NCBI GenBank assembly: GCA_018069465.1
Contig: JAGPUW010000006.1
Span: 1-64,000, forward strand
DNA from: Gammaproteobacteria bacterium
Lineage (GTDB): Bacteria; Pseudomonadota; Gammaproteobacteria; Pseudomonadales; Porticoccaceae
Length of the DNA stretch: 64,000 bases
Direction: 5' to 3'
Of the stretch, positions 1 to 64,000 are shown in pieces; positions within the stretch are counted from its first letter, which is position 1, and each line of letters starts with the position of its first letter. The position numbers and the translations under genes are program-made. The notes below the pieces were generated by a model. It searched no databases, was not told the DNA's origin, and saw only the letters and a list, made by a program, of their open reading frames with translations.

Positions 1-1
1 C

Positions 2-124
2 TTAAATCCCTACGATTACCTGAAAGAAGTGTTCACCCGGCTGCCCAACGTCGAGACGGTTGACGACATTGAAAGGTTGCTGCCTTGGCGCTTGGAAATT
101 ACTGAGGTTTTTGCAACCCTGTAG
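2..124 (+). pseudogene. IS66-family transposase (TnpC), C-terminal end only; gene continues off the left edge
   Basis: Frame from nt 2 reads LNPYDYLKEVFTRLPNVETVDDIERLLPWRLEITEVFATL*, the typical IS66 TnpC C-terminus (..YLxxVxxxLP..DIexLLPW). Confidence 0.8.
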
Positions 125-140
125 TTGGTTTGGCGCTTAC
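124..140. mobile_element. Probable right terminal inverted repeat of the IS66-family element
   Basis: GTTGGTTTGGCGCTTAC just after the TnpC stop; its reverse complement GTAAGCGCCAAACCAAC resembles IS66-family ends (GTAAGCG...). Confidence 0.6.
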
Positions 141-182
141 ATTTATTCGTTAATTACTGTAAGACTACTGTGATACAAGGAG

Positions 183-1529
183 ATGATCACCATGAACAAC
201 CTCGCGTTACGCCATTATCTTTTAGCGATTGTTGCCCTGTCCCTGTTCGGTTGTTCAAGCAACGAAATGTATCGCAACGATTATAAATCAGTCTGCACCT
301 ATAAGGCAGTCGGCAGTTGTGCTCACTCAGCACTGCAGGTCAGTAACCCGGGGGCAGAGGAGGAGTACCGGCTGGGTTTTGTCGAGTACGACGACCACGG
401 GCAGCTTCGTGACCCCGAGCAGATGCAAGCCTTAGTTGATGCGTATTATGTTTTTGCCGCTACTGATGATGTGCTGCTCATTACCTTTGTACACGGCTGG
501 CATCACAGTGCGAAACCAGAGGACGGCAACATCGCCTCGTTTCGTAAAATGTTGGCGCAAATGTCTAAAACCGAAGCGCTTGCAAGTCAACAACAGGGCC
601 GGCAAAAGCGTAAAGTACTTGGCGTTTATATCGGCTGGCGCGGTGATTCACTGACCCTGCCGGTGGTGAAGAATTTGACTTTTTGGGGTCGAAAAAATAC
701 TGCTCATCAGGTTGGCCAGCAGGGTGTTACGGAGGTATTGCTCAAACTTGAGCAAATTGTCAACGTAAAGGTGGGAATGTCGCCAAAGAATCCGCCGCCG
801 GTGAATAGCCGCATGGTGGTTATTGGTCATAGTTTCGGCGGCGCGGTGGTTTATGCCTCCCTGCAAAAAATTCTTGCCGATCGCTTTCTTGATAGCCGCA
901 GAGGTCTGACCTCTCAGGGTGATGCGAAGGGCTTTGGTGACCTGGTGGTGCTAATGAACCCAGCTTTTGAGGCCCTGCGCTTTGCCGCGCTGTATGACAC
1001 TGCGCAGGAAGGATGTAGGGCCTACAAGGATACGCAGTTACCCAAGCTGCTTATTCTGACCTCCGAAACCGATTACGCGACAAAGTACGCCTTCCCTGCA
1101 GGCAGGGTGTTTTCTACCTTGTTTGACTCAGATGTGAATTTACAGCGCCACTTCTGTGAGGCCCGGAGTCGAGCGGGAATACGGGAGATGAGAGTTTCTG
1201 AAGGGCAGGCAAATCGCAATACAGTAGGGCATTTTAGCCCCTACCTCACCCACCGACTCAAGCCTGTGGTGACGCAGCCGTCGCGTGGTGGTGAATACCA
1301 AATTAAGCAGATTCAAAGTACCTGGGGTCAACAAAAAGAGCCTGGCGCTATCGATTTTGTCGGCAGTCAGCTGGTGTCTCTGGGGCGCACAGATGCTTTG
1401 AACCCCTATTTGAATGTCCAGGTCGATAAGGCCCTGATCAAGGATCATAACGATATTTGGGGTGAGGAAATTACGTCCTTCATTCGGGATATGATTGTGA
1501 TTTCAACCACGCCCTCTAGCGCCGAGTAA
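183..1529 (+). CDS. Putative lipoprotein with alpha/beta-hydrolase (esterase/lipase-like) fold
   Basis: Signal peptide and lipobox (ALSLFGC|SS); GHSFGG nucleophile elbow. Confidence 0.65.
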   Translation: MITMNNLALRHYLLAIVALSLFGCSSNEMYRNDYKSVCTYKAVGSCAHSALQVSNPGAEEEYRLGFVEYDDHGQLRDPEQMQALVDAYYVFAATDDVLLITFVHGWHHSAKPEDGNIASFRKMLAQMSKTEALASQQQGRQKRKVLGVYIGWRGDSLTLPVVKNLTFWGRKNTAHQVGQQGVTEVLLKLEQIVNVKVGMSPKNPPPVNSRMVVIGHSFGGAVVYASLQKILADRFLDSRRGLTSQGDAKGFGDLVVLMNPAFEALRFAALYDTAQEGCRAYKDTQLPKLLILTSETDYATKYAFPAGRVFSTLFDSDVNLQRHFCEARSRAGIREMRVSEGQANRNTVGHFSPYLTHRLKPVVTQPSRGGEYQIKQIQSTWGQQKEPGAIDFVGSQLVSLGRTDALNPYLNVQVDKALIKDHNDIWGEEITSFIRDMIVISTTPSSAE

Positions 1530-1604
1530 GCGCGTGCTTGTGCGAGTGATTGCCTGCCTGTTAGCCCTTACAGCACTGTCTACTCGCACTAAAAACAGAA
1601 GTGA

Positions 1605-1892
1605 ATGATGATCGATCGCAGCACCCCAGATAGCACCGTGTCCTGCGCTAACTGCGCAGCCTGCTGTTGTCGTTTAGAGGTGCTGTTAATTAGCGATACC
1701 GGTGTGCCCGAACACTTTATTGCCCTGGATCAGTGGGGCGGGCAGACCATGGCGCGGCTCGACGACGGCTGGTGTGCTGCGCTGGATCGCCAGACCATGC
1801 GCTGCACAATTTACGAGCAGCGGCCAGATATTTGCCGCGAGTTTACGATGGGTAGTTTTGAGTGCATTACCGAGCGGGCGACGATTAAATAA
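1605..1892 (+). CDS. YkgJ-type cysteine cluster protein
   Basis: CANCAACCCRL...C..YEQRPDICREF Cys-cluster pattern. Confidence 0.75.
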   Translation: MMIDRSTPDSTVSCANCAACCCRLEVLLISDTGVPEHFIALDQWGGQTMARLDDGWCAALDRQTMRCTIYEQRPDICREFTMGSFECITERATIK

Positions 1893-1934
1893 TCGAGCCT
1901 TGCTCGCTTGAAAACACCGCTTGAGTGGCCTTGC

Positions 1935-3083
1935 TCAGGCCTTATCGGCAAAGTGCGGCATCACCTCCCGGGCAAATAACTCGATGGATGCGTTCAATTG
2001 TTCCGGTGGCAATATGCCCTGGGGCAGCAGCAGAAAAATTTCGTCGAGGGGGATTTTCTGGCCGACTTCTTCAATGCGGCGTTTCAGTGTTTCCGGTGAG
2101 CCGACCAATAATTGCGGTACGCCCTGGCCGAAAGGTTTCATCCAGGTGTCCCACATCCAGGCCATGTCTTCGTACATAGCCTGGGCTTCGGCATCGGTGG
2201 GGGCGCAAATCATAATGCCGCCCCAGCAGGCTTCGTCGCCGGGTTTAAAGTCGTGGCCACAGCGCCTGGCTTCTTCGCCCCACTCCTTCCACAGCAACTG
2301 TAAAAAGTCAGTGTCTTTAGCCAGCACGATGGGCTTGCCCTTGTGTTTTGCCCAGAATTTTGCCGAGCGCAGGCTGTGTGAGAAGCCACCGTAAAGGGGG
2401 ATTTCATCCTGCCAGGGTCGCGGCGCAATACCGATTTCATCGACGTGCATATCTTCCGAAACCCCTTGCCCGTAGGTGGAATACACCGGGTGCTGGTGGG
2501 GGTTGACGAAATCTTTGGAGGGGAAGTCCCAATATTTACCGTGGTGTTTAAAGGTATCTTCGCTGAGGGCTTTGAGTACGATGTCGACAAATTCGGCGAA
2601 ATATTCACGGTTGTCTTCGTCGACCTGTGTTTTGGCATTCCACGGGCCGACGGCTTTGAGCTGGGGCTGAATCCTAAAGTTGTCCAACCAGCGAGCTTGA
2701 TAGCCGCGCACTAAGCCGACGCCGAGGCGACCTTTAAGCATGCAGTCGAGACTGGCGATTTTCTCCGCAGTCACCAGAGGGTTGTTGGTGGTGGAGACAA
2801 AACCGCAGGGAATAATACGCAGCTTTTCGCTGTGCTGGCCGAGCCACATACTCGTTAGGCAGGGATCGTTCGCGGCTTCAAAGCCCTCGATTTGCAAGTG
2901 GTGTTCGGGGTGGGCAAAGGCGAAATAACCGAGCTCGTCGGCCAGTCGGGCTGTGTCGGCCAACTCTTCGAGCATGCGGCGGTAGAGCTTGGGGTTTTTA
3001 CCCGCCATGCCCGCTTCTAGCTCGGCGCGGCGGCCAACGGTGCAGTAAACAAAGAGATTAAATTTCAGGGCAGCTTGATTCAT
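1935..3083 (-). CDS. LLM-class (luciferase-like) flavin-dependent oxidoreductase
   Basis: LLM-type TIM-barrel pattern (AHPEHH, GRLGVGLVRGY, VGSPETLKRRIEE). Confidence 0.8.
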   Translation of the reverse strand: MNQAALKFNLFVYCTVGRRAELEAGMAGKNPKLYRRMLEELADTARLADELGYFAFAHPEHHLQIEGFEAANDPCLTSMWLGQHSEKLRIIPCGFVSTTNNPLVTAEKIASLDCMLKGRLGVGLVRGYQARWLDNFRIQPQLKAVGPWNAKTQVDEDNREYFAEFVDIVLKALSEDTFKHHGKYWDFPSKDFVNPHQHPVYSTYGQGVSEDMHVDEIGIAPRPWQDEIPLYGGFSHSLRSAKFWAKHKGKPIVLAKDTDFLQLLWKEWGEEARRCGHDFKPGDEACWGGIMICAPTDAEAQAMYEDMAWMWDTWMKPFGQGVPQLLVGSPETLKRRIEEVGQKIPLDEIFLLLPQGILPPEQLNASIELFAREVMPHFADKA

Positions 3084-3181
3084 TTTTATATACCTCTTAT
3101 TAAATCGGTGAACTTCATTGCTAGGGTTTTCATTGATAGGGGCAGTGTTGTCGCCCCGAGCAGTTTTTGATTCGGCCTGGC

Positions 3182-3955
3182 CTATAGATAGCCGTAGGCC
3201 GTCCAGCCCCCGTCGATATTGAGGGTCGCGCCGGTCATAAAACCTGCTCCGGGGCTGGCGACGAAGAGCACGGCTGCGGCGATATCATCAACCGAGCCCA
3301 TGCGCCGCTGGGGGGTACGTTTTTCAATAGCCTCTGCAGCCAGTTTGCCGTCGGCAGCGAGTTGCTCAATCATCTCGGTGCGAATATAACCGGGGGCAAT
3401 ACAGTTGACCCGTACCTTGTACTTGGCACATTCCACCGCCATCACTCGCGTCATGTGCTCGACGGCTGCTTTGGAGGTGCAGTAAGACAGGGTTTGGGGG
3501 ATGGCGTTTTGCCCCACGATAGAGCCAATGTTGATCACACAGCCGCCATTGCCCGCTGCTTTCATTTGCCGGATCGCCGCCTGACTGCAAAGGAAGACCG
3601 ATTTGGCATTGATGTCCATATGGGCGTTCCAGTTTTCCTCGGTCATTTTCAGCAGCGGCTGTGGCTGTGAAATACCGGCGTTGTTGACCAATATATCGAC
3701 AGCGCCAAGTTCTTTTTCGACCTCGGCAAAGGTCGCCGTTACGGCGCTGCCATTCTCGACCTTGCAGCCCAGCGCGATGGCCACACCGCCCTCGGCCTGA
3801 ATCATTGCGACAACCTCGGCGGCGTTCTCCGCTTTGGTGGCAATACAGGCGACCTGTGCGCCGGCATTCGCCAGTGCGATGGCGATGCCCTTGCCAATAC
3901 CGCGGCTGGCCCCAGTCACAAGGGCTATTTTTCCGTTCAAGGTCTTGGCCGTCAT
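3182..3955 (-). CDS. Short-chain dehydrogenase/reductase
   Basis: TGASRGIG, NNAG, YCTSK and C-terminal NIDGGW. Confidence 0.9.
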   Translation of the reverse strand: MTAKTLNGKIALVTGASRGIGKGIAIALANAGAQVACIATKAENAAEVVAMIQAEGGVAIALGCKVENGSAVTATFAEVEKELGAVDILVNNAGISQPQPLLKMTEENWNAHMDINAKSVFLCSQAAIRQMKAAGNGGCVINIGSIVGQNAIPQTLSYCTSKAAVEHMTRVMAVECAKYKVRVNCIAPGYIRTEMIEQLAADGKLAAEAIEKRTPQRRMGSVDDIAAAVLFVASPGAGFMTGATLNIDGGWTAYGYL

Positions 3956-3970
3956 TGCTGTATTCCTGTG

Positions 3971-4508
3971 TTAAAAATCAGTCTTGTTGATGATATCAAG
4001 TGCCAGTGCGCGCAGTTCGACTTTACGGATTTTGCCCGGTGAGGTCACGGGGAATGCATCGGCAAATATCACTTGGCGGAAATTTTAAAACTAGGGATGG
4101 GGCTCTTCATGAGGGCGAGCAGCATGTGATGCGGGCGAGCAACATGCCCTGAAAATCTATCGGCCCCGAACGGTCGAGTGAAATCAGCGTAGCGGAGCGG
4201 GATTGATTGACGGTATAGGCGACATCGTCGGTGCGATAGCGGGTGTTGAGGGGCACGATGCAAGCACCGACCTTGGCGATGGCAAACATCAGATAGAGCC
4301 ATTCGGGGCGGTTGGTCATCCACAGCGCGACGCGTTCGCCCTGCTCAACGCCGATCGCCATTAGCCCTTTGGCAATGCGATCGGTCTCGGTTTTTAAGGC
4401 CGTGTAATCAATGCCTTGGTCGTTGAAGACCAGGGCCTCGCGCTCGCCATAGTGCTCTGCGGCTGCGTCGAGCAGACTACCCAGGGAGCGTTTTTGAAGC
4501 CAGTCCAA
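3971..4508 (-). pseudogene. Acyl-CoA synthetase (AMP-binding) remnant: N-terminal ~130 aa plus C-terminal ~35 aa in another frame, middle deleted
   Basis: Minus ORF 4508-4107 starts MDWLQKRSLGSLLDAAAEHYGEREALVFNDQGIDYTAL (AMP-binding N-terminus). Minus frame ending with the TAA at 3971-3973 reads FRQVIFADAFPVTSPGKIRKVELRALALDIINKTDF* (C-terminal catalytic-Lys region). The AMP-binding core is missing. Confidence 0.8.
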
Positions 4509-4602
4509 ATGCTGACTCCTTTTCCACAGGAGATTCTCACTACGGCCCTGTGGCTTAAATTAGGGGTTTTTCAGGCGGCGCGACAAGTGCATTGGCAGCC
4601 GC

Positions 4603-5598
4603 TTAGGCATTAACGTCAATGACTACCCGGCCTTTGATTTTGCCAGCGAGAATGTCGGTGGCCAGTTCGGGAACTTTGCCCAGTGGTTCGACAGTGTAGA
4701 TTTGACGCAGCAGGTCGAGATCAACCAGCTTGGCCAAAGCGTCCCAGGCGCGCTGACGGCGTTCGATGGGTGCCATCACCGAGTCGATACCACGCAGTGT
4801 CACGCCGCGCAAAATAAAGGGCATAACGCTGGCGGGCAAGTTGGTGCTGCCTGCCAGACCGCAGGCGGTAACGATGCCCTCGTAGCGGGTTTGCGCCAAT
4901 ACAGTGGCGAGGGTGTTGTCGCCGACGGTGTCGACGGCGCCAGCCCATGTTTCAGCTTCCAGCGGGGCCGGGTCGTGGGCCAGTTCGTCGCGGGCAATAA
5001 TGTGTTTGGCACCGAGTGCTTCGAGCAGGGCGCGGGCCTCTTCAACACGCCCGGTTGAGGCGGTGACTTCGTAGCCCAGCTTGGCCAGCAGCATAATCGC
5101 CACGGTGCCAACGCCGCCGGCAGCCCCGGTGACGACAACGGGGCCGTCTTCGGGTACAAGACCCCAGTCCTGTATGGCCAGTACGCAGAGCATGGCGGTG
5201 TATCCTGCCGTGCCGATGGCCATCGCCTCTTCAAGACTAAAGGCATCGGGCACGCGCACCAACCACTCGGCTTTCAAGCGTTGCTTCTGTGCATAGCCGC
5301 CCCAGTAGCGCTCCGATAAACCAAAGCCGTTGACCAGTACTCGGTCGCCGCTTTTAAACGCCGGGTTTTTCGATTCGACCACAGTGCCCGACAAATCAAT
5401 ACCGCCAACCATGGGGAACTTGCGACAAATCGGCAGGGTGCCCGTGGTGGCGAGGCCGTCTTTATAGTTAACGGTGGAGTAGGCGACATCGACCAACACC
5501 TCTTCGTCCGGCAGCTCAGCAAGGCTGATCTGGCGCAGCGAAGCGCTGACCTTTTTGTCTTCTTTTTCGATAAGCAGAGCATTAAAAGGCGTGGTCAT
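4603..5598 (-). CDS. acuI: AcuI/YhdH-type MDR oxidoreductase (acrylyl-CoA reductase family)
   Basis: FNALLIEKEDKKVSASLRQISLAELPDEEVLVDVAYSTVNYKDGLA, VTGAAGGVGTVA. Confidence 0.8.
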   Translation of the reverse strand: MTTPFNALLIEKEDKKVSASLRQISLAELPDEEVLVDVAYSTVNYKDGLATTGTLPICRKFPMVGGIDLSGTVVESKNPAFKSGDRVLVNGFGLSERYWGGYAQKQRLKAEWLVRVPDAFSLEEAMAIGTAGYTAMLCVLAIQDWGLVPEDGPVVVTGAAGGVGTVAIMLLAKLGYEVTASTGRVEEARALLEALGAKHIIARDELAHDPAPLEAETWAGAVDTVGDNTLATVLAQTRYEGIVTACGLAGSTNLPASVMPFILRGVTLRGIDSVMAPIERRQRAWDALAKLVDLDLLRQIYTVEPLGKVPELATDILAGKIKGRVVIDVNA

Positions 5599-5633
5599 GG
5601 CGCGGTTTCCCGAAGTGTTGAGGTCAGCGTTAT

Positions 5634-6116
5634 TTATTTGCTGATGTCGATTTTGGCGTACTGGCCTTTAAAAAAGCCCAGTGGCTCTTTATTGGCATTG
5701 CTCATTTCGTGTACGCGACCGACGATAATGAGGTGATCGCCGCCGTCGTAGAGGTGCTCAGTGGAGCATTCAAAACGCACACTGTAATCGTTGAGTACGG
5801 GTACGCCAGCACGACCTTCACTGGAGTCTGCCTGGCCAAACTTGTCGGCTTCTTTGGTGGCGAACAGACGTGAGACATCTTCCTGGCCTGCGTGGAGGAT
5901 GTGAATGGCGAAATCCTTGGCTTCATTAAAGGCATCAAAGCTGTTGGCGTTTTTCGCGATAGCCCACATTACCAGCGGTGGATCGAGGGAAACGGAAGAG
6001 AAGCTGTTGGCGGTACAGCCCACTTTGGTGCCGTCGGGGGCATTGGCAGTGACAACAGTAATGCCTGTGGCGAAAGCGCCAAGGGAGTCGCGAAATTCTC
6101 GTGCATCTAAAGTCAT
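5634..6116 (-). CDS. Flavin reductase family protein
   Basis: FRDSLGAFATGITVVTANAPDGTKVGCTANSFSSVSLDPPLVMWAIAKNANS, flavin-reductase-like FMN-binding domain. Confidence 0.85.
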   Translation of the reverse strand: MTLDAREFRDSLGAFATGITVVTANAPDGTKVGCTANSFSSVSLDPPLVMWAIAKNANSFDAFNEAKDFAIHILHAGQEDVSRLFATKEADKFGQADSSEGRAGVPVLNDYSVRFECSTEHLYDGGDHLIIVGRVHEMSNANKEPLGFFKGQYAKIDISK

Positions 6117-6185
6117 GGTTAGGTTTCCGGTCTAGTAAGTGTAAAAGTAGTGGTCAATGTAAAACAGTAATCAATCTTCAATATA

Positions 6186-6212
6186 AAACCCGTGAGCAGA
6201 GCTAACGGGTTT
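6186..6212 (-). terminator. Possible rho-independent terminator after the GST gene
   Basis: AAACCCGT / ACGGGTTT stem; minus strand continues with TTTTATATT. Confidence 0.4.
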
Positions 6213-6400
6213 GTTGTTGTGCGGCAGCTGTTGCGTGATAGCTGCGCCAGCTAATATTAAGCAGGCAATAAGGTTCTATTGTAATGGGCGAGAGCTTATC
6301 CCCCAAGTCCTTTAATGTATCACAGGGCTTGGGGGTATCGAAAGTGTCAACAGGCTGACATTGTTGCGTGAGTTGTACCTGTCTTTGTCGATATTGGCCG

Positions 6401-7036
6401 CTAAGGATTGGCCAACACGGCGGGGCGCTGGGAGACTTTTTCATACCAGGCCTGTAGGTGGGTGCAGCTGGCGGGAATATCTTCTTTAATCCATTTAGCA
6501 AAGTCGCAGACCACCAGCGTGGTGATATCGGCCAGCGAGTAAAAGTCACCGGCGACGTATTCATTGTCGGCGAGGCGCTGGTTAAAGTCGGTATAGAAAT
6601 TCTGTAAACGCTGGGCGCCGCGCTCGGCCAGTTCCGGCAACTGTTTGTAATTGTGCGGCCCCACCACGGCGCGGTCGGCAAAACCTTCTGCAGTGTTGCG
6701 GAACACTTCAGCCACTGCCAGCAGGCCATTCATAAAGGCCAGGTGCTCCCACATTTCGACCAGGGCATTCTCTTCTGGCGTGGTGCCCATCATCGGCGTG
6801 CTGGGATTGCTCGCTTCAAAGTAGCGTGTAATACCGCGAATCTGGCTGATGCAGGTGCCGTTGTCGAGTTCGAGCATGGGAATATCACAGGCGGGATTTT
6901 TGGCCATGTATTCTGGCGACATATGCTCGCCTTTGAACAGGTCAGTGGGGACGCGTTCAATCTCGATACCTTTTTCGGCGAGGAAAATGTTGACCCGACG
7001 AGGGTTCGGCGCTTTTGGAAAGTCATAAAGTTTCAT
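6401..7036 (-). CDS. Glutathione S-transferase family protein
   Basis: MKLYDFPKAPNPRRVNIFLAEKGIEIE thioredoxin-like N-terminus; SLADITTLVVCDF C-terminal domain. Confidence 0.85.
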   Translation of the reverse strand: MKLYDFPKAPNPRRVNIFLAEKGIEIERVPTDLFKGEHMSPEYMAKNPACDIPMLELDNGTCISQIRGITRYFEASNPSTPMMGTTPEENALVEMWEHLAFMNGLLAVAEVFRNTAEGFADRAVVGPHNYKQLPELAERGAQRLQNFYTDFNQRLADNEYVAGDFYSLADITTLVVCDFAKWIKEDIPASCTHLQAWYEKVSQRPAVLANP

Positions 7037-7319
7037 CGTTTTTCTCCGTTATTATTACTTGAAGCTAGCTGAAGTCAGCTGGCCGCAGTGCTTGGTGGTG
7101 ATGGAATAGAGCTACCCTATGGGCAAATGGTTTAGCATGTCTGCTGCCAGCACTGTACATTAGCGTCGCCTGATTGACAGCTTTGCCACTAGATTTGCGC
7201 CCGCAAGTTTGAACACAAATTTAGGGCGACTTGTCATTGCGCGTTTGTGCGCTGTTGTTCGTCAGTTTTGTCCTGTAGCTATATAGAAGTCGTTATTAGC
7301 GTAGTTATTAAATGAGGGA

Positions 7320-8084
7320 GTGGCCACCGTGGCGAAAAAGCTCGACGAACACCAGCGCAAGCGCTACACCCGACAGTTATTACTGCCGAGTTTTGGCTTT
7401 GACGGCCAGGAGCAATTGGCCGCCAGCACAGTGTTGGTGCTGGGTGTTGGCGGGCTAGGCTGTGCGGCGGCGCAATACCTGTGCACCGCCGGCGTCGGCC
7501 GTTTGATTTTAGTTGACGATGACAGGGTTGAGCTGAGTAACCTGCACCGCCAGGTCTTGCACGGCGAGGATGACATCGGTCGGCTCAAAGTAGAGTCGGC
7601 CGACGATAGCCTGCGGCGTTTAAACCCGGCAGCCGCCATTGAAACAGTGACGGCGAGATTGGACGATGTCGCTCTGCTGGGCAAAATAAAAAGCTCTCAG
7701 CTGGTGCTGGATTGTTCCGATAATCTTGCTACCCGGCGCCAGCTCAATCGACTGTGTTTTGAGGCTAAAACGCCGCTGGTTTCCGGCGCGGCGATTCGCT
7801 TTGAGGGCCAGATAGCGGTCTACCCCATGACGGAGTCTGCACCTTGTTACGAGTGCTTTAGCCAGCGCTTTGGCGAGCAGCAGCTGAGCTGTGTCGAGTC
7901 GGGGGTGTTAGCGCCTTTAGTCGGTATTGTTGGTAGTTTGCAGGCGCTGGAGGCGATTAAATTACTTTCCGGTGTTGGCACTGTGCCAAGTGGCAGGCTC
8001 ATGTTATTCGACGGCGCCCATAGTCAGTGGCAGTCTTTTACACTGGAGAAATTACCCGGTTGCACGGTTTGCGGTGGCGCTTAA
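7320..8084 (+). CDS. moeB: ThiF/MoeB-type molybdopterin-synthase adenylyltransferase
   Basis: RYTRQLLLPSFGFDGQEQL, VLGVGGLGCAAAQYL, DDDRVELSNLHRQVL; CYEC and CTVC Zn ligands; followed by moeA. Confidence 0.88.
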   Translation: MATVAKKLDEHQRKRYTRQLLLPSFGFDGQEQLAASTVLVLGVGGLGCAAAQYLCTAGVGRLILVDDDRVELSNLHRQVLHGEDDIGRLKVESADDSLRRLNPAAAIETVTARLDDVALLGKIKSSQLVLDCSDNLATRRQLNRLCFEAKTPLVSGAAIRFEGQIAVYPMTESAPCYECFSQRFGEQQLSCVESGVLAPLVGIVGSLQALEAIKLLSGVGTVPSGRLMLFDGAHSQWQSFTLEKLPGCTVCGGA

Positions 8085-8149
8085 TAAAGCTTTATTCCCA
8101 ACCTTTTAATACACCTTTCTTGAAAAATACAGCCCAGGAATAGTCGACG

Positions 8150-9370
8150 ATGAAAGCATTACTGTCCCTCGATCAAGCCCGCGCCCATATGCTGGCGGCG
8201 GTGAGTTCCACTGCCGGTAGCGAGACCCTCGCCTTGGCCGAACTCCCGGGGCGTATCCTGGCGGTCGATGTGGTGTCGGCGATTAATGCACCGCCAGCCG
8301 ATAATTCCGCGATGGATGGTTACGCTTTTAGTGGGCGCGATCTAGAGAGTGGCGATGGCCGCTTTACGCTAGCGGGCAAGGCGCTGGCGGGCCAGCCCTT
8401 TGAGGGCAGCGTCGCGGCGGGACAGTGTGTGCGCATTATGACCGGGGCGGTATTGCCCGCCGGTACCGATACCGTGGTGATGCAGGAAAACGTTGCGGCC
8501 GATGGTGACATCATCACCATTAATGTGCCGCCCAAAGCCCGCGCCAATGTGCGCTACAGCGGTGAAGATATCGCCTGTGGCGACACCTTGTTTACGGCGG
8601 GCCACCGTCTTGGCCCCGTCGATATCGGTTTGCTGGCGACCTTGGGCATGGCCGAGGTCGCGGTCAAGCCCCGCCTCAAAGTGGCGGTCTTTGCCAATGG
8701 CAGCGAACTGCGTCCACCGGGTGAGGCCCTTGGCCCCGGCGAAATTTATGACAGCAACCGTTATTTTCTCGGGGCTATGTTGCAGCGCCTGAATTGCGAG
8801 CTGGTTGATCTCGGTGTTATTCCCGACGACCTGCAGCAATTGCGCGCCGCCTATCAGCGCGCCGATCGCGAGGCCGACGTGGTGATTACCTGCGGCGGTG
8901 CCTCGGTGGGTGAGGCCGACTACACCCGCCAGCTACTCAGCGAGCTGGGCAGCGTCGGTTTCTGGAAAGTGGCGATTAAGCCGGGCAAACCTTTTATGTT
9001 CGGTGATTTGGGGGCCAGTACTTTTTTCGGCCTGCCCGGCAATCCGATGTCGGCGTTGGTGACTTTTTATCAACTGGTGCTGCCGGTGCTGGAAAAAATG
9101 CAGGGCACGGTGCCGGGCCCCGAGCTGTTGTTGTCGGCCCGAGCCAGTTGTAAGATAAAGCGCAATCGCAGCCGCCTTGAATTTCTCCGCGCTAGCCTGA
9201 CTACTGATAGTGAGGGCGAGTTGATTGTTAGCCCGGACAAACAGCAAAGCTCCGGTGCGCTGAGTTCTTTTTCGCGCAGCAATTGTTTTATTTTGCTCGA
9301 TGCCGGTGAACAGGAGCTTGAACAGGGTGAGCGCGTTCGGGTACAGCTCTTTACCTCAGTGTTGCGTTAG
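8150..9370 (+). CDS. moeA: Molybdopterin molybdenumtransferase MoeA
   Basis: PPADNSAMDGYAF, RIMTGAVLPAGTDTVVMQE, TCGGASVGEADYT, FGLPGNPMSALVTF. Confidence 0.95.
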   Translation: MKALLSLDQARAHMLAAVSSTAGSETLALAELPGRILAVDVVSAINAPPADNSAMDGYAFSGRDLESGDGRFTLAGKALAGQPFEGSVAAGQCVRIMTGAVLPAGTDTVVMQENVAADGDIITINVPPKARANVRYSGEDIACGDTLFTAGHRLGPVDIGLLATLGMAEVAVKPRLKVAVFANGSELRPPGEALGPGEIYDSNRYFLGAMLQRLNCELVDLGVIPDDLQQLRAAYQRADREADVVITCGGASVGEADYTRQLLSELGSVGFWKVAIKPGKPFMFGDLGASTFFGLPGNPMSALVTFYQLVLPVLEKMQGTVPGPELLLSARASCKIKRNRSRLEFLRASLTTDSEGELIVSPDKQQSSGALSSFSRSNCFILLDAGEQELEQGERVRVQLFTSVLR

Positions 9371-9522
9371 CAGTCTTTTAGCCAGGTCCTATTAAGGCCC
9401 CGTAATAACAAACATATTCTGGCAGTAAAAAACTGCAAGCTAAAAATTATAAACGGCAATTAGTTTTTCAATTCGCGTTATAAAATTAAAATGATAACAG
9501 CCGCTAAGCGGCAATATAATTC

Positions 9523-10776
9523 TTGGAGATGACTGTGAAAAAAAGAAAACATTTACTGGACGGCATAACCGTGCTCGATTTAACCCAGCACGTCGCGGGG
9601 CCGTCGTGCACACGGATGATGGCCGAAATGGGCGCAGAAATTATTAAAGTAGAACTCGCGCCCTACGGCGAGCAGATTCGCGATATGGGCTATAAAAAAG
9701 GCGGGCGGGGGATTTATTTCCTGCAGCAAAACCGCGGTAAGAAAAGCCTCTGCATCGATGCCAAAACTGAAGAGGGCAAAAAGATACTCCACGGCCTGAT
9801 TAAAAAAGTAGACGTGCTGATAGAGAATTTCGCCCCCGGGGTGATTGGCCGCCTGGGTTGCAGTTGGGAGGTAGTACACGAGCTAAACCCTGAATGCATT
9901 ATGTGCTCAATCTCAACCTTTGGTCAGACCGGGCCGCTATCGGAATTACCCGGCTTTGACTATATAGGCCAAAGTTATGCTGGCATTACCAGCCTGATTG
10001 GCGACCCCGAAAAAGCACCGAGCATTCCAGCGGCGGCACTGGGTGACACCATGACCGGCGCCCACGCACTGGCGGCCATTAACGCCGCACTATTTCACCG
10101 CGCGATGGGTGGCGAGGCCGAGTTTATCGACGTTACTTTACTCGACAGTTATTTCCACTGCCACGAAATGTACGTCGGTTATTACAGCGCCAGCGATGGT
10201 AAATTGGCACCGAAGCGCCCCGGTTCTCACCATCGCCTCGGCTGCCCCATGGGTATTTTTAACGGTAAAGATGGCTACATTACCATTATCGCCACGCCCC
10301 CCCAGTGGGAGAGAATGTGTGATGTGATGGAAATGCCCGAGCTGAAAACCGATCCGCGCTTTGCCGATCCAAACGACAGAATTCGTCGCCGTAGGGAGCT
10401 AGTCCCTATTATTGAAGAGTGGTTGCAGAGCCACGACAGTGACGCTGCAGCGATTGCCAAGCTAGAGGCGGCAAGAATCCCCGTGGCCCCCGTACTGAGC
10501 CTGCCCGAGGCCATGGAGCATCCTCACTTAGTCGAGCGCGGCACCGTGCGCACCGTCACCCAGCGTGGCGCGGGCAGCTTTAAAATGCCCGGCATGCCAT
10601 TGCGCTTTAGCGGCTTTGCCCATGAAAATGAACTTGAGGCACCCTATAAAGGTGAGCACAATACCGAGGTGCTAGAAAAGTACCTCGACTACTCTGCGCA
10701 GCAAATCGCCGAATTAACGGCGAGCGGTGTGCTGGTCAATGAAGAAATCCCCGAGCCCGATGTTGGGCTCAATTAA
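9523..10776 (+). CDS. Family III (CaiB/BaiF) CoA transferase; start may be the GTG at 9535
   Basis: VAGPSCTRMMAEMGAEIIKVE, QNRGKKSLCID, GD..TGAHALAAI region with catalytic Asp. Confidence 0.9.
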   Translation: MEMTVKKRKHLLDGITVLDLTQHVAGPSCTRMMAEMGAEIIKVELAPYGEQIRDMGYKKGGRGIYFLQQNRGKKSLCIDAKTEEGKKILHGLIKKVDVLIENFAPGVIGRLGCSWEVVHELNPECIMCSISTFGQTGPLSELPGFDYIGQSYAGITSLIGDPEKAPSIPAAALGDTMTGAHALAAINAALFHRAMGGEAEFIDVTLLDSYFHCHEMYVGYYSASDGKLAPKRPGSHHRLGCPMGIFNGKDGYITIIATPPQWERMCDVMEMPELKTDPRFADPNDRIRRRRELVPIIEEWLQSHDSDAAAIAKLEAARIPVAPVLSLPEAMEHPHLVERGTVRTVTQRGAGSFKMPGMPLRFSGFAHENELEAPYKGEHNTEVLEKYLDYSAQQIAELTASGVLVNEEIPEPDVGLN

Positions 10777-10796
10777 GCCCTCGTTAGTCTCGTTGA

Positions 10797-12302
10797 ATGG
10801 ATAGGAAAACTATGGCCGTGTTTGATTCAAGCCCGTTGCAAAGCAGTTATCGCCAAATAGGTGAGCAGTTTTACACGGACCAGTTACCGACGCCGGTGGG
10901 TAAGCCGGCGCTAATTCGTGTCAATCCGGCGCTGGCTGAGCAGCTCAATTTATCGCTCAGTGAACTGCAAAGCCCCGAGGCCTTGCAGGTTTTTGCCGGT
11001 AATAGCGTGCCGCCAACCAGCACGCCAATCGCCACCGTATATGCCGCTCACCAGTTTGGTGGCTGGAACCCCCAGCTCGGCGACGGACGCGCGATCTTGC
11101 TCGGCGAAGTGATTGGCAAAGACCAGCAGCGCTACGATATTCAATTAAAAGGCGCTGGCCAAACACCGTACTCGCGTCGTGGCGATGGCCGCTCGGCATT
11201 GGGGCCGGTGCTGCGCGAATACATCGTTAGTGAAGCCATGGCCGCACTGGGCGTACCCACAACTCGCGCCCTGGCTGCCGTCACCACGGGTGATCGCGTG
11301 GTGCGTGAATCATACTTGCCCGGTGCCATCCTCACCCGTGTGGCCAGTAGCCATATTCGCATTGGCACCTTTCAATTCTTTTCTGCTCAAGGGGATGTTG
11401 ACTCGGTTAAAACCCTGGCCGATTACGTGATCGAGCGGCACTACAAAGCAGCCGTTGAGGCCTCGGATGAGGATTCCTATAGCGCTTTGTTAACCTGCGT
11501 GATGCAAGCCCAGGCCCGCTTAATCGCCCGCTGGATGGCCATAGGTTTTATTCACGGGGTGATGAATACCGACAATATGCTGGTCTGTGGCGAAACCGTC
11601 GATTACGGCCCTTGTGCTTTTATGGATGCCTATAATCCCAATAAAGTATTTAGCTCCATCGACAGTCACGGGCGCTATGCCTACGCCAAGCAGGCGGAGA
11701 TCGGGCACTGGAATATCAGCTGGCTGGCGCAAGCCCTGCTGCCGCTAATGGATGCATCGCAAGAAGTAGCGATAAAAAAAGCGGAGAAAATACTCAATGC
11801 TTTCAGTCCTGTTTTCACCCAGACCTACCAGCAACTGCTGGCGGAAAAGATGGGCTTTGCCAGTGCTGGTGCAGAGGTCAATCAGCTCTCCGTCGATCTA
11901 CTGCAATTAATGGCGGCCGAGGCGACAGATTTTACCCTGACCTTTCGGGGGCTAAGCGATTATCTCGCCCCCGAGGCTGAGCGGTATTTTTTGAATAAGC
12001 TGGTCAGCTTGCCCGAGACTTTCCAGGCCTGGGTAGCGCGCTGGCAGGCCGAACTGGCAAGGCAAAATGTTGCCCCGCAGACCGCCCATCAATTAATGCT
12101 GAAAACCAACCCCAGCTATATCCCCCGCAACCACATCATCGCCGCCGCTATCGAGCAGGCGACGGGGGAGGAGGATTTTAGTTTGTTTCATCAAATGGTA
12201 GATGTGCTTGCTAAACCCTTTGAATACAGTGAGGAGAATGCCAGTTTTGCTATTGCGCCCAAGCCGGAAGAAGAGGTGCTGCATACTTTTTGTGGGACAT
12301 AG
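10797..12302 (+). CDS. selO: SelO/YdiU-family protein adenylyltransferase; start may be the ATG at 10812
   Basis: AHQFGGWNPQLGDGRAILLGE, QLKGAGQTPYSRRGDGRSALGPVLREYIVSEAM, GFIHGVMNTDNM. Confidence 0.93.
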   Translation: MDRKTMAVFDSSPLQSSYRQIGEQFYTDQLPTPVGKPALIRVNPALAEQLNLSLSELQSPEALQVFAGNSVPPTSTPIATVYAAHQFGGWNPQLGDGRAILLGEVIGKDQQRYDIQLKGAGQTPYSRRGDGRSALGPVLREYIVSEAMAALGVPTTRALAAVTTGDRVVRESYLPGAILTRVASSHIRIGTFQFFSAQGDVDSVKTLADYVIERHYKAAVEASDEDSYSALLTCVMQAQARLIARWMAIGFIHGVMNTDNMLVCGETVDYGPCAFMDAYNPNKVFSSIDSHGRYAYAKQAEIGHWNISWLAQALLPLMDASQEVAIKKAEKILNAFSPVFTQTYQQLLAEKMGFASAGAEVNQLSVDLLQLMAAEATDFTLTFRGLSDYLAPEAERYFLNKLVSLPETFQAWVARWQAELARQNVAPQTAHQLMLKTNPSYIPRNHIIAAAIEQATGEEDFSLFHQMVDVLAKPFEYSEENASFAIAPKPEEEVLHTFCGT

Positions 12303-12557
12303 GTTTGTGGTAGATGGATAAAATAGGGCTTTATAGTGGGTGTCCGATAACACTACAAGAATGTGATTTGGAAAGACCTCGTTTTTTCTTTGAACTTGAA
12401 TCAATTCTGCCTAATACGTGGAAAGCTTGTCTTCTGTCAGAGAAAGTGTAGCTATCTCTTTGATTATGGGTTGTTATTAAAAATAAATACGGAGCTGATA
12501 TTAAGCACTATACGGAATCTGTCTAGTTACTTAATATCGCGTTCTGTATAGTTAACT

Positions 12558-13142
12558 GTTATGTTTAGGAGGATGTAAATGGAGTTCTGTTCTGCTACGA
12601 GAGATCACTTTGATCAAATAATAGATATGGTTTCTTCACCTGAAGAAATGTACTTATTTTATCCAAAAGGAAAATACCCTTTAGATCATTTGCAGCTAGA
12701 AGAATTATTTGAAAATCGATCGAACTTTACTGTGGCGATAGAAAATAACGAAGTAGTTGGTTTCGCAAATCTTTACAATATCCATTCTAAAGACTCAGCA
12801 TTCATCGGAAATGTGTTAGTTTCTAAGTCATTTCGTCGGAAAGGGCTTGGAAAGAAAATTACAGAATTTATGTGCGAATTATGTGTTAATGAACATCATG
12901 CGATACCACATCTCTCAGTTTTTAATCACAACACGTTGGCGCTGTTAATGTACTCTAAGCTTGGTTTTAAGCCTTATTCCATCGAGCAAAGAGTCAATGT
13001 AGACTCTGAGAAAGTAGCATTGATTCACATGAAATTAGAGAAAAAAACATAACAAGGGCAAGCAACGGACTCGTCAAACTGTCACTTTTTGTGCAAAAGG
13101 CCGCACAAAAACCGCCAGTTCAACTCACCGCTGTTGCCGGCG
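12558..13142 (+). mobile_element. Integron-type gene cassette 1 (GNAT gene plus attC-like site)
   Basis: Starts at core GTTATGT (12558-12564); its attC R'' is ACATAAC (13047-13053), the exact reverse complement; ends at the next GTTAGCT core. Confidence 0.72.
12579..13052 (+). CDS. GNAT family N-acetyltransferase (cassette gene)
   Basis: FIGNVLVSKSFRRKGLGKKITEFMCELC acetyl-CoA binding motif. Confidence 0.85.
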   Translation: MEFCSATRDHFDQIIDMVSSPEEMYLFYPKGKYPLDHLQLEELFENRSNFTVAIENNEVVGFANLYNIHSKDSAFIGNVLVSKSFRRKGLGKKITEFMCELCVNEHHAIPHLSVFNHNTLALLMYSKLGFKPYSIEQRVNVDSEKVALIHMKLEKKT

Positions 13143-13148
13143 TTAGCT
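13047..13148 (+). other. attC-like recombination site of cassette 1 (102 bp)
   Basis: R'' ACATAAC ... R' GTTAGCT; GGCAA...TTGCC, AACTG...CAGTT and TTTTTGTGC-aaaaggcc-GCACAAAAA pairings form a long imperfect palindrome. Confidence 0.72.
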
Positions 13149-13729
13149 GTATGAACAAACGGAGATAGAATGCTTAACGGAATTAATGTTTCGATTCGTA
13201 CAATCAAAGAAGAAGACCTTAGTACGTTGTTTGGCTTGTTGAATGACATCGATAGTCAAGGAGGGTTTCTTCCCGTCACTTTGACCTCGGAAGTAAAATT
13301 GAGATCCCAGTACATGGATAATGGGTTTGTCTCAGATGCGTCCGAGCAATACCTGATTACAAATAAATCAGATGAAATTGTCGGCTCAATCTGGGCGTTC
13401 AAGTCCGTCCCATATTTCGACGCCATTGAGGTCGGCTACCAAATCTTTGATCACGAAAATCGCGGCCAAGGATATGCCACTGAAGCTCTTACTGTATTTT
13501 ATCAATACATTTTTGAGGTAAAGCAGGTTAATCGTATAGAGCTGAGGATTGCGTCAGAGAATGAGTCATCAGAGAAAGTTGCTATTAAAGCAGGGTTCAA
13601 GATTGAAGGTACGAATAGAGAGGCTGCTTATTCGAAAGGCAAGCTTCGCGACATGAACATATATGCGATGCTACGGCGGGAATGGTCAGCTAACAATGCA
13701 TTGCAGCGGACAAGCCGCTGAATGCGGCG
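13142..13729 (+). mobile_element. Integron-type gene cassette 2 (GNAT gene plus short attC-like site)
   Basis: Starts at core GTTAGCT (13142-13148); its own R'' is AGCTAAC (13688-13694), the exact reverse complement; R' GTTAAAT at 13729-13735. Confidence 0.68.
13170..13721 (+). CDS. GNAT family N-acetyltransferase (RimJ/RimL-like; cassette gene)
   Basis: EVGYQIFDHENRGQGYATEALTVFYQYIF...NRIELRIASENESSEKVAIKAGFKIEGTNREA; C-terminal ANNALQRTSR is encoded inside the attC-like site. Confidence 0.85.
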   Translation: MLNGINVSIRTIKEEDLSTLFGLLNDIDSQGGFLPVTLTSEVKLRSQYMDNGFVSDASEQYLITNKSDEIVGSIWAFKSVPYFDAIEVGYQIFDHENRGQGYATEALTVFYQYIFEVKQVNRIELRIASENESSEKVAIKAGFKIEGTNREAAYSKGKLRDMNIYAMLRREWSANNALQRTSR

Positions 13730-13735
13730 TTAAAT
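13688..13735 (+). other. attC-like recombination site of cassette 2 (48 bp, unusually short)
   Basis: AGCTAAC-aat-GCATTgCAGCGG-acaag-CCGCTGAATGC-ggc-GTTAAAT; the arms pair with one extrahelical G, as is typical for attC. Confidence 0.6.
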
Positions 13736-13790
13736 TCGCCGAGCAAGCTCGGGGAATCCCATGGCCAAATTGTTTCGCAGTTCGTCACTT

Positions 13791-13837
13791 AGGTATAGAT
13801 TAAAGCTGTGCATTTGTACAGTTAATGATCTATACCT
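13791..13837. repeat. Nested inverted repeat just upstream of the IS91-like transposase fragment
   Basis: AGGTATAGAT ... ATCTATACCT outer arms (10 bp, perfect) with inner CTGTgCAttTGtACAG. Confidence 0.65.
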
Positions 13838-13842
13838 GTTTT

Positions 13843-14190
13843 ATGGCCAGCTTCAGTATTCAAAACATTCTTCAGCAGCATCTCAGCGGTCTACTTGAGC
13901 GCAATAAATTTACCCTCTATCAATATCGCGCCCTTAAACAACTCTCGGTTTGTCGCACTGCCAAACTTGGCGGTCACGCCCAATACTGCGCCGAAGGCCA
14001 TCTCAATGGCATCTGGTACAACTCCTGTAAGCATCGCGCCTGCCCTCAGTGCAGAGGCCTCGCCGGAGAAGAGTGGCGGCAGAATACTGAATCGATGTTA
14101 CTCAATTGCCCGCATCATCACGTTATATTTACGCTGCCCGAAGAGCTGAACATACTCTGGCGCTACAATCGTGCGCTGATGACGAGCGAA
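13843..14190 (+). pseudogene. IS91-like transposase, N-terminal zinc-binding region only (truncated)
   Basis: RNKFTLYQYRALKQLSVCRTAKLGGHAQYCAEGHLNGIWYNSCKHRACPQCRG...NCPHHHVIFTLPEELNILWRYNRAL, then repeat-derived residues and a stop at 14307. Confidence 0.8.
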
Positions 14191-14278
14191 AAAAACGGGG
14201 TCAGGTCTTTCGAGATAGAAAAAAACGGGGTCAGGTCTTTCGAGATCAAGAAAAAAACGGGGTCAGGTCTTTCGAGAT
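14191..14278. repeat. Three direct copies of AAAAACGGGGTCAGGTCTTTCGAGAT
   Basis: Identical 26-bp units at 14191-14216, 14221-14246 and 14253-14278. Confidence 0.95.
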
Positions 14279-14477
14279 CATATTGTGAGTTTTATCAGGT
14301 GTACTAATGGAACAGCACTCAGGATAATGTCGGCTAAGTACTCACCTAATTGCCAGTAATGAATGGCCTTGGTGTGCGATCTATACTACCCTTCGCCCCG
14401 CTCTAATTGGAGCCCCATTCGAAGCGTTGGCATTACCAGAAAATAAATATAAATCATGATAATGGATTATCGTAAAT

Positions 14478-15794
14478 ATGATGGACAAGATGTTCTCTGC
14501 TATGGCTGTCTGCCTGTTAGCTAGTTTTTTTACCCTGTTATATCCCGCTCAGTTAAGTGCCGAAGAGCAAGTCTCGCCACCCAGTGCGGCGCGATTACTG
14601 GAGGTGATCGTTGTTAAAGGTGCTCAGTTGCCAGCCCTGCTCGATAAAGCTATGTCGAACTACTCGCTAATGGCCGTTCGCCACGGCAAGCTGGTGCCCA
14701 TACCCTATCAATTTGATGATCTGAATACCGGGGGCAGAAGCTATGTAAAAGGTGGGGTATTAAACGTCGATGGCAAAGCTGGAATAGTGGAGGCAATCGA
14801 TGAGCTGGTGTTTATGTACAAAGATATGGGGGTTCAAGCCAGCGAAGCACTACGTGCACAATCATCGGGAACCGTAATATCGGAGCTGCAAATAAACGAC
14901 AATAACAGTGTGCGATACGCTTATCTTGTTGCGGGCAACCCCGAGCGCAGCGATAAAGTGTATAGCCATTACGACATGAACACGGGCTTGGTCACTGCAG
15001 AATCCTACAGTTTACAACTGGATCCCGATAACCTTTTAATATTGTCAGACTGGATCATCAAAGACTTTGGTGATGCGTCGGTTCCCACCAATGTTCTCGA
15101 TACGCTGAAAATGCGGGTCAAGGGAAAGCTTGGGTTTTCGGCAACTGTAGACAATGAAGAAATACCTGCCAAGGCTCTCGCTGTTAAAAACGGGCCGGTG
15201 CGCACCATTGTCGAAGCAGACACTTCCATCCGCATTCTCGGTATCAGTATTGCCAGTGGCACAGTGAGCGCCACTTTTTCAGCCCAGACAATAAAATACC
15301 CGGTGTTTATCACATTGCCAAAAGCGGCTGGCACTCTAAGTTCCCTGGCTATTGATCTCACGCTTGACTACGTAGATTTTGACGGCAGCCGTTACCGAAC
15401 CGCTCTGGGACCAAAAGAGCCGATGATAACGGGGACAAAACAAGCTGCCACGCAGAGAGACCTTTATAAAAGCGACCTGGCAAACCCCTGGGTTTCGATC
15501 AGCTCTGGGAACAACTGGGATATGTTCCTGATTTTTTCTCATCAGGATAATTTCAAGCCGACATTAAATGCAATTTATAGAGATGCTAGCGCCGGAGATA
15601 AAGCCAAAAAGCCGGAGCGTTTTAAGGGCAGTAATTCTGAGATTGGTATTTCATTAAGTGATATTCCCGTTGGTATAGAAACATCGCTTAACTACAACTT
15701 TTATTTCGGTGCGGGCCTGTGGCAGGGGGATGACGTTGATGAGACGCTCGATGAGCTGATGAACCCGGCAGTGGTTAGCGTTAAGGCATTGTAG
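14478..15794 (+). CDS. Secreted protein of unknown function
   Basis: Long ORF with N-terminal signal sequence (MFSAMAVCLLASFFTLLYPAQLSAEE); no family recognised. Confidence 0.65.
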   Translation: MMDKMFSAMAVCLLASFFTLLYPAQLSAEEQVSPPSAARLLEVIVVKGAQLPALLDKAMSNYSLMAVRHGKLVPIPYQFDDLNTGGRSYVKGGVLNVDGKAGIVEAIDELVFMYKDMGVQASEALRAQSSGTVISELQINDNNSVRYAYLVAGNPERSDKVYSHYDMNTGLVTAESYSLQLDPDNLLILSDWIIKDFGDASVPTNVLDTLKMRVKGKLGFSATVDNEEIPAKALAVKNGPVRTIVEADTSIRILGISIASGTVSATFSAQTIKYPVFITLPKAAGTLSSLAIDLTLDYVDFDGSRYRTALGPKEPMITGTKQAATQRDLYKSDLANPWVSISSGNNWDMFLIFSHQDNFKPTLNAIYRDASAGDKAKKPERFKGSNSEIGISLSDIPVGIETSLNYNFYFGAGLWQGDDVDETLDELMNPAVVSVKAL

Positions 15795-15995
15795 GCGCTG
15801 TAGCAAAATAGCAGTTGGCCCAATTTATTTGCCGAGTGATGTCAAACGCCCGCTTAGGCGGGAATATAAATTTTGGTGGTTTCTCGAGGCGATTCAAGGT
15901 CTTTGCTGTGCCCGCTGCTTGAATATTTTGATTTTACCTGCCCGGTGATATACCTTTTGGCGTCTTAAAAAGTATAAAGTTGGACGACCACTGCT

Positions 15996-16979
15996 GTGAT
16001 CCCTCTATCTGTACTCGACCTTTCACCGATAATCGAAGGCGGCAATGCCAGTGATTCACTGCGCAATAGTCGCGATTTAGCACAGCATGCGGAGCGCTGG
16101 GGCTACCAGCGCTACTGGCTTGCAGAGCACCATGGCATGAAAGGCATAGCCAGTGCGGCGACCTCTGTGGTGATCGGCCATGTGGCTGCGGGGACATCGA
16201 CCATCAGGGTGGGTGCCGGTGGCATTATGCTGCCCAACCACGCGCCATTAGTGATCGCCGAGCAGTTCGGTACCTTAGAGGCTTTATTCCCCGGGCGCAT
16301 TGACCTGGCTGTGGGGCGGGCGCCGGGTACTGATCCGATGACGGCACGGGCGCTGCGTTGTAATCTCACTGCCAGCGTCGACCAGTTCCCTCAGGATGTG
16401 CTCGAATTAATGGGCTATTTCAAAGCGGCGCCACCGGGGCAGCAAGTGCGTGCCGTGCCGGGGGAGGGCCTGGCGGTGCCGACCTGGATATTGGGCTCCA
16501 GTTTGTTTGGCGCGCAATTGGCCGCTCATCTCGGCTTGCCCTATGCGTTTGCCTCGCATTTTGCACCGGCGCAGATGATGGATGCGATTAAAGTTTATCG
16601 GGAGCAATTCAAGCCCTCTGAGGTTTTGGCTGAGCCCTATGTGATGCTCGGTTTTAATGTGTTTGCCGCCGATGATGAGGGCGATGCGACTTTATTGGCC
16701 AGCTCCTGGCAGCAGGCCATCGTCAATTTGCTCAGTGGTCAGCCGGGTAAGCTTCCGCCCCCTGTCGCCGGGTATTTTGAGGGGCTGAGTGCGAGTCAGC
16801 GCGTGATGGTGCAGAGTATGCTCAGTTGCACTGCCATCGGTAATCCGGGGCAGGTGGGCGAACAGGTTAAGGATTTTATTAAAAGAACCGCTGCGGATGA
16901 GTTGATTATTACTTGCCAGAGCTACGACCACTCTGCGCGTTTGCGCTCCTACGAAATTGTGGCCGATGTACTGGCGTGA
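15996..16979 (+). CDS. LLM-class flavin-dependent oxidoreductase (YhbW-like luciferase family)
   Basis: [63 protein letters not shown]. Confidence 0.88.
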
Positions 16980-17067
16980 GCTAGCAGGGCGACATTTCGG
17001 TATGTTAATAAACGTTAATAAATATTCATTGATGACAAGTCTTCTTAAAATCTACTGAGGTGAAAAA

Positions 17068-18705
17068 GTGAATAATAATAATCAGCAAACATTTGACGCG
17101 ATCATTATAGGTGCGGGCATTGCCGGTATGTACCAGCTGCTCAAATTGCGAGAACTTGGGTTTTCTGTGAAAGTTTATGAGACGGCTGGTGATGTGGGGG
17201 GTACCTGGTACTGGAATCGCTACCCCGGTTGTCGTTTTGATTCAGAAAGTTATTCCTACGGTTATTCCTTTTCCAAAGAGCTGCTTCAAGAGTGGGACTG
17301 GAGCGAGCACTTTTCGCCGCAACCCGAAACCCTGCGCTACCTTAACCGGGTGGCCGATAAATTTGATTTGCGCAAAGATATTCAATTCGACAGTCGCGTC
17401 AAAAAGGCCACGTATAAGGAAGCAGACACACAGTGGGAAGTCGAGCTGGAGGATGGCAGCAGCGCCCGGGCACAGTTTTTAATTTCGGCCACCGGTCCAT
17501 TGTCAGCTCCGCAAATGCCCAATATAGAAGGCACGGATAGTTATCAGGGTGAGTCCTTCCACACCGCTCGCTGGCCCCGCGACCCCGATGGTTTTGGGGG
17601 CAGTAAAGCCATCGACTTCAAAGGCAAGCGTGTCGGGGTGATTGGCACCGGGGCCAGTGGCGTGCAGGTGATTCAGGAAATTGCTAAAACGGCCGATGAG
17701 TTATTTGTCTTTCAGCGTCACCCCAACTGGTGCGCGCCCTTAAAAAATGGCCCCGTTAGCGCCGAAGAACAAGCGCAAATAAAAGCCAGCTATCCCGAAA
17801 TTTTAAAGCGCTGTAGCGAAACCTTTGGCAGTTTCCTGCACAGCCCCGACCCGCGTAAGGCCGTTGAAACATCGGCGGAAGACAGGGAGGCCCTGTTTGA
17901 AAAACTTTATGGCGAACGGGGTTTTGGTATCGCGCTGGCAAACTTCAGAGACATTATGGTCGACCCCAAAGCCAACGTCATGGTGAGTGAGTATATTGAG
18001 AAAAAAATTCGCCAGCGGGTTAATGATCCCCTTATCGCCGATAAATTAGTGCCGACGAATCACGGCTTTGGCACGCGGCGCGTACCCCTTGAAACCCATT
18101 ACTACGAAGTTTATAACCAGGCTAACGTGACGCTGGTTGATCTTAGTGAAACACCTATAGAGCGAGTCACCCCAAAAGGTGTGCAAACCACAGGGCAGGA
18201 GTACGAACTGGATATGCTGATTTACGCCACCGGTTTTGACCCGGTCACCGGCGCTTTAAATCGCATTGATATTAGTGGTCTCGGCGGGCAAAAGCTGAAA
18301 CGCAAATGGGCTGATGGGCCACAAACTTACCTCGGTATGCAGGCTCAGGGTTTCCCTAACTTACTGACTTTAGTCGGTCCCCATAACGGCGCAACCCTGT
18401 GCAATATCCCGCGCTGCATTGAGCAAAATGTCGAGTGGGTGAGTGACCTGCTGGACTATATGCGCAATAAGGAGCTGAGCTACATCGAGCCCACTCAACA
18501 AGCAGAAAATGACTGGACAGAGCATGTCGCTGAAACCGCAGCGCGCACTCTTTTCCCCACGGCCGACTCCTGGTTTATGGGCGTTAACACCAATAACCCT
18601 GAGCGCAAACCGAGCTTTATGCTCTACGCTGGCGGCGTGCCCCGTTACAAAGCAAAGTGTGATGAGGTGGCAGAAAAAGCTTATGAAGGCTTTGTGCTGA
18701 AATAG
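17068..18705 (+). CDS. Flavin-containing / Baeyer-Villiger-type monooxygenase
   Basis: GAGIAGMYQLLKLRELG, DVGGTWYWNRYPGCRFDSESYSY, YQGESFHTARWP (BVMO FxGxxxHxxxW with Y for F), GVIGTGASGVQ. Confidence 0.88.
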   Translation: MNNNNQQTFDAIIIGAGIAGMYQLLKLRELGFSVKVYETAGDVGGTWYWNRYPGCRFDSESYSYGYSFSKELLQEWDWSEHFSPQPETLRYLNRVADKFDLRKDIQFDSRVKKATYKEADTQWEVELEDGSSARAQFLISATGPLSAPQMPNIEGTDSYQGESFHTARWPRDPDGFGGSKAIDFKGKRVGVIGTGASGVQVIQEIAKTADELFVFQRHPNWCAPLKNGPVSAEEQAQIKASYPEILKRCSETFGSFLHSPDPRKAVETSAEDREALFEKLYGERGFGIALANFRDIMVDPKANVMVSEYIEKKIRQRVNDPLIADKLVPTNHGFGTRRVPLETHYYEVYNQANVTLVDLSETPIERVTPKGVQTTGQEYELDMLIYATGFDPVTGALNRIDISGLGGQKLKRKWADGPQTYLGMQAQGFPNLLTLVGPHNGATLCNIPRCIEQNVEWVSDLLDYMRNKELSYIEPTQQAENDWTEHVAETAARTLFPTADSWFMGVNTNNPERKPSFMLYAGGVPRYKAKCDEVAEKAYEGFVLK

Positions 18706-18775
18706 GGCTAATACGAATCTGCGTGGCATGATAATTTCAACTTTGGATTTAAGCGCTAATGAGTGAGGTAGATGT

Positions 18776-19660
18776 TTGACAATATCTGATATGAACCCCG
18801 AGGCCGTAGAAAGCTGGGGCATGAGTAATGAGGAGATTGCCGCCTATCCCACGGTTTATCGCGACGACTTGCTGGCGGGCAAGGTAGTGTTAATTGCTGG
18901 CGGTGATGCGGGGCTCGGTCGCGCTACGGCTTATCTGTGTGCGCGTCTCGGTGGCGAGGTGATGATTTGTGGCCCGCTGCAAACTGAGCTAGATGCTACG
19001 GTGCAAGGGGTCAAACAGCATCTGGGCCGGGATATTCAGGCACAGGCAATGCGCATTCATCAACCCGAGGCAGTGGATGCCTTGTTGGCCCGGGTGTGGC
19101 AACAATTTGGCAAGCTCGACATTCTGGTCAATAGCGGGGGTGGTGGGCAAACGCCCGGCGATGCCATCGACTTTTCTGTCGAGCAATGGACGGATGTGGT
19201 CGAAAGCAAGCTCAACGGCTGCTGGTACATGATGCAAAAAGCCGCGCAGCGCTGGCGAGAGGATGAGCAAGCGGGCAGCATCGTTAATCTAGTGGCGGAT
19301 ATCTGGCGAGGGATGCCGGGTCTGGCCCACAGCTGTGCGGCGGATGCCGGTCTGGTGTTTGCCGGTAACAGTTTGGCCGTCGAGTGGGCACCCTATAATA
19401 TTCGCGTGAATTGCGTGTCCCACGGTACCATCGCCCGTTCAGATATAAGCCCTACTGGCCCCGACAACTCTGCCGAATTAACGCGCGCCAACCCGATGCT
19501 CAGCTGTGGCGATGTGATGGATATTGCCGAGGCGGTGGTTTATCTGGCCGCGCCCTCGGGGAAATTTATTACCGGTGAATGTTTGACCGTTGACGGTGGA
19601 CAGAAGCTCTGGGGTGAGGTGTGGCCCAACGGCAAACCCGATTATTTCGCCACACCCTGA
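18776..19660 (+). CDS. SDR-family protein with degenerate catalytic motif (SxxxD in place of YxxxK)
   Basis: VLIAGGDAGLGRA, LVNSGGGG, SCAADAG, SLAVEWAPYNIRVN, LTVDGGQ; paralogue of the next gene. Confidence 0.8.
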   Translation: MTISDMNPEAVESWGMSNEEIAAYPTVYRDDLLAGKVVLIAGGDAGLGRATAYLCARLGGEVMICGPLQTELDATVQGVKQHLGRDIQAQAMRIHQPEAVDALLARVWQQFGKLDILVNSGGGGQTPGDAIDFSVEQWTDVVESKLNGCWYMMQKAAQRWREDEQAGSIVNLVADIWRGMPGLAHSCAADAGLVFAGNSLAVEWAPYNIRVNCVSHGTIARSDISPTGPDNSAELTRANPMLSCGDVMDIAEAVVYLAAPSGKFITGECLTVDGGQKLWGEVWPNGKPDYFATP

Positions 19661-19711
19661 GGTGTTTAGCGTGGAAAGAAATTCAGCAATGTATAGCGTA
19701 GCGGAGGCAAG

Positions 19712-20593
19712 GTGAGCGAGGGAAATAAACTGTTCGGCCTGGACGATATCGAGTTAATCGATCAGCCCACGGTCTACGACAAAGATTTGTTCAAGGGTAA
19801 AACGGTACTGATCTCCGGTGGTGGTACGGGCATTGGCCGCGGGATAGCGGTGCTCTACGCCCGCCTTGGAGCCAGCGTGGTGATTTGTGGTCGTCGGGCT
19901 GAAGCGCTTGAGCAAACGGCGGATTTAATTCGCGACAATTTGGGTATTGAAATACGCAGCCACGCCATGACCATTCGCGATCCACAACAGGTGGCTAGCC
20001 TGTTTGATCAAGTTTGGGACGAGTTCGGCAGGCTCGATGTGCTAATTAATAACGCCGGTGGTCAGTTTGGCCAGGACCCCATCGACTACTCTGTTAAAGG
20101 CTGGAATGCCGTTGTCGACACTAATTTAAACGGTACCTGGTACATGATGCAAACGGCTGCAAGGCGTTGGCGCGATGCCGGGCAAGCGGGCAATATTATT
20201 AATATTGTGGTGAATATTCATCGGGGCACCTTACAGGCGACCCACTCCGCAGCGGCACGTGCGGGGGTGGTGTATGTCAGCAAAAGTGTGGCTGTTGAGT
20301 GGGCACCGCTAAATATTCGAGTCAATTGCATATCACCCGGCGCCATTGCTTCCAATGGCCTGCGCAATTATCCCCGTGAAGCAGCTGAAAAATTTAAGTA
20401 CGCCAACCCGATGCGTCTGGCGGGAAATGTTTGGGATATTGCCGAGGCCTGTGTCTATCTAGGTTCTGGCGCTGGTGATTTCATTACCGGTGAAGTGTTG
20501 TCGGTAGATGGTGGTTATCAAATGCTCGGAGAAATTTGGGCTCAGGGTGAGCCGGACTATTTTAGACAGGGGCGAGGTGCAAGCGTAAAATAA
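19712..20593 (+). CDS. SDR-family oxidoreductase (SxxxR in place of YxxxK)
   Basis: VLISGGGTGIGRG, LINNAGGQF, SAAARAG, SVAVEWAPLNIRVNCISPGAI, LSVDGGY. Confidence 0.85.
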   Translation: MSEGNKLFGLDDIELIDQPTVYDKDLFKGKTVLISGGGTGIGRGIAVLYARLGASVVICGRRAEALEQTADLIRDNLGIEIRSHAMTIRDPQQVASLFDQVWDEFGRLDVLINNAGGQFGQDPIDYSVKGWNAVVDTNLNGTWYMMQTAARRWRDAGQAGNIINIVVNIHRGTLQATHSAAARAGVVYVSKSVAVEWAPLNIRVNCISPGAIASNGLRNYPREAAEKFKYANPMRLAGNVWDIAEACVYLGSGAGDFITGEVLSVDGGYQMLGEIWAQGEPDYFRQGRGASVK

Positions 20594-20658
20594 AAATCAT
20601 TGTTACACCGGTCAACAAGCTCGTATAAAAATAAATAACTCAATCGAGGATAAGCGAC

Positions 20659-21882
20659 ATGACTGTAAAACACATACTGAAAAACTGTACCGTTCTGGAT
20701 TTTACCCACGCGCTGGCGGGGCCAACGACGACTCGTTTAATGGCTGAAATGGGCGCCGATATTATCAAGGTGGAGCTGGCACCCTACGGCGATATGACGC
20801 GCACCATGCCCTATATAGACAATGGGCGCAGTGCTTATTTCGTGCAGCAAAACCGTGGCAAAAAAAGTTTATGTCTCGATATTCGCGAGCCAGAATCTGT
20901 CGACATACTCAAAAAGTTAATTGCTCAAACTGATGTGCTGATTGAAAATTTCACCCCCGGTGTGATCGCCGATATGGGTCTGGGCTGGGAAGTCGCGAAG
21001 GAAATTAAGCCCGATCTTATTTACTGTTCGATTTCCGCCTTCGGGCAAACGGGGCCTCTAGCACACTTGCCGGGTTTTGATTATATGGGGCAGGCCTATT
21101 CGGGGGTGACCAGTTTAATTGGCGAGCCAGACGATGCGCCAATGATGCCGATGATTTCTATGGGTGACGTTAATACCGGCGTGCATGCCCTGGCGGCGAT
21201 TAATGGCGCACTGTTTTACCGGTCCGAAGGCGGCGGTGGGCAGTATATCGATTGCTCCCTGCTCGACAGTTATTTCCACTGCCACGATTTTAATGTTCAG
21301 CTCTACAGCAACACCAACGGTGAGTCGCAGCCGACGCGCAATGGTCGTCACCACGCTGCGGTAGCGCCGGACGGTATTTTCAAAGGGCGGGATTCCTACA
21401 TGTTTGTCATCGCCCTGTCGCCGAAACACTGGGCTGCCCTCTGCGAGGTGATGGGCCGCAGTGATTTGATTGACGATAAACGCTATGGCAGCTTTTCTGA
21501 TCGGGCAGCCCACCTCGACGAAATTATTGAGCTTATCGAGAGCTGGATAGTTTCTATGCCCAGCGATGATGCGGCGCGGGAAGCACTGGAGGCCGCACAC
21601 GTGCCAGTGGCGCCGGTGTTAACTCCCGCCGAAGCGCTGAACCATCCCCACTTGATTGAGCGCGGTACTGTGCGCACCGTGTCGGATCGTGGTTTGGGGG
21701 AGTTTCAAATACCCGGCATGCCGCTGCGTTTTTCGGAGTTTCCCGACACCCTGACGCTGGAAGCGCCTTATCTTGGCGAGCACAACGAAAGTGTATTGCG
21801 CGAGCGCCTGTCAATGAGTGCCGAGGAGGTTGCTCGACTGACGCAAAGCAAAGTGCTGCGGGCAGAGGCGATACCGGCTTGA
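20659..21882 (+). CDS. Family III (CaiB/BaiF) CoA transferase
   Basis: LAGPTTTRLMAEMGADIIKVELAPYGD, QNRGKKSLCLD, GDVNTGVHALAAI; strongly similar to the 9523-10776 product. Confidence 0.9.
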   Translation: MTVKHILKNCTVLDFTHALAGPTTTRLMAEMGADIIKVELAPYGDMTRTMPYIDNGRSAYFVQQNRGKKSLCLDIREPESVDILKKLIAQTDVLIENFTPGVIADMGLGWEVAKEIKPDLIYCSISAFGQTGPLAHLPGFDYMGQAYSGVTSLIGEPDDAPMMPMISMGDVNTGVHALAAINGALFYRSEGGGGQYIDCSLLDSYFHCHDFNVQLYSNTNGESQPTRNGRHHAAVAPDGIFKGRDSYMFVIALSPKHWAALCEVMGRSDLIDDKRYGSFSDRAAHLDEIIELIESWIVSMPSDDAAREALEAAHVPVAPVLTPAEALNHPHLIERGTVRTVSDRGLGEFQIPGMPLRFSEFPDTLTLEAPYLGEHNESVLRERLSMSAEEVARLTQSKVLRAEAIPA

Positions 21883-21902
21883 GACGAATGCTTAGCTTGT
21901 TA

Positions 21903-22649
21903 TCATTCCTTAAGCTGAGCGAGCATATCGCGGGCACCCTGTCCTAAAAACAGGGTATCGGTGCCCGCCGTTATTAGCGTAAAACCTTTATCAATATAAG
22001 GTTTGACCGTCTCGGCAGAAGTGCCGAAGACACCGAGTTTAAGGCCGTTAGCAGTACAGGCCAGCTCTATGCGTTCAACCGCTGTAAGCACTTGCGGGTC
22101 TGTGAGCTGACCCGTTTTCCCGAGGCTGGCCGAAAGATCATAGGGGCCGATAAAGACCGGATCGACCCCGGCTGTTGCCGCGATGGCCTCGATATTGTCC
22201 ACCGCCAAAGCGTGTTCCGCCTGCACCACGACCAGCACTTTGTCGTTGGCCTGCTCAATATATTCTGAAAATGAAAAACCATAGCCCTGGGCGCGTGATA
22301 TGCCGACACCGCGCTGCCCCTGGGGTGGATACTTGGCGTAATTGACCGCCAGTGCAGCCTGCTCAGCGGTGTTGATTTGGGGCACGATAATGCCAGCAGC
22401 TCCACTGTCGAGGGCTTTTTTAATGGCGATCTCGTCGAGGCTGTGAACCCTGACCAGGCAGGGCAGGGGCGATGCTGCCTGGATTAAGTTTTGCATGTCA
22501 GCATCACTCAGCGGCGCGTGTTCGCCATCGATAAACAGCCAGTCAAAACCGGCTGCGGCCATTATCTCCGCCACCTGGTGTGCGGCAATAGAAACCAGGC
22601 TGCCCACTAAAAGCTCGCCTTCGTTTAAACGTTGTTTAAAGTTTTTCAT
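21903..22649 (-). CDS. HpcH/HpaI-type aldolase
   Basis: VGSLVSIAAHQVAEIMAAAGFDWLFIDGEHAPL, VPQINTAEQA, GQRGVGISRAQGYG, FIGPYDLSASLG. Confidence 0.9.
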   Translation of the reverse strand: MKNFKQRLNEGELLVGSLVSIAAHQVAEIMAAAGFDWLFIDGEHAPLSDADMQNLIQAASPLPCLVRVHSLDEIAIKKALDSGAAGIIVPQINTAEQAALAVNYAKYPPQGQRGVGISRAQGYGFSFSEYIEQANDKVLVVVQAEHALAVDNIEAIAATAGVDPVFIGPYDLSASLGKTGQLTDPQVLTAVERIELACTANGLKLGVFGTSAETVKPYIDKGFTLITAGTDTLFLGQGARDMLAQLKE

Positions 22650-22699
22650 GCTGATATCCGTAGGCCATTTGATTGAGCAGGGCGATTGACTTAAGGGGC

Positions 22700-23611
22700 T
22701 TAAAAATGAATAAAGTGAGGTTCCGCCAGTGTGCGCAATTCCTCGGGCATGGGCACTGATTTGCGCGCCTCAAAATCAAACAGGGTGCCGGTCGTTTCAA
22801 CCGTGGCCACGGTTTGCCCCGTTGCGGCGTTGAAAAACCAGTGGAAGAAGTGCTGGGTTTTACCACGCATTTCCCGCAAACCACTTTTGGTGATCAGGGC
22901 ATCGCCAGCTCTAAAGCTGTGATGAAACTCAATATTGTATTCCAGCGCTGCGCTGCCCAGCCCGTGTTGTTGTCGGTAGCGAGGTGTTAGCCCGTAGTGT
23001 CGCTGTAAGTGCGTGACCGCATCGGAGCAGCGCGACATAAAAAACCGTGGGTGGAGATAACCCCGAGCATCGCATTCCCAGGGCTCGATAGTACCGCGAG
23101 CGGTGTCAAACAGGCCGTAGTGTTCGGCGCTGGTAAGATCTCGCTGTGCAGGTTGGGGCAAAACTTGTTTGGCGCGCAAGTCCTCGGGTGGTTCGATGGT
23201 CATCGCCTGCGCTGCGCAATGTGCGCTTGCGGGGAAGGCGGCTGGCAACCCGGTATCGAGATCGATCAATTGCACATCGATAATAAAGCGAGCGGCGATA
23301 GACTCTCTATCATTGGGCAGGGCATCGAGATTGTGCATTTCACTGAAGATACTCAGCGTGTTTTCGCCAATGGATAAAATGCCACTATTTACCGTATAGC
23401 TATCCCCATTGTGCATCTCCCGCATAAACAGCACCCGCTCAGCCCGATGAATAAGCGCCAGGTTTGGCTGGGTAGACAAGCCGAGCATGACCTGCAGCTG
23501 GCCGCTGGCTTCTGCCGAGCGGGCCAGGTAATACTGAACATTCATGTGTTCCATGACGTCGCATTCCCAGGCTTTGACGTTAGCTCTTACCGTTGGCGTC
23601 ATGCTGCCCAT
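22700..23611 (-). CDS. Thioesterase-like protein with two hotdog-type repeats
   Basis: Two repeats (VKAWECDVMEHMNVQYYLARSAEA... and IEPWECDARGYLHPRFFMSRCSDAV...) resembling 4HBT-type thioesterases. Confidence 0.75.
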   Translation of the reverse strand: MGSMTPTVRANVKAWECDVMEHMNVQYYLARSAEASGQLQVMLGLSTQPNLALIHRAERVLFMREMHNGDSYTVNSGILSIGENTLSIFSEMHNLDALPNDRESIAARFIIDVQLIDLDTGLPAAFPASAHCAAQAMTIEPPEDLRAKQVLPQPAQRDLTSAEHYGLFDTARGTIEPWECDARGYLHPRFFMSRCSDAVTHLQRHYGLTPRYRQQHGLGSAALEYNIEFHHSFRAGDALITKSGLREMRGKTQHFFHWFFNAATGQTVATVETTGTLFDFEARKSVPMPEELRTLAEPHFIHF

Positions 23612-23758
23612 AGCTTTCTCCCTGATGTTGACACACCGCCAATAATACTTGACTCGGTGAGTGAGTATGTTGATGGTTGCTACCCTAGCACACTGCTCAT
23701 TTAGCGCTTATCTACTAGATGTTGTAGCGCGAATGCCCGAATAGAAGAAGGAGTCAAA

Positions 23759-24184
23759 GTGCCAAAGCGAGCGCTAACAAACCAGGAAATAGAGGACTGC
23801 TTTGACGTCATGTCAGAGCTGCGTAGCCACCTAAAAAGAGAGTGTTTTTTGTCTACCGTCAGGGCAATGGAAGCTCAGGGTTATCAACTCGCCTACATTG
23901 ATAATGGCGAAACAGTGGTGGCTGTCGCGGGTTATCGCATTAACACTAATCTGTTTATGGGCAAGCACCTTTATGTCGACGATCTGGTGACAGCAGAGGA
24001 GGTGCGTTCACAGGGATACGGCGAGCAGCTGCTAAGCTGGTTGCGGTATGAAGGGGAAAGGCAAGGCTGCAAGGTCTTCCATCTTGACTCTGGCACCCAC
24101 CGGAGCGAGGCTCACAAATTTTATTTCAGGCAGGGTTTTAAAATTGCCAGTTTTCACTTTAGCCAGCACCTGGGTGATGACTAA
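23759..24184 (+). CDS. GNAT family N-acetyltransferase (GTG start)
   Basis: LYVDDLVTAEEVRSQGYGEQLLSWLRYEGERQGCKVFHLDSGTHRSEAHKFYFRQGF. Confidence 0.88.
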   Translation: MPKRALTNQEIEDCFDVMSELRSHLKRECFLSTVRAMEAQGYQLAYIDNGETVVAVAGYRINTNLFMGKHLYVDDLVTAEEVRSQGYGEQLLSWLRYEGERQGCKVFHLDSGTHRSEAHKFYFRQGFKIASFHFSQHLGDD

Positions 24185-24213
24185 AGTGAAAACCTGTTTT
24201 GTCAGTGACCCCA

Positions 24214-26142
24214 TCAGAACTGATAGTTAATACGCACCGTAAAATCATCAGAGAATTCGGTGGAGGCGAAGATGGAACCCGAGTTTGAAGCGTCAATAAT
24301 GTTGGCAAAAGCTTCGACGCTCCAGGTGTTTGACGGCTTATAACGCACCGCCGGTTGCATAAAGAAACCACCGTTTAAGTCGTACAGTATCGACATGTCT
24401 ATGCGCCACTTGAGATCGGGAAAGGGCTGCTGTAAGGCAAAGACCAGTGCATCCCACCCTCTGCCGTCTTCACCACCGCCGGGCAGGTGGTTTCTGTCAC
24501 CGCCCAGGCCACTCAGGTGTCGGCCGAGCATATCGCTCTCGGATTTGTGCATCCATTCAAAAATGAAAAAGGTCGCTGGAAATGCATCGGTAAAACGTTG
24601 ATATTTTTCTATCGTGACACTGGTAATCCATTCATCAGACACTATAAAGTCAGAGCTTAGACTGGGATCAGTGAATTTTTTGTCGGGGGTATAACTGCCT
24701 TCAAAGCGCAGTACTAGCTGATCCATAAAGGTATCGGGTTCGGCGTAAAAAATATAATTAAAACCGAGGCCGTAGATATTTTCAGCCGTGTAAACTGCCT
24801 GGCCGCCGGCGCGAAGGGGGCCGCCAAAGGCGGTTGCCAGGGTGTCGACAATGTACCTGCCCTGCTCGATGGTGGATACGTTGGGGTCACCAAAACCATC
24901 GGTCAGACCAAAGTAAGAGAACAGAGTAAAAGCATCATCAAGAAAACCGTACTCCTCAATCAGGGTGTTGAGTAAGCCCAGTCCGTCGATGCCCGCCAGA
25001 CTGGTGCTGCCAAACCAGTGCCGCCATGAGTCAAAGCCAAATTCTCCGCTCTCGTCCAGATAAAAAGGCTGGCTGCCCATCAGTTCACCGGAGCCGCCGC
25101 CCAGTACGGGTAGTGGTCCATTGAGCAGGCCTTCGGCGGTGCCGTTACCCGGTACCAGTTTGAAAATGGGGTCGGGGTTGTGGCGACTGACGGCAAAAAA
25201 CTGCACGCCCAAATTGCCTATCTGGCCCTGTAGGCGAACACCGCCATTAATGGCATCGTCGACTTGGTCAAAGCCCGTTTCAAAATCGACGGTAAAGGGG
25301 TAGGGTAAAAAACTATAGGGCGAGCCCCGGTTGGGAATAATTGTGGGCTGAAACATTTGTGCGAACACCTCCAATTCCCAATCCGTGCCAAAGGTGTAGC
25401 TGGCGCGTACTCCAGGTGAGGATAAGCGCTCGTCCGCGTACTCTTCAGCACCAAAATCTAGAAACAGGTGGCGGCGTAAGTCGAGGCCGTTGGCGACATC
25501 GGCAACGCGAAAAAATAGTGCCTCACCCCAGGCAATTTGCTGGTTACCGAAACGTATCCACAAAGGGCCCTTGGCGTAGTCGATATAGGCCATCGGCATA
25601 TCAACCATGTAGTTGGAACCACTAATGGACAAATAGGTGGCCTCGTCACCGTGGTTGTTGACAGTAAATAAATTGGGGTCGCCGTAGTCATCAAAAACAT
25701 CGGGTTGATAATAACCGCGTATCTGCATCCTTCCGGTCATGTTATTGCTGATATTCATATCGATATCAATCTGTGCACGGGTAGCAAAAACGTTCCAGTC
25801 ATTTTCGTTATCAATGAAGGGTTTAGTAATGTTGGGCGGCATGGTGCCTAGAAGACAGGAGCCATAGGCCTCTCCGCCTTGCGCGACCGTCAGTAGCGTC
25901 AGCGCATCAAGTAAGGCACAGCCGCCAGGATGATCGAGAACTGTATTGGGTACAGTCTTGCCGTTGAGTGGGTTGCCATTGGGGTTGTTAGGGTTTTGAT
26001 CCCCGCCAATTTTGTACGCCATTTCCTGGCGAATAAAGCCGGAAACAGATGCGTCGAAAGCCGCTGCCGATGGTGAAATTAGAGCAGATGCGGATAGTGC
26101 TAATACAGAGGCGGTAAGTCCAGCTTGATGTTTAATGTTCAT
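24214..26142 (-). CDS. DUF1302-family outer-membrane-type protein (start MNIKHQ at 26142)
   Basis: Signal peptide MNIKHQAGLTASVLALSASALISPSAAAFDASVSGFIRQE, then DUF1302-type beta-rich sequence (GNQQIAWGEALFFRVADVANGLD); adjacent to a DUF1329 gene. Confidence 0.8.
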   Translation of the reverse strand: MNIKHQAGLTASVLALSASALISPSAAAFDASVSGFIRQEMAYKIGGDQNPNNPNGNPLNGKTVPNTVLDHPGGCALLDALTLLTVAQGGEAYGSCLLGTMPPNITKPFIDNENDWNVFATRAQIDIDMNISNNMTGRMQIRGYYQPDVFDDYGDPNLFTVNNHGDEATYLSISGSNYMVDMPMAYIDYAKGPLWIRFGNQQIAWGEALFFRVADVANGLDLRRHLFLDFGAEEYADERLSSPGVRASYTFGTDWELEVFAQMFQPTIIPNRGSPYSFLPYPFTVDFETGFDQVDDAINGGVRLQGQIGNLGVQFFAVSRHNPDPIFKLVPGNGTAEGLLNGPLPVLGGGSGELMGSQPFYLDESGEFGFDSWRHWFGSTSLAGIDGLGLLNTLIEEYGFLDDAFTLFSYFGLTDGFGDPNVSTIEQGRYIVDTLATAFGGPLRAGGQAVYTAENIYGLGFNYIFYAEPDTFMDQLVLRFEGSYTPDKKFTDPSLSSDFIVSDEWITSVTIEKYQRFTDAFPATFFIFEWMHKSESDMLGRHLSGLGGDRNHLPGGGEDGRGWDALVFALQQPFPDLKWRIDMSILYDLNGGFFMQPAVRYKPSNTWSVEAFANIIDASNSGSIFASTEFSDDFTVRINYQF

Positions 26143-26329
26143 TGAATACGCTCCCACGTTCGCTGCAGAATGAGTCTTAAAGTCTCGACACCAAGGACGT
26201 TGATGGCGAGACGCGTCATGTAGACTTCTTGTTTCTGGCAAGCGGTGCCCCCTGGGTGTCAAAATAGCGACTACCCAAGGGGTAATTATTGTTATTTATT
26301 TTTGATGGAATAAAACGTAAAAAAAGTGC

Positions 26330-27730
26330 TTAAGCGCCTAGTCGACGAATGGCCTGAACGGTCAGGTACTTGCTGTAGGCGTCCTCATTGTTGAACGATG
26401 CCGACAGGCCACCCTTGATCGATTTGGCGTGATTAAAGCGCGTAAAGCGATTGGTCTGCACATCCATGGCATGCACATAGGACCAGGTCCACTCGGGATT
26501 GCCCTTGGCATCGAGGTTGGCCAGATCGCCTTTTTTCTGTTGGGCAAAGCCGGTTTCAAAGGAGCGCCACAACTCGCCGCGTCTGTCGTAAGTTACATAA
26601 CCAATGTTGGCCATATTGCGCACATCGATCCACACGCGTTTCTTGCTGACAGGTGCGCGGGGAAAGCCCAGTGGCTCCGCTTCAACCACAATGACTTCGG
26701 GGCAGAGCTGGAAGTCGACTTCGAAGAAGTTCAGGCCTTTTTTACCACCGTGGAGCAGGTGATCTTTTGACCAGTTCTCCTTGTCACCCTGCCAGCTACC
26801 CGACTGGGAGCCGAGGAAGGGGCCGCGACCGACAATTTTATAATTGCCCCAGGTCAACATCGGATCACCCGCGCCCCATGCATCGGAGAGGAAGAAGGTA
26901 ATACCCGGCACCAATGGCTCAAAGCGCTGATTGGTGGGGAAGCGACGCACCCGTTTAAAGGCCGGTAAATAACCAAATAAATCGGGGAATTCCCGCTGAT
27001 CATATTTCCAGATATTTAAAAAGCTGGTGCCCTTTACATCGTTAGGATAATTAAACCAAACCGATTGGTAGCGCAGTTTGTCCTCATGGCCCTCCCAGTA
27101 GGGGCCGTCGGGATTACTGACGAGCGCCACTGTGTTCTTTTCACACCAGCCAATTTGGTAGGAGTATTCGACATCACCTTCGGGGCCGATGTCGTTGTCT
27201 TCCACCGCATAGACAGCCGTATCGTGGCGACCCCAGCTAAGTGTCATGTTGGCAAACGCTTCGATGCCGGATTTGGGGTCGGGAAACGGTGAGCCGCCTA
27301 TCCAGGGCTTACCATCGGGGGTGTGAACAACATTGCCGGTGTTATCAAAAGACGCCATGCCCTGGTTGCGCAGGGTGGCTTCCAGATAGTCACGGGGGTA
27401 GAGCTCGGTAATGTCAGTTGTGGTGGGTGCAATGCGAATACGCCGCCCCTGCTGACTGATTTGTAAGTAAGATACGGGGTCGAGAATATCTTTTACAAAC
27501 TCTACATTGCTGGCATCGACAATGTCGCCGGTCTGTACCTTGCCCTTGGTATAAGCTTCGATGTTGGTGAGTTCTTCTGGATAGGCCTGGCCAATATCGC
27601 CACTATTACCCATCAATGGCAGCAAGGATGTTAGTACACCTGCGCCCATTGTTCCCTTAGCCAGTTTGTCCATAAAAAACCGACGGCTATAATCATAGTC
27701 ATACTTTCTGATATGCATGGTCAAGTTCAC
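26330..27730 (-). CDS. DUF1329-family protein with Tat-like signal
   Basis: DUF1329-type sequence (YPRDYLEATLRNQG, RGELWRSFETGF); SRRFFMDK near the N-terminus. Confidence 0.78.
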   Translation of the reverse strand: MNLTMHIRKYDYDYSRRFFMDKLAKGTMGAGVLTSLLPLMGNSGDIGQAYPEELTNIEAYTKGKVQTGDIVDASNVEFVKDILDPVSYLQISQQGRRIRIAPTTTDITELYPRDYLEATLRNQGMASFDNTGNVVHTPDGKPWIGGSPFPDPKSGIEAFANMTLSWGRHDTAVYAVEDNDIGPEGDVEYSYQIGWCEKNTVALVSNPDGPYWEGHEDKLRYQSVWFNYPNDVKGTSFLNIWKYDQREFPDLFGYLPAFKRVRRFPTNQRFEPLVPGITFFLSDAWGAGDPMLTWGNYKIVGRGPFLGSQSGSWQGDKENWSKDHLLHGGKKGLNFFEVDFQLCPEVIVVEAEPLGFPRAPVSKKRVWIDVRNMANIGYVTYDRRGELWRSFETGFAQQKKGDLANLDAKGNPEWTWSYVHAMDVQTNRFTRFNHAKSIKGGLSASFNNEDAYSKYLTVQAIRRLGA

Positions 27731-28200
27731 TCCCTTGTTATAGTTTTATCCAAAGACCCGAGACCTTGGGTCGCCAGCACTGATTCCAGCTAAGCAGAAG
27801 GCCACAGCCAATTTCCCTGGATATGTACTTCATACTCCCGAGTCTTTCATAGATTAATGCTGGGTGTCTGCTGGTAGTTTTTGCAGGTTGTAGCGGATGA
27901 AAATGTATGAAGACTTGTTAATAAATAGGAAATGAAAATTATCTTGCCATAAAGAACGGGTGTTTATTTGTGGTCGCAATAGGGTGGGAAAAGACAAGTA
28001 TTGGCAGTAAAGACCGGCGTTCAATGGCAGGATGTGGGTGCCATCACCGCGCTGTCGAAGAGTCGAAGTTTTTGCTACTAAGTATTGATAGACGGTTTTA
28101 ATGCGGATGTTTTTAGCGACGGCTTACTTAAGAAACTCGATGGATAATTGAAGAAAAGCCATTGATCGGAATTTAATGTTCGGGCCTATCATTTTCCCGT

Positions 28201-28863
28201 TTAAGACAGCGTGTCGTCGGGTCTTGCCGCGATAAGAATAGCACTTGGCTGCATAATGCAGGCCTGCCGACACAGGCCGCAGCCGACACACACTGCGTTA
28301 TCGATATGCGGTTTTTGGCTATCCCAAATTAGCGCCCCCGGCACGGGGCAGCTGGTCTCACAGGCGCCGCATTCAGGGCCGCTGTAGGGCAGGCAGGTTT
28401 GTTTATTGATACTGGCTCTGGCCAGCTTTGGCAGTGGTAGTGACGGAGCGGTTTCATCCTCGTTATGGCAATCTTTATCGGTATTGTCTTCTGCCGACTT
28501 GAACTCTTTGGCTGTCTTTTGCTGACTGGATATTAATTGCGTTAAGTTCAAAGCCTCTTCATTGCAGGCCTGTACACAGGGCCAGTCGCTACAAAGATGG
28601 CAGCCTTTGTTGAGTAAGTCGAGTGCAGGTGTACCCATGGCTTTGACGCCAACTCTGGCTGATAGTGGGAAAATCACTTGATGAGGACAGGCCGCTATGC
28701 AGTCGCCGCAGCGGGTGCAGGCCAGTAAAAAGTCGAGTTCGTCAGTGGCGTAAGGGGGGCGAATCCAGCGCTGTGCCGCTTTGTTTACTTTGGCGTCAGC
28801 GTGCTTGAGCACTTCCCGCGTGCTATTGCGAAAGATGGATTTAAAGAAATCTCGCCTGTCCAT
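28201..28863 (-). CDS. NapF-like ferredoxin-type protein
   Basis: MDRRDFFKS start; CTRCGDCIAACP, CHLCSDWPCVQAC, CGACETSCP, CVGCGLCRQAC clusters. Confidence 0.82.
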   Translation of the reverse strand: MDRRDFFKSIFRNSTREVLKHADAKVNKAAQRWIRPPYATDELDFLLACTRCGDCIAACPHQVIFPLSARVGVKAMGTPALDLLNKGCHLCSDWPCVQACNEEALNLTQLISSQQKTAKEFKSAEDNTDKDCHNEDETAPSLPLPKLARASINKQTCLPYSGPECGACETSCPVPGALIWDSQKPHIDNAVCVGCGLCRQACIMQPSAILIAARPDDTLS

Positions 28864-28890
28864 GCCTAGCGCCTGTTCATCGTTGGGGTT

Positions 28891-29604
28891 CTACCGGGAC
28901 GAGAGCGAATTGGTGCGGGCGCTTAATTCATCCCGCGCTTTATTGCGCAGCATTTTTTTGCGCTGCGCGATGCTGGCTCCCGCCAGTAGTAGCAATACCA
29001 GTGTGACGATAATCCCCAGTGGCCCTATCGCCAGCGGCTCACCAACCCGCAGGGGGAAGTCGATAATATAGCGTTCGCCTTTATCCAAAAATGAGGCGCT
29101 AATAATGTAATCACCCTGTTTGTGGAAGTTGAAACTCTGGCGGTAGACATTGTCATCGAGAACCTGGGCGCCCAGTTGTTCGGGTTTATCGGCGAACCAG
29201 TTGTCGCTGCGCACACTAAAGTGAATATCTGCATTTAAGGGTTGTTTGCTGCCGCCAAGTCGGCTGACGTATAAATTAATACGCCCGGCTTCACCCGGTT
29301 TTGGGAAGGCGGGAAAGACCATGGCCGTCACAAAAAAATCGCCAATCAGTGTTTCGATATTCATACTGGGCGGTGTGTTGGAGTCTTCATTTAAGCTGTA
29401 AGCGGGCCTGCCTAGCACATGGTGAGCTTCAGCCAGGGGCATAAAGCCAGCGATAAAAGATAAGCTCAGTAGAGCGATTAGTTTTGTCAGTCGCGGTTTT
29501 CTTGGCGGCGTTCTTAATGAGCGTGTGTCTTGCAAAATATTTTTCTCAGGGGCTTTTATGCATTTAATTATTAAGTATTTAACACGTACTAAATGAGCTT
29601 TCAT
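28891..29604 (-). CDS. Exported/membrane-anchored FixH-like protein of unknown function in the Nap-like operon
   Basis: Signal-like N-terminus, AHHVLGRPAYSLNEDSNTPP, beta-rich middle, C-terminal TM; ATGA overlap with the upstream gene (start 29604). Confidence 0.6.
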   Translation of the reverse strand: MKAHLVRVKYLIIKCIKAPEKNILQDTRSLRTPPRKPRLTKLIALLSLSFIAGFMPLAEAHHVLGRPAYSLNEDSNTPPSMNIETLIGDFFVTAMVFPAFPKPGEAGRINLYVSRLGGSKQPLNADIHFSVRSDNWFADKPEQLGAQVLDDNVYRQSFNFHKQGDYIISASFLDKGERYIIDFPLRVGEPLAIGPLGIIVTLVLLLLAGASIAQRKKMLRNKARDELSARTNSLSSR

Positions 29605-30212
29605 GAAACAGTATGCCGCATAACACGACCCTGTGAGCGCTCGACAATGCGAATGGGCAAGCTGGGGTGGGGGCACACTTCAACGCATAAGCCGCAACCG
29701 ACACAGCCAGACTGAATCACTGGTTGATATTGATTCCATTGCTTAAAATTAATGCCCTCTTCACCGAGGGGACAAATACTCACACAGGCGCCGCAAATAC
29801 CTCTGTCCACCCAGGGGTAGCAGGCGCTGCGGTCTATCTGCGCGATACCCATGTCGACCTTTTCACGCGCGATGGGGCTGAGTGCATTGGTGGGACAAAC
29901 CTCGGTGCATTTACCACAGAGGGTGCAGGCTTTTTGTTCCGGGTTGATATAGGGCGTGTTCACCTGTGCCCCACCGTCACGCTGATGAAATTGAATGCAG
30001 CGCGGCGGGCAAACTTCTCCGCACAAGCCACAGCCAATACAGGCGGAGATAAACTCGGCATCACTTTTTAAAGCGCCGGGTGGTTTCAGGTGTCGCCGAC
30101 TAAGTCGATGTTCGGCGGGTGCCAATAAACGATTGAGGGCAAAGGGTATTGCCCCAGCTGCAAACACGGCCGTTGATGTCACTATCCATTGCAGGAAATT
30201 GCGCCGACGCAT
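29601..30212 (-). CDS. NapG-like ferredoxin-type protein (second copy)
   Basis: Tat-like RRRNFLQW; CIGCGLCGEVCP, CTLCGKCTEVCP, CGACVSICP, CVGCGLCVEVCP. Confidence 0.85.
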   Translation of the reverse strand: MRRRNFLQWIVTSTAVFAAGAIPFALNRLLAPAEHRLSRRHLKPPGALKSDAEFISACIGCGLCGEVCPPRCIQFHQRDGGAQVNTPYINPEQKACTLCGKCTEVCPTNALSPIAREKVDMGIAQIDRSACYPWVDRGICGACVSICPLGEEGINFKQWNQYQPVIQSGCVGCGLCVEVCPHPSLPIRIVERSQGRVMRHTVS

Positions 30213-30217
30213 AGGGA

Positions 30218-31270
30218 TTAATTTTCCCCCGCCATTTTTTCGGCCGGGTTAAACGCGGTGTTTTGTTGCTTGTATTGGCGACCCAGGTGGCCCGGTCCCT
30301 GATTGGCAATATCTTGCGGGCTTAAATAAAACGTCATTGCCTCCGTCGGGCAGACGGCAATGCAGGCGCTGCAGTTATTGCATTCCTGCCCAAAGTGATC
30401 GTGCAGAGGGTCGAGGCCAAACTCACAAACCGCCGTGCATTTCGCGCAGTCGTTACAGCTTTCAACAATACGTTTAATGCGCAGTAGTCGAAAGCGACCG
30501 AGCAGTGAATAGAGGGCACCACCGGGGCATATATAGCGACAAAAGCCACGGCGGCTTAGCAGTAAATCAAATAATAAAGTCAGTAAAAAGAACACCACAC
30601 CGGAACCAAAACCACCCAGCGCAATGGCGTAATAGATTTCTCGCCCGATAATGGCTGGCGGGTAAATGGCGGCAAAGGCCGCGGAGCCCGTTGCCACCGC
30701 GATGGCAAGGCCAATGGCGAGCACTAAATATTTCAGGCGACGATCAAAGCGCCTATTGCCAATATGCAGGCCGGACTTGCGCAATAATATGCCGAGATTG
30801 CTGTTGAGCTCGTAAAGAAATGTCGCCGGGCAAATCCAGCCGCAAAAAAAGCGCCCAAAAAATACTGTCAAAATAACGGGAATAAGCGCCGTTAAAATAA
30901 AGGGCCAGTAAAATGTCTGGCTGCTGACGAGATGGCCGAGCACGGCAAGGGGGTCGCTTAATTGCAGGCTACCAAAGGTGCCCGACCAGGTATTGCCTTT
31001 GAGTGCGTCGAGCTGGTCTTCAGGGTCAGTGACAAAGGGGCTGCTAAGCCACTCCATTGAATTGTAGATTTGTTTTTCACTGCCACTGAGTAAGTCGTAA
31101 GTGTGGGCTGCAAGGTAGGTTTGATAGACGTGAAGGAAGGGGATCAGCACGAGCATCGTAAATACGATAGTCAGACTCACCCAGCGTAGTTTATTGAGAT
31201 GCCTCCAGAGGAAAAAGGGTTTGTGGACAGCCTTATTCGTCGCAGTCGGGTTCATAGGCGTCTTGTTCAT
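30218..31270 (-). CDS. NapH-like membrane 4Fe-4S protein (start 31270, ATGA overlap)
   Basis: Several TM segments; FCGWICPATFLYEL and FCRYICPGGALYSLLG; CNDCAKCTAVCE and CNNCSACIAVCP clusters. Confidence 0.85.
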   Translation of the reverse strand: MNKTPMNPTATNKAVHKPFFLWRHLNKLRWVSLTIVFTMLVLIPFLHVYQTYLAAHTYDLLSGSEKQIYNSMEWLSSPFVTDPEDQLDALKGNTWSGTFGSLQLSDPLAVLGHLVSSQTFYWPFILTALIPVILTVFFGRFFCGWICPATFLYELNSNLGILLRKSGLHIGNRRFDRRLKYLVLAIGLAIAVATGSAAFAAIYPPAIIGREIYYAIALGGFGSGVVFFLLTLLFDLLLSRRGFCRYICPGGALYSLLGRFRLLRIKRIVESCNDCAKCTAVCEFGLDPLHDHFGQECNNCSACIAVCPTEAMTFYLSPQDIANQGPGHLGRQYKQQNTAFNPAEKMAGEN

Positions 31271-31857
31271 GCGTGTGTGTAATTCGGGATAATGCGTATC
31301 GCCTGGGGCAGCTGAATGCAGGAGCGCTCGCACAGGCCGCAGCCGACACAGTCATCCAGCACATGGGGTTGTTCCAGCAGGCCGGTGCGTATCGCTACAT
31401 CTTGCAGGGGGCAGGCGCGGTAGCAAACTCCGCAGGTTTTACCCTGAAAAGACAGGCAGAGATTTTCGTCCACCACCGCCTTGCCCATTTTTACTTGTTC
31501 GAGAATGGGTTCCATCAGGCGTTCAATCGGCACAATGGCATTGGTGGGGCAGATATCACCACATTTCATACAGAGAATGCAGGCCTGGTCGCGGGGAATA
31601 ATATAGGGCGTGCCGAAAGATGCCGTGCCGTTTTCCAGATCAAAAAATTGAATGCAACGATTAGGGCACACTTCGCCGCACTGGCCACAGCGGATACAGG
31701 TGCTTTCAAAAGCCTCTTCTGGGAGTGCGCCGGGGGGGCGTAGATAGCGCGGCGGCGCGGTGCCCCCGAAGGTCAGCGCGGCGGCTGTCGCTGGCAGCCC
31801 GAGACTGCCCGCCGCGCTGGTGAGGCCGATTGACTTGATAAAATCTCGCCGTTTCAC
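31267..31857 (-). CDS. NapG-like ferredoxin-type protein (first copy)
   Basis: Tat signal MKRRDFIKSIGL; CIRCGQCGEVCP, CILCMKCGDICP, CGVCYRACP, CVGCGLCERSC. Confidence 0.87.
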   Translation of the reverse strand: MKRRDFIKSIGLTSAAGSLGLPATAAALTFGGTAPPRYLRPPGALPEEAFESTCIRCGQCGEVCPNRCIQFFDLENGTASFGTPYIIPRDQACILCMKCGDICPTNAIVPIERLMEPILEQVKMGKAVVDENLCLSFQGKTCGVCYRACPLQDVAIRTGLLEQPHVLDDCVGCGLCERSCIQLPQAIRIIPNYTHA

Positions 31858-31896
31858 CGTGTGCTCTCTGCCGTGGTCGCTATCTTTGACAAGCCT

Positions 31897-34617
31897 TTAA
31901 GCCTTCTCAATGCGCATCGCCAGCTTTTTAAAATCGACTTGCCCGGAGACGATATCCCACACCCGGCTCGAAGTTTTATTAACCAGCCATTTGTTTTTTT
32001 TCGGATCGGCGCTATCGGCGACAGATAAATTCCAAGGACTAAACATATAGCCGCGGGGCACGCTGTTGCGGGCCGGGCGCACTAAGCTTTTAGTACCCAC
32101 CTGGGCCTTGGCCTGAAACTCGCCACGGCGGGTGATGAGGTTGATTTTATCGCCGTCTTCAATGCCCAAATCTTTGGCATCCTCGGGGTGCATTTCCACA
32201 TACATCTCCGGCACGAGCCTCTGGGTAGTGGGGCTGCGCATGGATTTGGCCGTGTGAAAGTGCTCGTAAACTACGCCCAGGCCTAGCCAGTAGGGGTATT
32301 TGTCTTTGGGCACCGCGGACCATTTCTTGCCGCGAAATTCGTCGTCGGGTAAATCGGGGGTCAGTCCTTTGTCTCGGGCCTCGCGCAGCAAGTCCATATG
32401 GTCAATGGTGTAGTGGCCCTCTTTGCTGCCAAATTCCATCAGCTTTTCAGTAATGGCTTTGCGGTCAGAGTAGTCCTGGCGACAGGTTTTGAGATGGACC
32501 TTGCCATCTTTGGTGCGAAAGTAACCGTAGGGTCTGTTTTTCCATTCACCTTCCTGCATCATAAAGCGACGCTTGGTGCCGCCGGCCTTGGCGATGGCGT
32601 AGGTGGGTGCGGGCCATTGAATGCCGCGTATGTTTTTCAGTTGCTCGTAGGGTGAAATGCCGTCAACGTTTTCGACATCGAGTATGCCTGTCAGGTCAGT
32701 ATCACTACCTTGCGAGGCGCGGATCACATCGCGGAGGATTTCCTCGGCATCGTAAAAGCCGTTTTCACCCCGTTGGTAGGGCAGGGTCTTGTCCATATCG
32801 AGACCGAGCAGTTTGCCGATACCCTTGGCTTTGTCGATGACCATGTCGAGGTCGGGGCGACAGCCTGGTGGTGGCATCACCGCCTGTTCGACAATATTTA
32901 AGCGTCGCTCAGAGCTAATATAAACGCCTTGCACCTCGCCCCATGTGGCTGCGGGGAAAATAACATCGGCGTAGAGGTTGTTGGGCGCATGGCGATAAAT
33001 TTCCTGCACCACGTTAAATGTTTTGTTTAAAGCGGGGCGGACAAGATTATTCTGGTCGGGTAAATCGACATGGGTGGCATAAACCAGAAACATCGCTTTG
33101 ACCTCACCTTTTAAGGCTCGCTCCATCATGCCTATCGCCATGCCGGGGTTCTGGGCTTTCATTGCCGTATCTAGATTGTGCAGAGGTACACGCCAGTGTT
33201 TGGCAATATGAGCGCGATGCTCATCATTTTTTAAGGGTTCGTTAAAAGGTAAGCGGCCGGTCAGCCCTCCGGTAAAGCGCTCGCCCATGGCATTGGGTTG
33301 GCCGGTCATGGAGAACGGCCCGCAACCGGGCTTGGCCAGATTGCCGGTGAGTGTCAGTAAATTAATAACAGAAATAACATTGTGCTGGCCGTGAATAGAC
33401 TGGTTGTAGCCAATGCCCCACATAATCACCACACCACCGTAGCCGGCACTCGTCGATTCGGCGATGCTTTGCCCGTTTTTGGCGCGACTAAGGCGCTTGC
33501 GGGTGGCATCGGCAAACATATTGGCCACCCGGCGAATTAATGCCGGGGGCACATCGTGCCCCGGCCCGCCCATGCGATCCTGCACCTGCTCGGGGCTATA
33601 TTCATTGGTCACGGTGTCAATATATTCTTCCCAGCCGGTGACGTGCTCGCGCAGAAAGCCCCAGTCGATAACATCCGGGTGGTCTTTTAATAGCACGTGG
33701 GCGAGAGAATTAAGAAAGCTAATATCGCCGTTTAAAATGGGCACATGCACAGAGTTGTCGGGGTTGATGTCTTCATAACCTTTGGCCGTGCCGGTGTAGC
33801 GCGGGTCGACGACCACCGTGGGAATATCATTCTTCTTTTTGTGGTCGGCCGCGCGCCAGAAAATAATGGGGTGGGCCTCGCGGGCGTTGTGGCCAAAGTG
33901 GATGATCATGTCGCTCAGTTCGATATCTTCATAGGCCAGTGGCGGTGTATCGGAGCCGAGGATTTTCGAATAGCCGGTCACCGCTGAGGTCATACACATC
34001 CGTGCATTGGCCTCAATGGTGTTGGAGGCGAGCACGCCCTTCATAAACAGGTTTTCCATATACTGACCTTCCATGGTCAGCTGGCCCGAGCCGTACAGGC
34101 CTATCGAGTTGCCGGTGTATTTTTTGGCGAAGTGGGCAATCTTGTGATCGACCATCTCGCTGGCTTCTTCATAGGGCACGCGTACAAAGTGTTCTTCATC
34201 AAAGGAGCCCTTGGTGTTACTAATATATTCCAGGTCACCATGGCCGGGTTTTTGCCACTCAGCCCAGACATCTTTGCGCACGTAGGAATCGCCCTCCATG
34301 CGATCGACATAAATGGGTTCGGCGGCGGTCAGGCCTTTAATGCACTGTAAGCCGTAATTGGTGGGGTGCTCCTTATCGGGGCGCATGGAGACAATCTTGC
34401 CGTTTTCCGCCTGAATCACCGTGCCGCAACCCACGCCGCAGTAGGGACATTGGGCCAGAGCTGTGGTTCGACTCACCGTGTTGGTTTCATCGGTGCCGGT
34501 GGTGGCGGCTTCCAGCTCGGGATTAGCGCCGATCATTAAACTGGCACCGGTTGCAGTACTGGCGATAAAGGCGCTGCTCTTGAGGAAGTCGCGTCGATCC
34601 ATCTTGATTCGTTTCAC
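31897..34617 (-). CDS. NapA-like periplasmic molybdopterin oxidoreductase
   Basis: Tat signal MDRRDFLKSSAF; [4Fe-4S] motif CPYCGVGC...C; NARMCMTSAV (Mo-Cys region as in NapA); GCGPFSMTGQPNAMG; C-terminal VDFKKLAMRIEK. Confidence 0.9.
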   Translation of the reverse strand: MKRIKMDRRDFLKSSAFIASTATGASLMIGANPELEAATTGTDETNTVSRTTALAQCPYCGVGCGTVIQAENGKIVSMRPDKEHPTNYGLQCIKGLTAAEPIYVDRMEGDSYVRKDVWAEWQKPGHGDLEYISNTKGSFDEEHFVRVPYEEASEMVDHKIAHFAKKYTGNSIGLYGSGQLTMEGQYMENLFMKGVLASNTIEANARMCMTSAVTGYSKILGSDTPPLAYEDIELSDMIIHFGHNAREAHPIIFWRAADHKKKNDIPTVVVDPRYTGTAKGYEDINPDNSVHVPILNGDISFLNSLAHVLLKDHPDVIDWGFLREHVTGWEEYIDTVTNEYSPEQVQDRMGGPGHDVPPALIRRVANMFADATRKRLSRAKNGQSIAESTSAGYGGVVIMWGIGYNQSIHGQHNVISVINLLTLTGNLAKPGCGPFSMTGQPNAMGERFTGGLTGRLPFNEPLKNDEHRAHIAKHWRVPLHNLDTAMKAQNPGMAIGMMERALKGEVKAMFLVYATHVDLPDQNNLVRPALNKTFNVVQEIYRHAPNNLYADVIFPAATWGEVQGVYISSERRLNIVEQAVMPPPGCRPDLDMVIDKAKGIGKLLGLDMDKTLPYQRGENGFYDAEEILRDVIRASQGSDTDLTGILDVENVDGISPYEQLKNIRGIQWPAPTYAIAKAGGTKRRFMMQEGEWKNRPYGYFRTKDGKVHLKTCRQDYSDRKAITEKLMEFGSKEGHYTIDHMDLLREARDKGLTPDLPDDEFRGKKWSAVPKDKYPYWLGLGVVYEHFHTAKSMRSPTTQRLVPEMYVEMHPEDAKDLGIEDGDKINLITRRGEFQAKAQVGTKSLVRPARNSVPRGYMFSPWNLSVADSADPKKNKWLVNKTSSRVWDIVSGQVDFKKLAMRIEKA

Positions 34618-34618
34618 C

Positions 34619-35287
34619 CTAAGAACCCTCGTTGTCAGCTAGCAAATGTAAATAAACAATAATGTCGTCGATTTCCTGATCACTTAAATTGGCCATGCCG
34701 TCGGGGCCAGAGAAGCCCAGCATCCGCGTATTGGATCGACCGTCTTTAATGGTGGCGCGTAAAAATCCGTCCGAGGCATGGCTTATCGTGCCCGCTCTAC
34801 CAATAGCGGTGCCTGTGCCCCCAGCTATATAGCCATCACCCTTGCGACCGTGACAGGTCGAGCAAATAAGGTCGAAGGACTCTTTGCCTCTGCGTACATC
34901 ACCCTGAGAAGCGGGTTCTGCGTCAATGGCCACGGAGCGGTCGGGCAAAGTGGCGAAGGAGCGTAGGTAGGCCAATACCGCCTTGCCCTTATCTGCTCCC
35001 AGATAAGCAAAGGACGGCATGCCGGTACCCGGGCGGCCGCCGAGCATGGTTGCCAGAATAAAGCGGTCGGAGGCGACACTGAGAAACTCAGGGTTAGACA
35101 GTGATGGTGCAAACCCCGGCTTGCCAATGGCATCGGCCTGGTGGCATACCGCACAGCTTTGCGCGTAAATCCTGGCGCCTTGTTCGATGCTGGCTTTGTC
35201 GGCTGCCTGAGCCTGACTGGTGATGAGTATTGGGGCTATAGCAAAAGCCACGATAACAGATAAAAGAGATCGTTTGATGTTGCTCAT
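34619..35287 (-). CDS. Dihaem c-type cytochrome
   Basis: Signal peptide; CAVCH and CSTCH haem-binding motifs in two cytochrome c domains. Confidence 0.9.
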   Translation of the reverse strand: MSNIKRSLLSVIVAFAIAPILITSQAQAADKASIEQGARIYAQSCAVCHQADAIGKPGFAPSLSNPEFLSVASDRFILATMLGGRPGTGMPSFAYLGADKGKAVLAYLRSFATLPDRSVAIDAEPASQGDVRRGKESFDLICSTCHGRKGDGYIAGGTGTAIGRAGTISHASDGFLRATIKDGRSNTRMLGFSGPDGMANLSDQEIDDIIVYLHLLADNEGS

Positions 35288-35580
35288 GTTGTTGTTTTAC
35301 TCGCAAATAATAGCTATTACAGCGTGGGATAGATGCGCTTCAAGGAAGAATTACTAATTAACTAACGCACGTCACTGTCTAGCTGCAATGATTATTGTCT
35401 GCTTATGCTTACCAGAGCATGACATGCATCATCAATTCTTGAGTTTTAAAATTACTTTTTAGTGTGCTTTGAACACTGTGCTGTTATTGCAGATATTGGT
35501 GACTGACTACGATCAAAAAACTGTACGGAAAAGCATTTTGCGACTGTCCTCCGGCCAATGTGGGAGAAAGGTTTTGCAAT

Positions 35581-37107
35581 TTATGTCTTGCGATAGCTCT
35601 GCATTAAGGCTTGTGCGGCAATCTGCATCCGTTCTTCATTGTAAGGCGCATATCCAAAAATCACCTGACGTTTGGCCAGGCTTGTAGCCTTGTGTGAGAA
35701 CTGCGCAACGCTACCCAACTCAATATTCGCGGTTCTAGCTGCACTAAAAAATTGCTCGGGGTTTACCTCGGCGTGTAATTTAGCAATTAAATGCAAGCCG
35801 CCATCCAGGGGGGTGGCCTCTAGAAGCTCGTCCAAGTGTTGCTCCAGCGTGGTCAATAAACTGTCTTGGCGCAGGGCGTAGAGGCTACGCATACGGCGCA
35901 GGTGACGTAGAAGATGGCCGTCATTGATGAAATCCGTTAGCACTGCTTGCTCGAGTGGGGGTGAGTGCCGGTCCAGCAACCAGCGGGCGCTGGCGATGGG
36001 ATCGATGATCGCTTCAGGCACGACCATATAACCCAGGCGCAGAGCGGGAAATAGCAACTTGCTGAAGCTGCCCATATAAATAACCTGCCCTGGTGCCGCC
36101 ATGCTGTGCAAGGTGGTAAGAGGGCGACCGCGATAGCGATATTCGCCGTTGTAATCATCTTCCAGAATTAGAGTTGAGCTGCGTGCTGCCCATGCCAGTA
36201 GGGCTTTACGCCGTGATGGACTTTGGCTCATGCCCAGCGGGAAGTGGCTGGCCGGTGTGGAGTAAAGAAGTTTGGCGCCTTCCACCGGCAACATGTCGAC
36301 CTTGAGTCCCTCTGCATCGACTTCGACAAATCGAGTTTTGGCCCCGGCCATTGTAAATACCGTGGCAGCCGGGGTGTAGGCCGGTTCTTCGAATAGCACG
36401 GGGTCGCCGGGGTCGATAAAAATCTTGGCCAGCAGTTCAAAGCACTGCTGAACACCGGCGCTGACCACGACTTGCTCGGGCACCACGCGCATACCCCGAG
36501 CCATCACTAAATAATCGGCAATGGCCTGTCGCAGGGGCCAATAGCCACAAGGGTGAACGGCCTGCTGCCAGAAGCGACTGCTGTGTTTGAGACGACGGTT
36601 ATAGAGCCGAGCCCATACTTTTTCTGGAAATTCGCTAAAGGCGGGGATGTGGGCGCGAAAGGGCAGTGGCGGCGGATTGTGTCGCTGTGAACCAATAAAA
36701 TTGCCCGCTTTATCGAGAGTGGCTATGCGTTGGGATAGTTTCGTGCTCAAGTTGATGGTGGTGCTTGGTATTGTTTTTGTCCTGCGTGGGGCGCGGGTGG
36801 CCAGTCCTTCGCCAACGCGATAACCGGCCCCGGGGTGAGCCTGAATAAAACCTTCCACTGAGAGCTGCTCATAGGCTTTGATTACCGTGTTGCGGGCGAT
36901 ATTGAGCAGGCTGGCGAGGCTGCGAGTCGAGGGCAGGGGGACGTTGGCCTTTAATACACCTTGCCAAATAAGCTGGCGTAATTGCTCCTCAAGTTGGCGA
37001 TAGAGGGGGGCTTGTTGAGCAGGATCTAGGTGCAGGGACTCTAGGGGGAAGCGCTGCCTGGCTTGGTGCTCTGAGGCTGGTTTTATTTGAGTTTTACTGG
37101 TTTTCAA
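35581..37107 (-). CDS. MocR-type (GntR HTH plus aminotransferase domain) transcriptional regulator
   Basis: wHTH PLYRQLEEQLRQLIWQGVLKANVPLPSTRSLASLLNIARNTVIKAYEQL; PLP Lys region YMGSFSKLLFPALRLGY. Confidence 0.92.
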   Translation of the reverse strand: MKTSKTQIKPASEHQARQRFPLESLHLDPAQQAPLYRQLEEQLRQLIWQGVLKANVPLPSTRSLASLLNIARNTVIKAYEQLSVEGFIQAHPGAGYRVGEGLATRAPRRTKTIPSTTINLSTKLSQRIATLDKAGNFIGSQRHNPPPLPFRAHIPAFSEFPEKVWARLYNRRLKHSSRFWQQAVHPCGYWPLRQAIADYLVMARGMRVVPEQVVVSAGVQQCFELLAKIFIDPGDPVLFEEPAYTPAATVFTMAGAKTRFVEVDAEGLKVDMLPVEGAKLLYSTPASHFPLGMSQSPSRRKALLAWAARSSTLILEDDYNGEYRYRGRPLTTLHSMAAPGQVIYMGSFSKLLFPALRLGYMVVPEAIIDPIASARWLLDRHSPPLEQAVLTDFINDGHLLRHLRRMRSLYALRQDSLLTTLEQHLDELLEATPLDGGLHLIAKLHAEVNPEQFFSAARTANIELGSVAQFSHKATSLAKRQVIFGYAPYNEERMQIAAQALMQSYRKT

Positions 37108-37127
37108 CTGGTTCTACCAATTTGTTT

Positions 37128-37142
37128 AAAAGTGGATCTTTT
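37128..37142. promoter_or_regulatory. Candidate operator in the divergent MocR/DJ-1 intergenic region
   Basis: AAAAGTGGATCTTTT (AAAAG-N5-CTTTT) between divergently transcribed genes. Confidence 0.35.
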
Positions 37143-37239
37143 GGGGTGTCGGTTTAATGGGCATAATTTAGCGGCATGACATCACCGGAGGCAAGTGCTT
37201 TGTGCCTGCTAGATTAAGTAGAACTATGGAGAAATCCCA

Positions 37240-37944
37240 ATGAAAGAACTAATTTTGCTGAGAATTAAAACAGTTGTTGGTTTGTTACTGCGTTGTTTGA
37301 TGATGCCCTTGGCCTTGAGTGCGGCGCCCCTAAGTTATGGCGCCACTGACAAGATAGGTATTATTGTCTTTGATGGAGTGCTAACCAGTGACGTTACCGC
37401 GCCGTTGGAGGTTTTCGGTGCGGCCAGTAAAAAAGCCTGGTTTTCCAGCTATCAAGTGCTACTGATTGCAGCGACAGATGATAAAACCATAACCACAGAA
37501 GAAGGTTTAACATTGGTGGCCGATAACAGTATTTATGATGCGCCTAAGTTAGATGTATTGTTAGTTGCCAGTGCCTACGATATGCAGCCCTGGTTGCAAA
37601 ATAATGATTTAACGGACTTTATTAAAACCCAGGCGAAAACAGCGCAGTGGTTGGCGAGTAATTGTTCTGGAGCCTTTTTACTGGCCGAAGCCGGTTTGCT
37701 CGATGGCAAAAGAGCGACTACCTGGGCCGGTGGCGAGGGGTCTTTGGTCAAGGCTTATCCGGCAATTAAGGTGCAATACGATAAAAATGTGGTGGTCGAT
37801 GAGGGTGTGATTACCTCCAATGGTGGCCCGGTTAGCTATCAGGCCGCCTTCGAATTATTGACGCGTTTAAGTTCAGAAAAATATGCCGCTGAAATTGCCG
37901 AGTCGATTCAATTTAACCGTTTAAAATCAGCATTTATTAAGTAG
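37240..37944 (+). CDS. DJ-1/PfpI-family (GATase1-like) protein with signal peptide
   Basis: N-terminal hydrophobic signal; FDGVLTSDVTAPLEVFGAA; ASNCSGAFLLAEAGLLDGKRATTWAGGE. Confidence 0.85.
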   Translation: MKELILLRIKTVVGLLLRCLMMPLALSAAPLSYGATDKIGIIVFDGVLTSDVTAPLEVFGAASKKAWFSSYQVLLIAATDDKTITTEEGLTLVADNSIYDAPKLDVLLVASAYDMQPWLQNNDLTDFIKTQAKTAQWLASNCSGAFLLAEAGLLDGKRATTWAGGEGSLVKAYPAIKVQYDKNVVVDEGVITSNGGPVSYQAAFELLTRLSSEKYAAEIAESIQFNRLKSAFIK

Positions 37945-37956
37945 TCAAAATTATTA

Positions 37957-38577
37957 ATGGATAACTTTATGGAAGTAACACAGGCCATTACACAGCGGCG
38001 TACGGTGAAACAGTTTGACCCCGAGCATCGACTGAGTAATGAGGAATTTCAAACGCTAATACACCACGCAACGCTAGCGCCGACCTCGTTTAATATCCAG
38101 CACTGGCGTTTTGTTCGTATAAGCGATCTGCAATTGCGAGCTGATATTTGCAGTGCTGCATGGGAGCAAGCCCAGGTAGTGCAGGCGTCTGAGTTATTAG
38201 TGGTTACCGCCGATATTAAGGCCTGGGATAAATCCCCCGAGCGCTACTGGCGCAATACCGATGCCGATACGCAAGCAATGGTGGTTGCCATGTTGACGGA
38301 ATTTTATCAGGGACGTGAATGGATACAGCGGGATGAGGCTATTCGCTCCGCGGCCTTTGCCGCGCAAAACCTGATGTTGAGCGCCAAGGCCATGGGTTAT
38401 GACTCCTGCCCAATGATTGGTTTTGATCCAGACGTCGTAGCGCAATTAATACATTTACCGGCGGATCACCTGGTCGTTATGTTACTTGCCATTGGTAGGG
38501 CTACAGCTGAACCGGCACCCCGGGGAGGGCAATTGCCCATAGATGAATTGTTGATAAATAATCGTTTTATTGACTAA
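37957..38577 (+). CDS. Nitroreductase family protein
   Basis: ITQRRTVKQFDPEHRLSNEEFQTLIHHATLAPTSFNIQHWRFV; MLSAKAMGYDSCPMIGFD. Confidence 0.9.
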   Translation: MDNFMEVTQAITQRRTVKQFDPEHRLSNEEFQTLIHHATLAPTSFNIQHWRFVRISDLQLRADICSAAWEQAQVVQASELLVVTADIKAWDKSPERYWRNTDADTQAMVVAMLTEFYQGREWIQRDEAIRSAAFAAQNLMLSAKAMGYDSCPMIGFDPDVVAQLIHLPADHLVVMLLAIGRATAEPAPRGGQLPIDELLINNRFID

Positions 38578-39497
38578 GCTGGTACTTTAAATTCTGGCAA
38601 AACTTCATTAATTAATAACCGACTTTGTTCGAGTAAGTCTGCGTCATCATTACCCATGGGGCGCAGAATAAATTTTGAAATTCCTTCCTCTGCATACTGG
38701 TTAATGCGCTGGTGAATTTGTTTGGTTCCAATGGCGACGGTATGGCTGAGGTCTTTACCCGGTGCCAATTTACTAAAGCGGGAGAGCTCGCGTTGTGCGA
38801 TGTCATTGCTGGCCTTGCCAAAATAAAAGAAAAAACCGGTGCCGTAGTGGTCGTCGTCAATATGGCGGCCGCTCACTTTTAAGGCTTCTACAATGGATTT
38901 TTTCGCTAGTCCCGCCTGTTGGGGTGACTCTAGCCCCGCTTGCCAGCCAGTGCCGATTCGCGCTGTGCGTTTAATGGCAGCCTCGCTACTGCCGCCTATC
39001 CAAAGTGGTAGCTCACGCTGTGTAGGCAGGGGTGAAATTACCGCGTCGTGATATTGGTAGTGCTCGCCGTCGAGGCTGACGGGGCCGCCGCGCCAAAGTT
39101 GGCTGATAATATCGAGGGCCTCATCGGTGCGCTTGCCACGGCCTTTGGTGCCGCGCCCGGTGGCCTGCCATTCAGGCGCGCGGGCCGTGCCAATACCAAA
39201 GGCGGGTAGCATGCGGCCCTTGCTGAGGAAGTCGATAGTGGCGCATTGTTTGGCTAACACCAGGGGGTCGCGCAGGGCGGCCGAGGCGACGTTCATACCG
39301 AATTTAATGCGTTGCGTGGCCCCGGCGATGGCGGCGAGGGCGGTGATGCATTCGAGGAAGGGCTCGCTGGAAATAAGCCGGTCAGTTTGCCAGATAGAAT
39401 CGACGCCACCCTCCTCGCACAGCTCGACCCAGCGCCAGAAGTTATCGACCTGCTGGAAGGGGAAGCGGGCGAGCCCGAGTCCAATACCAATCGCCAT
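38574..39497 (-). CDS. LLM-class flavin/F420-dependent oxidoreductase
   Basis: GLARFPFQQVDNFWRWVELCEEGGVDSIWQTDRL; GRMLPAFGIGTARAPEW; LPLWIGGSSEAAIKRTARIGTGW. Confidence 0.85.
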   Translation of the reverse strand: MAIGIGLGLARFPFQQVDNFWRWVELCEEGGVDSIWQTDRLISSEPFLECITALAAIAGATQRIKFGMNVASAALRDPLVLAKQCATIDFLSKGRMLPAFGIGTARAPEWQATGRGTKGRGKRTDEALDIISQLWRGGPVSLDGEHYQYHDAVISPLPTQRELPLWIGGSSEAAIKRTARIGTGWQAGLESPQQAGLAKKSIVEALKVSGRHIDDDHYGTGFFFYFGKASNDIAQRELSRFSKLAPGKDLSHTVAIGTKQIHQRINQYAEEGISKFILRPMGNDDADLLEQSRLLINEVLPEFKVPA

Positions 39498-39555
39498 GGG
39501 GATTCTCCCGTTTTATTTAATTATTATCCAATAGTGCTTTTTAGATAGGCTTACT

Positions 39556-40572
39556 TTAGCTCGGCTTAAATTCTGCGGCGGTGAAGGCTTGCAGAGTGCG
39601 GGCAATATCTTCGTCGCTGGCACCCGCCAGGGGTGAAATAATCTGCGTGTGAATGCCGGTCGTCATATCGGCCTGCAGGCGCTGTCGGCATTCGTCGGCA
39701 CTGCCGATCACGGCGATTTCATCAATTAATGCGTCGCTCATCGCCGCCGCTGTTTTCAGGCGGTCTTTGGCGGCCCAGCCCTCGGTAATACTGTCGGCGG
39801 CACTTGAATAACCGGCCCAGGCGAGGAATTTATTGTAAACCGGGGTGGCGTAGTAGGGCGCAAAGGCGGCGCGGAATAAGTCCCGTGCGGCGGCTTTGTC
39901 GTCGGTCACCAGCACCATGGCGCGGTTGACGATTTCCACCGACTGCCAGTCTTTGCCGGCTTTTTCAGCACCGACTTTTACATGCTCAATCATTTTACTC
40001 AGGGCACCCTGTGGCCACAGGTTGAAGATCACGCCGTCGCCAATTTCGGCGGCCATCTCTATCATTTTTGGGCGCAGGGCGGCGAGGTAAATGGGCGGCG
40101 GCTGGTCGATAGGGTCTTGCCGATAACCCTTGCTATAAAGGCCGTCGAGGTCAAAGTTGGATTTTTCACCGGCCAGCATAGAGCGCACCATGAGCGCGGT
40201 GTTCTTGACGCGAGTGACGGGTTTTTCCAGGGGGATGCCGTGCCAGTTGTTCATCATTGTCTGGCTTGAGGCACCGAGGCCCATCACGAAGCGTCCGGGC
40301 AGCACTTGCCCCAGTGTATTGGCCGTCGCCGCCAGCACAGCGGGGGTGCGGGTGTAGACCGGCGTGACGGCAACGCCGATGCGTATCGACTGGGTATGCC
40401 CCGAAAGTGCGGCGGCGCTAGTTAGCGAGTCGGGCGAGCCACCATCGGCAAACCAGGCATCGCTATAGCCCTGAGCTTCCGCCCACTTGGCGCGCGCAAT
40501 GGTGTCGCTAACCAGCGGGCTGGCGGGCAGGGTAACGGCGACGCGCTTGGGCAGGGGAGTTCCTTGTGACAT
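39556..40572 (-). CDS. LLM-class flavin/F420-dependent oxidoreductase (start MSQGTPL at 40572)
   Basis: ARAKWAEAQGYSDAWFADG; IGVAVTPVYTRTPAVLAATANTLGQVLPGRFVMGLGASS. Confidence 0.87.
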   Translation of the reverse strand: MSQGTPLPKRVAVTLPASPLVSDTIARAKWAEAQGYSDAWFADGGSPDSLTSAAALSGHTQSIRIGVAVTPVYTRTPAVLAATANTLGQVLPGRFVMGLGASSQTMMNNWHGIPLEKPVTRVKNTALMVRSMLAGEKSNFDLDGLYSKGYRQDPIDQPPPIYLAALRPKMIEMAAEIGDGVIFNLWPQGALSKMIEHVKVGAEKAGKDWQSVEIVNRAMVLVTDDKAAARDLFRAAFAPYYATPVYNKFLAWAGYSSAADSITEGWAAKDRLKTAAAMSDALIDEIAVIGSADECRQRLQADMTTGIHTQIISPLAGASDEDIARTLQAFTAAEFKPS

Positions 40573-40673
40573 AGCTTTTCCGGTATAAATAAAGATTGGC
40601 GTGCAGTTTCCCATTTTGCGGCAAGCTTGTTCAAGCTGTATGCTAGTGACAAATAATTATCGGGGTAAAGTAA

Positions 40674-41720
40674 ATGAGTTCTAGCACAGAATTGACGGCG
40701 GTTCGCGCTGGCCACGAATTTGACGAGGTGGCGCTGGAAAAATTTCTGGCAGCCAATGTTGAAGGTTATCAGGGGCCGCTAAAAATCCAGCAGTTCGATG
40801 GTGGCCAGAGTAACCCCACCTTTAAATTGTTCTGTGGTTCGGGCGTTTATGTGATGCGCAAGCAACCACCCGGCGAGCTACTGCCCTCCGCCCACCAGGT
40901 TGACCGCGAATACCGCATTATGAAGGCGCTGTGGGATACCCCCGTGCCGGTGCCCGAGATGCTCTGCCTGTGTGATGACGCGAGCGTGATCGGCACTAAG
41001 TTTTATGTCATGGCGATGGTCGAGGGGCGAATTTATTCTGAAATTCTGCTGCCCGATGTTAGCCCCGCCGACCGCCGTGAAATGTACCTCGATATGATGC
41101 GTGTACTGGCCAAGGTGCATGCCGTTGACTATAAAGCAGTGGGTTTAGAGACCTACGGTCGCCCCGGTAATTATTACGAGCGGCAGATTTCCCGCTGGAC
41201 CAAGCAATACCGAGGCGCGGAGCTGAAAAAGATTGATAGCATGGACAATCTGCTGGAATGGGTGCCCGCTCATTTACCTGACGCTAGCGAAACGACTATT
41301 GCCCACGGTGATTACCGCCTGGCGAATATGGTCTTTCACCCCACCGAGCCACGCATCGTCGCCGTGCTCGACTGGGAGCTGTCGACCCTGGGCCACCCGC
41401 TGGCCGATCTCGGTTATAGCTGTATGGAGTTTAATGCTGACTTCTACGGTGAGGTGCGTCTGCGCGGGCCTGAGCGCGAGAGCCTGGGTATTCCCGGCGA
41501 AGCAGAAATGGTCGCCGAGTATTGCAAAAGTTCAGGGCGCGAAAAAATCGATAACTGGAAGTTTTATGTTATTTACAACCTCTTCCGTTCAGCCGCTATT
41601 GTGCAGGGTGTTTACAAGCGGGGGCTGGATGGCAATGCCAGTTCGGAGTCGGCCCTGACCTATGGCGATGAGTGTCGCAACCGTGCTGACAGAGCCTGGG
41701 AGCTGGTGCAAGAGCTGTAA
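40674..41720 (+). CDS. Aminoglycoside-phosphotransferase-like (ACAD10-type) family protein
   Basis: QFDGGQSNPTFKL, VMRKQPPGELLPSAHQVDREYRIMKAL, IAHGDYRLANMVFHPTEPRIVAVLDWELSTLGHPLADLGY. Confidence 0.92.
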   Translation: MSSSTELTAVRAGHEFDEVALEKFLAANVEGYQGPLKIQQFDGGQSNPTFKLFCGSGVYVMRKQPPGELLPSAHQVDREYRIMKALWDTPVPVPEMLCLCDDASVIGTKFYVMAMVEGRIYSEILLPDVSPADRREMYLDMMRVLAKVHAVDYKAVGLETYGRPGNYYERQISRWTKQYRGAELKKIDSMDNLLEWVPAHLPDASETTIAHGDYRLANMVFHPTEPRIVAVLDWELSTLGHPLADLGYSCMEFNADFYGEVRLRGPERESLGIPGEAEMVAEYCKSSGREKIDNWKFYVIYNLFRSAAIVQGVYKRGLDGNASSESALTYGDECRNRADRAWELVQEL

Positions 41721-41782
41721 GCGTGAAAAAAAACCGAGTAATAAAATACCCTGATAAAATGGGGCAATAATTTTTACGCAAT

Positions 41783-41812
41783 AAAAAAGGGAGCTAACTA
41801 GCTCCCTTTTTT
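41783..41812. terminator. Bidirectional rho-independent terminator
   Basis: AAAAAAGGGAGCTA-AC-TAGCTCCCTTTTTT between convergent genes. Confidence 0.9.
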
Positions 41813-41827
41813 AATTTTAAATAAAGT

Positions 41828-42868
41828 TCAAAGAACGATATCAGCCATTAACTCCAGCCCTTCGCGGGTGGTTTCACCGCCCAGCAACATGGTCGAAACA
41901 TGGCCTTTCTTACCGGCTTCAAGCCAGCGCTGTGAGCGCTCGCGAATACGCTCAGCCGGGCCGACCAGATGTGCGGCATCGACCAGCGCATCGGGCACTG
42001 CCGCAGAGGCCTCCTCCTTTTTGCCATCCAGATAAAGATCCTGAATTTTGACGGCGGCGTCACCAAAGCCTAAACGGGTGGCGTAATCGTTGTAAAAGTT
42101 TTTCGAGCGCGCACCCATACCACCGATGTACAGGGCCATATTATCTTTCAATGGTTTCATGCACTGCTCTACGTCGTCGCCAATAACGACTCGTACGAAG
42201 GGCGCAATCTCGAAGTCATCGAGGGTTTTATTACCGGCATCGGCAAAGCCTTTTTCGATCGGCTCGGCAAATACATGGTATTGCTCGGGGTCCATCCACA
42301 CCGGGAAAAAGCCATCGGCGACACTGGCTGCCGCGCGCACGCCGGCGGGGGTAATGGTGGCGGCGAAAATGGGGATTTCAGCTTTGCAGTGCAAAATACT
42401 TTTCAGGGGTTTGCCGAGGCCGGTGGCACCCTCGCCAGTGTAGGGCAGCTGATACTGCTTGCCATCGAAGGTGGCGGGGGCTTCGCGGGCGAAGATCTGC
42501 CGCATAATGGCGATATATTCTTTTAGCCGTGTCACCGGCTTGCCGTAGGGCACACCGTGCCAGCCTTCAACCACCTGGGGGCCAGAGGCACCGAGGCCGA
42601 CAATAAAGCGATTGCCCGATAATTGACTGAGTGACATCGCCGTCATCGCCGCCATGGCGGGGCTGCGGGCGGGCATTTGCATAATCGCGGTGCCGACTTT
42701 GATAGTGCTGGTGTTGGCGAGTATCCAGGTGGCGGTGGTCACCGCATCAGAACCGTAGGCCTCGGCTGTCCATACGGAGTCGTAACCTAGCTCTTCCGCA
42801 AACTTGATGGTGTCGAGGGGGATTTTTACTGTATTGCCGGAATAGCCGGTCATTAAGCCGAGTTTCAT
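41828..42868 (-). CDS. LLM-class flavin/F420-dependent oxidoreductase
   Basis: [73 protein letters not shown]. Confidence 0.9.
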
Positions 42869-43257
42869 AATCGTTGTCCTGATGTTGTGAATTTCACGCT
42901 GCCTTGGTGGCGTATTTTTTGTGGCGTGTCAAAAATCTAACGATAGCAAACTGCGGTGTGCGGGGCTAGAAATGACTACCGGGGTGCGGGCCAAATCGAC
43001 AGAGCAAAGCCAGCTTTGTTGGCTACTTATAATAACCTTTTTAATATAAAGGTCTTTACTTTGCTGGGCGCCTGGTGTATATCCACTCATTCCGTATGGT
43101 TATACCCTGGATTAATGAGGTGGGGTTTACCTGCGGATTGCCAGCAATAGGATGCGGCAGCGAGGGAGAGTACTTCTTTAGAGATGAAGAGTTTAAGGGA
43201 TGAACAGTCAGGGATGATAAATAAAAACAAAAAAAACTAAAACAGAGACTGTTACCC

Positions 43258-44940
43258 ATGGCGATTTTTTCCAGAAATAACACCGACCAAACTGCGCAAG
43301 CCACGACTACGCAATCCACCAGCCCACAGTTAGCACCAGCAAACACTCTTCAGCCCGACACCCCTCTTGCCCAGCCCTCAAACTTTGCCAGTACAGCCCC
43401 AGCTATGGGGGCGCTGGATGGTGAAGGACAAGCTGCAGATCTACATCCTTTGCGTCTCTTGTCGGAGGGTGATTTTACGGCTCCTGTGGCGCTACACAAT
43501 TCGCAGCCCGCGCAATTGGCGGAGTGCATCAGGCTTAAGGTGGGCGCGACCATTGGCAAAACCCAGGTGCTGATGAAGGAACTCAACAGCGAAATAAAAG
43601 TAATTACCCAGCAGAGTAAACAGCAGGTTGAATCGCTGAGCTGGGATACCGAAGATGAGTTGAAACGCACCCGTGAAATGGGTGAAAACCTCAGTACAGT
43701 GGCCGCTGCTGGTGAGCAACTGTCAGTGAATATGAAGGATATTTCGGCCAATGCCGAAGAGTCGCAACAACACCTGAGTGAGGTGGTAGTGACGACCAAT
43801 GAGCTGTCCTCTGCGGCCAGGGAAATTGCCGAGAGGACTGAGCAGGGGCGAAAAATTAGTGCAAAAGCGGTGGTGGATACCGAAACAGCGGCAGCGCAAT
43901 TTGCCGACCTTGAGGCCGCCGCCATTGAAATCAGTAAGGTGACGAATACCATCTCCGAAGTGTCGGACCAGACTAAATTGCTGGCACTCAACGCCACCAT
44001 TGAAGCGGCGCGGGCGGGTGACGCCGGAGCCGGGTTTGCCGTGGTGGCGAGCGAGGTAAAAGAACTTGCGGCGCAAACCAATGAGGCCAATGCGGGCATT
44101 AAAAGTAAGATCGCCGTCATTCACAAGGCCATCCAGTCGAGTGTTGGCGCGATACGTGAGGTGGCGGGGGTGGTGGCAGAAATCAACGAGATTGTTTCTG
44201 CCATCGCGGCGGCAGCGGAGCAGCAGTCCCTGGCTACTGCCGATATTTCTAAAAAATTATCCGCTGCCAGCTCGGGTATGGGCGCCGTGAACACGAGTGT
44301 TGGTGAAGGTGCTACCGCGACCGAGGAGATGAATGTCAATTTGAACTCGGCAGTGGTGTTGCTGGGTGATTCAATCGCCGCCATGAACCACTTAGTCGAA
44401 AGCAATACCGGGACTGCCGCGCAGAATTTCTCCCAGGCGACCCTGCTGGGTAATCGCAGCGCCGATGTTATTCATCTCTACAGTGATTTGCTAATAGATG
44501 AAGAGCATCGAGTGGCGGATACTTCTGAGAAAGGCTTGTTTCGCTTTAGTCCCAAGTGGAGTGTGCTGGTCGATCAAATGGACAGCGAACACCAGAAGAT
44601 TTTTGCTTACTGTAATGAAATTCACGCCATGATAGCGGCGGGTAAAAAGCAGGAAGAAGCCCTGCCCATACTCAAAGCTCTGGCAGCTTATACCGCCCAT
44701 CATTTCGCCGAGGAAGAGGAGATGATGACGGCCCACAGTTACCCCGGTCTGGATCGACAAAAGCGGGCTCACACAGAGCTATTGGCCGATGTTGGGCAAA
44801 CTATCACTACTCTCGATGAGGGTGGCAAGGTCAATATGATTGATGTGATTGCCTTCATCGTCGATTGGTTGACGGGGCACATTCAACAAGAAGATATTGC
44901 CTACGGGCGCTATTTCAAAGAGCGGGGCATTGTTGTTTAA
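43258..44940 (+). CDS. Soluble methyl-accepting chemotaxis protein with C-terminal hemerythrin domain
   Basis: MCP hairpin region ([39 protein letters not shown]), no TM segment seen; C-terminal hemerythrin-like EHQKIF...[10 protein letters not shown]...HIQQED. Confidence 0.9.
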
Positions 44941-44954
44941 ACGAGGTAGTGGCT

Positions 44955-47477
44955 GTGAGTGACAACAATGATGCAGGGCTGGCTTTAGGTTTTCTCCACC
45001 AAACTCTGGGCGCCAGTGGTGGCGAGTTATTCGATAAAACAGTGCGTGGTTTGAGTGAAACACTAGGTTTGCGTGCCGCATTTATCACTAGAATATCCGC
45101 TCAAACAATCGAGACTGTTAGCGCCTGGATTGATGGGAAAAAGGTCGAAAACTTCAAGGTGAGGCTCGCTGGCACACCTTGTGAACAGGTAATGGCGCGG
45201 GCAAAAAACCTGTATTTTGATGATGTCTGTCGCTGCTTCCCCCACGCTCCCTACCTCGCCGAGATTAGCCCCTACTGCTACATGGGCACTCCCATTGTCG
45301 GTTGTGGTGGCAGCCCGGGCACTGTGGTGTTGATGGCTGACCACGCCATCGACGATATTGTCACGGTGAAGCGATTGCTGGAAATTGTCGCACAGAGAGT
45401 CGCCATTGAGTTCAGCCAGCAAGACCTTGCCGCCAGAGTGAGGGCCAGCGAATTGAGGGCTGAGCAAAGCTTCGAGAAATCCCTCGACCCCTTGTTTATC
45501 CATGACCTCAGGGGTGGCTTGCTAGCGGTCAATGACTGCGCCCTGAAAGTCTTTGGCTACAGCCGAGAAGAAATAAACCGGCTGGACTTAAAGGCGCTGT
45601 CACCCGATGACATTGCCACGCGCCGGGCGAATGCTGAGGCCAGGAACCGGGTGCTGAGCAAGGGGCATTATCGCTTTGAGACAAGGTGTAACAATAAAAA
45701 TGACCAGCAGCTGGCTTGTGAGGTGACCTGTAGCCTGATGACAATAGGCGGTGAACAGGTGATTTGCTCTCGCCTAGAGGACAGAACTGAGTTATTGCGC
45801 GAAAGGGCTGAGCTGCTCAAGTTATCACAGGCTGCAAAGGCCAGCTCATCGGTGATCATGATTACCGATGCCAGTGGTCACATCGAATACGTTAACCCTA
45901 AATTTACCCAGCTCACGGGCTATACCCGGCAGGAGGCCATGGGTAAAACACCGCGCATTCTCAATACCGGGCAGGCTCCTATGGCCACCTATAAAAAACT
46001 GTGGTCAACCATTCTTGCCGGGGGTGAATGGCGGGGTGAGTTTCGCAATCGGAAAAAAAATGGTGAGTACTATTGGTGCCGAAACTCCATTTCGGGTATT
46101 AAAAATGAGGGTGGAAAGCTAACCCACTACCTGGCGATTCAGGATGATGTGAGCAAGGAATATGAGCTTAATGAAAGGCTCAGTTATCAGGCTTCCCACG
46201 ACCTGCTGACCGGCCTTTTTAATCGCCACGAGTTTGAGCGGCGCACCGAATCATTACTTGCCAGGCAGCGTACAGAAAAGGGCACCCACGCCATTTGCTT
46301 CATTGATCTCGACCAGTTTAAAGTCATTAACGACACCTGCGGTCACGTTGCGGGCGATGCCTTACTGCGCCAGTTGGGCCCCCTGTTACAGGGCGTAGTC
46401 AGGCAGCGGGACACTTTGGCGCGGGTCGGCGGTGATGAATTTGCGGTGCTGATGGAGTTCTGCTCGCTGGCCAATGCCGAGCGCCTGACTCGGGACTTGC
46501 TAAAGGCTCTGCAAGATTATCGCTTCACCTGGGGGGAGTCGACGTTCAGGGTGAGCGCGAGTATTGGTCTGGCGGAGATCGCAGAAGATGTTCAGGACCT
46601 GTCGTCTCTACTGAAAAATGCCGATGCCGCGTGTTACATGGCCAAAGACTCAGGCCGCAATCGGGTGCATGTCTATTGTCCCGACGATTTGGAGTTAGCC
46701 CAGCGCCACGGGGAGATGGAGTGGGTGAGCCGCATTTATCGGGCCCTGGCGGAGGACCAATTTTGCCTCTATGCCCAGACCATTAAGCGACTTGACCCGG
46801 CAGTGGGGGGCCGACATTACGAGCTCTTACTGCGTATGCGAGATGACGATGGTCGGATCATAAATCCGGGTGCCTTTCTGCCCGCCGCCGAACGCTACAA
46901 CCTGATTGTCGAGCTGGATCGCTGGGTGGTGGGTGAAACACTTCGCCAGCTGGTACTGCACCCGGAGTTTATGGAAAACACCGATTGTGTGGCGATTAAC
47001 CTATCGGGCCAAACGTTGACGGATGCAGCCTTTCTTGAATTTGTGCTGACCAGTTTGGAAAAGTCAGCTATTAAGGGGGAGAAAATCTGTTTTGAAATCA
47101 CCGAAACAGCCGCTATCGCCAACTTAAATATCGCAAAAAAGTTTATTGAAGCGCTGAAATCTATAGGTTGCAAATTCGCCCTTGACGATTTTGGTAGCGG
47201 GCTCTCCTCCTTTGGCTATCTGAAAAATCTGGCGGTGGATTATTTGAAAATTGACGGCATGTTTGTCAAAGAAATGGCCGATGACCCCATTAGCCATGCG
47301 ATGGTGAAATCCATTAACGAAATTGGTCAGGTGATGGGCATACAAACCATTGCCGAGTTTGTAGAAAACCCTGTTGTTGAGGCGCTGGTGAGCAAGCTCG
47401 GTGTCAATTATGCCCAGGGGTATGGCATTGAAAAGCCCCAGCCTTTTAATGAGGTGCTGATTCGAGAAAACGATTGA
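44955..47477 (+). CDS. GAF-like/PAS/GGDEF/EAL c-di-GMP protein (probable GTG start at 44955)
   Basis: PAS (ITDASGHIEYVNPKFTQLTGYTRQEAMGKTPRIL), RQRDTLARVGGDEF (I-site plus GGDEF), YELLLR and DDFGSG EAL motifs. Confidence 0.92.
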   Translation: MSDNNDAGLALGFLHQTLGASGGELFDKTVRGLSETLGLRAAFITRISAQTIETVSAWIDGKKVENFKVRLAGTPCEQVMARAKNLYFDDVCRCFPHAPYLAEISPYCYMGTPIVGCGGSPGTVVLMADHAIDDIVTVKRLLEIVAQRVAIEFSQQDLAARVRASELRAEQSFEKSLDPLFIHDLRGGLLAVNDCALKVFGYSREEINRLDLKALSPDDIATRRANAEARNRVLSKGHYRFETRCNNKNDQQLACEVTCSLMTIGGEQVICSRLEDRTELLRERAELLKLSQAAKASSSVIMITDASGHIEYVNPKFTQLTGYTRQEAMGKTPRILNTGQAPMATYKKLWSTILAGGEWRGEFRNRKKNGEYYWCRNSISGIKNEGGKLTHYLAIQDDVSKEYELNERLSYQASHDLLTGLFNRHEFERRTESLLARQRTEKGTHAICFIDLDQFKVINDTCGHVAGDALLRQLGPLLQGVVRQRDTLARVGGDEFAVLMEFCSLANAERLTRDLLKALQDYRFTWGESTFRVSASIGLAEIAEDVQDLSSLLKNADAACYMAKDSGRNRVHVYCPDDLELAQRHGEMEWVSRIYRALAEDQFCLYAQTIKRLDPAVGGRHYELLLRMRDDDGRIINPGAFLPAAERYNLIVELDRWVVGETLRQLVLHPEFMENTDCVAINLSGQTLTDAAFLEFVLTSLEKSAIKGEKICFEITETAAIANLNIAKKFIEALKSIGCKFALDDFGSGLSSFGYLKNLAVDYLKIDGMFVKEMADDPISHAMVKSINEIGQVMGIQTIAEFVENPVVEALVSKLGVNYAQGYGIEKPQPFNEVLIREND

Positions 47478-47582
47478 AGGAGGCTTGCTCCCCAGGCCCT
47501 GCTGGTGTTGAATTGTCGGTGTGAATGACAAACTATGGTCAGGCTACACATACAATCGAAGTCCAATGACAGGGAGAGCAAG

Positions 47583-48350
47583 ATGAGCAGGTTTGAAAAT
47601 AAAACAGTCGTTATTACCGGTGGCGCAGGTGGCATAGGTTTAGCGGCGGGTAAGTTATTTGCCGGAGACGGCGCCAAGGTGTTGCTGGTCGACTTACAGG
47701 AAGAAGCCTTGCAGACGGCGGTCAGCACTATCGGGGGTGAGGGGGTGAGCTATCAGGTCGCCGATGTCACACAGCCAGAGCAGGTGCAAAAATATGTGGC
47801 GGTCGCCCTTGAACGCTATGGTGCCATCGACTATTTTTTAAACAATGCCGGTGTTGAAGGCGTGGTGGCACCGATAGTCGATTCGCCCATCGACGCTTTC
47901 GACCAGGTACTCGCGGTCAATGTTAAAGGCGTGTGGCTGGGCCTTAAATATGTGATTCCGGCGCTGCTTGCCAACGGCGGTGGCAGCATTGTGATGACGT
48001 CATCAATGGCGGGGCTCAAGGGCACGCCGAATATTTCGCCCTACATTACCAGTAAGCACGCGGTGGTGGGCATGATGCGCAGCGTTTCACAAGAGTACGC
48101 CACCCAGGGCATTCGTATTAATACCGTCAACCCGGCGCCGATTGAAACGCGAATGATGCGTTCTCTCGAAAGTGGTTTCGCGCCGGGTCAGGAAGAGGCC
48201 GCCAAGGCCCAGCTTAGCCAAATGATACCCATGGGCCGCTATGGGGAGCCGGAAGAAGTCGCCAAGGTGATGGCCTTTCTGTGCAGTGATGATGCCTCAT
48301 TCTGCTCGGGTGGGGTGTATTCAGTCGACGGCGGCGGTTCGGCAATGTAG
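47583..48350 (+). CDS. Short-chain dehydrogenase/reductase
   Basis: TGGAGGIG, NNAG, YITSK, SVDGGGS. Confidence 0.9.
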   Translation: MSRFENKTVVITGGAGGIGLAAGKLFAGDGAKVLLVDLQEEALQTAVSTIGGEGVSYQVADVTQPEQVQKYVAVALERYGAIDYFLNNAGVEGVVAPIVDSPIDAFDQVLAVNVKGVWLGLKYVIPALLANGGGSIVMTSSMAGLKGTPNISPYITSKHAVVGMMRSVSQEYATQGIRINTVNPAPIETRMMRSLESGFAPGQEEAAKAQLSQMIPMGRYGEPEEVAKVMAFLCSDDASFCSGGVYSVDGGGSAM

Positions 48351-48357
48351 CGGCCCG

Positions 48358-48843
48358 TTAATCTCTGAAATTATTAAACTGAAAAGCCTGGCCCAGGTCT
48401 GCCTCGCGCACCAGGGCCATGGCACCTTGTAGATCATCGCGTTTTTTGCCGGTGACTCTGATCTTGTCACCTTGAATAGCAACCTGAACTTTGGTCTTTG
48501 CAGCCTTGATGAGTTTGACGATTTTCTTCGCTGTCGGCTGGTCGATGCCCTGTTTAAAGCGTATAGCCAGGGAAAAAACTTTACCCGTGTGAGTGCAGTC
48601 TTCATCGGCACTAATACTATTGGGATCAATATTGCGCTTGACGATATTGTTACTGACGATGTCGAGCATCTGTCGACATTGAAAATCCGCCTCGGCCGAG
48701 ACGGTAATAACATCATCCTGCATATCGATACTCGCCTTGACGCCGCGAAAATCAAAGCGAGTGGCGAGCTCGCGCAGGGAGTTTTCCGTCGCATTGCGAA
48801 TCTCGGTCGACTCCACTTCAGAGACCATATCAAAAGAGGGCAT
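48358..48843 (-). CDS. yajQ: YajQ-family (c-di-GMP / nucleotide-binding) protein
   Basis: [38 protein letters not shown] ... [22 protein letters not shown]. Confidence 0.95.
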
Positions 48844-49283
48844 TTTGCTAATCCTGTTGTTGGTTAAAGCCTTGGCTGGACTTTAGGCAGCCTCTGAACA
48901 AGTCATGAACTCGCATGCCGCACTTTAGGATACTCAGCTTCTGCGTCGCCTAAAGCGCCTAGAGCCTGCCCCATGAGCGAAGAGAGTGCTTTGGGTGCTG
49001 TTGGTACAAACCTTCGCAATAGCTCGCTAGAGCCTGCCCGTGAAACGCTTTGGGTATTACGTGCGATTTGCGCCTCGCCTAAAGCGCCTACTTTTGGTAA
49101 ATCTAAACACCCTAAAGCACAGCCTGCTTCGTCCAGACTTAATCAGATGCTCCCTAGTCTACTAAAAGACCACCAGTCCGCAAAATTGAAGATTGAAGTT
49201 AGAGAGTGAATCGCCGGCTTGTATCGCCAGTTCACGACGACTATATTTAGGCCTGTTGACAGTTGTGAACCCTTATTACACCG

Positions 49284-51380
49284 ATGCAGGCTGCGAAAAT
49301 AATGGCAGATGATAAAAAAGCCATAGAGGAATGGAAACGTAAATATTTTGATCAGCTCGAACGACTCGAGAAAAAGGAGGCCAGTTGGGAGCAACTGGAA
49401 GCCACATTAAAGCGGGCTATTGGGCGTTTGAGTATAGCGGCAGAAGGCCAGCATGGGGTCCTTGACGGCTACATTGGTAATTTGCGGCGCTCTATCAAAG
49501 GTGATGTAAATCATCGACATCTCGAGCTTATTATCGATGATATATCGGCAATATTGGCACAGCTCGAAGAAAAAAACTCAGGGCCAGAGCGCGCTATCAC
49601 TAGCGCACTGCTACAGCTGATTAGTGGTTTAAGCTTTGCGGATGAGCAGCAGAAGGCCTGTAAAAAAATCATAAAAAAGTTAGAGAAGTCGGATGATAGC
49701 CAGCGGGATAGGTTACTGGCTGATACCGCCGTTTTCTTAAGCTCAGCCATCAGCGTTAAAGGTGACAACACGAGTGGCAAGCCAAGGTTTTTGAGCCGGG
49801 TGTTAGCCACCGCCGCTACTGAAAGCAAAGCGCCAGAAAAAGCGCCAGATGAATACGCCTCAGTAGACCGTTTGCAAGGTGGCCAAACCCCAGATATTTC
49901 CGGCTTGGTATCGACGCTGCACGGCTTCTTCGGGCGACTACCCTGGCCAGAGACAGAAAAAGAGCCCCTTGATGCGGGGCTTTTGGCCATTAAGTCAGCA
50001 GAAAATATCGACCAATTACAGTCAGCTATTCATCAGCTGGCCAATATTGTATCTGACTGGACAAGTGAAAATAGAGGTGGAGGCAAAGACTCCCGATTTG
50101 CCATTTATAAAGATTGTTTGATGGATCTCATTGAGTCCCTTGATGGCGATGCAAGGGCGAATGATTTTGGTCCCTTAAAAATCAGCGTGCAACTTGCCGA
50201 TGAGGGCGATGCCCTTGAGGAATTAACACAACAGTTATCGACGCTGCTGCTTAAGTCCGTTATTGGCCCCGAGACCGACGATACCAAACATGCTCAACTA
50301 GAGGCTGGGCCTGAAGGTCATGATGAGTCGCTACAGCCGACGATACAGGAGTTGTTTATTCGTCTCCTTGAACAGCTTATTGTGCCTAAAAGCCTTGAAG
50401 CGGATGCCGATCGTGTAAAGAAAAACCTCGAAAATAAGACGCATCCTGCGGACTGGAAACAACTTTTAAAAGATGTGGCTAAGCTCATCAACTCAATACG
50501 CCTGAGTATGCAGGCGGAAAAACATGAGTTTGAGGGTTTTTTACAGCAGGTGACCGACCGCTTGAAAGACATGGATCTATTTCTGCAAAGTGAAACCACT
50601 AAACTGGTCAGCGCCCAAAATCAGGGCCAGCAGTTCGATGAGGATATACAGAGTAATGTGAATACCATTCGCGGTGATATTAATCAGGCCACAGAGCTAC
50701 CACAGCTAAAGGTATTGGTGGACAAGAAGCTGGGAATGATTTCAGAGCATATTAATGCCTACCGTATAGCGGAGAAAAAGAGAGCCAGTCAATCCCAGGA
50801 AAATGTTGAGTCTATGCAGGATCGCATGCAGGCTCTGGAGAAAGAAACGGAATCCCTTAAAAAGGTCATTGTCGAAAAAAACCAGCAGGCTATGTTCGAT
50901 ATTCTTACGAATGTGCCGAACCGATTTTTTTATGAGCAAAAAATGGAAGAGGAGTTTGCACGCTGGCAGCGTAGCCATTCCCCCTTAACCCTGACTATCT
51001 GGGATATCGATTTATTTAAAAGAATAAATGATAGTTACGGCCATAAGGCCGGTGATAAAGTGCTAAAAACTATCGCTCAATTACTCAATAAAGGTATTCG
51101 AAAAAGTGACTTTTTTGCCCGCTACGGGGGGGAAGAGTTTGTTATGTTGCTACCTGAAACCACCGCGGAGCAAGCACTTAAACTGGCAAACAACTTGCGT
51201 GAGAATATTAAAAGCTGCAGTTTTCATTATCGCGGTGAAGATGTTCGTGTCACGGTGTCCTGCGGTATTAGCTGCTTTAGCCAGGGCGATACGGTGGACC
51301 AGGTTTTTGAGCGAGCGGATAGAGCTCTTTATGCAGCTAAGGATCAGGGCCGCAATCGCTGTGTTCTCTCAGCTGATTAG
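49284..51380 (+). CDS. Diguanylate cyclase with long uncharacterised N-terminus
   Basis: C-terminal GGDEF domain: DILTNVPNRFFYEQKM, IWDIDLFKRINDSYGHKAGDKVL, RKSDFFARYGGEEF. Confidence 0.92.
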   Translation: MQAAKIMADDKKAIEEWKRKYFDQLERLEKKEASWEQLEATLKRAIGRLSIAAEGQHGVLDGYIGNLRRSIKGDVNHRHLELIIDDISAILAQLEEKNSGPERAITSALLQLISGLSFADEQQKACKKIIKKLEKSDDSQRDRLLADTAVFLSSAISVKGDNTSGKPRFLSRVLATAATESKAPEKAPDEYASVDRLQGGQTPDISGLVSTLHGFFGRLPWPETEKEPLDAGLLAIKSAENIDQLQSAIHQLANIVSDWTSENRGGGKDSRFAIYKDCLMDLIESLDGDARANDFGPLKISVQLADEGDALEELTQQLSTLLLKSVIGPETDDTKHAQLEAGPEGHDESLQPTIQELFIRLLEQLIVPKSLEADADRVKKNLENKTHPADWKQLLKDVAKLINSIRLSMQAEKHEFEGFLQQVTDRLKDMDLFLQSETTKLVSAQNQGQQFDEDIQSNVNTIRGDINQATELPQLKVLVDKKLGMISEHINAYRIAEKKRASQSQENVESMQDRMQALEKETESLKKVIVEKNQQAMFDILTNVPNRFFYEQKMEEEFARWQRSHSPLTLTIWDIDLFKRINDSYGHKAGDKVLKTIAQLLNKGIRKSDFFARYGGEEFVMLLPETTAEQALKLANNLRENIKSCSFHYRGEDVRVTVSCGISCFSQGDTVDQVFERADRALYAAKDQGRNRCVLSAD

Positions 51381-51606
51381 TTTGCCGGCAAAACCCGAGC
51401 TTGATGACTCAACTTACGTAGGCTTGCTGAGTGCCTGCCTCAACACTTAGGAGGGGCACTACAGGCTTGAAATAAGGCTTCTTAGCCTATTTTTTGTAGA
51501 GCAGAGGTGTTAACTGACTCACGTCCTTTGCGTGGTATATCGACGATAATCGGCGCCTAAAGCAGGTAATGCTCTATTATCAATATAAAACGATATATGG
51601 ATAGGT

Positions 51607-52959
51607 TTGATGAACGATAAACCAAAGGGTTCGAGCAAAGGTGCCCCCCCTGGACAAACGGCCAGAGCGGGGAACCTGGTGCGGGTCGATGTTGCGCATC
51701 TGCAGATGGGCATGTATATCGTAGAGTTGGATCGTCCCTGGCTGGAGACACCTTTTTTAATGCAGGGTTTTGAACTGCGCAATAAGTCCCAGCTACGCAC
51801 TCTCGAAAAGCATTGCCAGCATGTTTTCATACGCAGCCAGTCGATCGCCGTCAAAAATAAGGGCCAGCCCGCTGTAAGAGTTCCGGCCCCGAAATTAATG
51901 GATAAGGCCGAAAAAGGCACCATGCTCAAGCACGCTGGCCGCGTAAATAAGCCTCAAAAAAGACGTATTGTTCGCTCTCGCCCCGCTTATGAAGTCACAT
52001 CGACAGTGCGCGAAGAGCACCTGGTCGCAGAAAAAGCCTATCGTAAAGGTAAGATGGATATTAAAAAAATTCTTCATTCAGCCCAGTTTGGGCAGATGCT
52101 CAACACTGAGGTCGCCGAAGAAGTTGTCTCGAACTGTGTTAGCAGTATGTTGCGCAATCCCGACGCGATGATCTGGATGAGCAGGATTAAGCATGAAAGT
52201 GAATACACCGCTGAGCATTGTTTAAACGTTTGTATTCTCGCCATCGCTTTTGGCCGTCATCTTCATTTTGATGAGGCCGAGCTGCAGATGCTGGGGCTTT
52301 GCGGTTTACTCCATGACGTGGGCAAGATGAGGACGCCGAAGGTCATTCTCAATAAGCGTGGTGCTCTGACAGAGGAAGAATTTCTTGTTATGAAGCAGCA
52401 CACGATTGATGGGCATAAGTTGCTTAAGGCGGAAGGGGGGGCATCGGCACTACCCATTGATGTTGTACTTAACCACCATGAAAGACCGGATGGCAAGGGT
52501 TATCCCCGCGGTTTGAAGGAGGGTGAAATTTCTGAATATGCGCGGATTATTGCCATTGTTGACGCCTATGACGCGATTACCAGTGATCGCTGTTATTCCA
52601 GGGCGGTGTCACCTGTCGATGCTCAGAAAGAGATTTACCAAAATCGCGGCAAACAATTCGACGAGGAATACGCTCTGGCATTTATGCAGGCCATTGGCCC
52701 CTATCCGCCTGGCACTATTGTCGAATTACGCAATGGCATGGTCGGTATTGTATTGGCGGGGCAGCGTAAATTTCGCCACTTGCCGACTATCGTTATTCTC
52801 CGCAATGAAGAAAAGCAAGTCATTGATGAGAAAACAGCAGATCTTTATTTGACGGATAGTGGTCAGCTAGATAAGGGATATCTTATCCGGCGCTCACTAC
52901 AAGACGGATCATTCGACATCAAACTGGAAGATATCAAGGTGAGGCTGGATGCGGCTTAA
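51607..52959 (+). CDS. HD-GYP domain phosphodiesterase with DUF3391-like N-terminus
   Basis: VDVAHLQMGMYIVELDRPWLETPFLMQGFEL; LLHDVGKMRTP; HHERPDGKGYPRGL; RIIAIVDAYDAITSDRCY. Confidence 0.92.
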   Translation: MMNDKPKGSSKGAPPGQTARAGNLVRVDVAHLQMGMYIVELDRPWLETPFLMQGFELRNKSQLRTLEKHCQHVFIRSQSIAVKNKGQPAVRVPAPKLMDKAEKGTMLKHAGRVNKPQKRRIVRSRPAYEVTSTVREEHLVAEKAYRKGKMDIKKILHSAQFGQMLNTEVAEEVVSNCVSSMLRNPDAMIWMSRIKHESEYTAEHCLNVCILAIAFGRHLHFDEAELQMLGLCGLLHDVGKMRTPKVILNKRGALTEEEFLVMKQHTIDGHKLLKAEGGASALPIDVVLNHHERPDGKGYPRGLKEGEISEYARIIAIVDAYDAITSDRCYSRAVSPVDAQKEIYQNRGKQFDEEYALAFMQAIGPYPPGTIVELRNGMVGIVLAGQRKFRHLPTIVILRNEEKQVIDEKTADLYLTDSGQLDKGYLIRRSLQDGSFDIKLEDIKVRLDAA

Positions 52960-52965
52960 GCGGCC

Positions 52966-53493
52966 TCAATGATTGCTTTCATCTGCAAAGGCTGCATTGA
53001 AATAGCGAATTTCAATAATAAGATAATCATGACTTTCGCCATGCAAGGTAAAGGTTATTTCATCATCGAGGTTTTTACCGATTAAGGCCTTGGCTAGCGG
53101 CGAGTCGACACTGATATAGCCTTTGCTGGCATCAAGTTCATCGGCACCCACAATGCGGTAACAAACACTTTTCCCCTGGTCATCTTCTAAGCTCACCCAG
53201 GCGCCAAAAAATACCTTTTTTATATTTCCCGGTGTGCGGTCGACGACGGTAATATCTTCCAGCCTGTTGGTCAAATAACGCACGCGGCTATCGATTTCCC
53301 GCAGTCGGCGCTTGCCGTAAATGTAGTCACCATTTTCTGAGCGGTCACCGTTCTTTGCCGCTTCGTGCACCACAGCAGTGACCTGGGGGCGTTCGATTTT
53401 CCAGAGTTGACGCAGCTCCTCGCGCAATGTTTTTGCGCCCTCGCTGGTGATATAGGGGCTCGATGGCTCTCTGGGTGGTCGGTAGCGTCCCAT
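52966..53493 (-). CDS. greB: Transcription elongation factor GreB
   Basis: PPREPSSPYITSEGAKTLREELRQLWKIERPQVTAVVHEAAKNGDRSENGDYIYGKRRLREIDSRVRYL. Confidence 0.93.
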   Translation of the reverse strand: MGRYRPPREPSSPYITSEGAKTLREELRQLWKIERPQVTAVVHEAAKNGDRSENGDYIYGKRRLREIDSRVRYLTNRLEDITVVDRTPGNIKKVFFGAWVSLEDDQGKSVCYRIVGADELDASKGYISVDSPLAKALIGKNLDDEITFTLHGESHDYLIIEIRYFNAAFADESNH

Positions 53494-53507
53494 AGCGATG
53501 TGCTGTC

Positions 53508-55490
53508 TTAAGCCCTTTGGTCGCTGGTTGCTTCTGCGGGCAGCTCAAAAGCAAACACTTCGCTATAAAATTTCAACTCCTCAAGCAGTGCGCGCTCAGT
53601 ATTTGCAGCCTGCCGGAAACCGTGGCCCTCACCACTAAAGGGAATATATTTTACTTTCAGGCCTTTGGCCTCCAGCGATGCAACCATCGCCTCCGCTTGT
53701 TGGGGCGGCACTACTTTATCGTCGAGACCCTGGAAAAAAATGACCGGGCAATTTAGCTTTTCGATATGGTTAATGGGTGAGCGCTGCTGATAAATAGCTT
53801 GTGCAGCGGGGTAGGGGCCGACCAGTGTGTCGAGGTAGCGCGATTCGAACTTGTGGGTATCGCGGGCCAGTGTTTCGAGATCGCCAATGCCGTAATAACT
53901 GGCACCGGCTTTAAAGAGATCGTGAAAGGCGAGGGCGGCGAGCACGGTATAACCACCAGCGCTGCCGCCGCGAATCATTATTCGTCCGGGGTCGGCCAGA
54001 CCCTGGTGTATGAGGTATTGAGCGCCGGCAACAACATCATCGACATCTTTAATCCCCCAGTCGCCATCGAGGGCTTGCCTATAGTTGCGGCCATAGCCGG
54101 TGCTGCCGCGATAGTTAACATCGAGCACGGCAAAACCCCGGCTGGTCCAAAATTGTATTTTCAGGTTGAGCCCGGTGGAGGTGGCGCCGGTTGGCCCACC
54201 GTGGCACATCACCAGTAGTGGTGGTTTTTGATCGGTACTGCTGGGGTAGTGGCCATCCTGTGGATACGCGGTATTGCAGGGTGGATAATAAAAGCCGTGG
54301 GCCCGTTCATCGTTAGTGGTGGCAAAAGTAATGGCTTTGGGCTGAGAGTAGTTTTCAGCAGCAATGGGCAGTGCCGTAAATTGATGGATGACTTTATACT
54401 CGCCCAATTGCGTATCGAGTTCGACCAGGCAGCTGCTTTGGGTGGGGGAGGCGCCAATGAACCAGGCTTTATAGCCCTTGCTAACGAGGGCCGATATTTG
54501 TGTAAAGGGCAGGTTGAAGGTTTTTAAATGATCCGCTTTTGATTTGTCGGCACTGTTTTTAAGCAGCCCAAACTGCCATAAACCCTTGTTGGTATAGCAA
54601 GCGGCAATGGCCTTGTCGGCACAAAAACCGTAAGTCGACATACCCAGTGTCCACAGGGGGGTGGCGAATTCGGCCGGCTGTGGGCATATAGCCTCAGCCT
54701 GTTTGTCATCGGTTTTGTGGCGATAAATATTCCACCACTCGCTGCGATCGGAGACAAAATACAAATCACCAGCGGGCGACCACTGGGGCTGGAAGAGTGC
54801 TTCATCGGCACCGCCGGCCACCATTTCAGGGCTATCCAGTGTGCCATCGCCCATCACCTTCGCCAGCCATAATTCACTGCCCTGCCAGGGCATTTGTGGG
54901 TGCTGCCAGCTGATCCACGCGAGCTGTGTGCCGTTGGGGCTTAGGCGCGGGTAGGCATAAAAATCAGCACCGCTATGCAACTCGCTAAACGCGTAGGGCT
55001 CGTTGATGGTTAGAGCGGCAATAAAATTGCGTGGCTCATTCAGTTGCTCGCCGCCTGTTTTTCCATGCTGCTCGGCGACGCAAAGCAAGCGCTGGTGTTG
55101 GGGGTCGTAACAAAAATCGGCAAAGCTCAGGCCTTGGTCGGCCGGGCTAATGGCCTCGGGTTTTGCTCCAGCTTTTAGCGTATTAAGTCGATAAATGCGC
55201 TGGTCGCTTTGTTCGCAAAAATACAGCACACCGGCAATAACAATGTAGGGCGTACCGCCGTATTCGTGCACCCGGCTACGTGCACTAAAGGGCTCGGGCA
55301 GCACATCATTTTTCTCGCCAGCGGCATCGCGGCGGACGATGGCATTGCGGCCGCTTTCTTCCGGACGGGCTTCGAGCCAGTAAAGGTCGCTACCATCAAT
55401 ACAAATGCTGTCGATCGAGGGTGCCGCGCTGGCCACCTGTCGAGCGCTGATGGGCGATGCCCAGCTACCGTAATCAGTGTTGCCTGTCAT
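53508..55490 (-). CDS. Prolyl-oligopeptidase-type S9 peptidase
   Basis: GGPTGATSTGLNLKIQFWTSRGFAVLDVNYRGSTGYGR, RGGSAGGYTVLAAL, GLDDKVVPPQQAEAM, GEGHGF. Confidence 0.93.
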   Translation of the reverse strand: MTGNTDYGSWASPISARQVASAAPSIDSICIDGSDLYWLEARPEESGRNAIVRRDAAGEKNDVLPEPFSARSRVHEYGGTPYIVIAGVLYFCEQSDQRIYRLNTLKAGAKPEAISPADQGLSFADFCYDPQHQRLLCVAEQHGKTGGEQLNEPRNFIAALTINEPYAFSELHSGADFYAYPRLSPNGTQLAWISWQHPQMPWQGSELWLAKVMGDGTLDSPEMVAGGADEALFQPQWSPAGDLYFVSDRSEWWNIYRHKTDDKQAEAICPQPAEFATPLWTLGMSTYGFCADKAIAACYTNKGLWQFGLLKNSADKSKADHLKTFNLPFTQISALVSKGYKAWFIGASPTQSSCLVELDTQLGEYKVIHQFTALPIAAENYSQPKAITFATTNDERAHGFYYPPCNTAYPQDGHYPSSTDQKPPLLVMCHGGPTGATSTGLNLKIQFWTSRGFAVLDVNYRGSTGYGRNYRQALDGDWGIKDVDDVVAGAQYLIHQGLADPGRIMIRGGSAGGYTVLAALAFHDLFKAGASYYGIGDLETLARDTHKFESRYLDTLVGPYPAAQAIYQQRSPINHIEKLNCPVIFFQGLDDKVVPPQQAEAMVASLEAKGLKVKYIPFSGEGHGFRQAANTERALLEELKFYSEVFAFELPAEATSDQRA

Positions 55491-55491
55491 T

Positions 55492-55818
55492 TTAGCCGCC
55501 CGCCATCTTTACGGTGTAACCGGCTTTGGTGAGCAGAGCGTGAATTGTTTCTCGATGATCACCCTGAATTTCGATCACGCTATTTTTTACCGAGCCACCA
55601 GAGCCGCAGTTTTGTTTTAATTTTTTCGCGAGGGTTTTGAGTTCGGACTCGGGCAGGGGCACACCACTGATGGTGGTTACTGCATTACCCTTGCGGCCGC
55701 TGGTCTCGCGGCGAATGCGCACAATACCGTCACCGGCAGGGCTGGCCTCTGGCGCTGTATCGGCGCTTTTAATACGGCCTTTATCGGTGGAGTAAACCAG
55801 GCGGGTATTCTTTTTCAT
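55492..55818 (-). CDS. yciH: SUI1/YciH-type translation initiation factor-like protein
   Basis: VRIRRETSGRKGNAVTTISGVPLPESELKTLAKKLKQNCGSGGSVKNSVIEIQGDHRETI. Confidence 0.92.
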   Translation of the reverse strand: MKKNTRLVYSTDKGRIKSADTAPEASPAGDGIVRIRRETSGRKGNAVTTISGVPLPESELKTLAKKLKQNCGSGGSVKNSVIEIQGDHRETIHALLTKAGYTVKMAGG

Positions 55819-55836
55819 AAGCTGTTTAACGCTTCC

Positions 55837-56823
55837 TTACGGGATAAGAACAATTTTACCAATATGCGCATTGCTCTCCATTAACTGGTGCGCCTGGCTG
55901 GCCTCACTGAGTGTAAATTGAGAATGAATCACCGGCTTAATAGTACCCGCATCCAGTAGTGGCCAGACTTTTTCTTTCAAACCTGCCGCAATGCGAATCT
56001 TATTTTCAAGCGGCTGGCTGCGCAGCGTTGAACCCGTTAGCACCAATTGCTTGAGCATGACGGCGCCGAAGTCGACTTCAACTTTTGAGCCGCGCAAAAA
56101 GGCAATAGAAACAATGCGCGCCTTCGGTGCTGTGGCTTTAATGTTTTTCTGAATATAGTCGCCGCCGATCATATCGAGAATCACATTGGCGCCTTTGGTT
56201 GTGGCTTTAATGCCTTTGACAAAGTCTTCGCTGTGGTAATTAAAGGCTTTCTCCGCGCCGAGCTGTTCGCAGACGCGGCATTTCTCATCACTGCCCGCCG
56301 TGGCAAATACTCGTGCGCCGAAAGCTTTGGCCATTTGAATAGCCGTGGTGCCGATGCCGCTGGTGCCACCGTGCACTAGAAATATCTCACCGGGCTGTAG
56401 GGCTGCCCGCTCAAATACATTGTGCCAAACGGTAAAGAAGGTTTCCGGCAGGGCGGCGGCCTCCACCGTCGACAGACCTTTGGGGATGGGCAGACACACC
56501 TCGCTGTGTGCCGTCGCGTACTCCGCGTAGCCACCGCCGTTGAGCAGGGCGCAGACCTTGTCACCGATCTGCCAATTGTCGACCTGCTCACCACAGGCGA
56601 TGATTTCACCGGCGGCTTCCAGCCCCAGTAAGTCTGAGGCGCCGGGGGGCGGTGGATAGGCACCCTTGCGCTGGATCACGTCGGGGCGGTTGACACCCGC
56701 AGCGGCAATTTTGATTAACACCTCGTCGGGCCCACAGGTAGGCAGCGGACGCTCGCCGGGTGTCAGTACCTCAGGCCCGCCGGGGGTGGATATTTCGATG
56801 CACTTCATGGTCTGTGGATTCAT
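55837..56823 (-). CDS. NAD(P)H-quinone oxidoreductase (PIG3-like MDR family; start MNPQ at 56823)
   Basis: VLIKIAAAGVNRPDVIQRKGAYPPPPGASDLLGLEAAGEI; LVHGGTSGIGTTAIQMAKAFGARVFATAGS. Confidence 0.92.
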   Translation of the reverse strand: MNPQTMKCIEISTPGGPEVLTPGERPLPTCGPDEVLIKIAAAGVNRPDVIQRKGAYPPPPGASDLLGLEAAGEIIACGEQVDNWQIGDKVCALLNGGGYAEYATAHSEVCLPIPKGLSTVEAAALPETFFTVWHNVFERAALQPGEIFLVHGGTSGIGTTAIQMAKAFGARVFATAGSDEKCRVCEQLGAEKAFNYHSEDFVKGIKATTKGANVILDMIGGDYIQKNIKATAPKARIVSIAFLRGSKVEVDFGAVMLKQLVLTGSTLRSQPLENKIRIAAGLKEKVWPLLDAGTIKPVIHSQFTLSEASQAHQLMESNAHIGKIVLIP

Positions 56824-56879
56824 TGATTGAGCTCGTTGTTTTCGCTTTTCGTGAATAGGGCCTGGCCAGTTACAGGCTA

Positions 56880-58088
56880 TTACAGCCAGAATTGCACGAG
56901 TAAAAATACAGCGCAAATAAAAGCGCCGCAGGTGGGTATTGCCAGGGACATAAAGTTTCGCCGCTGCTTGCGCCAATTCAACCTCAGCAGGGCCAAATTA
57001 ACCAGGATGAAAATACCAAGAATGGTGCCGCTGGTGGCCTGGGCGAGCGTCACCAGGGGGGCCAATAAAGCGGCGGTCAGCACCAGTGCGCCGACCAGTG
57101 CGGTGGCGAGTAAGGGGGTTTGGCTGCGCGGGTGAACTGTGGCCAAAAAGCCTGGCCCCAGGTCTCTTTTGCCCATGCCGTAGAGCACGCGCGAGGCCAT
57201 AATAATTTGCAGCAGTGCGCCATTGACCACGGCGACGATACTGATCCCGGCCATGGCCAATGTTGGAATAGCGGTGTTTTGTTCGACCACCAGTACCAGA
57301 GGCGCTTTCGATGCGGCTAATTCTTTCAGTGGCACGGCGGCGAGGGTGCAGAGGGTGACGATGAAATACAGCAGGCAGGCAGTGACCAGTGCCAGCAGAA
57401 TGCCGCGGGGCATGTTCTTTTCTGGCTGCTTTACTTCTTCGGCCATATTGACCATGTCTTCAAAACCAATAAAAGCATAGAAAGCAATAAAGGCGCCGGC
57501 ACCGACGCCTTTCCAGGCTAGCGAGGTGTCGGGTATCAGCTGGATGTTGGCATCGCTGAGTAAAGAGGGCAGTTTATTGGCTCCGGCATAAATCACAAAG
57601 GCGAGGCCGAGTAGTTCGAGGAGGGTGGTGGTGACGGCAACGCTGACCGATAACTTCACGCCCCAGGCGGCAATGGCACTGAGTAGCAAGATCAGCAGTG
57701 AAATTGTCAGGCTGTCGGGCAATGTCATAAAGACAGATAAATAGCCGCTAAAGCCGCGGGCAATGGTCGCGGCGGAGACAATACCGGCAAAGACAATGGC
57801 GTAGCCGACGAGGGTGGAGAGGCTTTTGATGCCAAAGGCCTGTTGCACGTAAACCGGTTCGCCAGCACTGACCGGGTACAGTCGGGAGAGCTGTCCGTAG
57901 GAATAGGCGCTAAAGCTGACCACCAGTGCGGCCAGCACAAAGGCAAAGGGCATTAGTGTGCCGCTGGTGTTGGCGACCTCGCCCACCAGCACATAAATGC
58001 CGGCGCCGAGAATGGTGCCGATACCGTAGAGTGTAATCTGCGTGAGGCTGAGGGTTCGCAGCAGGGGCGTGGCGGTGGGGGCTGTCAT
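56880..58088 (-). CDS. APC-family amino acid permease
   Basis: Multiple TM segments; LTQITLYGIGTILGAGIYVLVGEV; FIAFYAFIGFEDMVNMAEEVKQPEKNMPRGI. Confidence 0.92.
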   Translation of the reverse strand: MTAPTATPLLRTLSLTQITLYGIGTILGAGIYVLVGEVANTSGTLMPFAFVLAALVVSFSAYSYGQLSRLYPVSAGEPVYVQQAFGIKSLSTLVGYAIVFAGIVSAATIARGFSGYLSVFMTLPDSLTISLLILLLSAIAAWGVKLSVSVAVTTTLLELLGLAFVIYAGANKLPSLLSDANIQLIPDTSLAWKGVGAGAFIAFYAFIGFEDMVNMAEEVKQPEKNMPRGILLALVTACLLYFIVTLCTLAAVPLKELAASKAPLVLVVEQNTAIPTLAMAGISIVAVVNGALLQIIMASRVLYGMGKRDLGPGFLATVHPRSQTPLLATALVGALVLTAALLAPLVTLAQATSGTILGIFILVNLALLRLNWRKQRRNFMSLAIPTCGAFICAVFLLVQFWL

Positions 58089-58217
58089 GGCGTGATAGTA
58101 TCAGCCTGGCATGGCTGATATCCGGCCCAGCGCCAATGGGGGCAAATTATTTATTGCCCCGCTTTACAGGTTTAGTTCGCTAAGGCGGATGTTTTTGAGA
58201 GCGACGGTAATCGATAG

Positions 58218-59033
58218 ATGAGCGGCATGAGAGCAAAAATTGGGCTGGTCATTTTCGGCACCGATACACCAGCCGGTAAACTTTTTGATCTGGTTTTAAT
58301 CTACGCCATATTAATTAGCGTTGGCGCCGTGGTGCTCGATTCAGTGGCCAGTCTGCACACGCGTTTTGGCCTCTGGTTCGCTTATATTGAGTGGTTTTTT
58401 ACTTTGCTGTTTACGGTCGAGTACTTTCTACGCATTTATATATCGCAGCGGCCAGTGCGCTATATTTTTAGTTTTTTTGGTTTGGTGGATTTGATTTCGA
58501 TTATTCCCTCCTATCTGGCCCTGCTGATTACGGGTGCGAATTACCTGCTGCTAATTCGCATGATCCGCGTGCTACGGGTGTTCCGTGTACTCAAGCTGGT
58601 GCGCTACATGGAAGAGGCGAATGTGCTGTTGCGCTCTTTATATTTGGCCCGGCGAAAAATTTTCGTGTTCTTTGTCACGGTGATCGTGCTCAGTTTTATT
58701 GTTGGCTGCCTGATGTTTGTGGTCGAAGGCCCGGCGCACGGTTTTACCAGCATCCCGAAAAGTATTTACTGGACCATTGTTACCATTACCACCGTGGGCT
58801 ATGGCGATATCACCCCGCAAACGGTGCTCGGGCAGTTTATTGCGACGGTGGCTATGCTGCTCGGTTATTCGATTATTGCCATTCCCACCGGCATTATTAC
58901 CGCCGAGCTGGCGGGTGAGATAGGGCGGGTGCGCAACGAAAAGGCTTGCCAAAACTGCGGTCGCAGGAGTCACGAAGCCGACTCCCTGCACTGCCGATAT
59001 TGTGGTGCCGGTTTGGCTGGCGAGGGTAAATAA
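58218..59033 (+). CDS. Voltage-gated-type potassium channel/ion transporter with C-terminal zinc-ribbon-like tail
   Basis: S4-like RMIRVLRVFRVLKLVRYM; selectivity filter TTVGYGD; tail CQNCGRRSHEADSLHCRYCGAGL. Confidence 0.92.
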   Translation: MSGMRAKIGLVIFGTDTPAGKLFDLVLIYAILISVGAVVLDSVASLHTRFGLWFAYIEWFFTLLFTVEYFLRIYISQRPVRYIFSFFGLVDLISIIPSYLALLITGANYLLLIRMIRVLRVFRVLKLVRYMEEANVLLRSLYLARRKIFVFFVTVIVLSFIVGCLMFVVEGPAHGFTSIPKSIYWTIVTITTVGYGDITPQTVLGQFIATVAMLLGYSIIAIPTGIITAELAGEIGRVRNEKACQNCGRRSHEADSLHCRYCGAGLAGEGK

Positions 59034-59052
59034 TATATCGACTTCGCACGCT

Positions 59053-59219
59053 CTAGGAGTTTGTCGGACTTAGGTGATCGTAGCGAGGAAAGGCCGATTT
59101 GAGACAGGGTTTTCGATTATTTGAGGCGAATAGCTGGCTATTTAACGAAACTAAGCGGGAAATCTGGCCAAATTCGGCTTTTCCGCAGTAGATTAATCCT
59201 AAGTCCGACAGGCTCCTAG
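59053..59219. mobile_element. MITE-like element with ~22-bp terminal inverted repeats and possible CTAG target duplication
   Basis: CTAGGAGTTTGTCGGACTTAGG (59053-59074) versus CCTAAGTCCGACAGGCTCCTAG (59198-59219), 20/22 matches; non-coding, 167 bp. Confidence 0.7.
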
Positions 59220-59293
59220 ATTGAAGGCATTTCGCGAGCAGTGTTTAATAGCCGCCGAAATTTTGGATTATGAAAAAACAACAGGACATTACC

Positions 59294-61195
59294 ATGGCTG
59301 GAAATTACGACGCGGTGTATCGAGCCTCGCAACAAAATCCTCAGGCTTTTTGGGCCGAAGCGGCAAAACTGGTTGACTGGTACAAAGAGCCAACCACCAT
59401 TCTCGATGACAGCAAGCCGCCTTTTTTACAGTGGTTCACCGATGGTCAAACCAATGCCTGCTACAACGCTCTAGACCGCCATGTGGCCGCTGGCCGCGGC
59501 GATCAGGATGCGCTGATTTACGACAGCCCGGTGACCGCTACCAAGTTGCGGTTTAGCTATCGCGAGCTGTTGGCGCGGGTGTCTAAATTTGCTGGGGCGC
59601 TGCGCGAGCAGGGCATAGAAAAGGGCGACCGGGTCATCATCTACATGCCCATGGTGCCCGAAGCGGCCGTCGCCATGCTGGCCTGTGCGCGCATTGGTGC
59701 CGTGCACTCGGTGGTGTTCGGCGGTTTTGCCGCCAATGAGCTAGCGGTGCGCATTGATGATGTGGCAGCGAAGATGGTGATTGCGGCTTCCTGCGGCATC
59801 GAGCCGGGGCGTTTGGTGCAGTACAAGCCGCTACTCGATGAGGCTATTGAGCTGGCAAAAAACAAGCCTCAGAGCTGCATTATTTTGCAGCGCGAGCAGG
59901 GGCCCGGCGAGATGCTGGCCGGTCGCGATAAAGACTGGCTTGAACTCGAAGCGGCGGGCGAGCCGGTCGACTGTGTACCCATGCTGTCCACCGACCCCCT
60001 CTATGTGCTGTACACCTCGGGCACCACAGGTGAACCCAAGGGCGTGGTGCGCGATGTCGGCGGCAGTATTGTCTCCCTCAACTGGAGCATGCAAAAAGTC
60101 TACGGCGTGAAGCCGGGCGATGTGTTTTGGGCGGCATCGGATGTGGGCTGGGTGGTCGGTCACTCCTATATTGTCTACGGCCCACTGTTTAATGGCAGCA
60201 CGACGATTCTCTTTGAGGGCAAGCCGGTCGGCACGCCCGACCCCGGTACTTATTGGCGGATTATTGCCGAGTACGGCGTAAAGGTGTTTTTTACCGCCCC
60301 CACCGCTTTTCGGGCGATTAAAAAAGAAGACCCCCAGGGTGAGCATTTAGCCAGGTACGACCTGTCAAAATTTGAAGCGTTGTTTCTGGCCGGTGAGCGC
60401 TGCGACCCCGACACCTTGCACTGGGCGATGGACAAGCTACAAATACCCGTGATTGACCACTGGTGGCAAACCGAACTGGGCTGGCCCGCCTGCGCCAATT
60501 GCCGAGGCATTGAGCTGCTGCCCGTGGTGCCCGGTTCGCCAACCAAGCCGGTGCCGGGTTTTGACATCCGCGTGCTCGATGAGCAGGGCGGTGAAGTGGC
60601 GGCCGGCGATATCGGTGCGCTGGCTATTAAATTGCCCCTGCCACCGGGATCATTTACCACCCTGTGGGGCAACGACGAGCGCTTCGTGTCCTCCTACTTC
60701 AAGACCTTCCCCGGCTATTACGAAACTGGCGATGCCGGTTACATCGATGAAAACGGCTATGTTTTTGTGATGGCGCGCACCGACGATGTCATCAATGTCG
60801 CCGGTCATCGCCTATCAACCGGGGGCATGGAAGAAGTACTCGCGGCTCATCCCGATGTCGCAGAGTGCGCCGTGGTCGGCGTTGCCGATGCCATGAAGGG
60901 TCAGGTGCCCCTGGGCTTTGTGGTGCTCAATGATGGCGTTGACCGGGCAGCGTCGGATATTTGCACTGAAGTGGTGCGGCTGGTGCGAGAAAAGATCGGT
61001 CCTGTGGCAGCGTTCCGCCTCTGCGCTGTGGTTGAGCGGCTACCAAAAACCCGCTCGGGCAAAATCCTCCGCGCCACCATGCGCAAAATCGCCGATGCCG
61101 AGGCCTGGAAAATGCCCGCCACTATTGACGATCCGCTGATTCTGGATGAAATCACTGAGGCTTTGGGCTCATTGGGTTATCCATCTAAGGGTTGA
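59294..61195 (+). CDS. prpE: Propionyl-CoA synthetase (acetyl-CoA synthetase family); ORF opens at 59270
   Basis: YTSGTTGEPKGVVRDVGGSIVSLNWSMQKVYGVKPGDVFWAASDVGWVVGHSYIVYGPL; PKTRSGKILRATMRKIAD. Confidence 0.9.
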   Translation: MAGNYDAVYRASQQNPQAFWAEAAKLVDWYKEPTTILDDSKPPFLQWFTDGQTNACYNALDRHVAAGRGDQDALIYDSPVTATKLRFSYRELLARVSKFAGALREQGIEKGDRVIIYMPMVPEAAVAMLACARIGAVHSVVFGGFAANELAVRIDDVAAKMVIAASCGIEPGRLVQYKPLLDEAIELAKNKPQSCIILQREQGPGEMLAGRDKDWLELEAAGEPVDCVPMLSTDPLYVLYTSGTTGEPKGVVRDVGGSIVSLNWSMQKVYGVKPGDVFWAASDVGWVVGHSYIVYGPLFNGSTTILFEGKPVGTPDPGTYWRIIAEYGVKVFFTAPTAFRAIKKEDPQGEHLARYDLSKFEALFLAGERCDPDTLHWAMDKLQIPVIDHWWQTELGWPACANCRGIELLPVVPGSPTKPVPGFDIRVLDEQGGEVAAGDIGALAIKLPLPPGSFTTLWGNDERFVSSYFKTFPGYYETGDAGYIDENGYVFVMARTDDVINVAGHRLSTGGMEEVLAAHPDVAECAVVGVADAMKGQVPLGFVVLNDGVDRAASDICTEVVRLVREKIGPVAAFRLCAVVERLPKTRSGKILRATMRKIADAEAWKMPATIDDPLILDEITEALGSLGYPSKG

Positions 61196-61398
61196 TGGTT
61201 GAAACTGGTATATTAATTGCTTTTAATACGCCCTGTTGGCCGGTCTGTTAATTGCGAACACTTTCGCTTATTGTGTAATGGTGTTGACAGAAATATAAGT
61301 GATAATGATTTACAAAATAGCAGTGTTTCCGGTATAACAACCCGATATTTCTTGTGTGTCAGAGTATTTGACGGAATTCACTAACGGCCCCGGGAGGG

Positions 61399-63183
61399 TT
61401 GAGGTTGAAGCCTACAAACATCAGTAAACCAGATTATTTTCATAAGGTTGTGGACTGTCAGCATGCCTGCCCAGCTCACACGCCTGTCCCTGAATACATT
61501 CGCTTAATCGCTGCACAGCGCTATACCGATGCCTATATGGTCAACTGGGAATCGAATGTCTTCCCCGGTGTGCTGGGTCGCACCTGTGATCGACCCTGTG
61601 AGCCCGCCTGTCGGCGTGGTCGGGTTGAAGACGAGCCCGTTGCTATTTGTCGCCTCAAGCGTGTCGCCGCCGATAACAAAGACGATATCACCAGCCTGCT
61701 ACCTGCCGCGGGTCCAAAGAATGGTAAAAAGCTGGCGCTGATTGGTGCTGGCCCCGCCTCCCTAACCGTGGCCCGCGACCTGTCGCCATTGGGTTATGAG
61801 ATTCATGTTTACGATGAAAACGCCAAGGGTGGCGGTTTTATGCGCAGCCAGATTCCCTCTTTCCGCCTGCCCGATGAGGTGCTGGATGAAGAGGTCGGTT
61901 ACATCACCGACAACAAGGCCGTGACGACCTTCTACAACACCCGTGTCGATAGTCTGAGAGCCATGCTCGACAAAGATTACGATGCCGTATTTGTTGGCTC
62001 TGGCGCACCCAAAGGGCGCGACCTACCCAACTTGCCGGGCCGCAAAGAGGGCGCTGATAACATCCATATCGGCATCGACTGGCTGGCCAGTGTTGCCTTT
62101 GAGCACCGCTCCAGCGTCGGCAAAAAAGTCATCGTCCTCGGTGGTGGTAATACCGCGATGGATTGCTGTCGCACAGCGCGGCGCATCGGTGGTGCTGAGG
62201 TCAAGGTTATCGTGCGCAGCCCCTTTGCCGATATGAAGGCCTCGCCCTGGGAAAAAGACGATGCCGTGGCGGAAGATATTCCCATTGTCGACAATCACAC
62301 GCCTCTGGAATTTGTTATCGAAGAGGGCAAGCTGGTGGGCATGCGCTTCGATAAAGTACGCGCCGAATACGACCAGAAAAATCGTCGCAAGCTGGTATCA
62401 ACCGGTGAAGAGCCGGCGTTTTACCCTTGTGACGAAGTGTTGGTAGCCATCGGCCAGGAGAATTCCTTCCCCTGGATTGAGAGCGAAACCGATATCGAAT
62501 TTGATAACTGGGGCCTGCCTACGCTGAATAAAGAAACCTTCCAGTCGACCAACAGCCAAGTCTTCTTTGGTGGCGATTCCGCCTTCGGCCCCGAAAATAT
62601 TATTACTGCCGTAGCCCAGGCCCATCAGGCGGCGATCTCCATCGACCTCTTTTGTCAGGGTGAAGATCTCGGTGTACGCCCCGCGCCCACCACTAATCTG
62701 GTGAGCCAGAAAATGGGTATTCACGAGTGGAGCTATAGCAACGCCGTTGACAATGAACAGCGTTTTAAAGTGCCCCATGCCGATAAAGCAGCGGCTCTGG
62801 GTGATCGCTTGCTCGAAGTGGAGCTGGGCTTTTCGACCGCGACCGGTTTTGAAGAGGCTCAACGCTGCCTCAACTGCGATGTGCAAACGGTGTTTTCCGA
62901 GGCGCTGTGCATTGAGTGTGATGCCTGTACGGATATTTGTCCCACCGACTGCATTAACTTTATCGACAACGCGAAAGAAGCTGAGCTGCGCCCGCAGTTG
63001 CGTATGCCAGCGCAGAACCTTGAGCAGGATCTTTATGTTTCCAGCGACTTGCCGACCGGGCGGGTGATGGTCAAGGACGAAGATGTGTGTCTGCACTGTG
63101 GGCTTTGCGCCGAGCGCTGCCCGACCTCCGCCTGGGACATGCAGCAATTTCTCTACCAAGTAACTAAGGCATCCCAGCTATGA
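61399..63183 (+). CDS. GltD-like FAD/NAD(P) oxidoreductase with C-terminal 2x[4Fe-4S] ferredoxin domain
   Basis: CQHACPAHTPVPEYIRLI, CDRPCEPACRRG; GAGPASLTVARDLSPLGYEIHVYDE; CIECDACTDICP and CLHCGLCAERCP. Confidence 0.88.
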   Translation: MRLKPTNISKPDYFHKVVDCQHACPAHTPVPEYIRLIAAQRYTDAYMVNWESNVFPGVLGRTCDRPCEPACRRGRVEDEPVAICRLKRVAADNKDDITSLLPAAGPKNGKKLALIGAGPASLTVARDLSPLGYEIHVYDENAKGGGFMRSQIPSFRLPDEVLDEEVGYITDNKAVTTFYNTRVDSLRAMLDKDYDAVFVGSGAPKGRDLPNLPGRKEGADNIHIGIDWLASVAFEHRSSVGKKVIVLGGGNTAMDCCRTARRIGGAEVKVIVRSPFADMKASPWEKDDAVAEDIPIVDNHTPLEFVIEEGKLVGMRFDKVRAEYDQKNRRKLVSTGEEPAFYPCDEVLVAIGQENSFPWIESETDIEFDNWGLPTLNKETFQSTNSQVFFGGDSAFGPENIITAVAQAHQAAISIDLFCQGEDLGVRPAPTTNLVSQKMGIHEWSYSNAVDNEQRFKVPHADKAAALGDRLLEVELGFSTATGFEEAQRCLNCDVQTVFSEALCIECDACTDICPTDCINFIDNAKEAELRPQLRMPAQNLEQDLYVSSDLPTGRVMVKDEDVCLHCGLCAERCPTSAWDMQQFLYQVTKASQL

Positions 63184-64000
63184 AGAGCATAGAGGCAGTA
63201 AACGAATTTGTCATTCGCTTTGCCAACGTCAACGGCACCGGTTCGGCCAGTGCCAATGCGATGTTTGCCAAGTCGATTTTTCGCATGGGCATACCCGTTA
63301 GCCCGAAGAATATTTTCCCCTCCAATATTCAGGGGCTGCCCACCTGGTACGAGGTGCGGGTCAGCGAGAAAAACTATCTCGGCCGCCGTGGTGGTGTCGA
63401 TATCGCCGTGGCCATCAACCCGCAGAGCATGGCCCAGGATATTGGCGACCTCAATCCCGGTGGCTTTTTTATCTACGACAACACCAAGGCCCTCGATTTA
63501 CGCCTGCATCGCGATGATGTGAACCTGATTGGTTTGCCGCTGACCGATATTTGCCGCCGCGAATACAGCCAGGCGCGCCAGCGTCAGCTGTTTAAAAACG
63601 TCATTTATGTCGGTGCCCTCGCAGCCTTGCTGGACATTGATTTTGCAGTGCTGAAAGATCTGGTGGGCGCGCAGTTTAAGGGTAAAGACAAGCTGATTGC
63701 CTCCAATATTCACGCCCTTGAACTGGGTTACCAATACGCCCAGGAGAAATTTTCCTGCCCCTTGAGCATTCACCTTGAACGCCGCGATTTAATTGGCGAC
63801 CGGGTGATGCTCGAAGGCAACGACGCCCTGGCTCTCGGTGCTGTTTATGGCGGTGCGACCGTCGTGCCCTGGTACCCATTGACCCCGTCCACCTCGGTGA
63901 TTGAAGGCTTCGAAAAATATGCCAAGCGTCTGCGTATCGATCCGGGTAGTGGCGATCGGCGCTTCTGTGTCGCCCAGGCGGAGGATGAACTGGCGGCTAT
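63180..64000 (+). CDS. 2-oxoacid:acceptor oxidoreductase alpha subunit (KorA-like), truncated by window edge
   Basis: ATGA overlap with the previous gene; MKSIEAVNEFVIRFANVNGTGSASANAMFAKSIFRMG...EGNDALALGAVYGGATVVPWYPLTPSTSVIEGFEKYA. Confidence 0.87.
   Translation, partial: MKSIEAVNEFVIRFANVNGTGSASANAMFAKSIFRMGIPVSPKNIFPSNIQGLPTWYEVRVSEKNYLGRRGGVDIAVAINPQSMAQDIGDLNPGGFFIYDNTKALDLRLHRDDVNLIGLPLTDICRREYSQARQRQLFKNVIYVGALAALLDIDFAVLKDLVGAQFKGKDKLIASNIHALELGYQYAQEKFSCPLSIHLERRDLIGDRVMLEGNDALALGAVYGGATVVPWYPLTPSTSVIEGFEKYAKRLRIDPGSGDRRFCVAQAEDELAA

Follow-up and report, generated by a model that had tools for sequence, protein, structure and literature searches.

Two gene cassettes downstream of selO

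The window analyzed here, a stretch of 64,000 nucleotides (64 kb) from a Porticoccaceae contig, contains the host gene selO (10797..12302, + strand; Pfam SelO, E = 5.7e-119), followed in the same direction by an array of two integron-type gene cassettes. Cassette 1 (12559..13142, + strand) has the core GTTATGT at 12558 and the R'' box ACATAAC at 13047, whereas cassette 2 (13143..13729, + strand) has the core GTTAGCT at 13142 and the R'' box AGCTAAC at 13688. In both, R'' and the 5' core of the same cassette are exact reverse complements over 7 bases, as expected of units that once existed as free circles. The preliminary description of this DNA had already reported this self-complementarity and two consecutive GNAT-encoding cassettes, with coordinates that proved exact; its designation of the cores as GTTRRRY-like applies with the reservation that GTTATGT departs from the consensus at one base.

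Pfam profiles matched both reading frames. The first acetyltransferase (157 aa; 12579..13052, + strand; Acetyltransf_1, 1.2e-15) has its own Shine-Dalgarno sequence, 20 nt from the predicted cut, and ends with a stop codon inside R''; its nearest solved structure is PA4794 (E = 2e-19). The second (183 aa; 13170..13721, + strand; Acetyltransf_3, 9.8e-19) has its closest solved relatives in the spermidine/RimL-like group, and its reading frame enters the second attC site, giving the C-terminus NNALQRTSR. Its homologues elsewhere are 66-72% identical; those of Oceanospirillaceae and Cycloclasticus were considered as cassettes and rejected, being devoid of self-complementary cores. No evident promoter was found for the two GNAT genes.

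Both attC sites, annotated without strand, follow the canonical order R''-spacer-L''-loop-L'-spacer-R' with spacers of five bases per side. In attC1 (13047-13148, 102 bp) the boxes are ACATAAC, CAAGCAAC, GCTGTTG and GTTAGCT (at 13142), and in attC2 (13688-13735, 48 bp) they are AGCTAAC, ATTGCAGC, GCTGAAT and GTTAAAT (at 13729); an extrahelical G is present in L'' of each, in agreement with the L-box-type pairing and extrahelical base described previously. A loose attC scan did not discriminate and was replaced by a strict R''/L''/L'/R' scan of the 64 kb on both strands, in which the two sites took ranks 1 and 2 on the + strand with scores of 24 and 21. The higher score exceeded all 40 maxima of a Markov null (19-22); the lower one falls within the null range on structure, and the R'' of that site is pinned independently by the core at 12558. 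The bottom-strand fold, proposed earlier as a check, was favored by attC1 (DNA folding, -23.6 versus -16.1 kcal/mol; z = -3.9), and attC2 folds well on either strand. Copies of attC2 (41-46 bp, 94-98% identity) were detected on a Methylomonas plasmid and on secondary replicons of Pseudoalteromonas, in each case where an unrelated gene ends, and none in phages or E. coli; near-identical copies beside unrelated genes identify this sequence as an attC. A search of the window against Rfam returned no match. Each unit thus combines the R''/core complementarity with the boxes, extrahelical base and bottom-strand fold by which gene cassettes are recognized.

The array has a GC content of 0.35-0.45 versus 0.52-0.58 in selO, so that the AT-richness noted previously was borne out. 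The gene order moeB-moeA-CoA transferase-selO is kept in four congeners, and in the relative G001 the homologue of the window's gene at 17068 starts 113 bp after selO. Since this homologue directly follows selO in G001 and no relative was found to carry GNAT genes or an attI at selO, the array was acquired downstream of selO, as first suggested, and the opposite reading, in which the GNAT genes and their flanks form an ancestral conserved block, does not hold. To the right of the last attC lies a truncated IS91-type transposase with a zinc-binding domain (13825..14190, + strand; Pfam Zn_Tnp_IS91, 1.1e-23).

An attI site in front of the first cassette

The preliminary description recognized the cassettes and overlooked the sequence to their left. 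A search of the genome with this region revealed two further copies of 60-170 bp of the DNA upstream of cassette 1, stopping near the cassette boundary. In four relatives (G003:C7, G006:C31, G082:C151 and G142:C79), the same segment of about 55 bp separates a divergent IntI gene from its first cassette, and the repeat at 12504..12561 (+ strand) is therefore an attI, here called type 1 (model R1, 6.4e-19, with the window itself included in the model), whose homologues adjoin integrases of 468-476 aa. Its cut is predicted at G12558^T12559, and it comprises the inverted arms ACTATACGGAA/TTCTGTATAGT and the direct repeats TCTGTCTAG and TCTGTATAG. When 15 type-1 copies were aligned on the predicted cut, the information content was 1.55 bits per base at positions -10..-1, 1.74 at TTA and 0.32 over the next six bases. 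This drop after GTTA is what an attI should exhibit, because the sequence downstream is that of whichever cassette entered last. Conservation up to the G^TT cut and a variable first cassette beyond it are thus found at the window site, and the adjacent intI, absent from the window, is present beside the homologues in G003, G006, G082 and G142.

Readings of the repeat as a degenerate attC or as the end of a transposon had been considered as well, and both were rejected on account of the homologues adjoining IntI genes. No type-1 copies were found in plasmids, and no terminator was called in the attI region. The 116 bp preceding the attI (12388..12503, + strand) form, together with it, a 177-bp match of 76% to another solo site of this genome (G000:C46:97926-98099). 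This stretch is common only to these two solo sites, which contain related short reading frames (RFFFELESILPNTW... and LRFELDKLCPIRE...). Searching with three IntIs (tblastn) detected no intI remnant between selO and attI, including the shared 116 bp.

Integrases of this genome and its relatives

The partner of the type-1 attI is a long IntI of 468-476 aa (G003:C7, G006:C31, G082:C151, G142:C79), in which the TIGR02249 domain starts at about residue 155 (433-437 bits) and is preceded by an extra N-terminal region of about 150 aa. In this extension, a weak match to a second SAM-like (core-binding) domain, PF02899, was observed. Among the genomes searched, the long IntI occurs in five only, namely the four above (G003, G006, G082, G142) and, as a 44% relative, G078. 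It was not found in the present assembly, in which the locus that carries it in relatives ends at an insertion sequence where the contig breaks off; the cognate integrase of the window may have been lost or left unassembled.

No intI lies beside the array or elsewhere in the window, which lacks the intI in cis that defines a complete integron. The earlier statement that an integrase is missing therefore holds for the window but not for the genome, whose complete integron is located on another contig (G000:C18:31374-33520; L018) and encodes a full IntI of 327 aa (TIGR02249, 442 bits). This C18 IntI is 50% identical to the long IntI and belongs to a different attI type: the C18 integron has its own attI with ACGTCGGGTGACG palindromes, and its first cassette combines the core GTTACAA with the R'' TTGTAAC, the cassettes running towards the contig end. 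Another integron integrase gene is represented by a solitary 3' remnant at G000:C25:345-449, which covers profile positions 281-315.

Solo attI sites of two unrelated types

Type-1 attI sites without an adjacent integrase were detected in 13 copies at ten loci, in the genus itself and in two genera more distant from it. In the present genome (G000) they follow selO (the window), ubiD (C46) and an amidohydrolase gene (C29). Sites after a DUF442 gene occur in G001, G004 (broken), G005 and G006, and further ones lie after an MBL-fold hydrolase gene in G001, after echA and a CoA transferase gene in G003, after a gene for a 687-aa protein in G064 and after aldH and a WD40-like gene in G082. At five of these sites, an intact core is followed by a sufficient length of unmasked sequence; in four of the five (the window, G003:C9, G003:C4 and G082:C47) R'' was exactly complementary to its own core, and these are therefore attI sites that took in cassettes. 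Cores of solo type-1 sites were intact in 5/5 cases where the long IntI is present versus 2/8 where it is absent (one-sided Fisher p = 0.016); with loci shared by descent, this tendency of core integrity to track the cognate integrase is suggestive only.

As a control, relatives were searched with the C18-type attI (type 2), for which a single, integrase-linked copy was expected. This type was also dispersed, with three further copies in G000 (two on C3, one on C21) and others in G001, G004, G005 and G006, nearly all of which end at GTTA. The 13 aligned type-2 copies hardly vary up to and including GTTA (1.83 bits), beyond which their sequence is random (0.2), and R'' matches its own core in 10 of the 13 copies (7/10 among the tested solo copies). 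Type-2 integrases were detected only at C18 and at G004:C10, and G004:C19 retains a frameshifted intI stub of 72 codons. No type-2 IntI was found in G006 or G001, although the type-2 solo sites there are intact, which weakens the link between the presence of an integrase and the integrity of its sites. The two attI types are unrelated, and both are dispersed as solo sites.

Taking the two types together, 20 independent solo loci were counted. At 19 of them the array lies behind a host gene and reads in its direction, and for these 19 the probability under random orientation is about 2e-6; the remaining locus, G006:C29, is ambiguous. The host genes upstream include parC, fba, gor, ubiD, selO and a CoA transferase gene, with gor representing the same locus in G001 and G004; the names of the genes upstream of type-2 sites (parC, fba, gor, CoA transferase) were assigned by sequence reading, without a family search.

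Origin and possible activity of the solo sites

We consider it probable that the segment 12504-13735 is an integrase-less integron platform belonging to a family of solo attI sites, which presumably arose through the loss of intI and was served in trans, at least formerly. In the mechanism proposed here, an IntI would recombine the folded bottom strand of attC at the G^TT of attI, and the two cassettes would have been integrated one after another, a reaction that we infer from the sites and junction anatomy present in the DNA. The solo sites most likely derive from complete platforms that lost intI and kept attI and the array, a loss that could be borne because one integrase elsewhere in the genome would be able to serve them in trans. 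The stub at G004:C19, the only intI remnant detected at any solo site, represents the sole intermediate towards such a loss. As far as sequences can indicate, solo sites may be served in trans, to judge from the integrity of their cores and from the intact arrays that they carry in genomes where the integrase is encoded at another locus (G003, G006, G082 and, for type 2, G000 and G004); the GNAT genes would be transcribed by read-through from the upstream host gene. Tentatively, and with somewhat reserved confidence, these elements could be extended to a distributed integron, in which one integrase would attend a set of solo attI docking sites located behind host operons throughout the chromosome, with cassettes captured, expressed and exchanged in trans at several loci.

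The most substantial alternative is an ordinary decayed integron, whose own adjacent integrase captured the two cassettes after selO and was then lost, leaving the attI as a dead relic with no activity in trans. A degraded-integron origin of CALINs has been proposed (PMC9024848), and both the attI with the 72-codon intI stub at G004:C19 and the several mutated solo cores in genomes devoid of the long IntI fit this account. However, neither the surroundings of the attI at selO nor the 116 bp shared with C46 yielded a trace of intI, the attI core and both cassettes at selO are intact, and this type of site recurs at ten loci, with intact cores where the cognate integrase survives elsewhere in the genome; we thus regard simple decay as rather unlikely.

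The origin first proposed, a CALIN formed by cassette integration at a secondary chromosomal (attG-type) site, draws on the known insertion of cassettes at non-attI genomic positions (PMC12901181; PMC12444791) and on the absence of a nearby integrase. It appears highly improbable given that the sequence to the left of the cut matches the integrase-linked attI of four genomes as well as the solo sites, with the match ending at the cut. That the repeat at 12504-12561 is some other repetitive element, such as a terminator or transposon end, to which the cassettes became adjacent by chance, would agree with its shortness, dispersal, inverted arms and position at gene 3' ends, and is nevertheless extremely improbable: the repeat directly adjoins IntI genes in four genomes, its conservation ends at GTTA, first cassettes match their own cores, an unrelated attI type exhibits the same pattern and the region yielded no terminator call. 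The integrase-less platform with an attI at its head remains our preferred reading of the locus.

Relation to known integron arrangements

CALINs are usually interpreted as products of integron decay or of random insertion. With two attC sites and no intI nearby, the window conforms to the CALIN definition of IntegronFinder, and the earlier classification stands formally (at least two attC, no nearby intI), but the insertion at a chance site that it implied does not, as the array starts at a recurring attI. With sedentary chromosomal integrons the locus shares an attI, self-complementary R''/core pairs, hairpin attC sites with extrahelical bases and a position behind a housekeeping gene (ilvD in Xanthomonas; PMC12444791), and it differs from them in that its attI lacks an adjacent intI and several attI copies occur per genome. 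The Delta-attI-type cassettes of class 1/2 integrons (PMC12901181) likewise contain attI sequence that is no longer next to intI and that in their case still recombines; those, however, are pieces of attI that replace the attC of a cassette within one array, whereas the window has a full attI heading its own array at a separate locus. Insertions at attG resemble the window in placing cassettes away from an integron, yet attG diverges from the classical att sites, and the site described here is a homologue of attI.

According to the authors of IntegronFinder 2.0, the attI sites of integrons other than class 1 are little characterized and go undetected, and CALINs are about as numerous as complete integrons (PMC9024848). 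Arrays that are headed by an attI and devoid of an integrase would hence be counted as plain CALINs and pass unnoticed. In Xanthomonas, CALINs away from intI were found at conserved loci and attributed to ancestral integron activity, as opposed to dispersed attG insertion (PMC12444791), and displaced attI pieces inside arrays are known from class 1/2 integrons (PMC12901181). Two cassettes without an integrase would be ordinary; what distinguishes this locus is the attI that precedes them, together with the dispersal of such sites in two unrelated types. No report of a full attI dispersed without an integrase was found in the open literature searched, a scope that does not establish novelty. 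Should solo attI sites receive their cassettes in trans, the integron as a unit would be a network rather than one locus, the recurrent positions of CALINs within a genus would be simply explained, and several host operons would provide expression to promoterless cassettes. The distributed integron, if true, would provide a general origin for CALINs at conserved positions.

Genes adjacent to other solo sites

At several solo sites (C29, two at G001:C19, and G005:C72), no cassette or only degenerate ones were present. The solo attI at G000:C46 has a mutated core (TTTA) and is directly followed, on its downstream side, by a Septu-like pair (L020:3518-5895) consisting of PtuA (PADLOC, E = 1e-211) and an HNH partner; neither a complementary R'' nor a matching attC that would make this pair a cassette was found. 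Three tandem copies of a sequence of about 29 bp, GAAAAAAACGGGGTCAGGTCTTTCGAGAT, occupy 14190-14280 of the window, and a similar GGGGTCACGTCTTT stretch was observed behind the Septu-like pair. Additionally, an OLD-like ATPase and a DUF262-like protein are encoded after other solo attI sites (G006:C3 and G001:C3).
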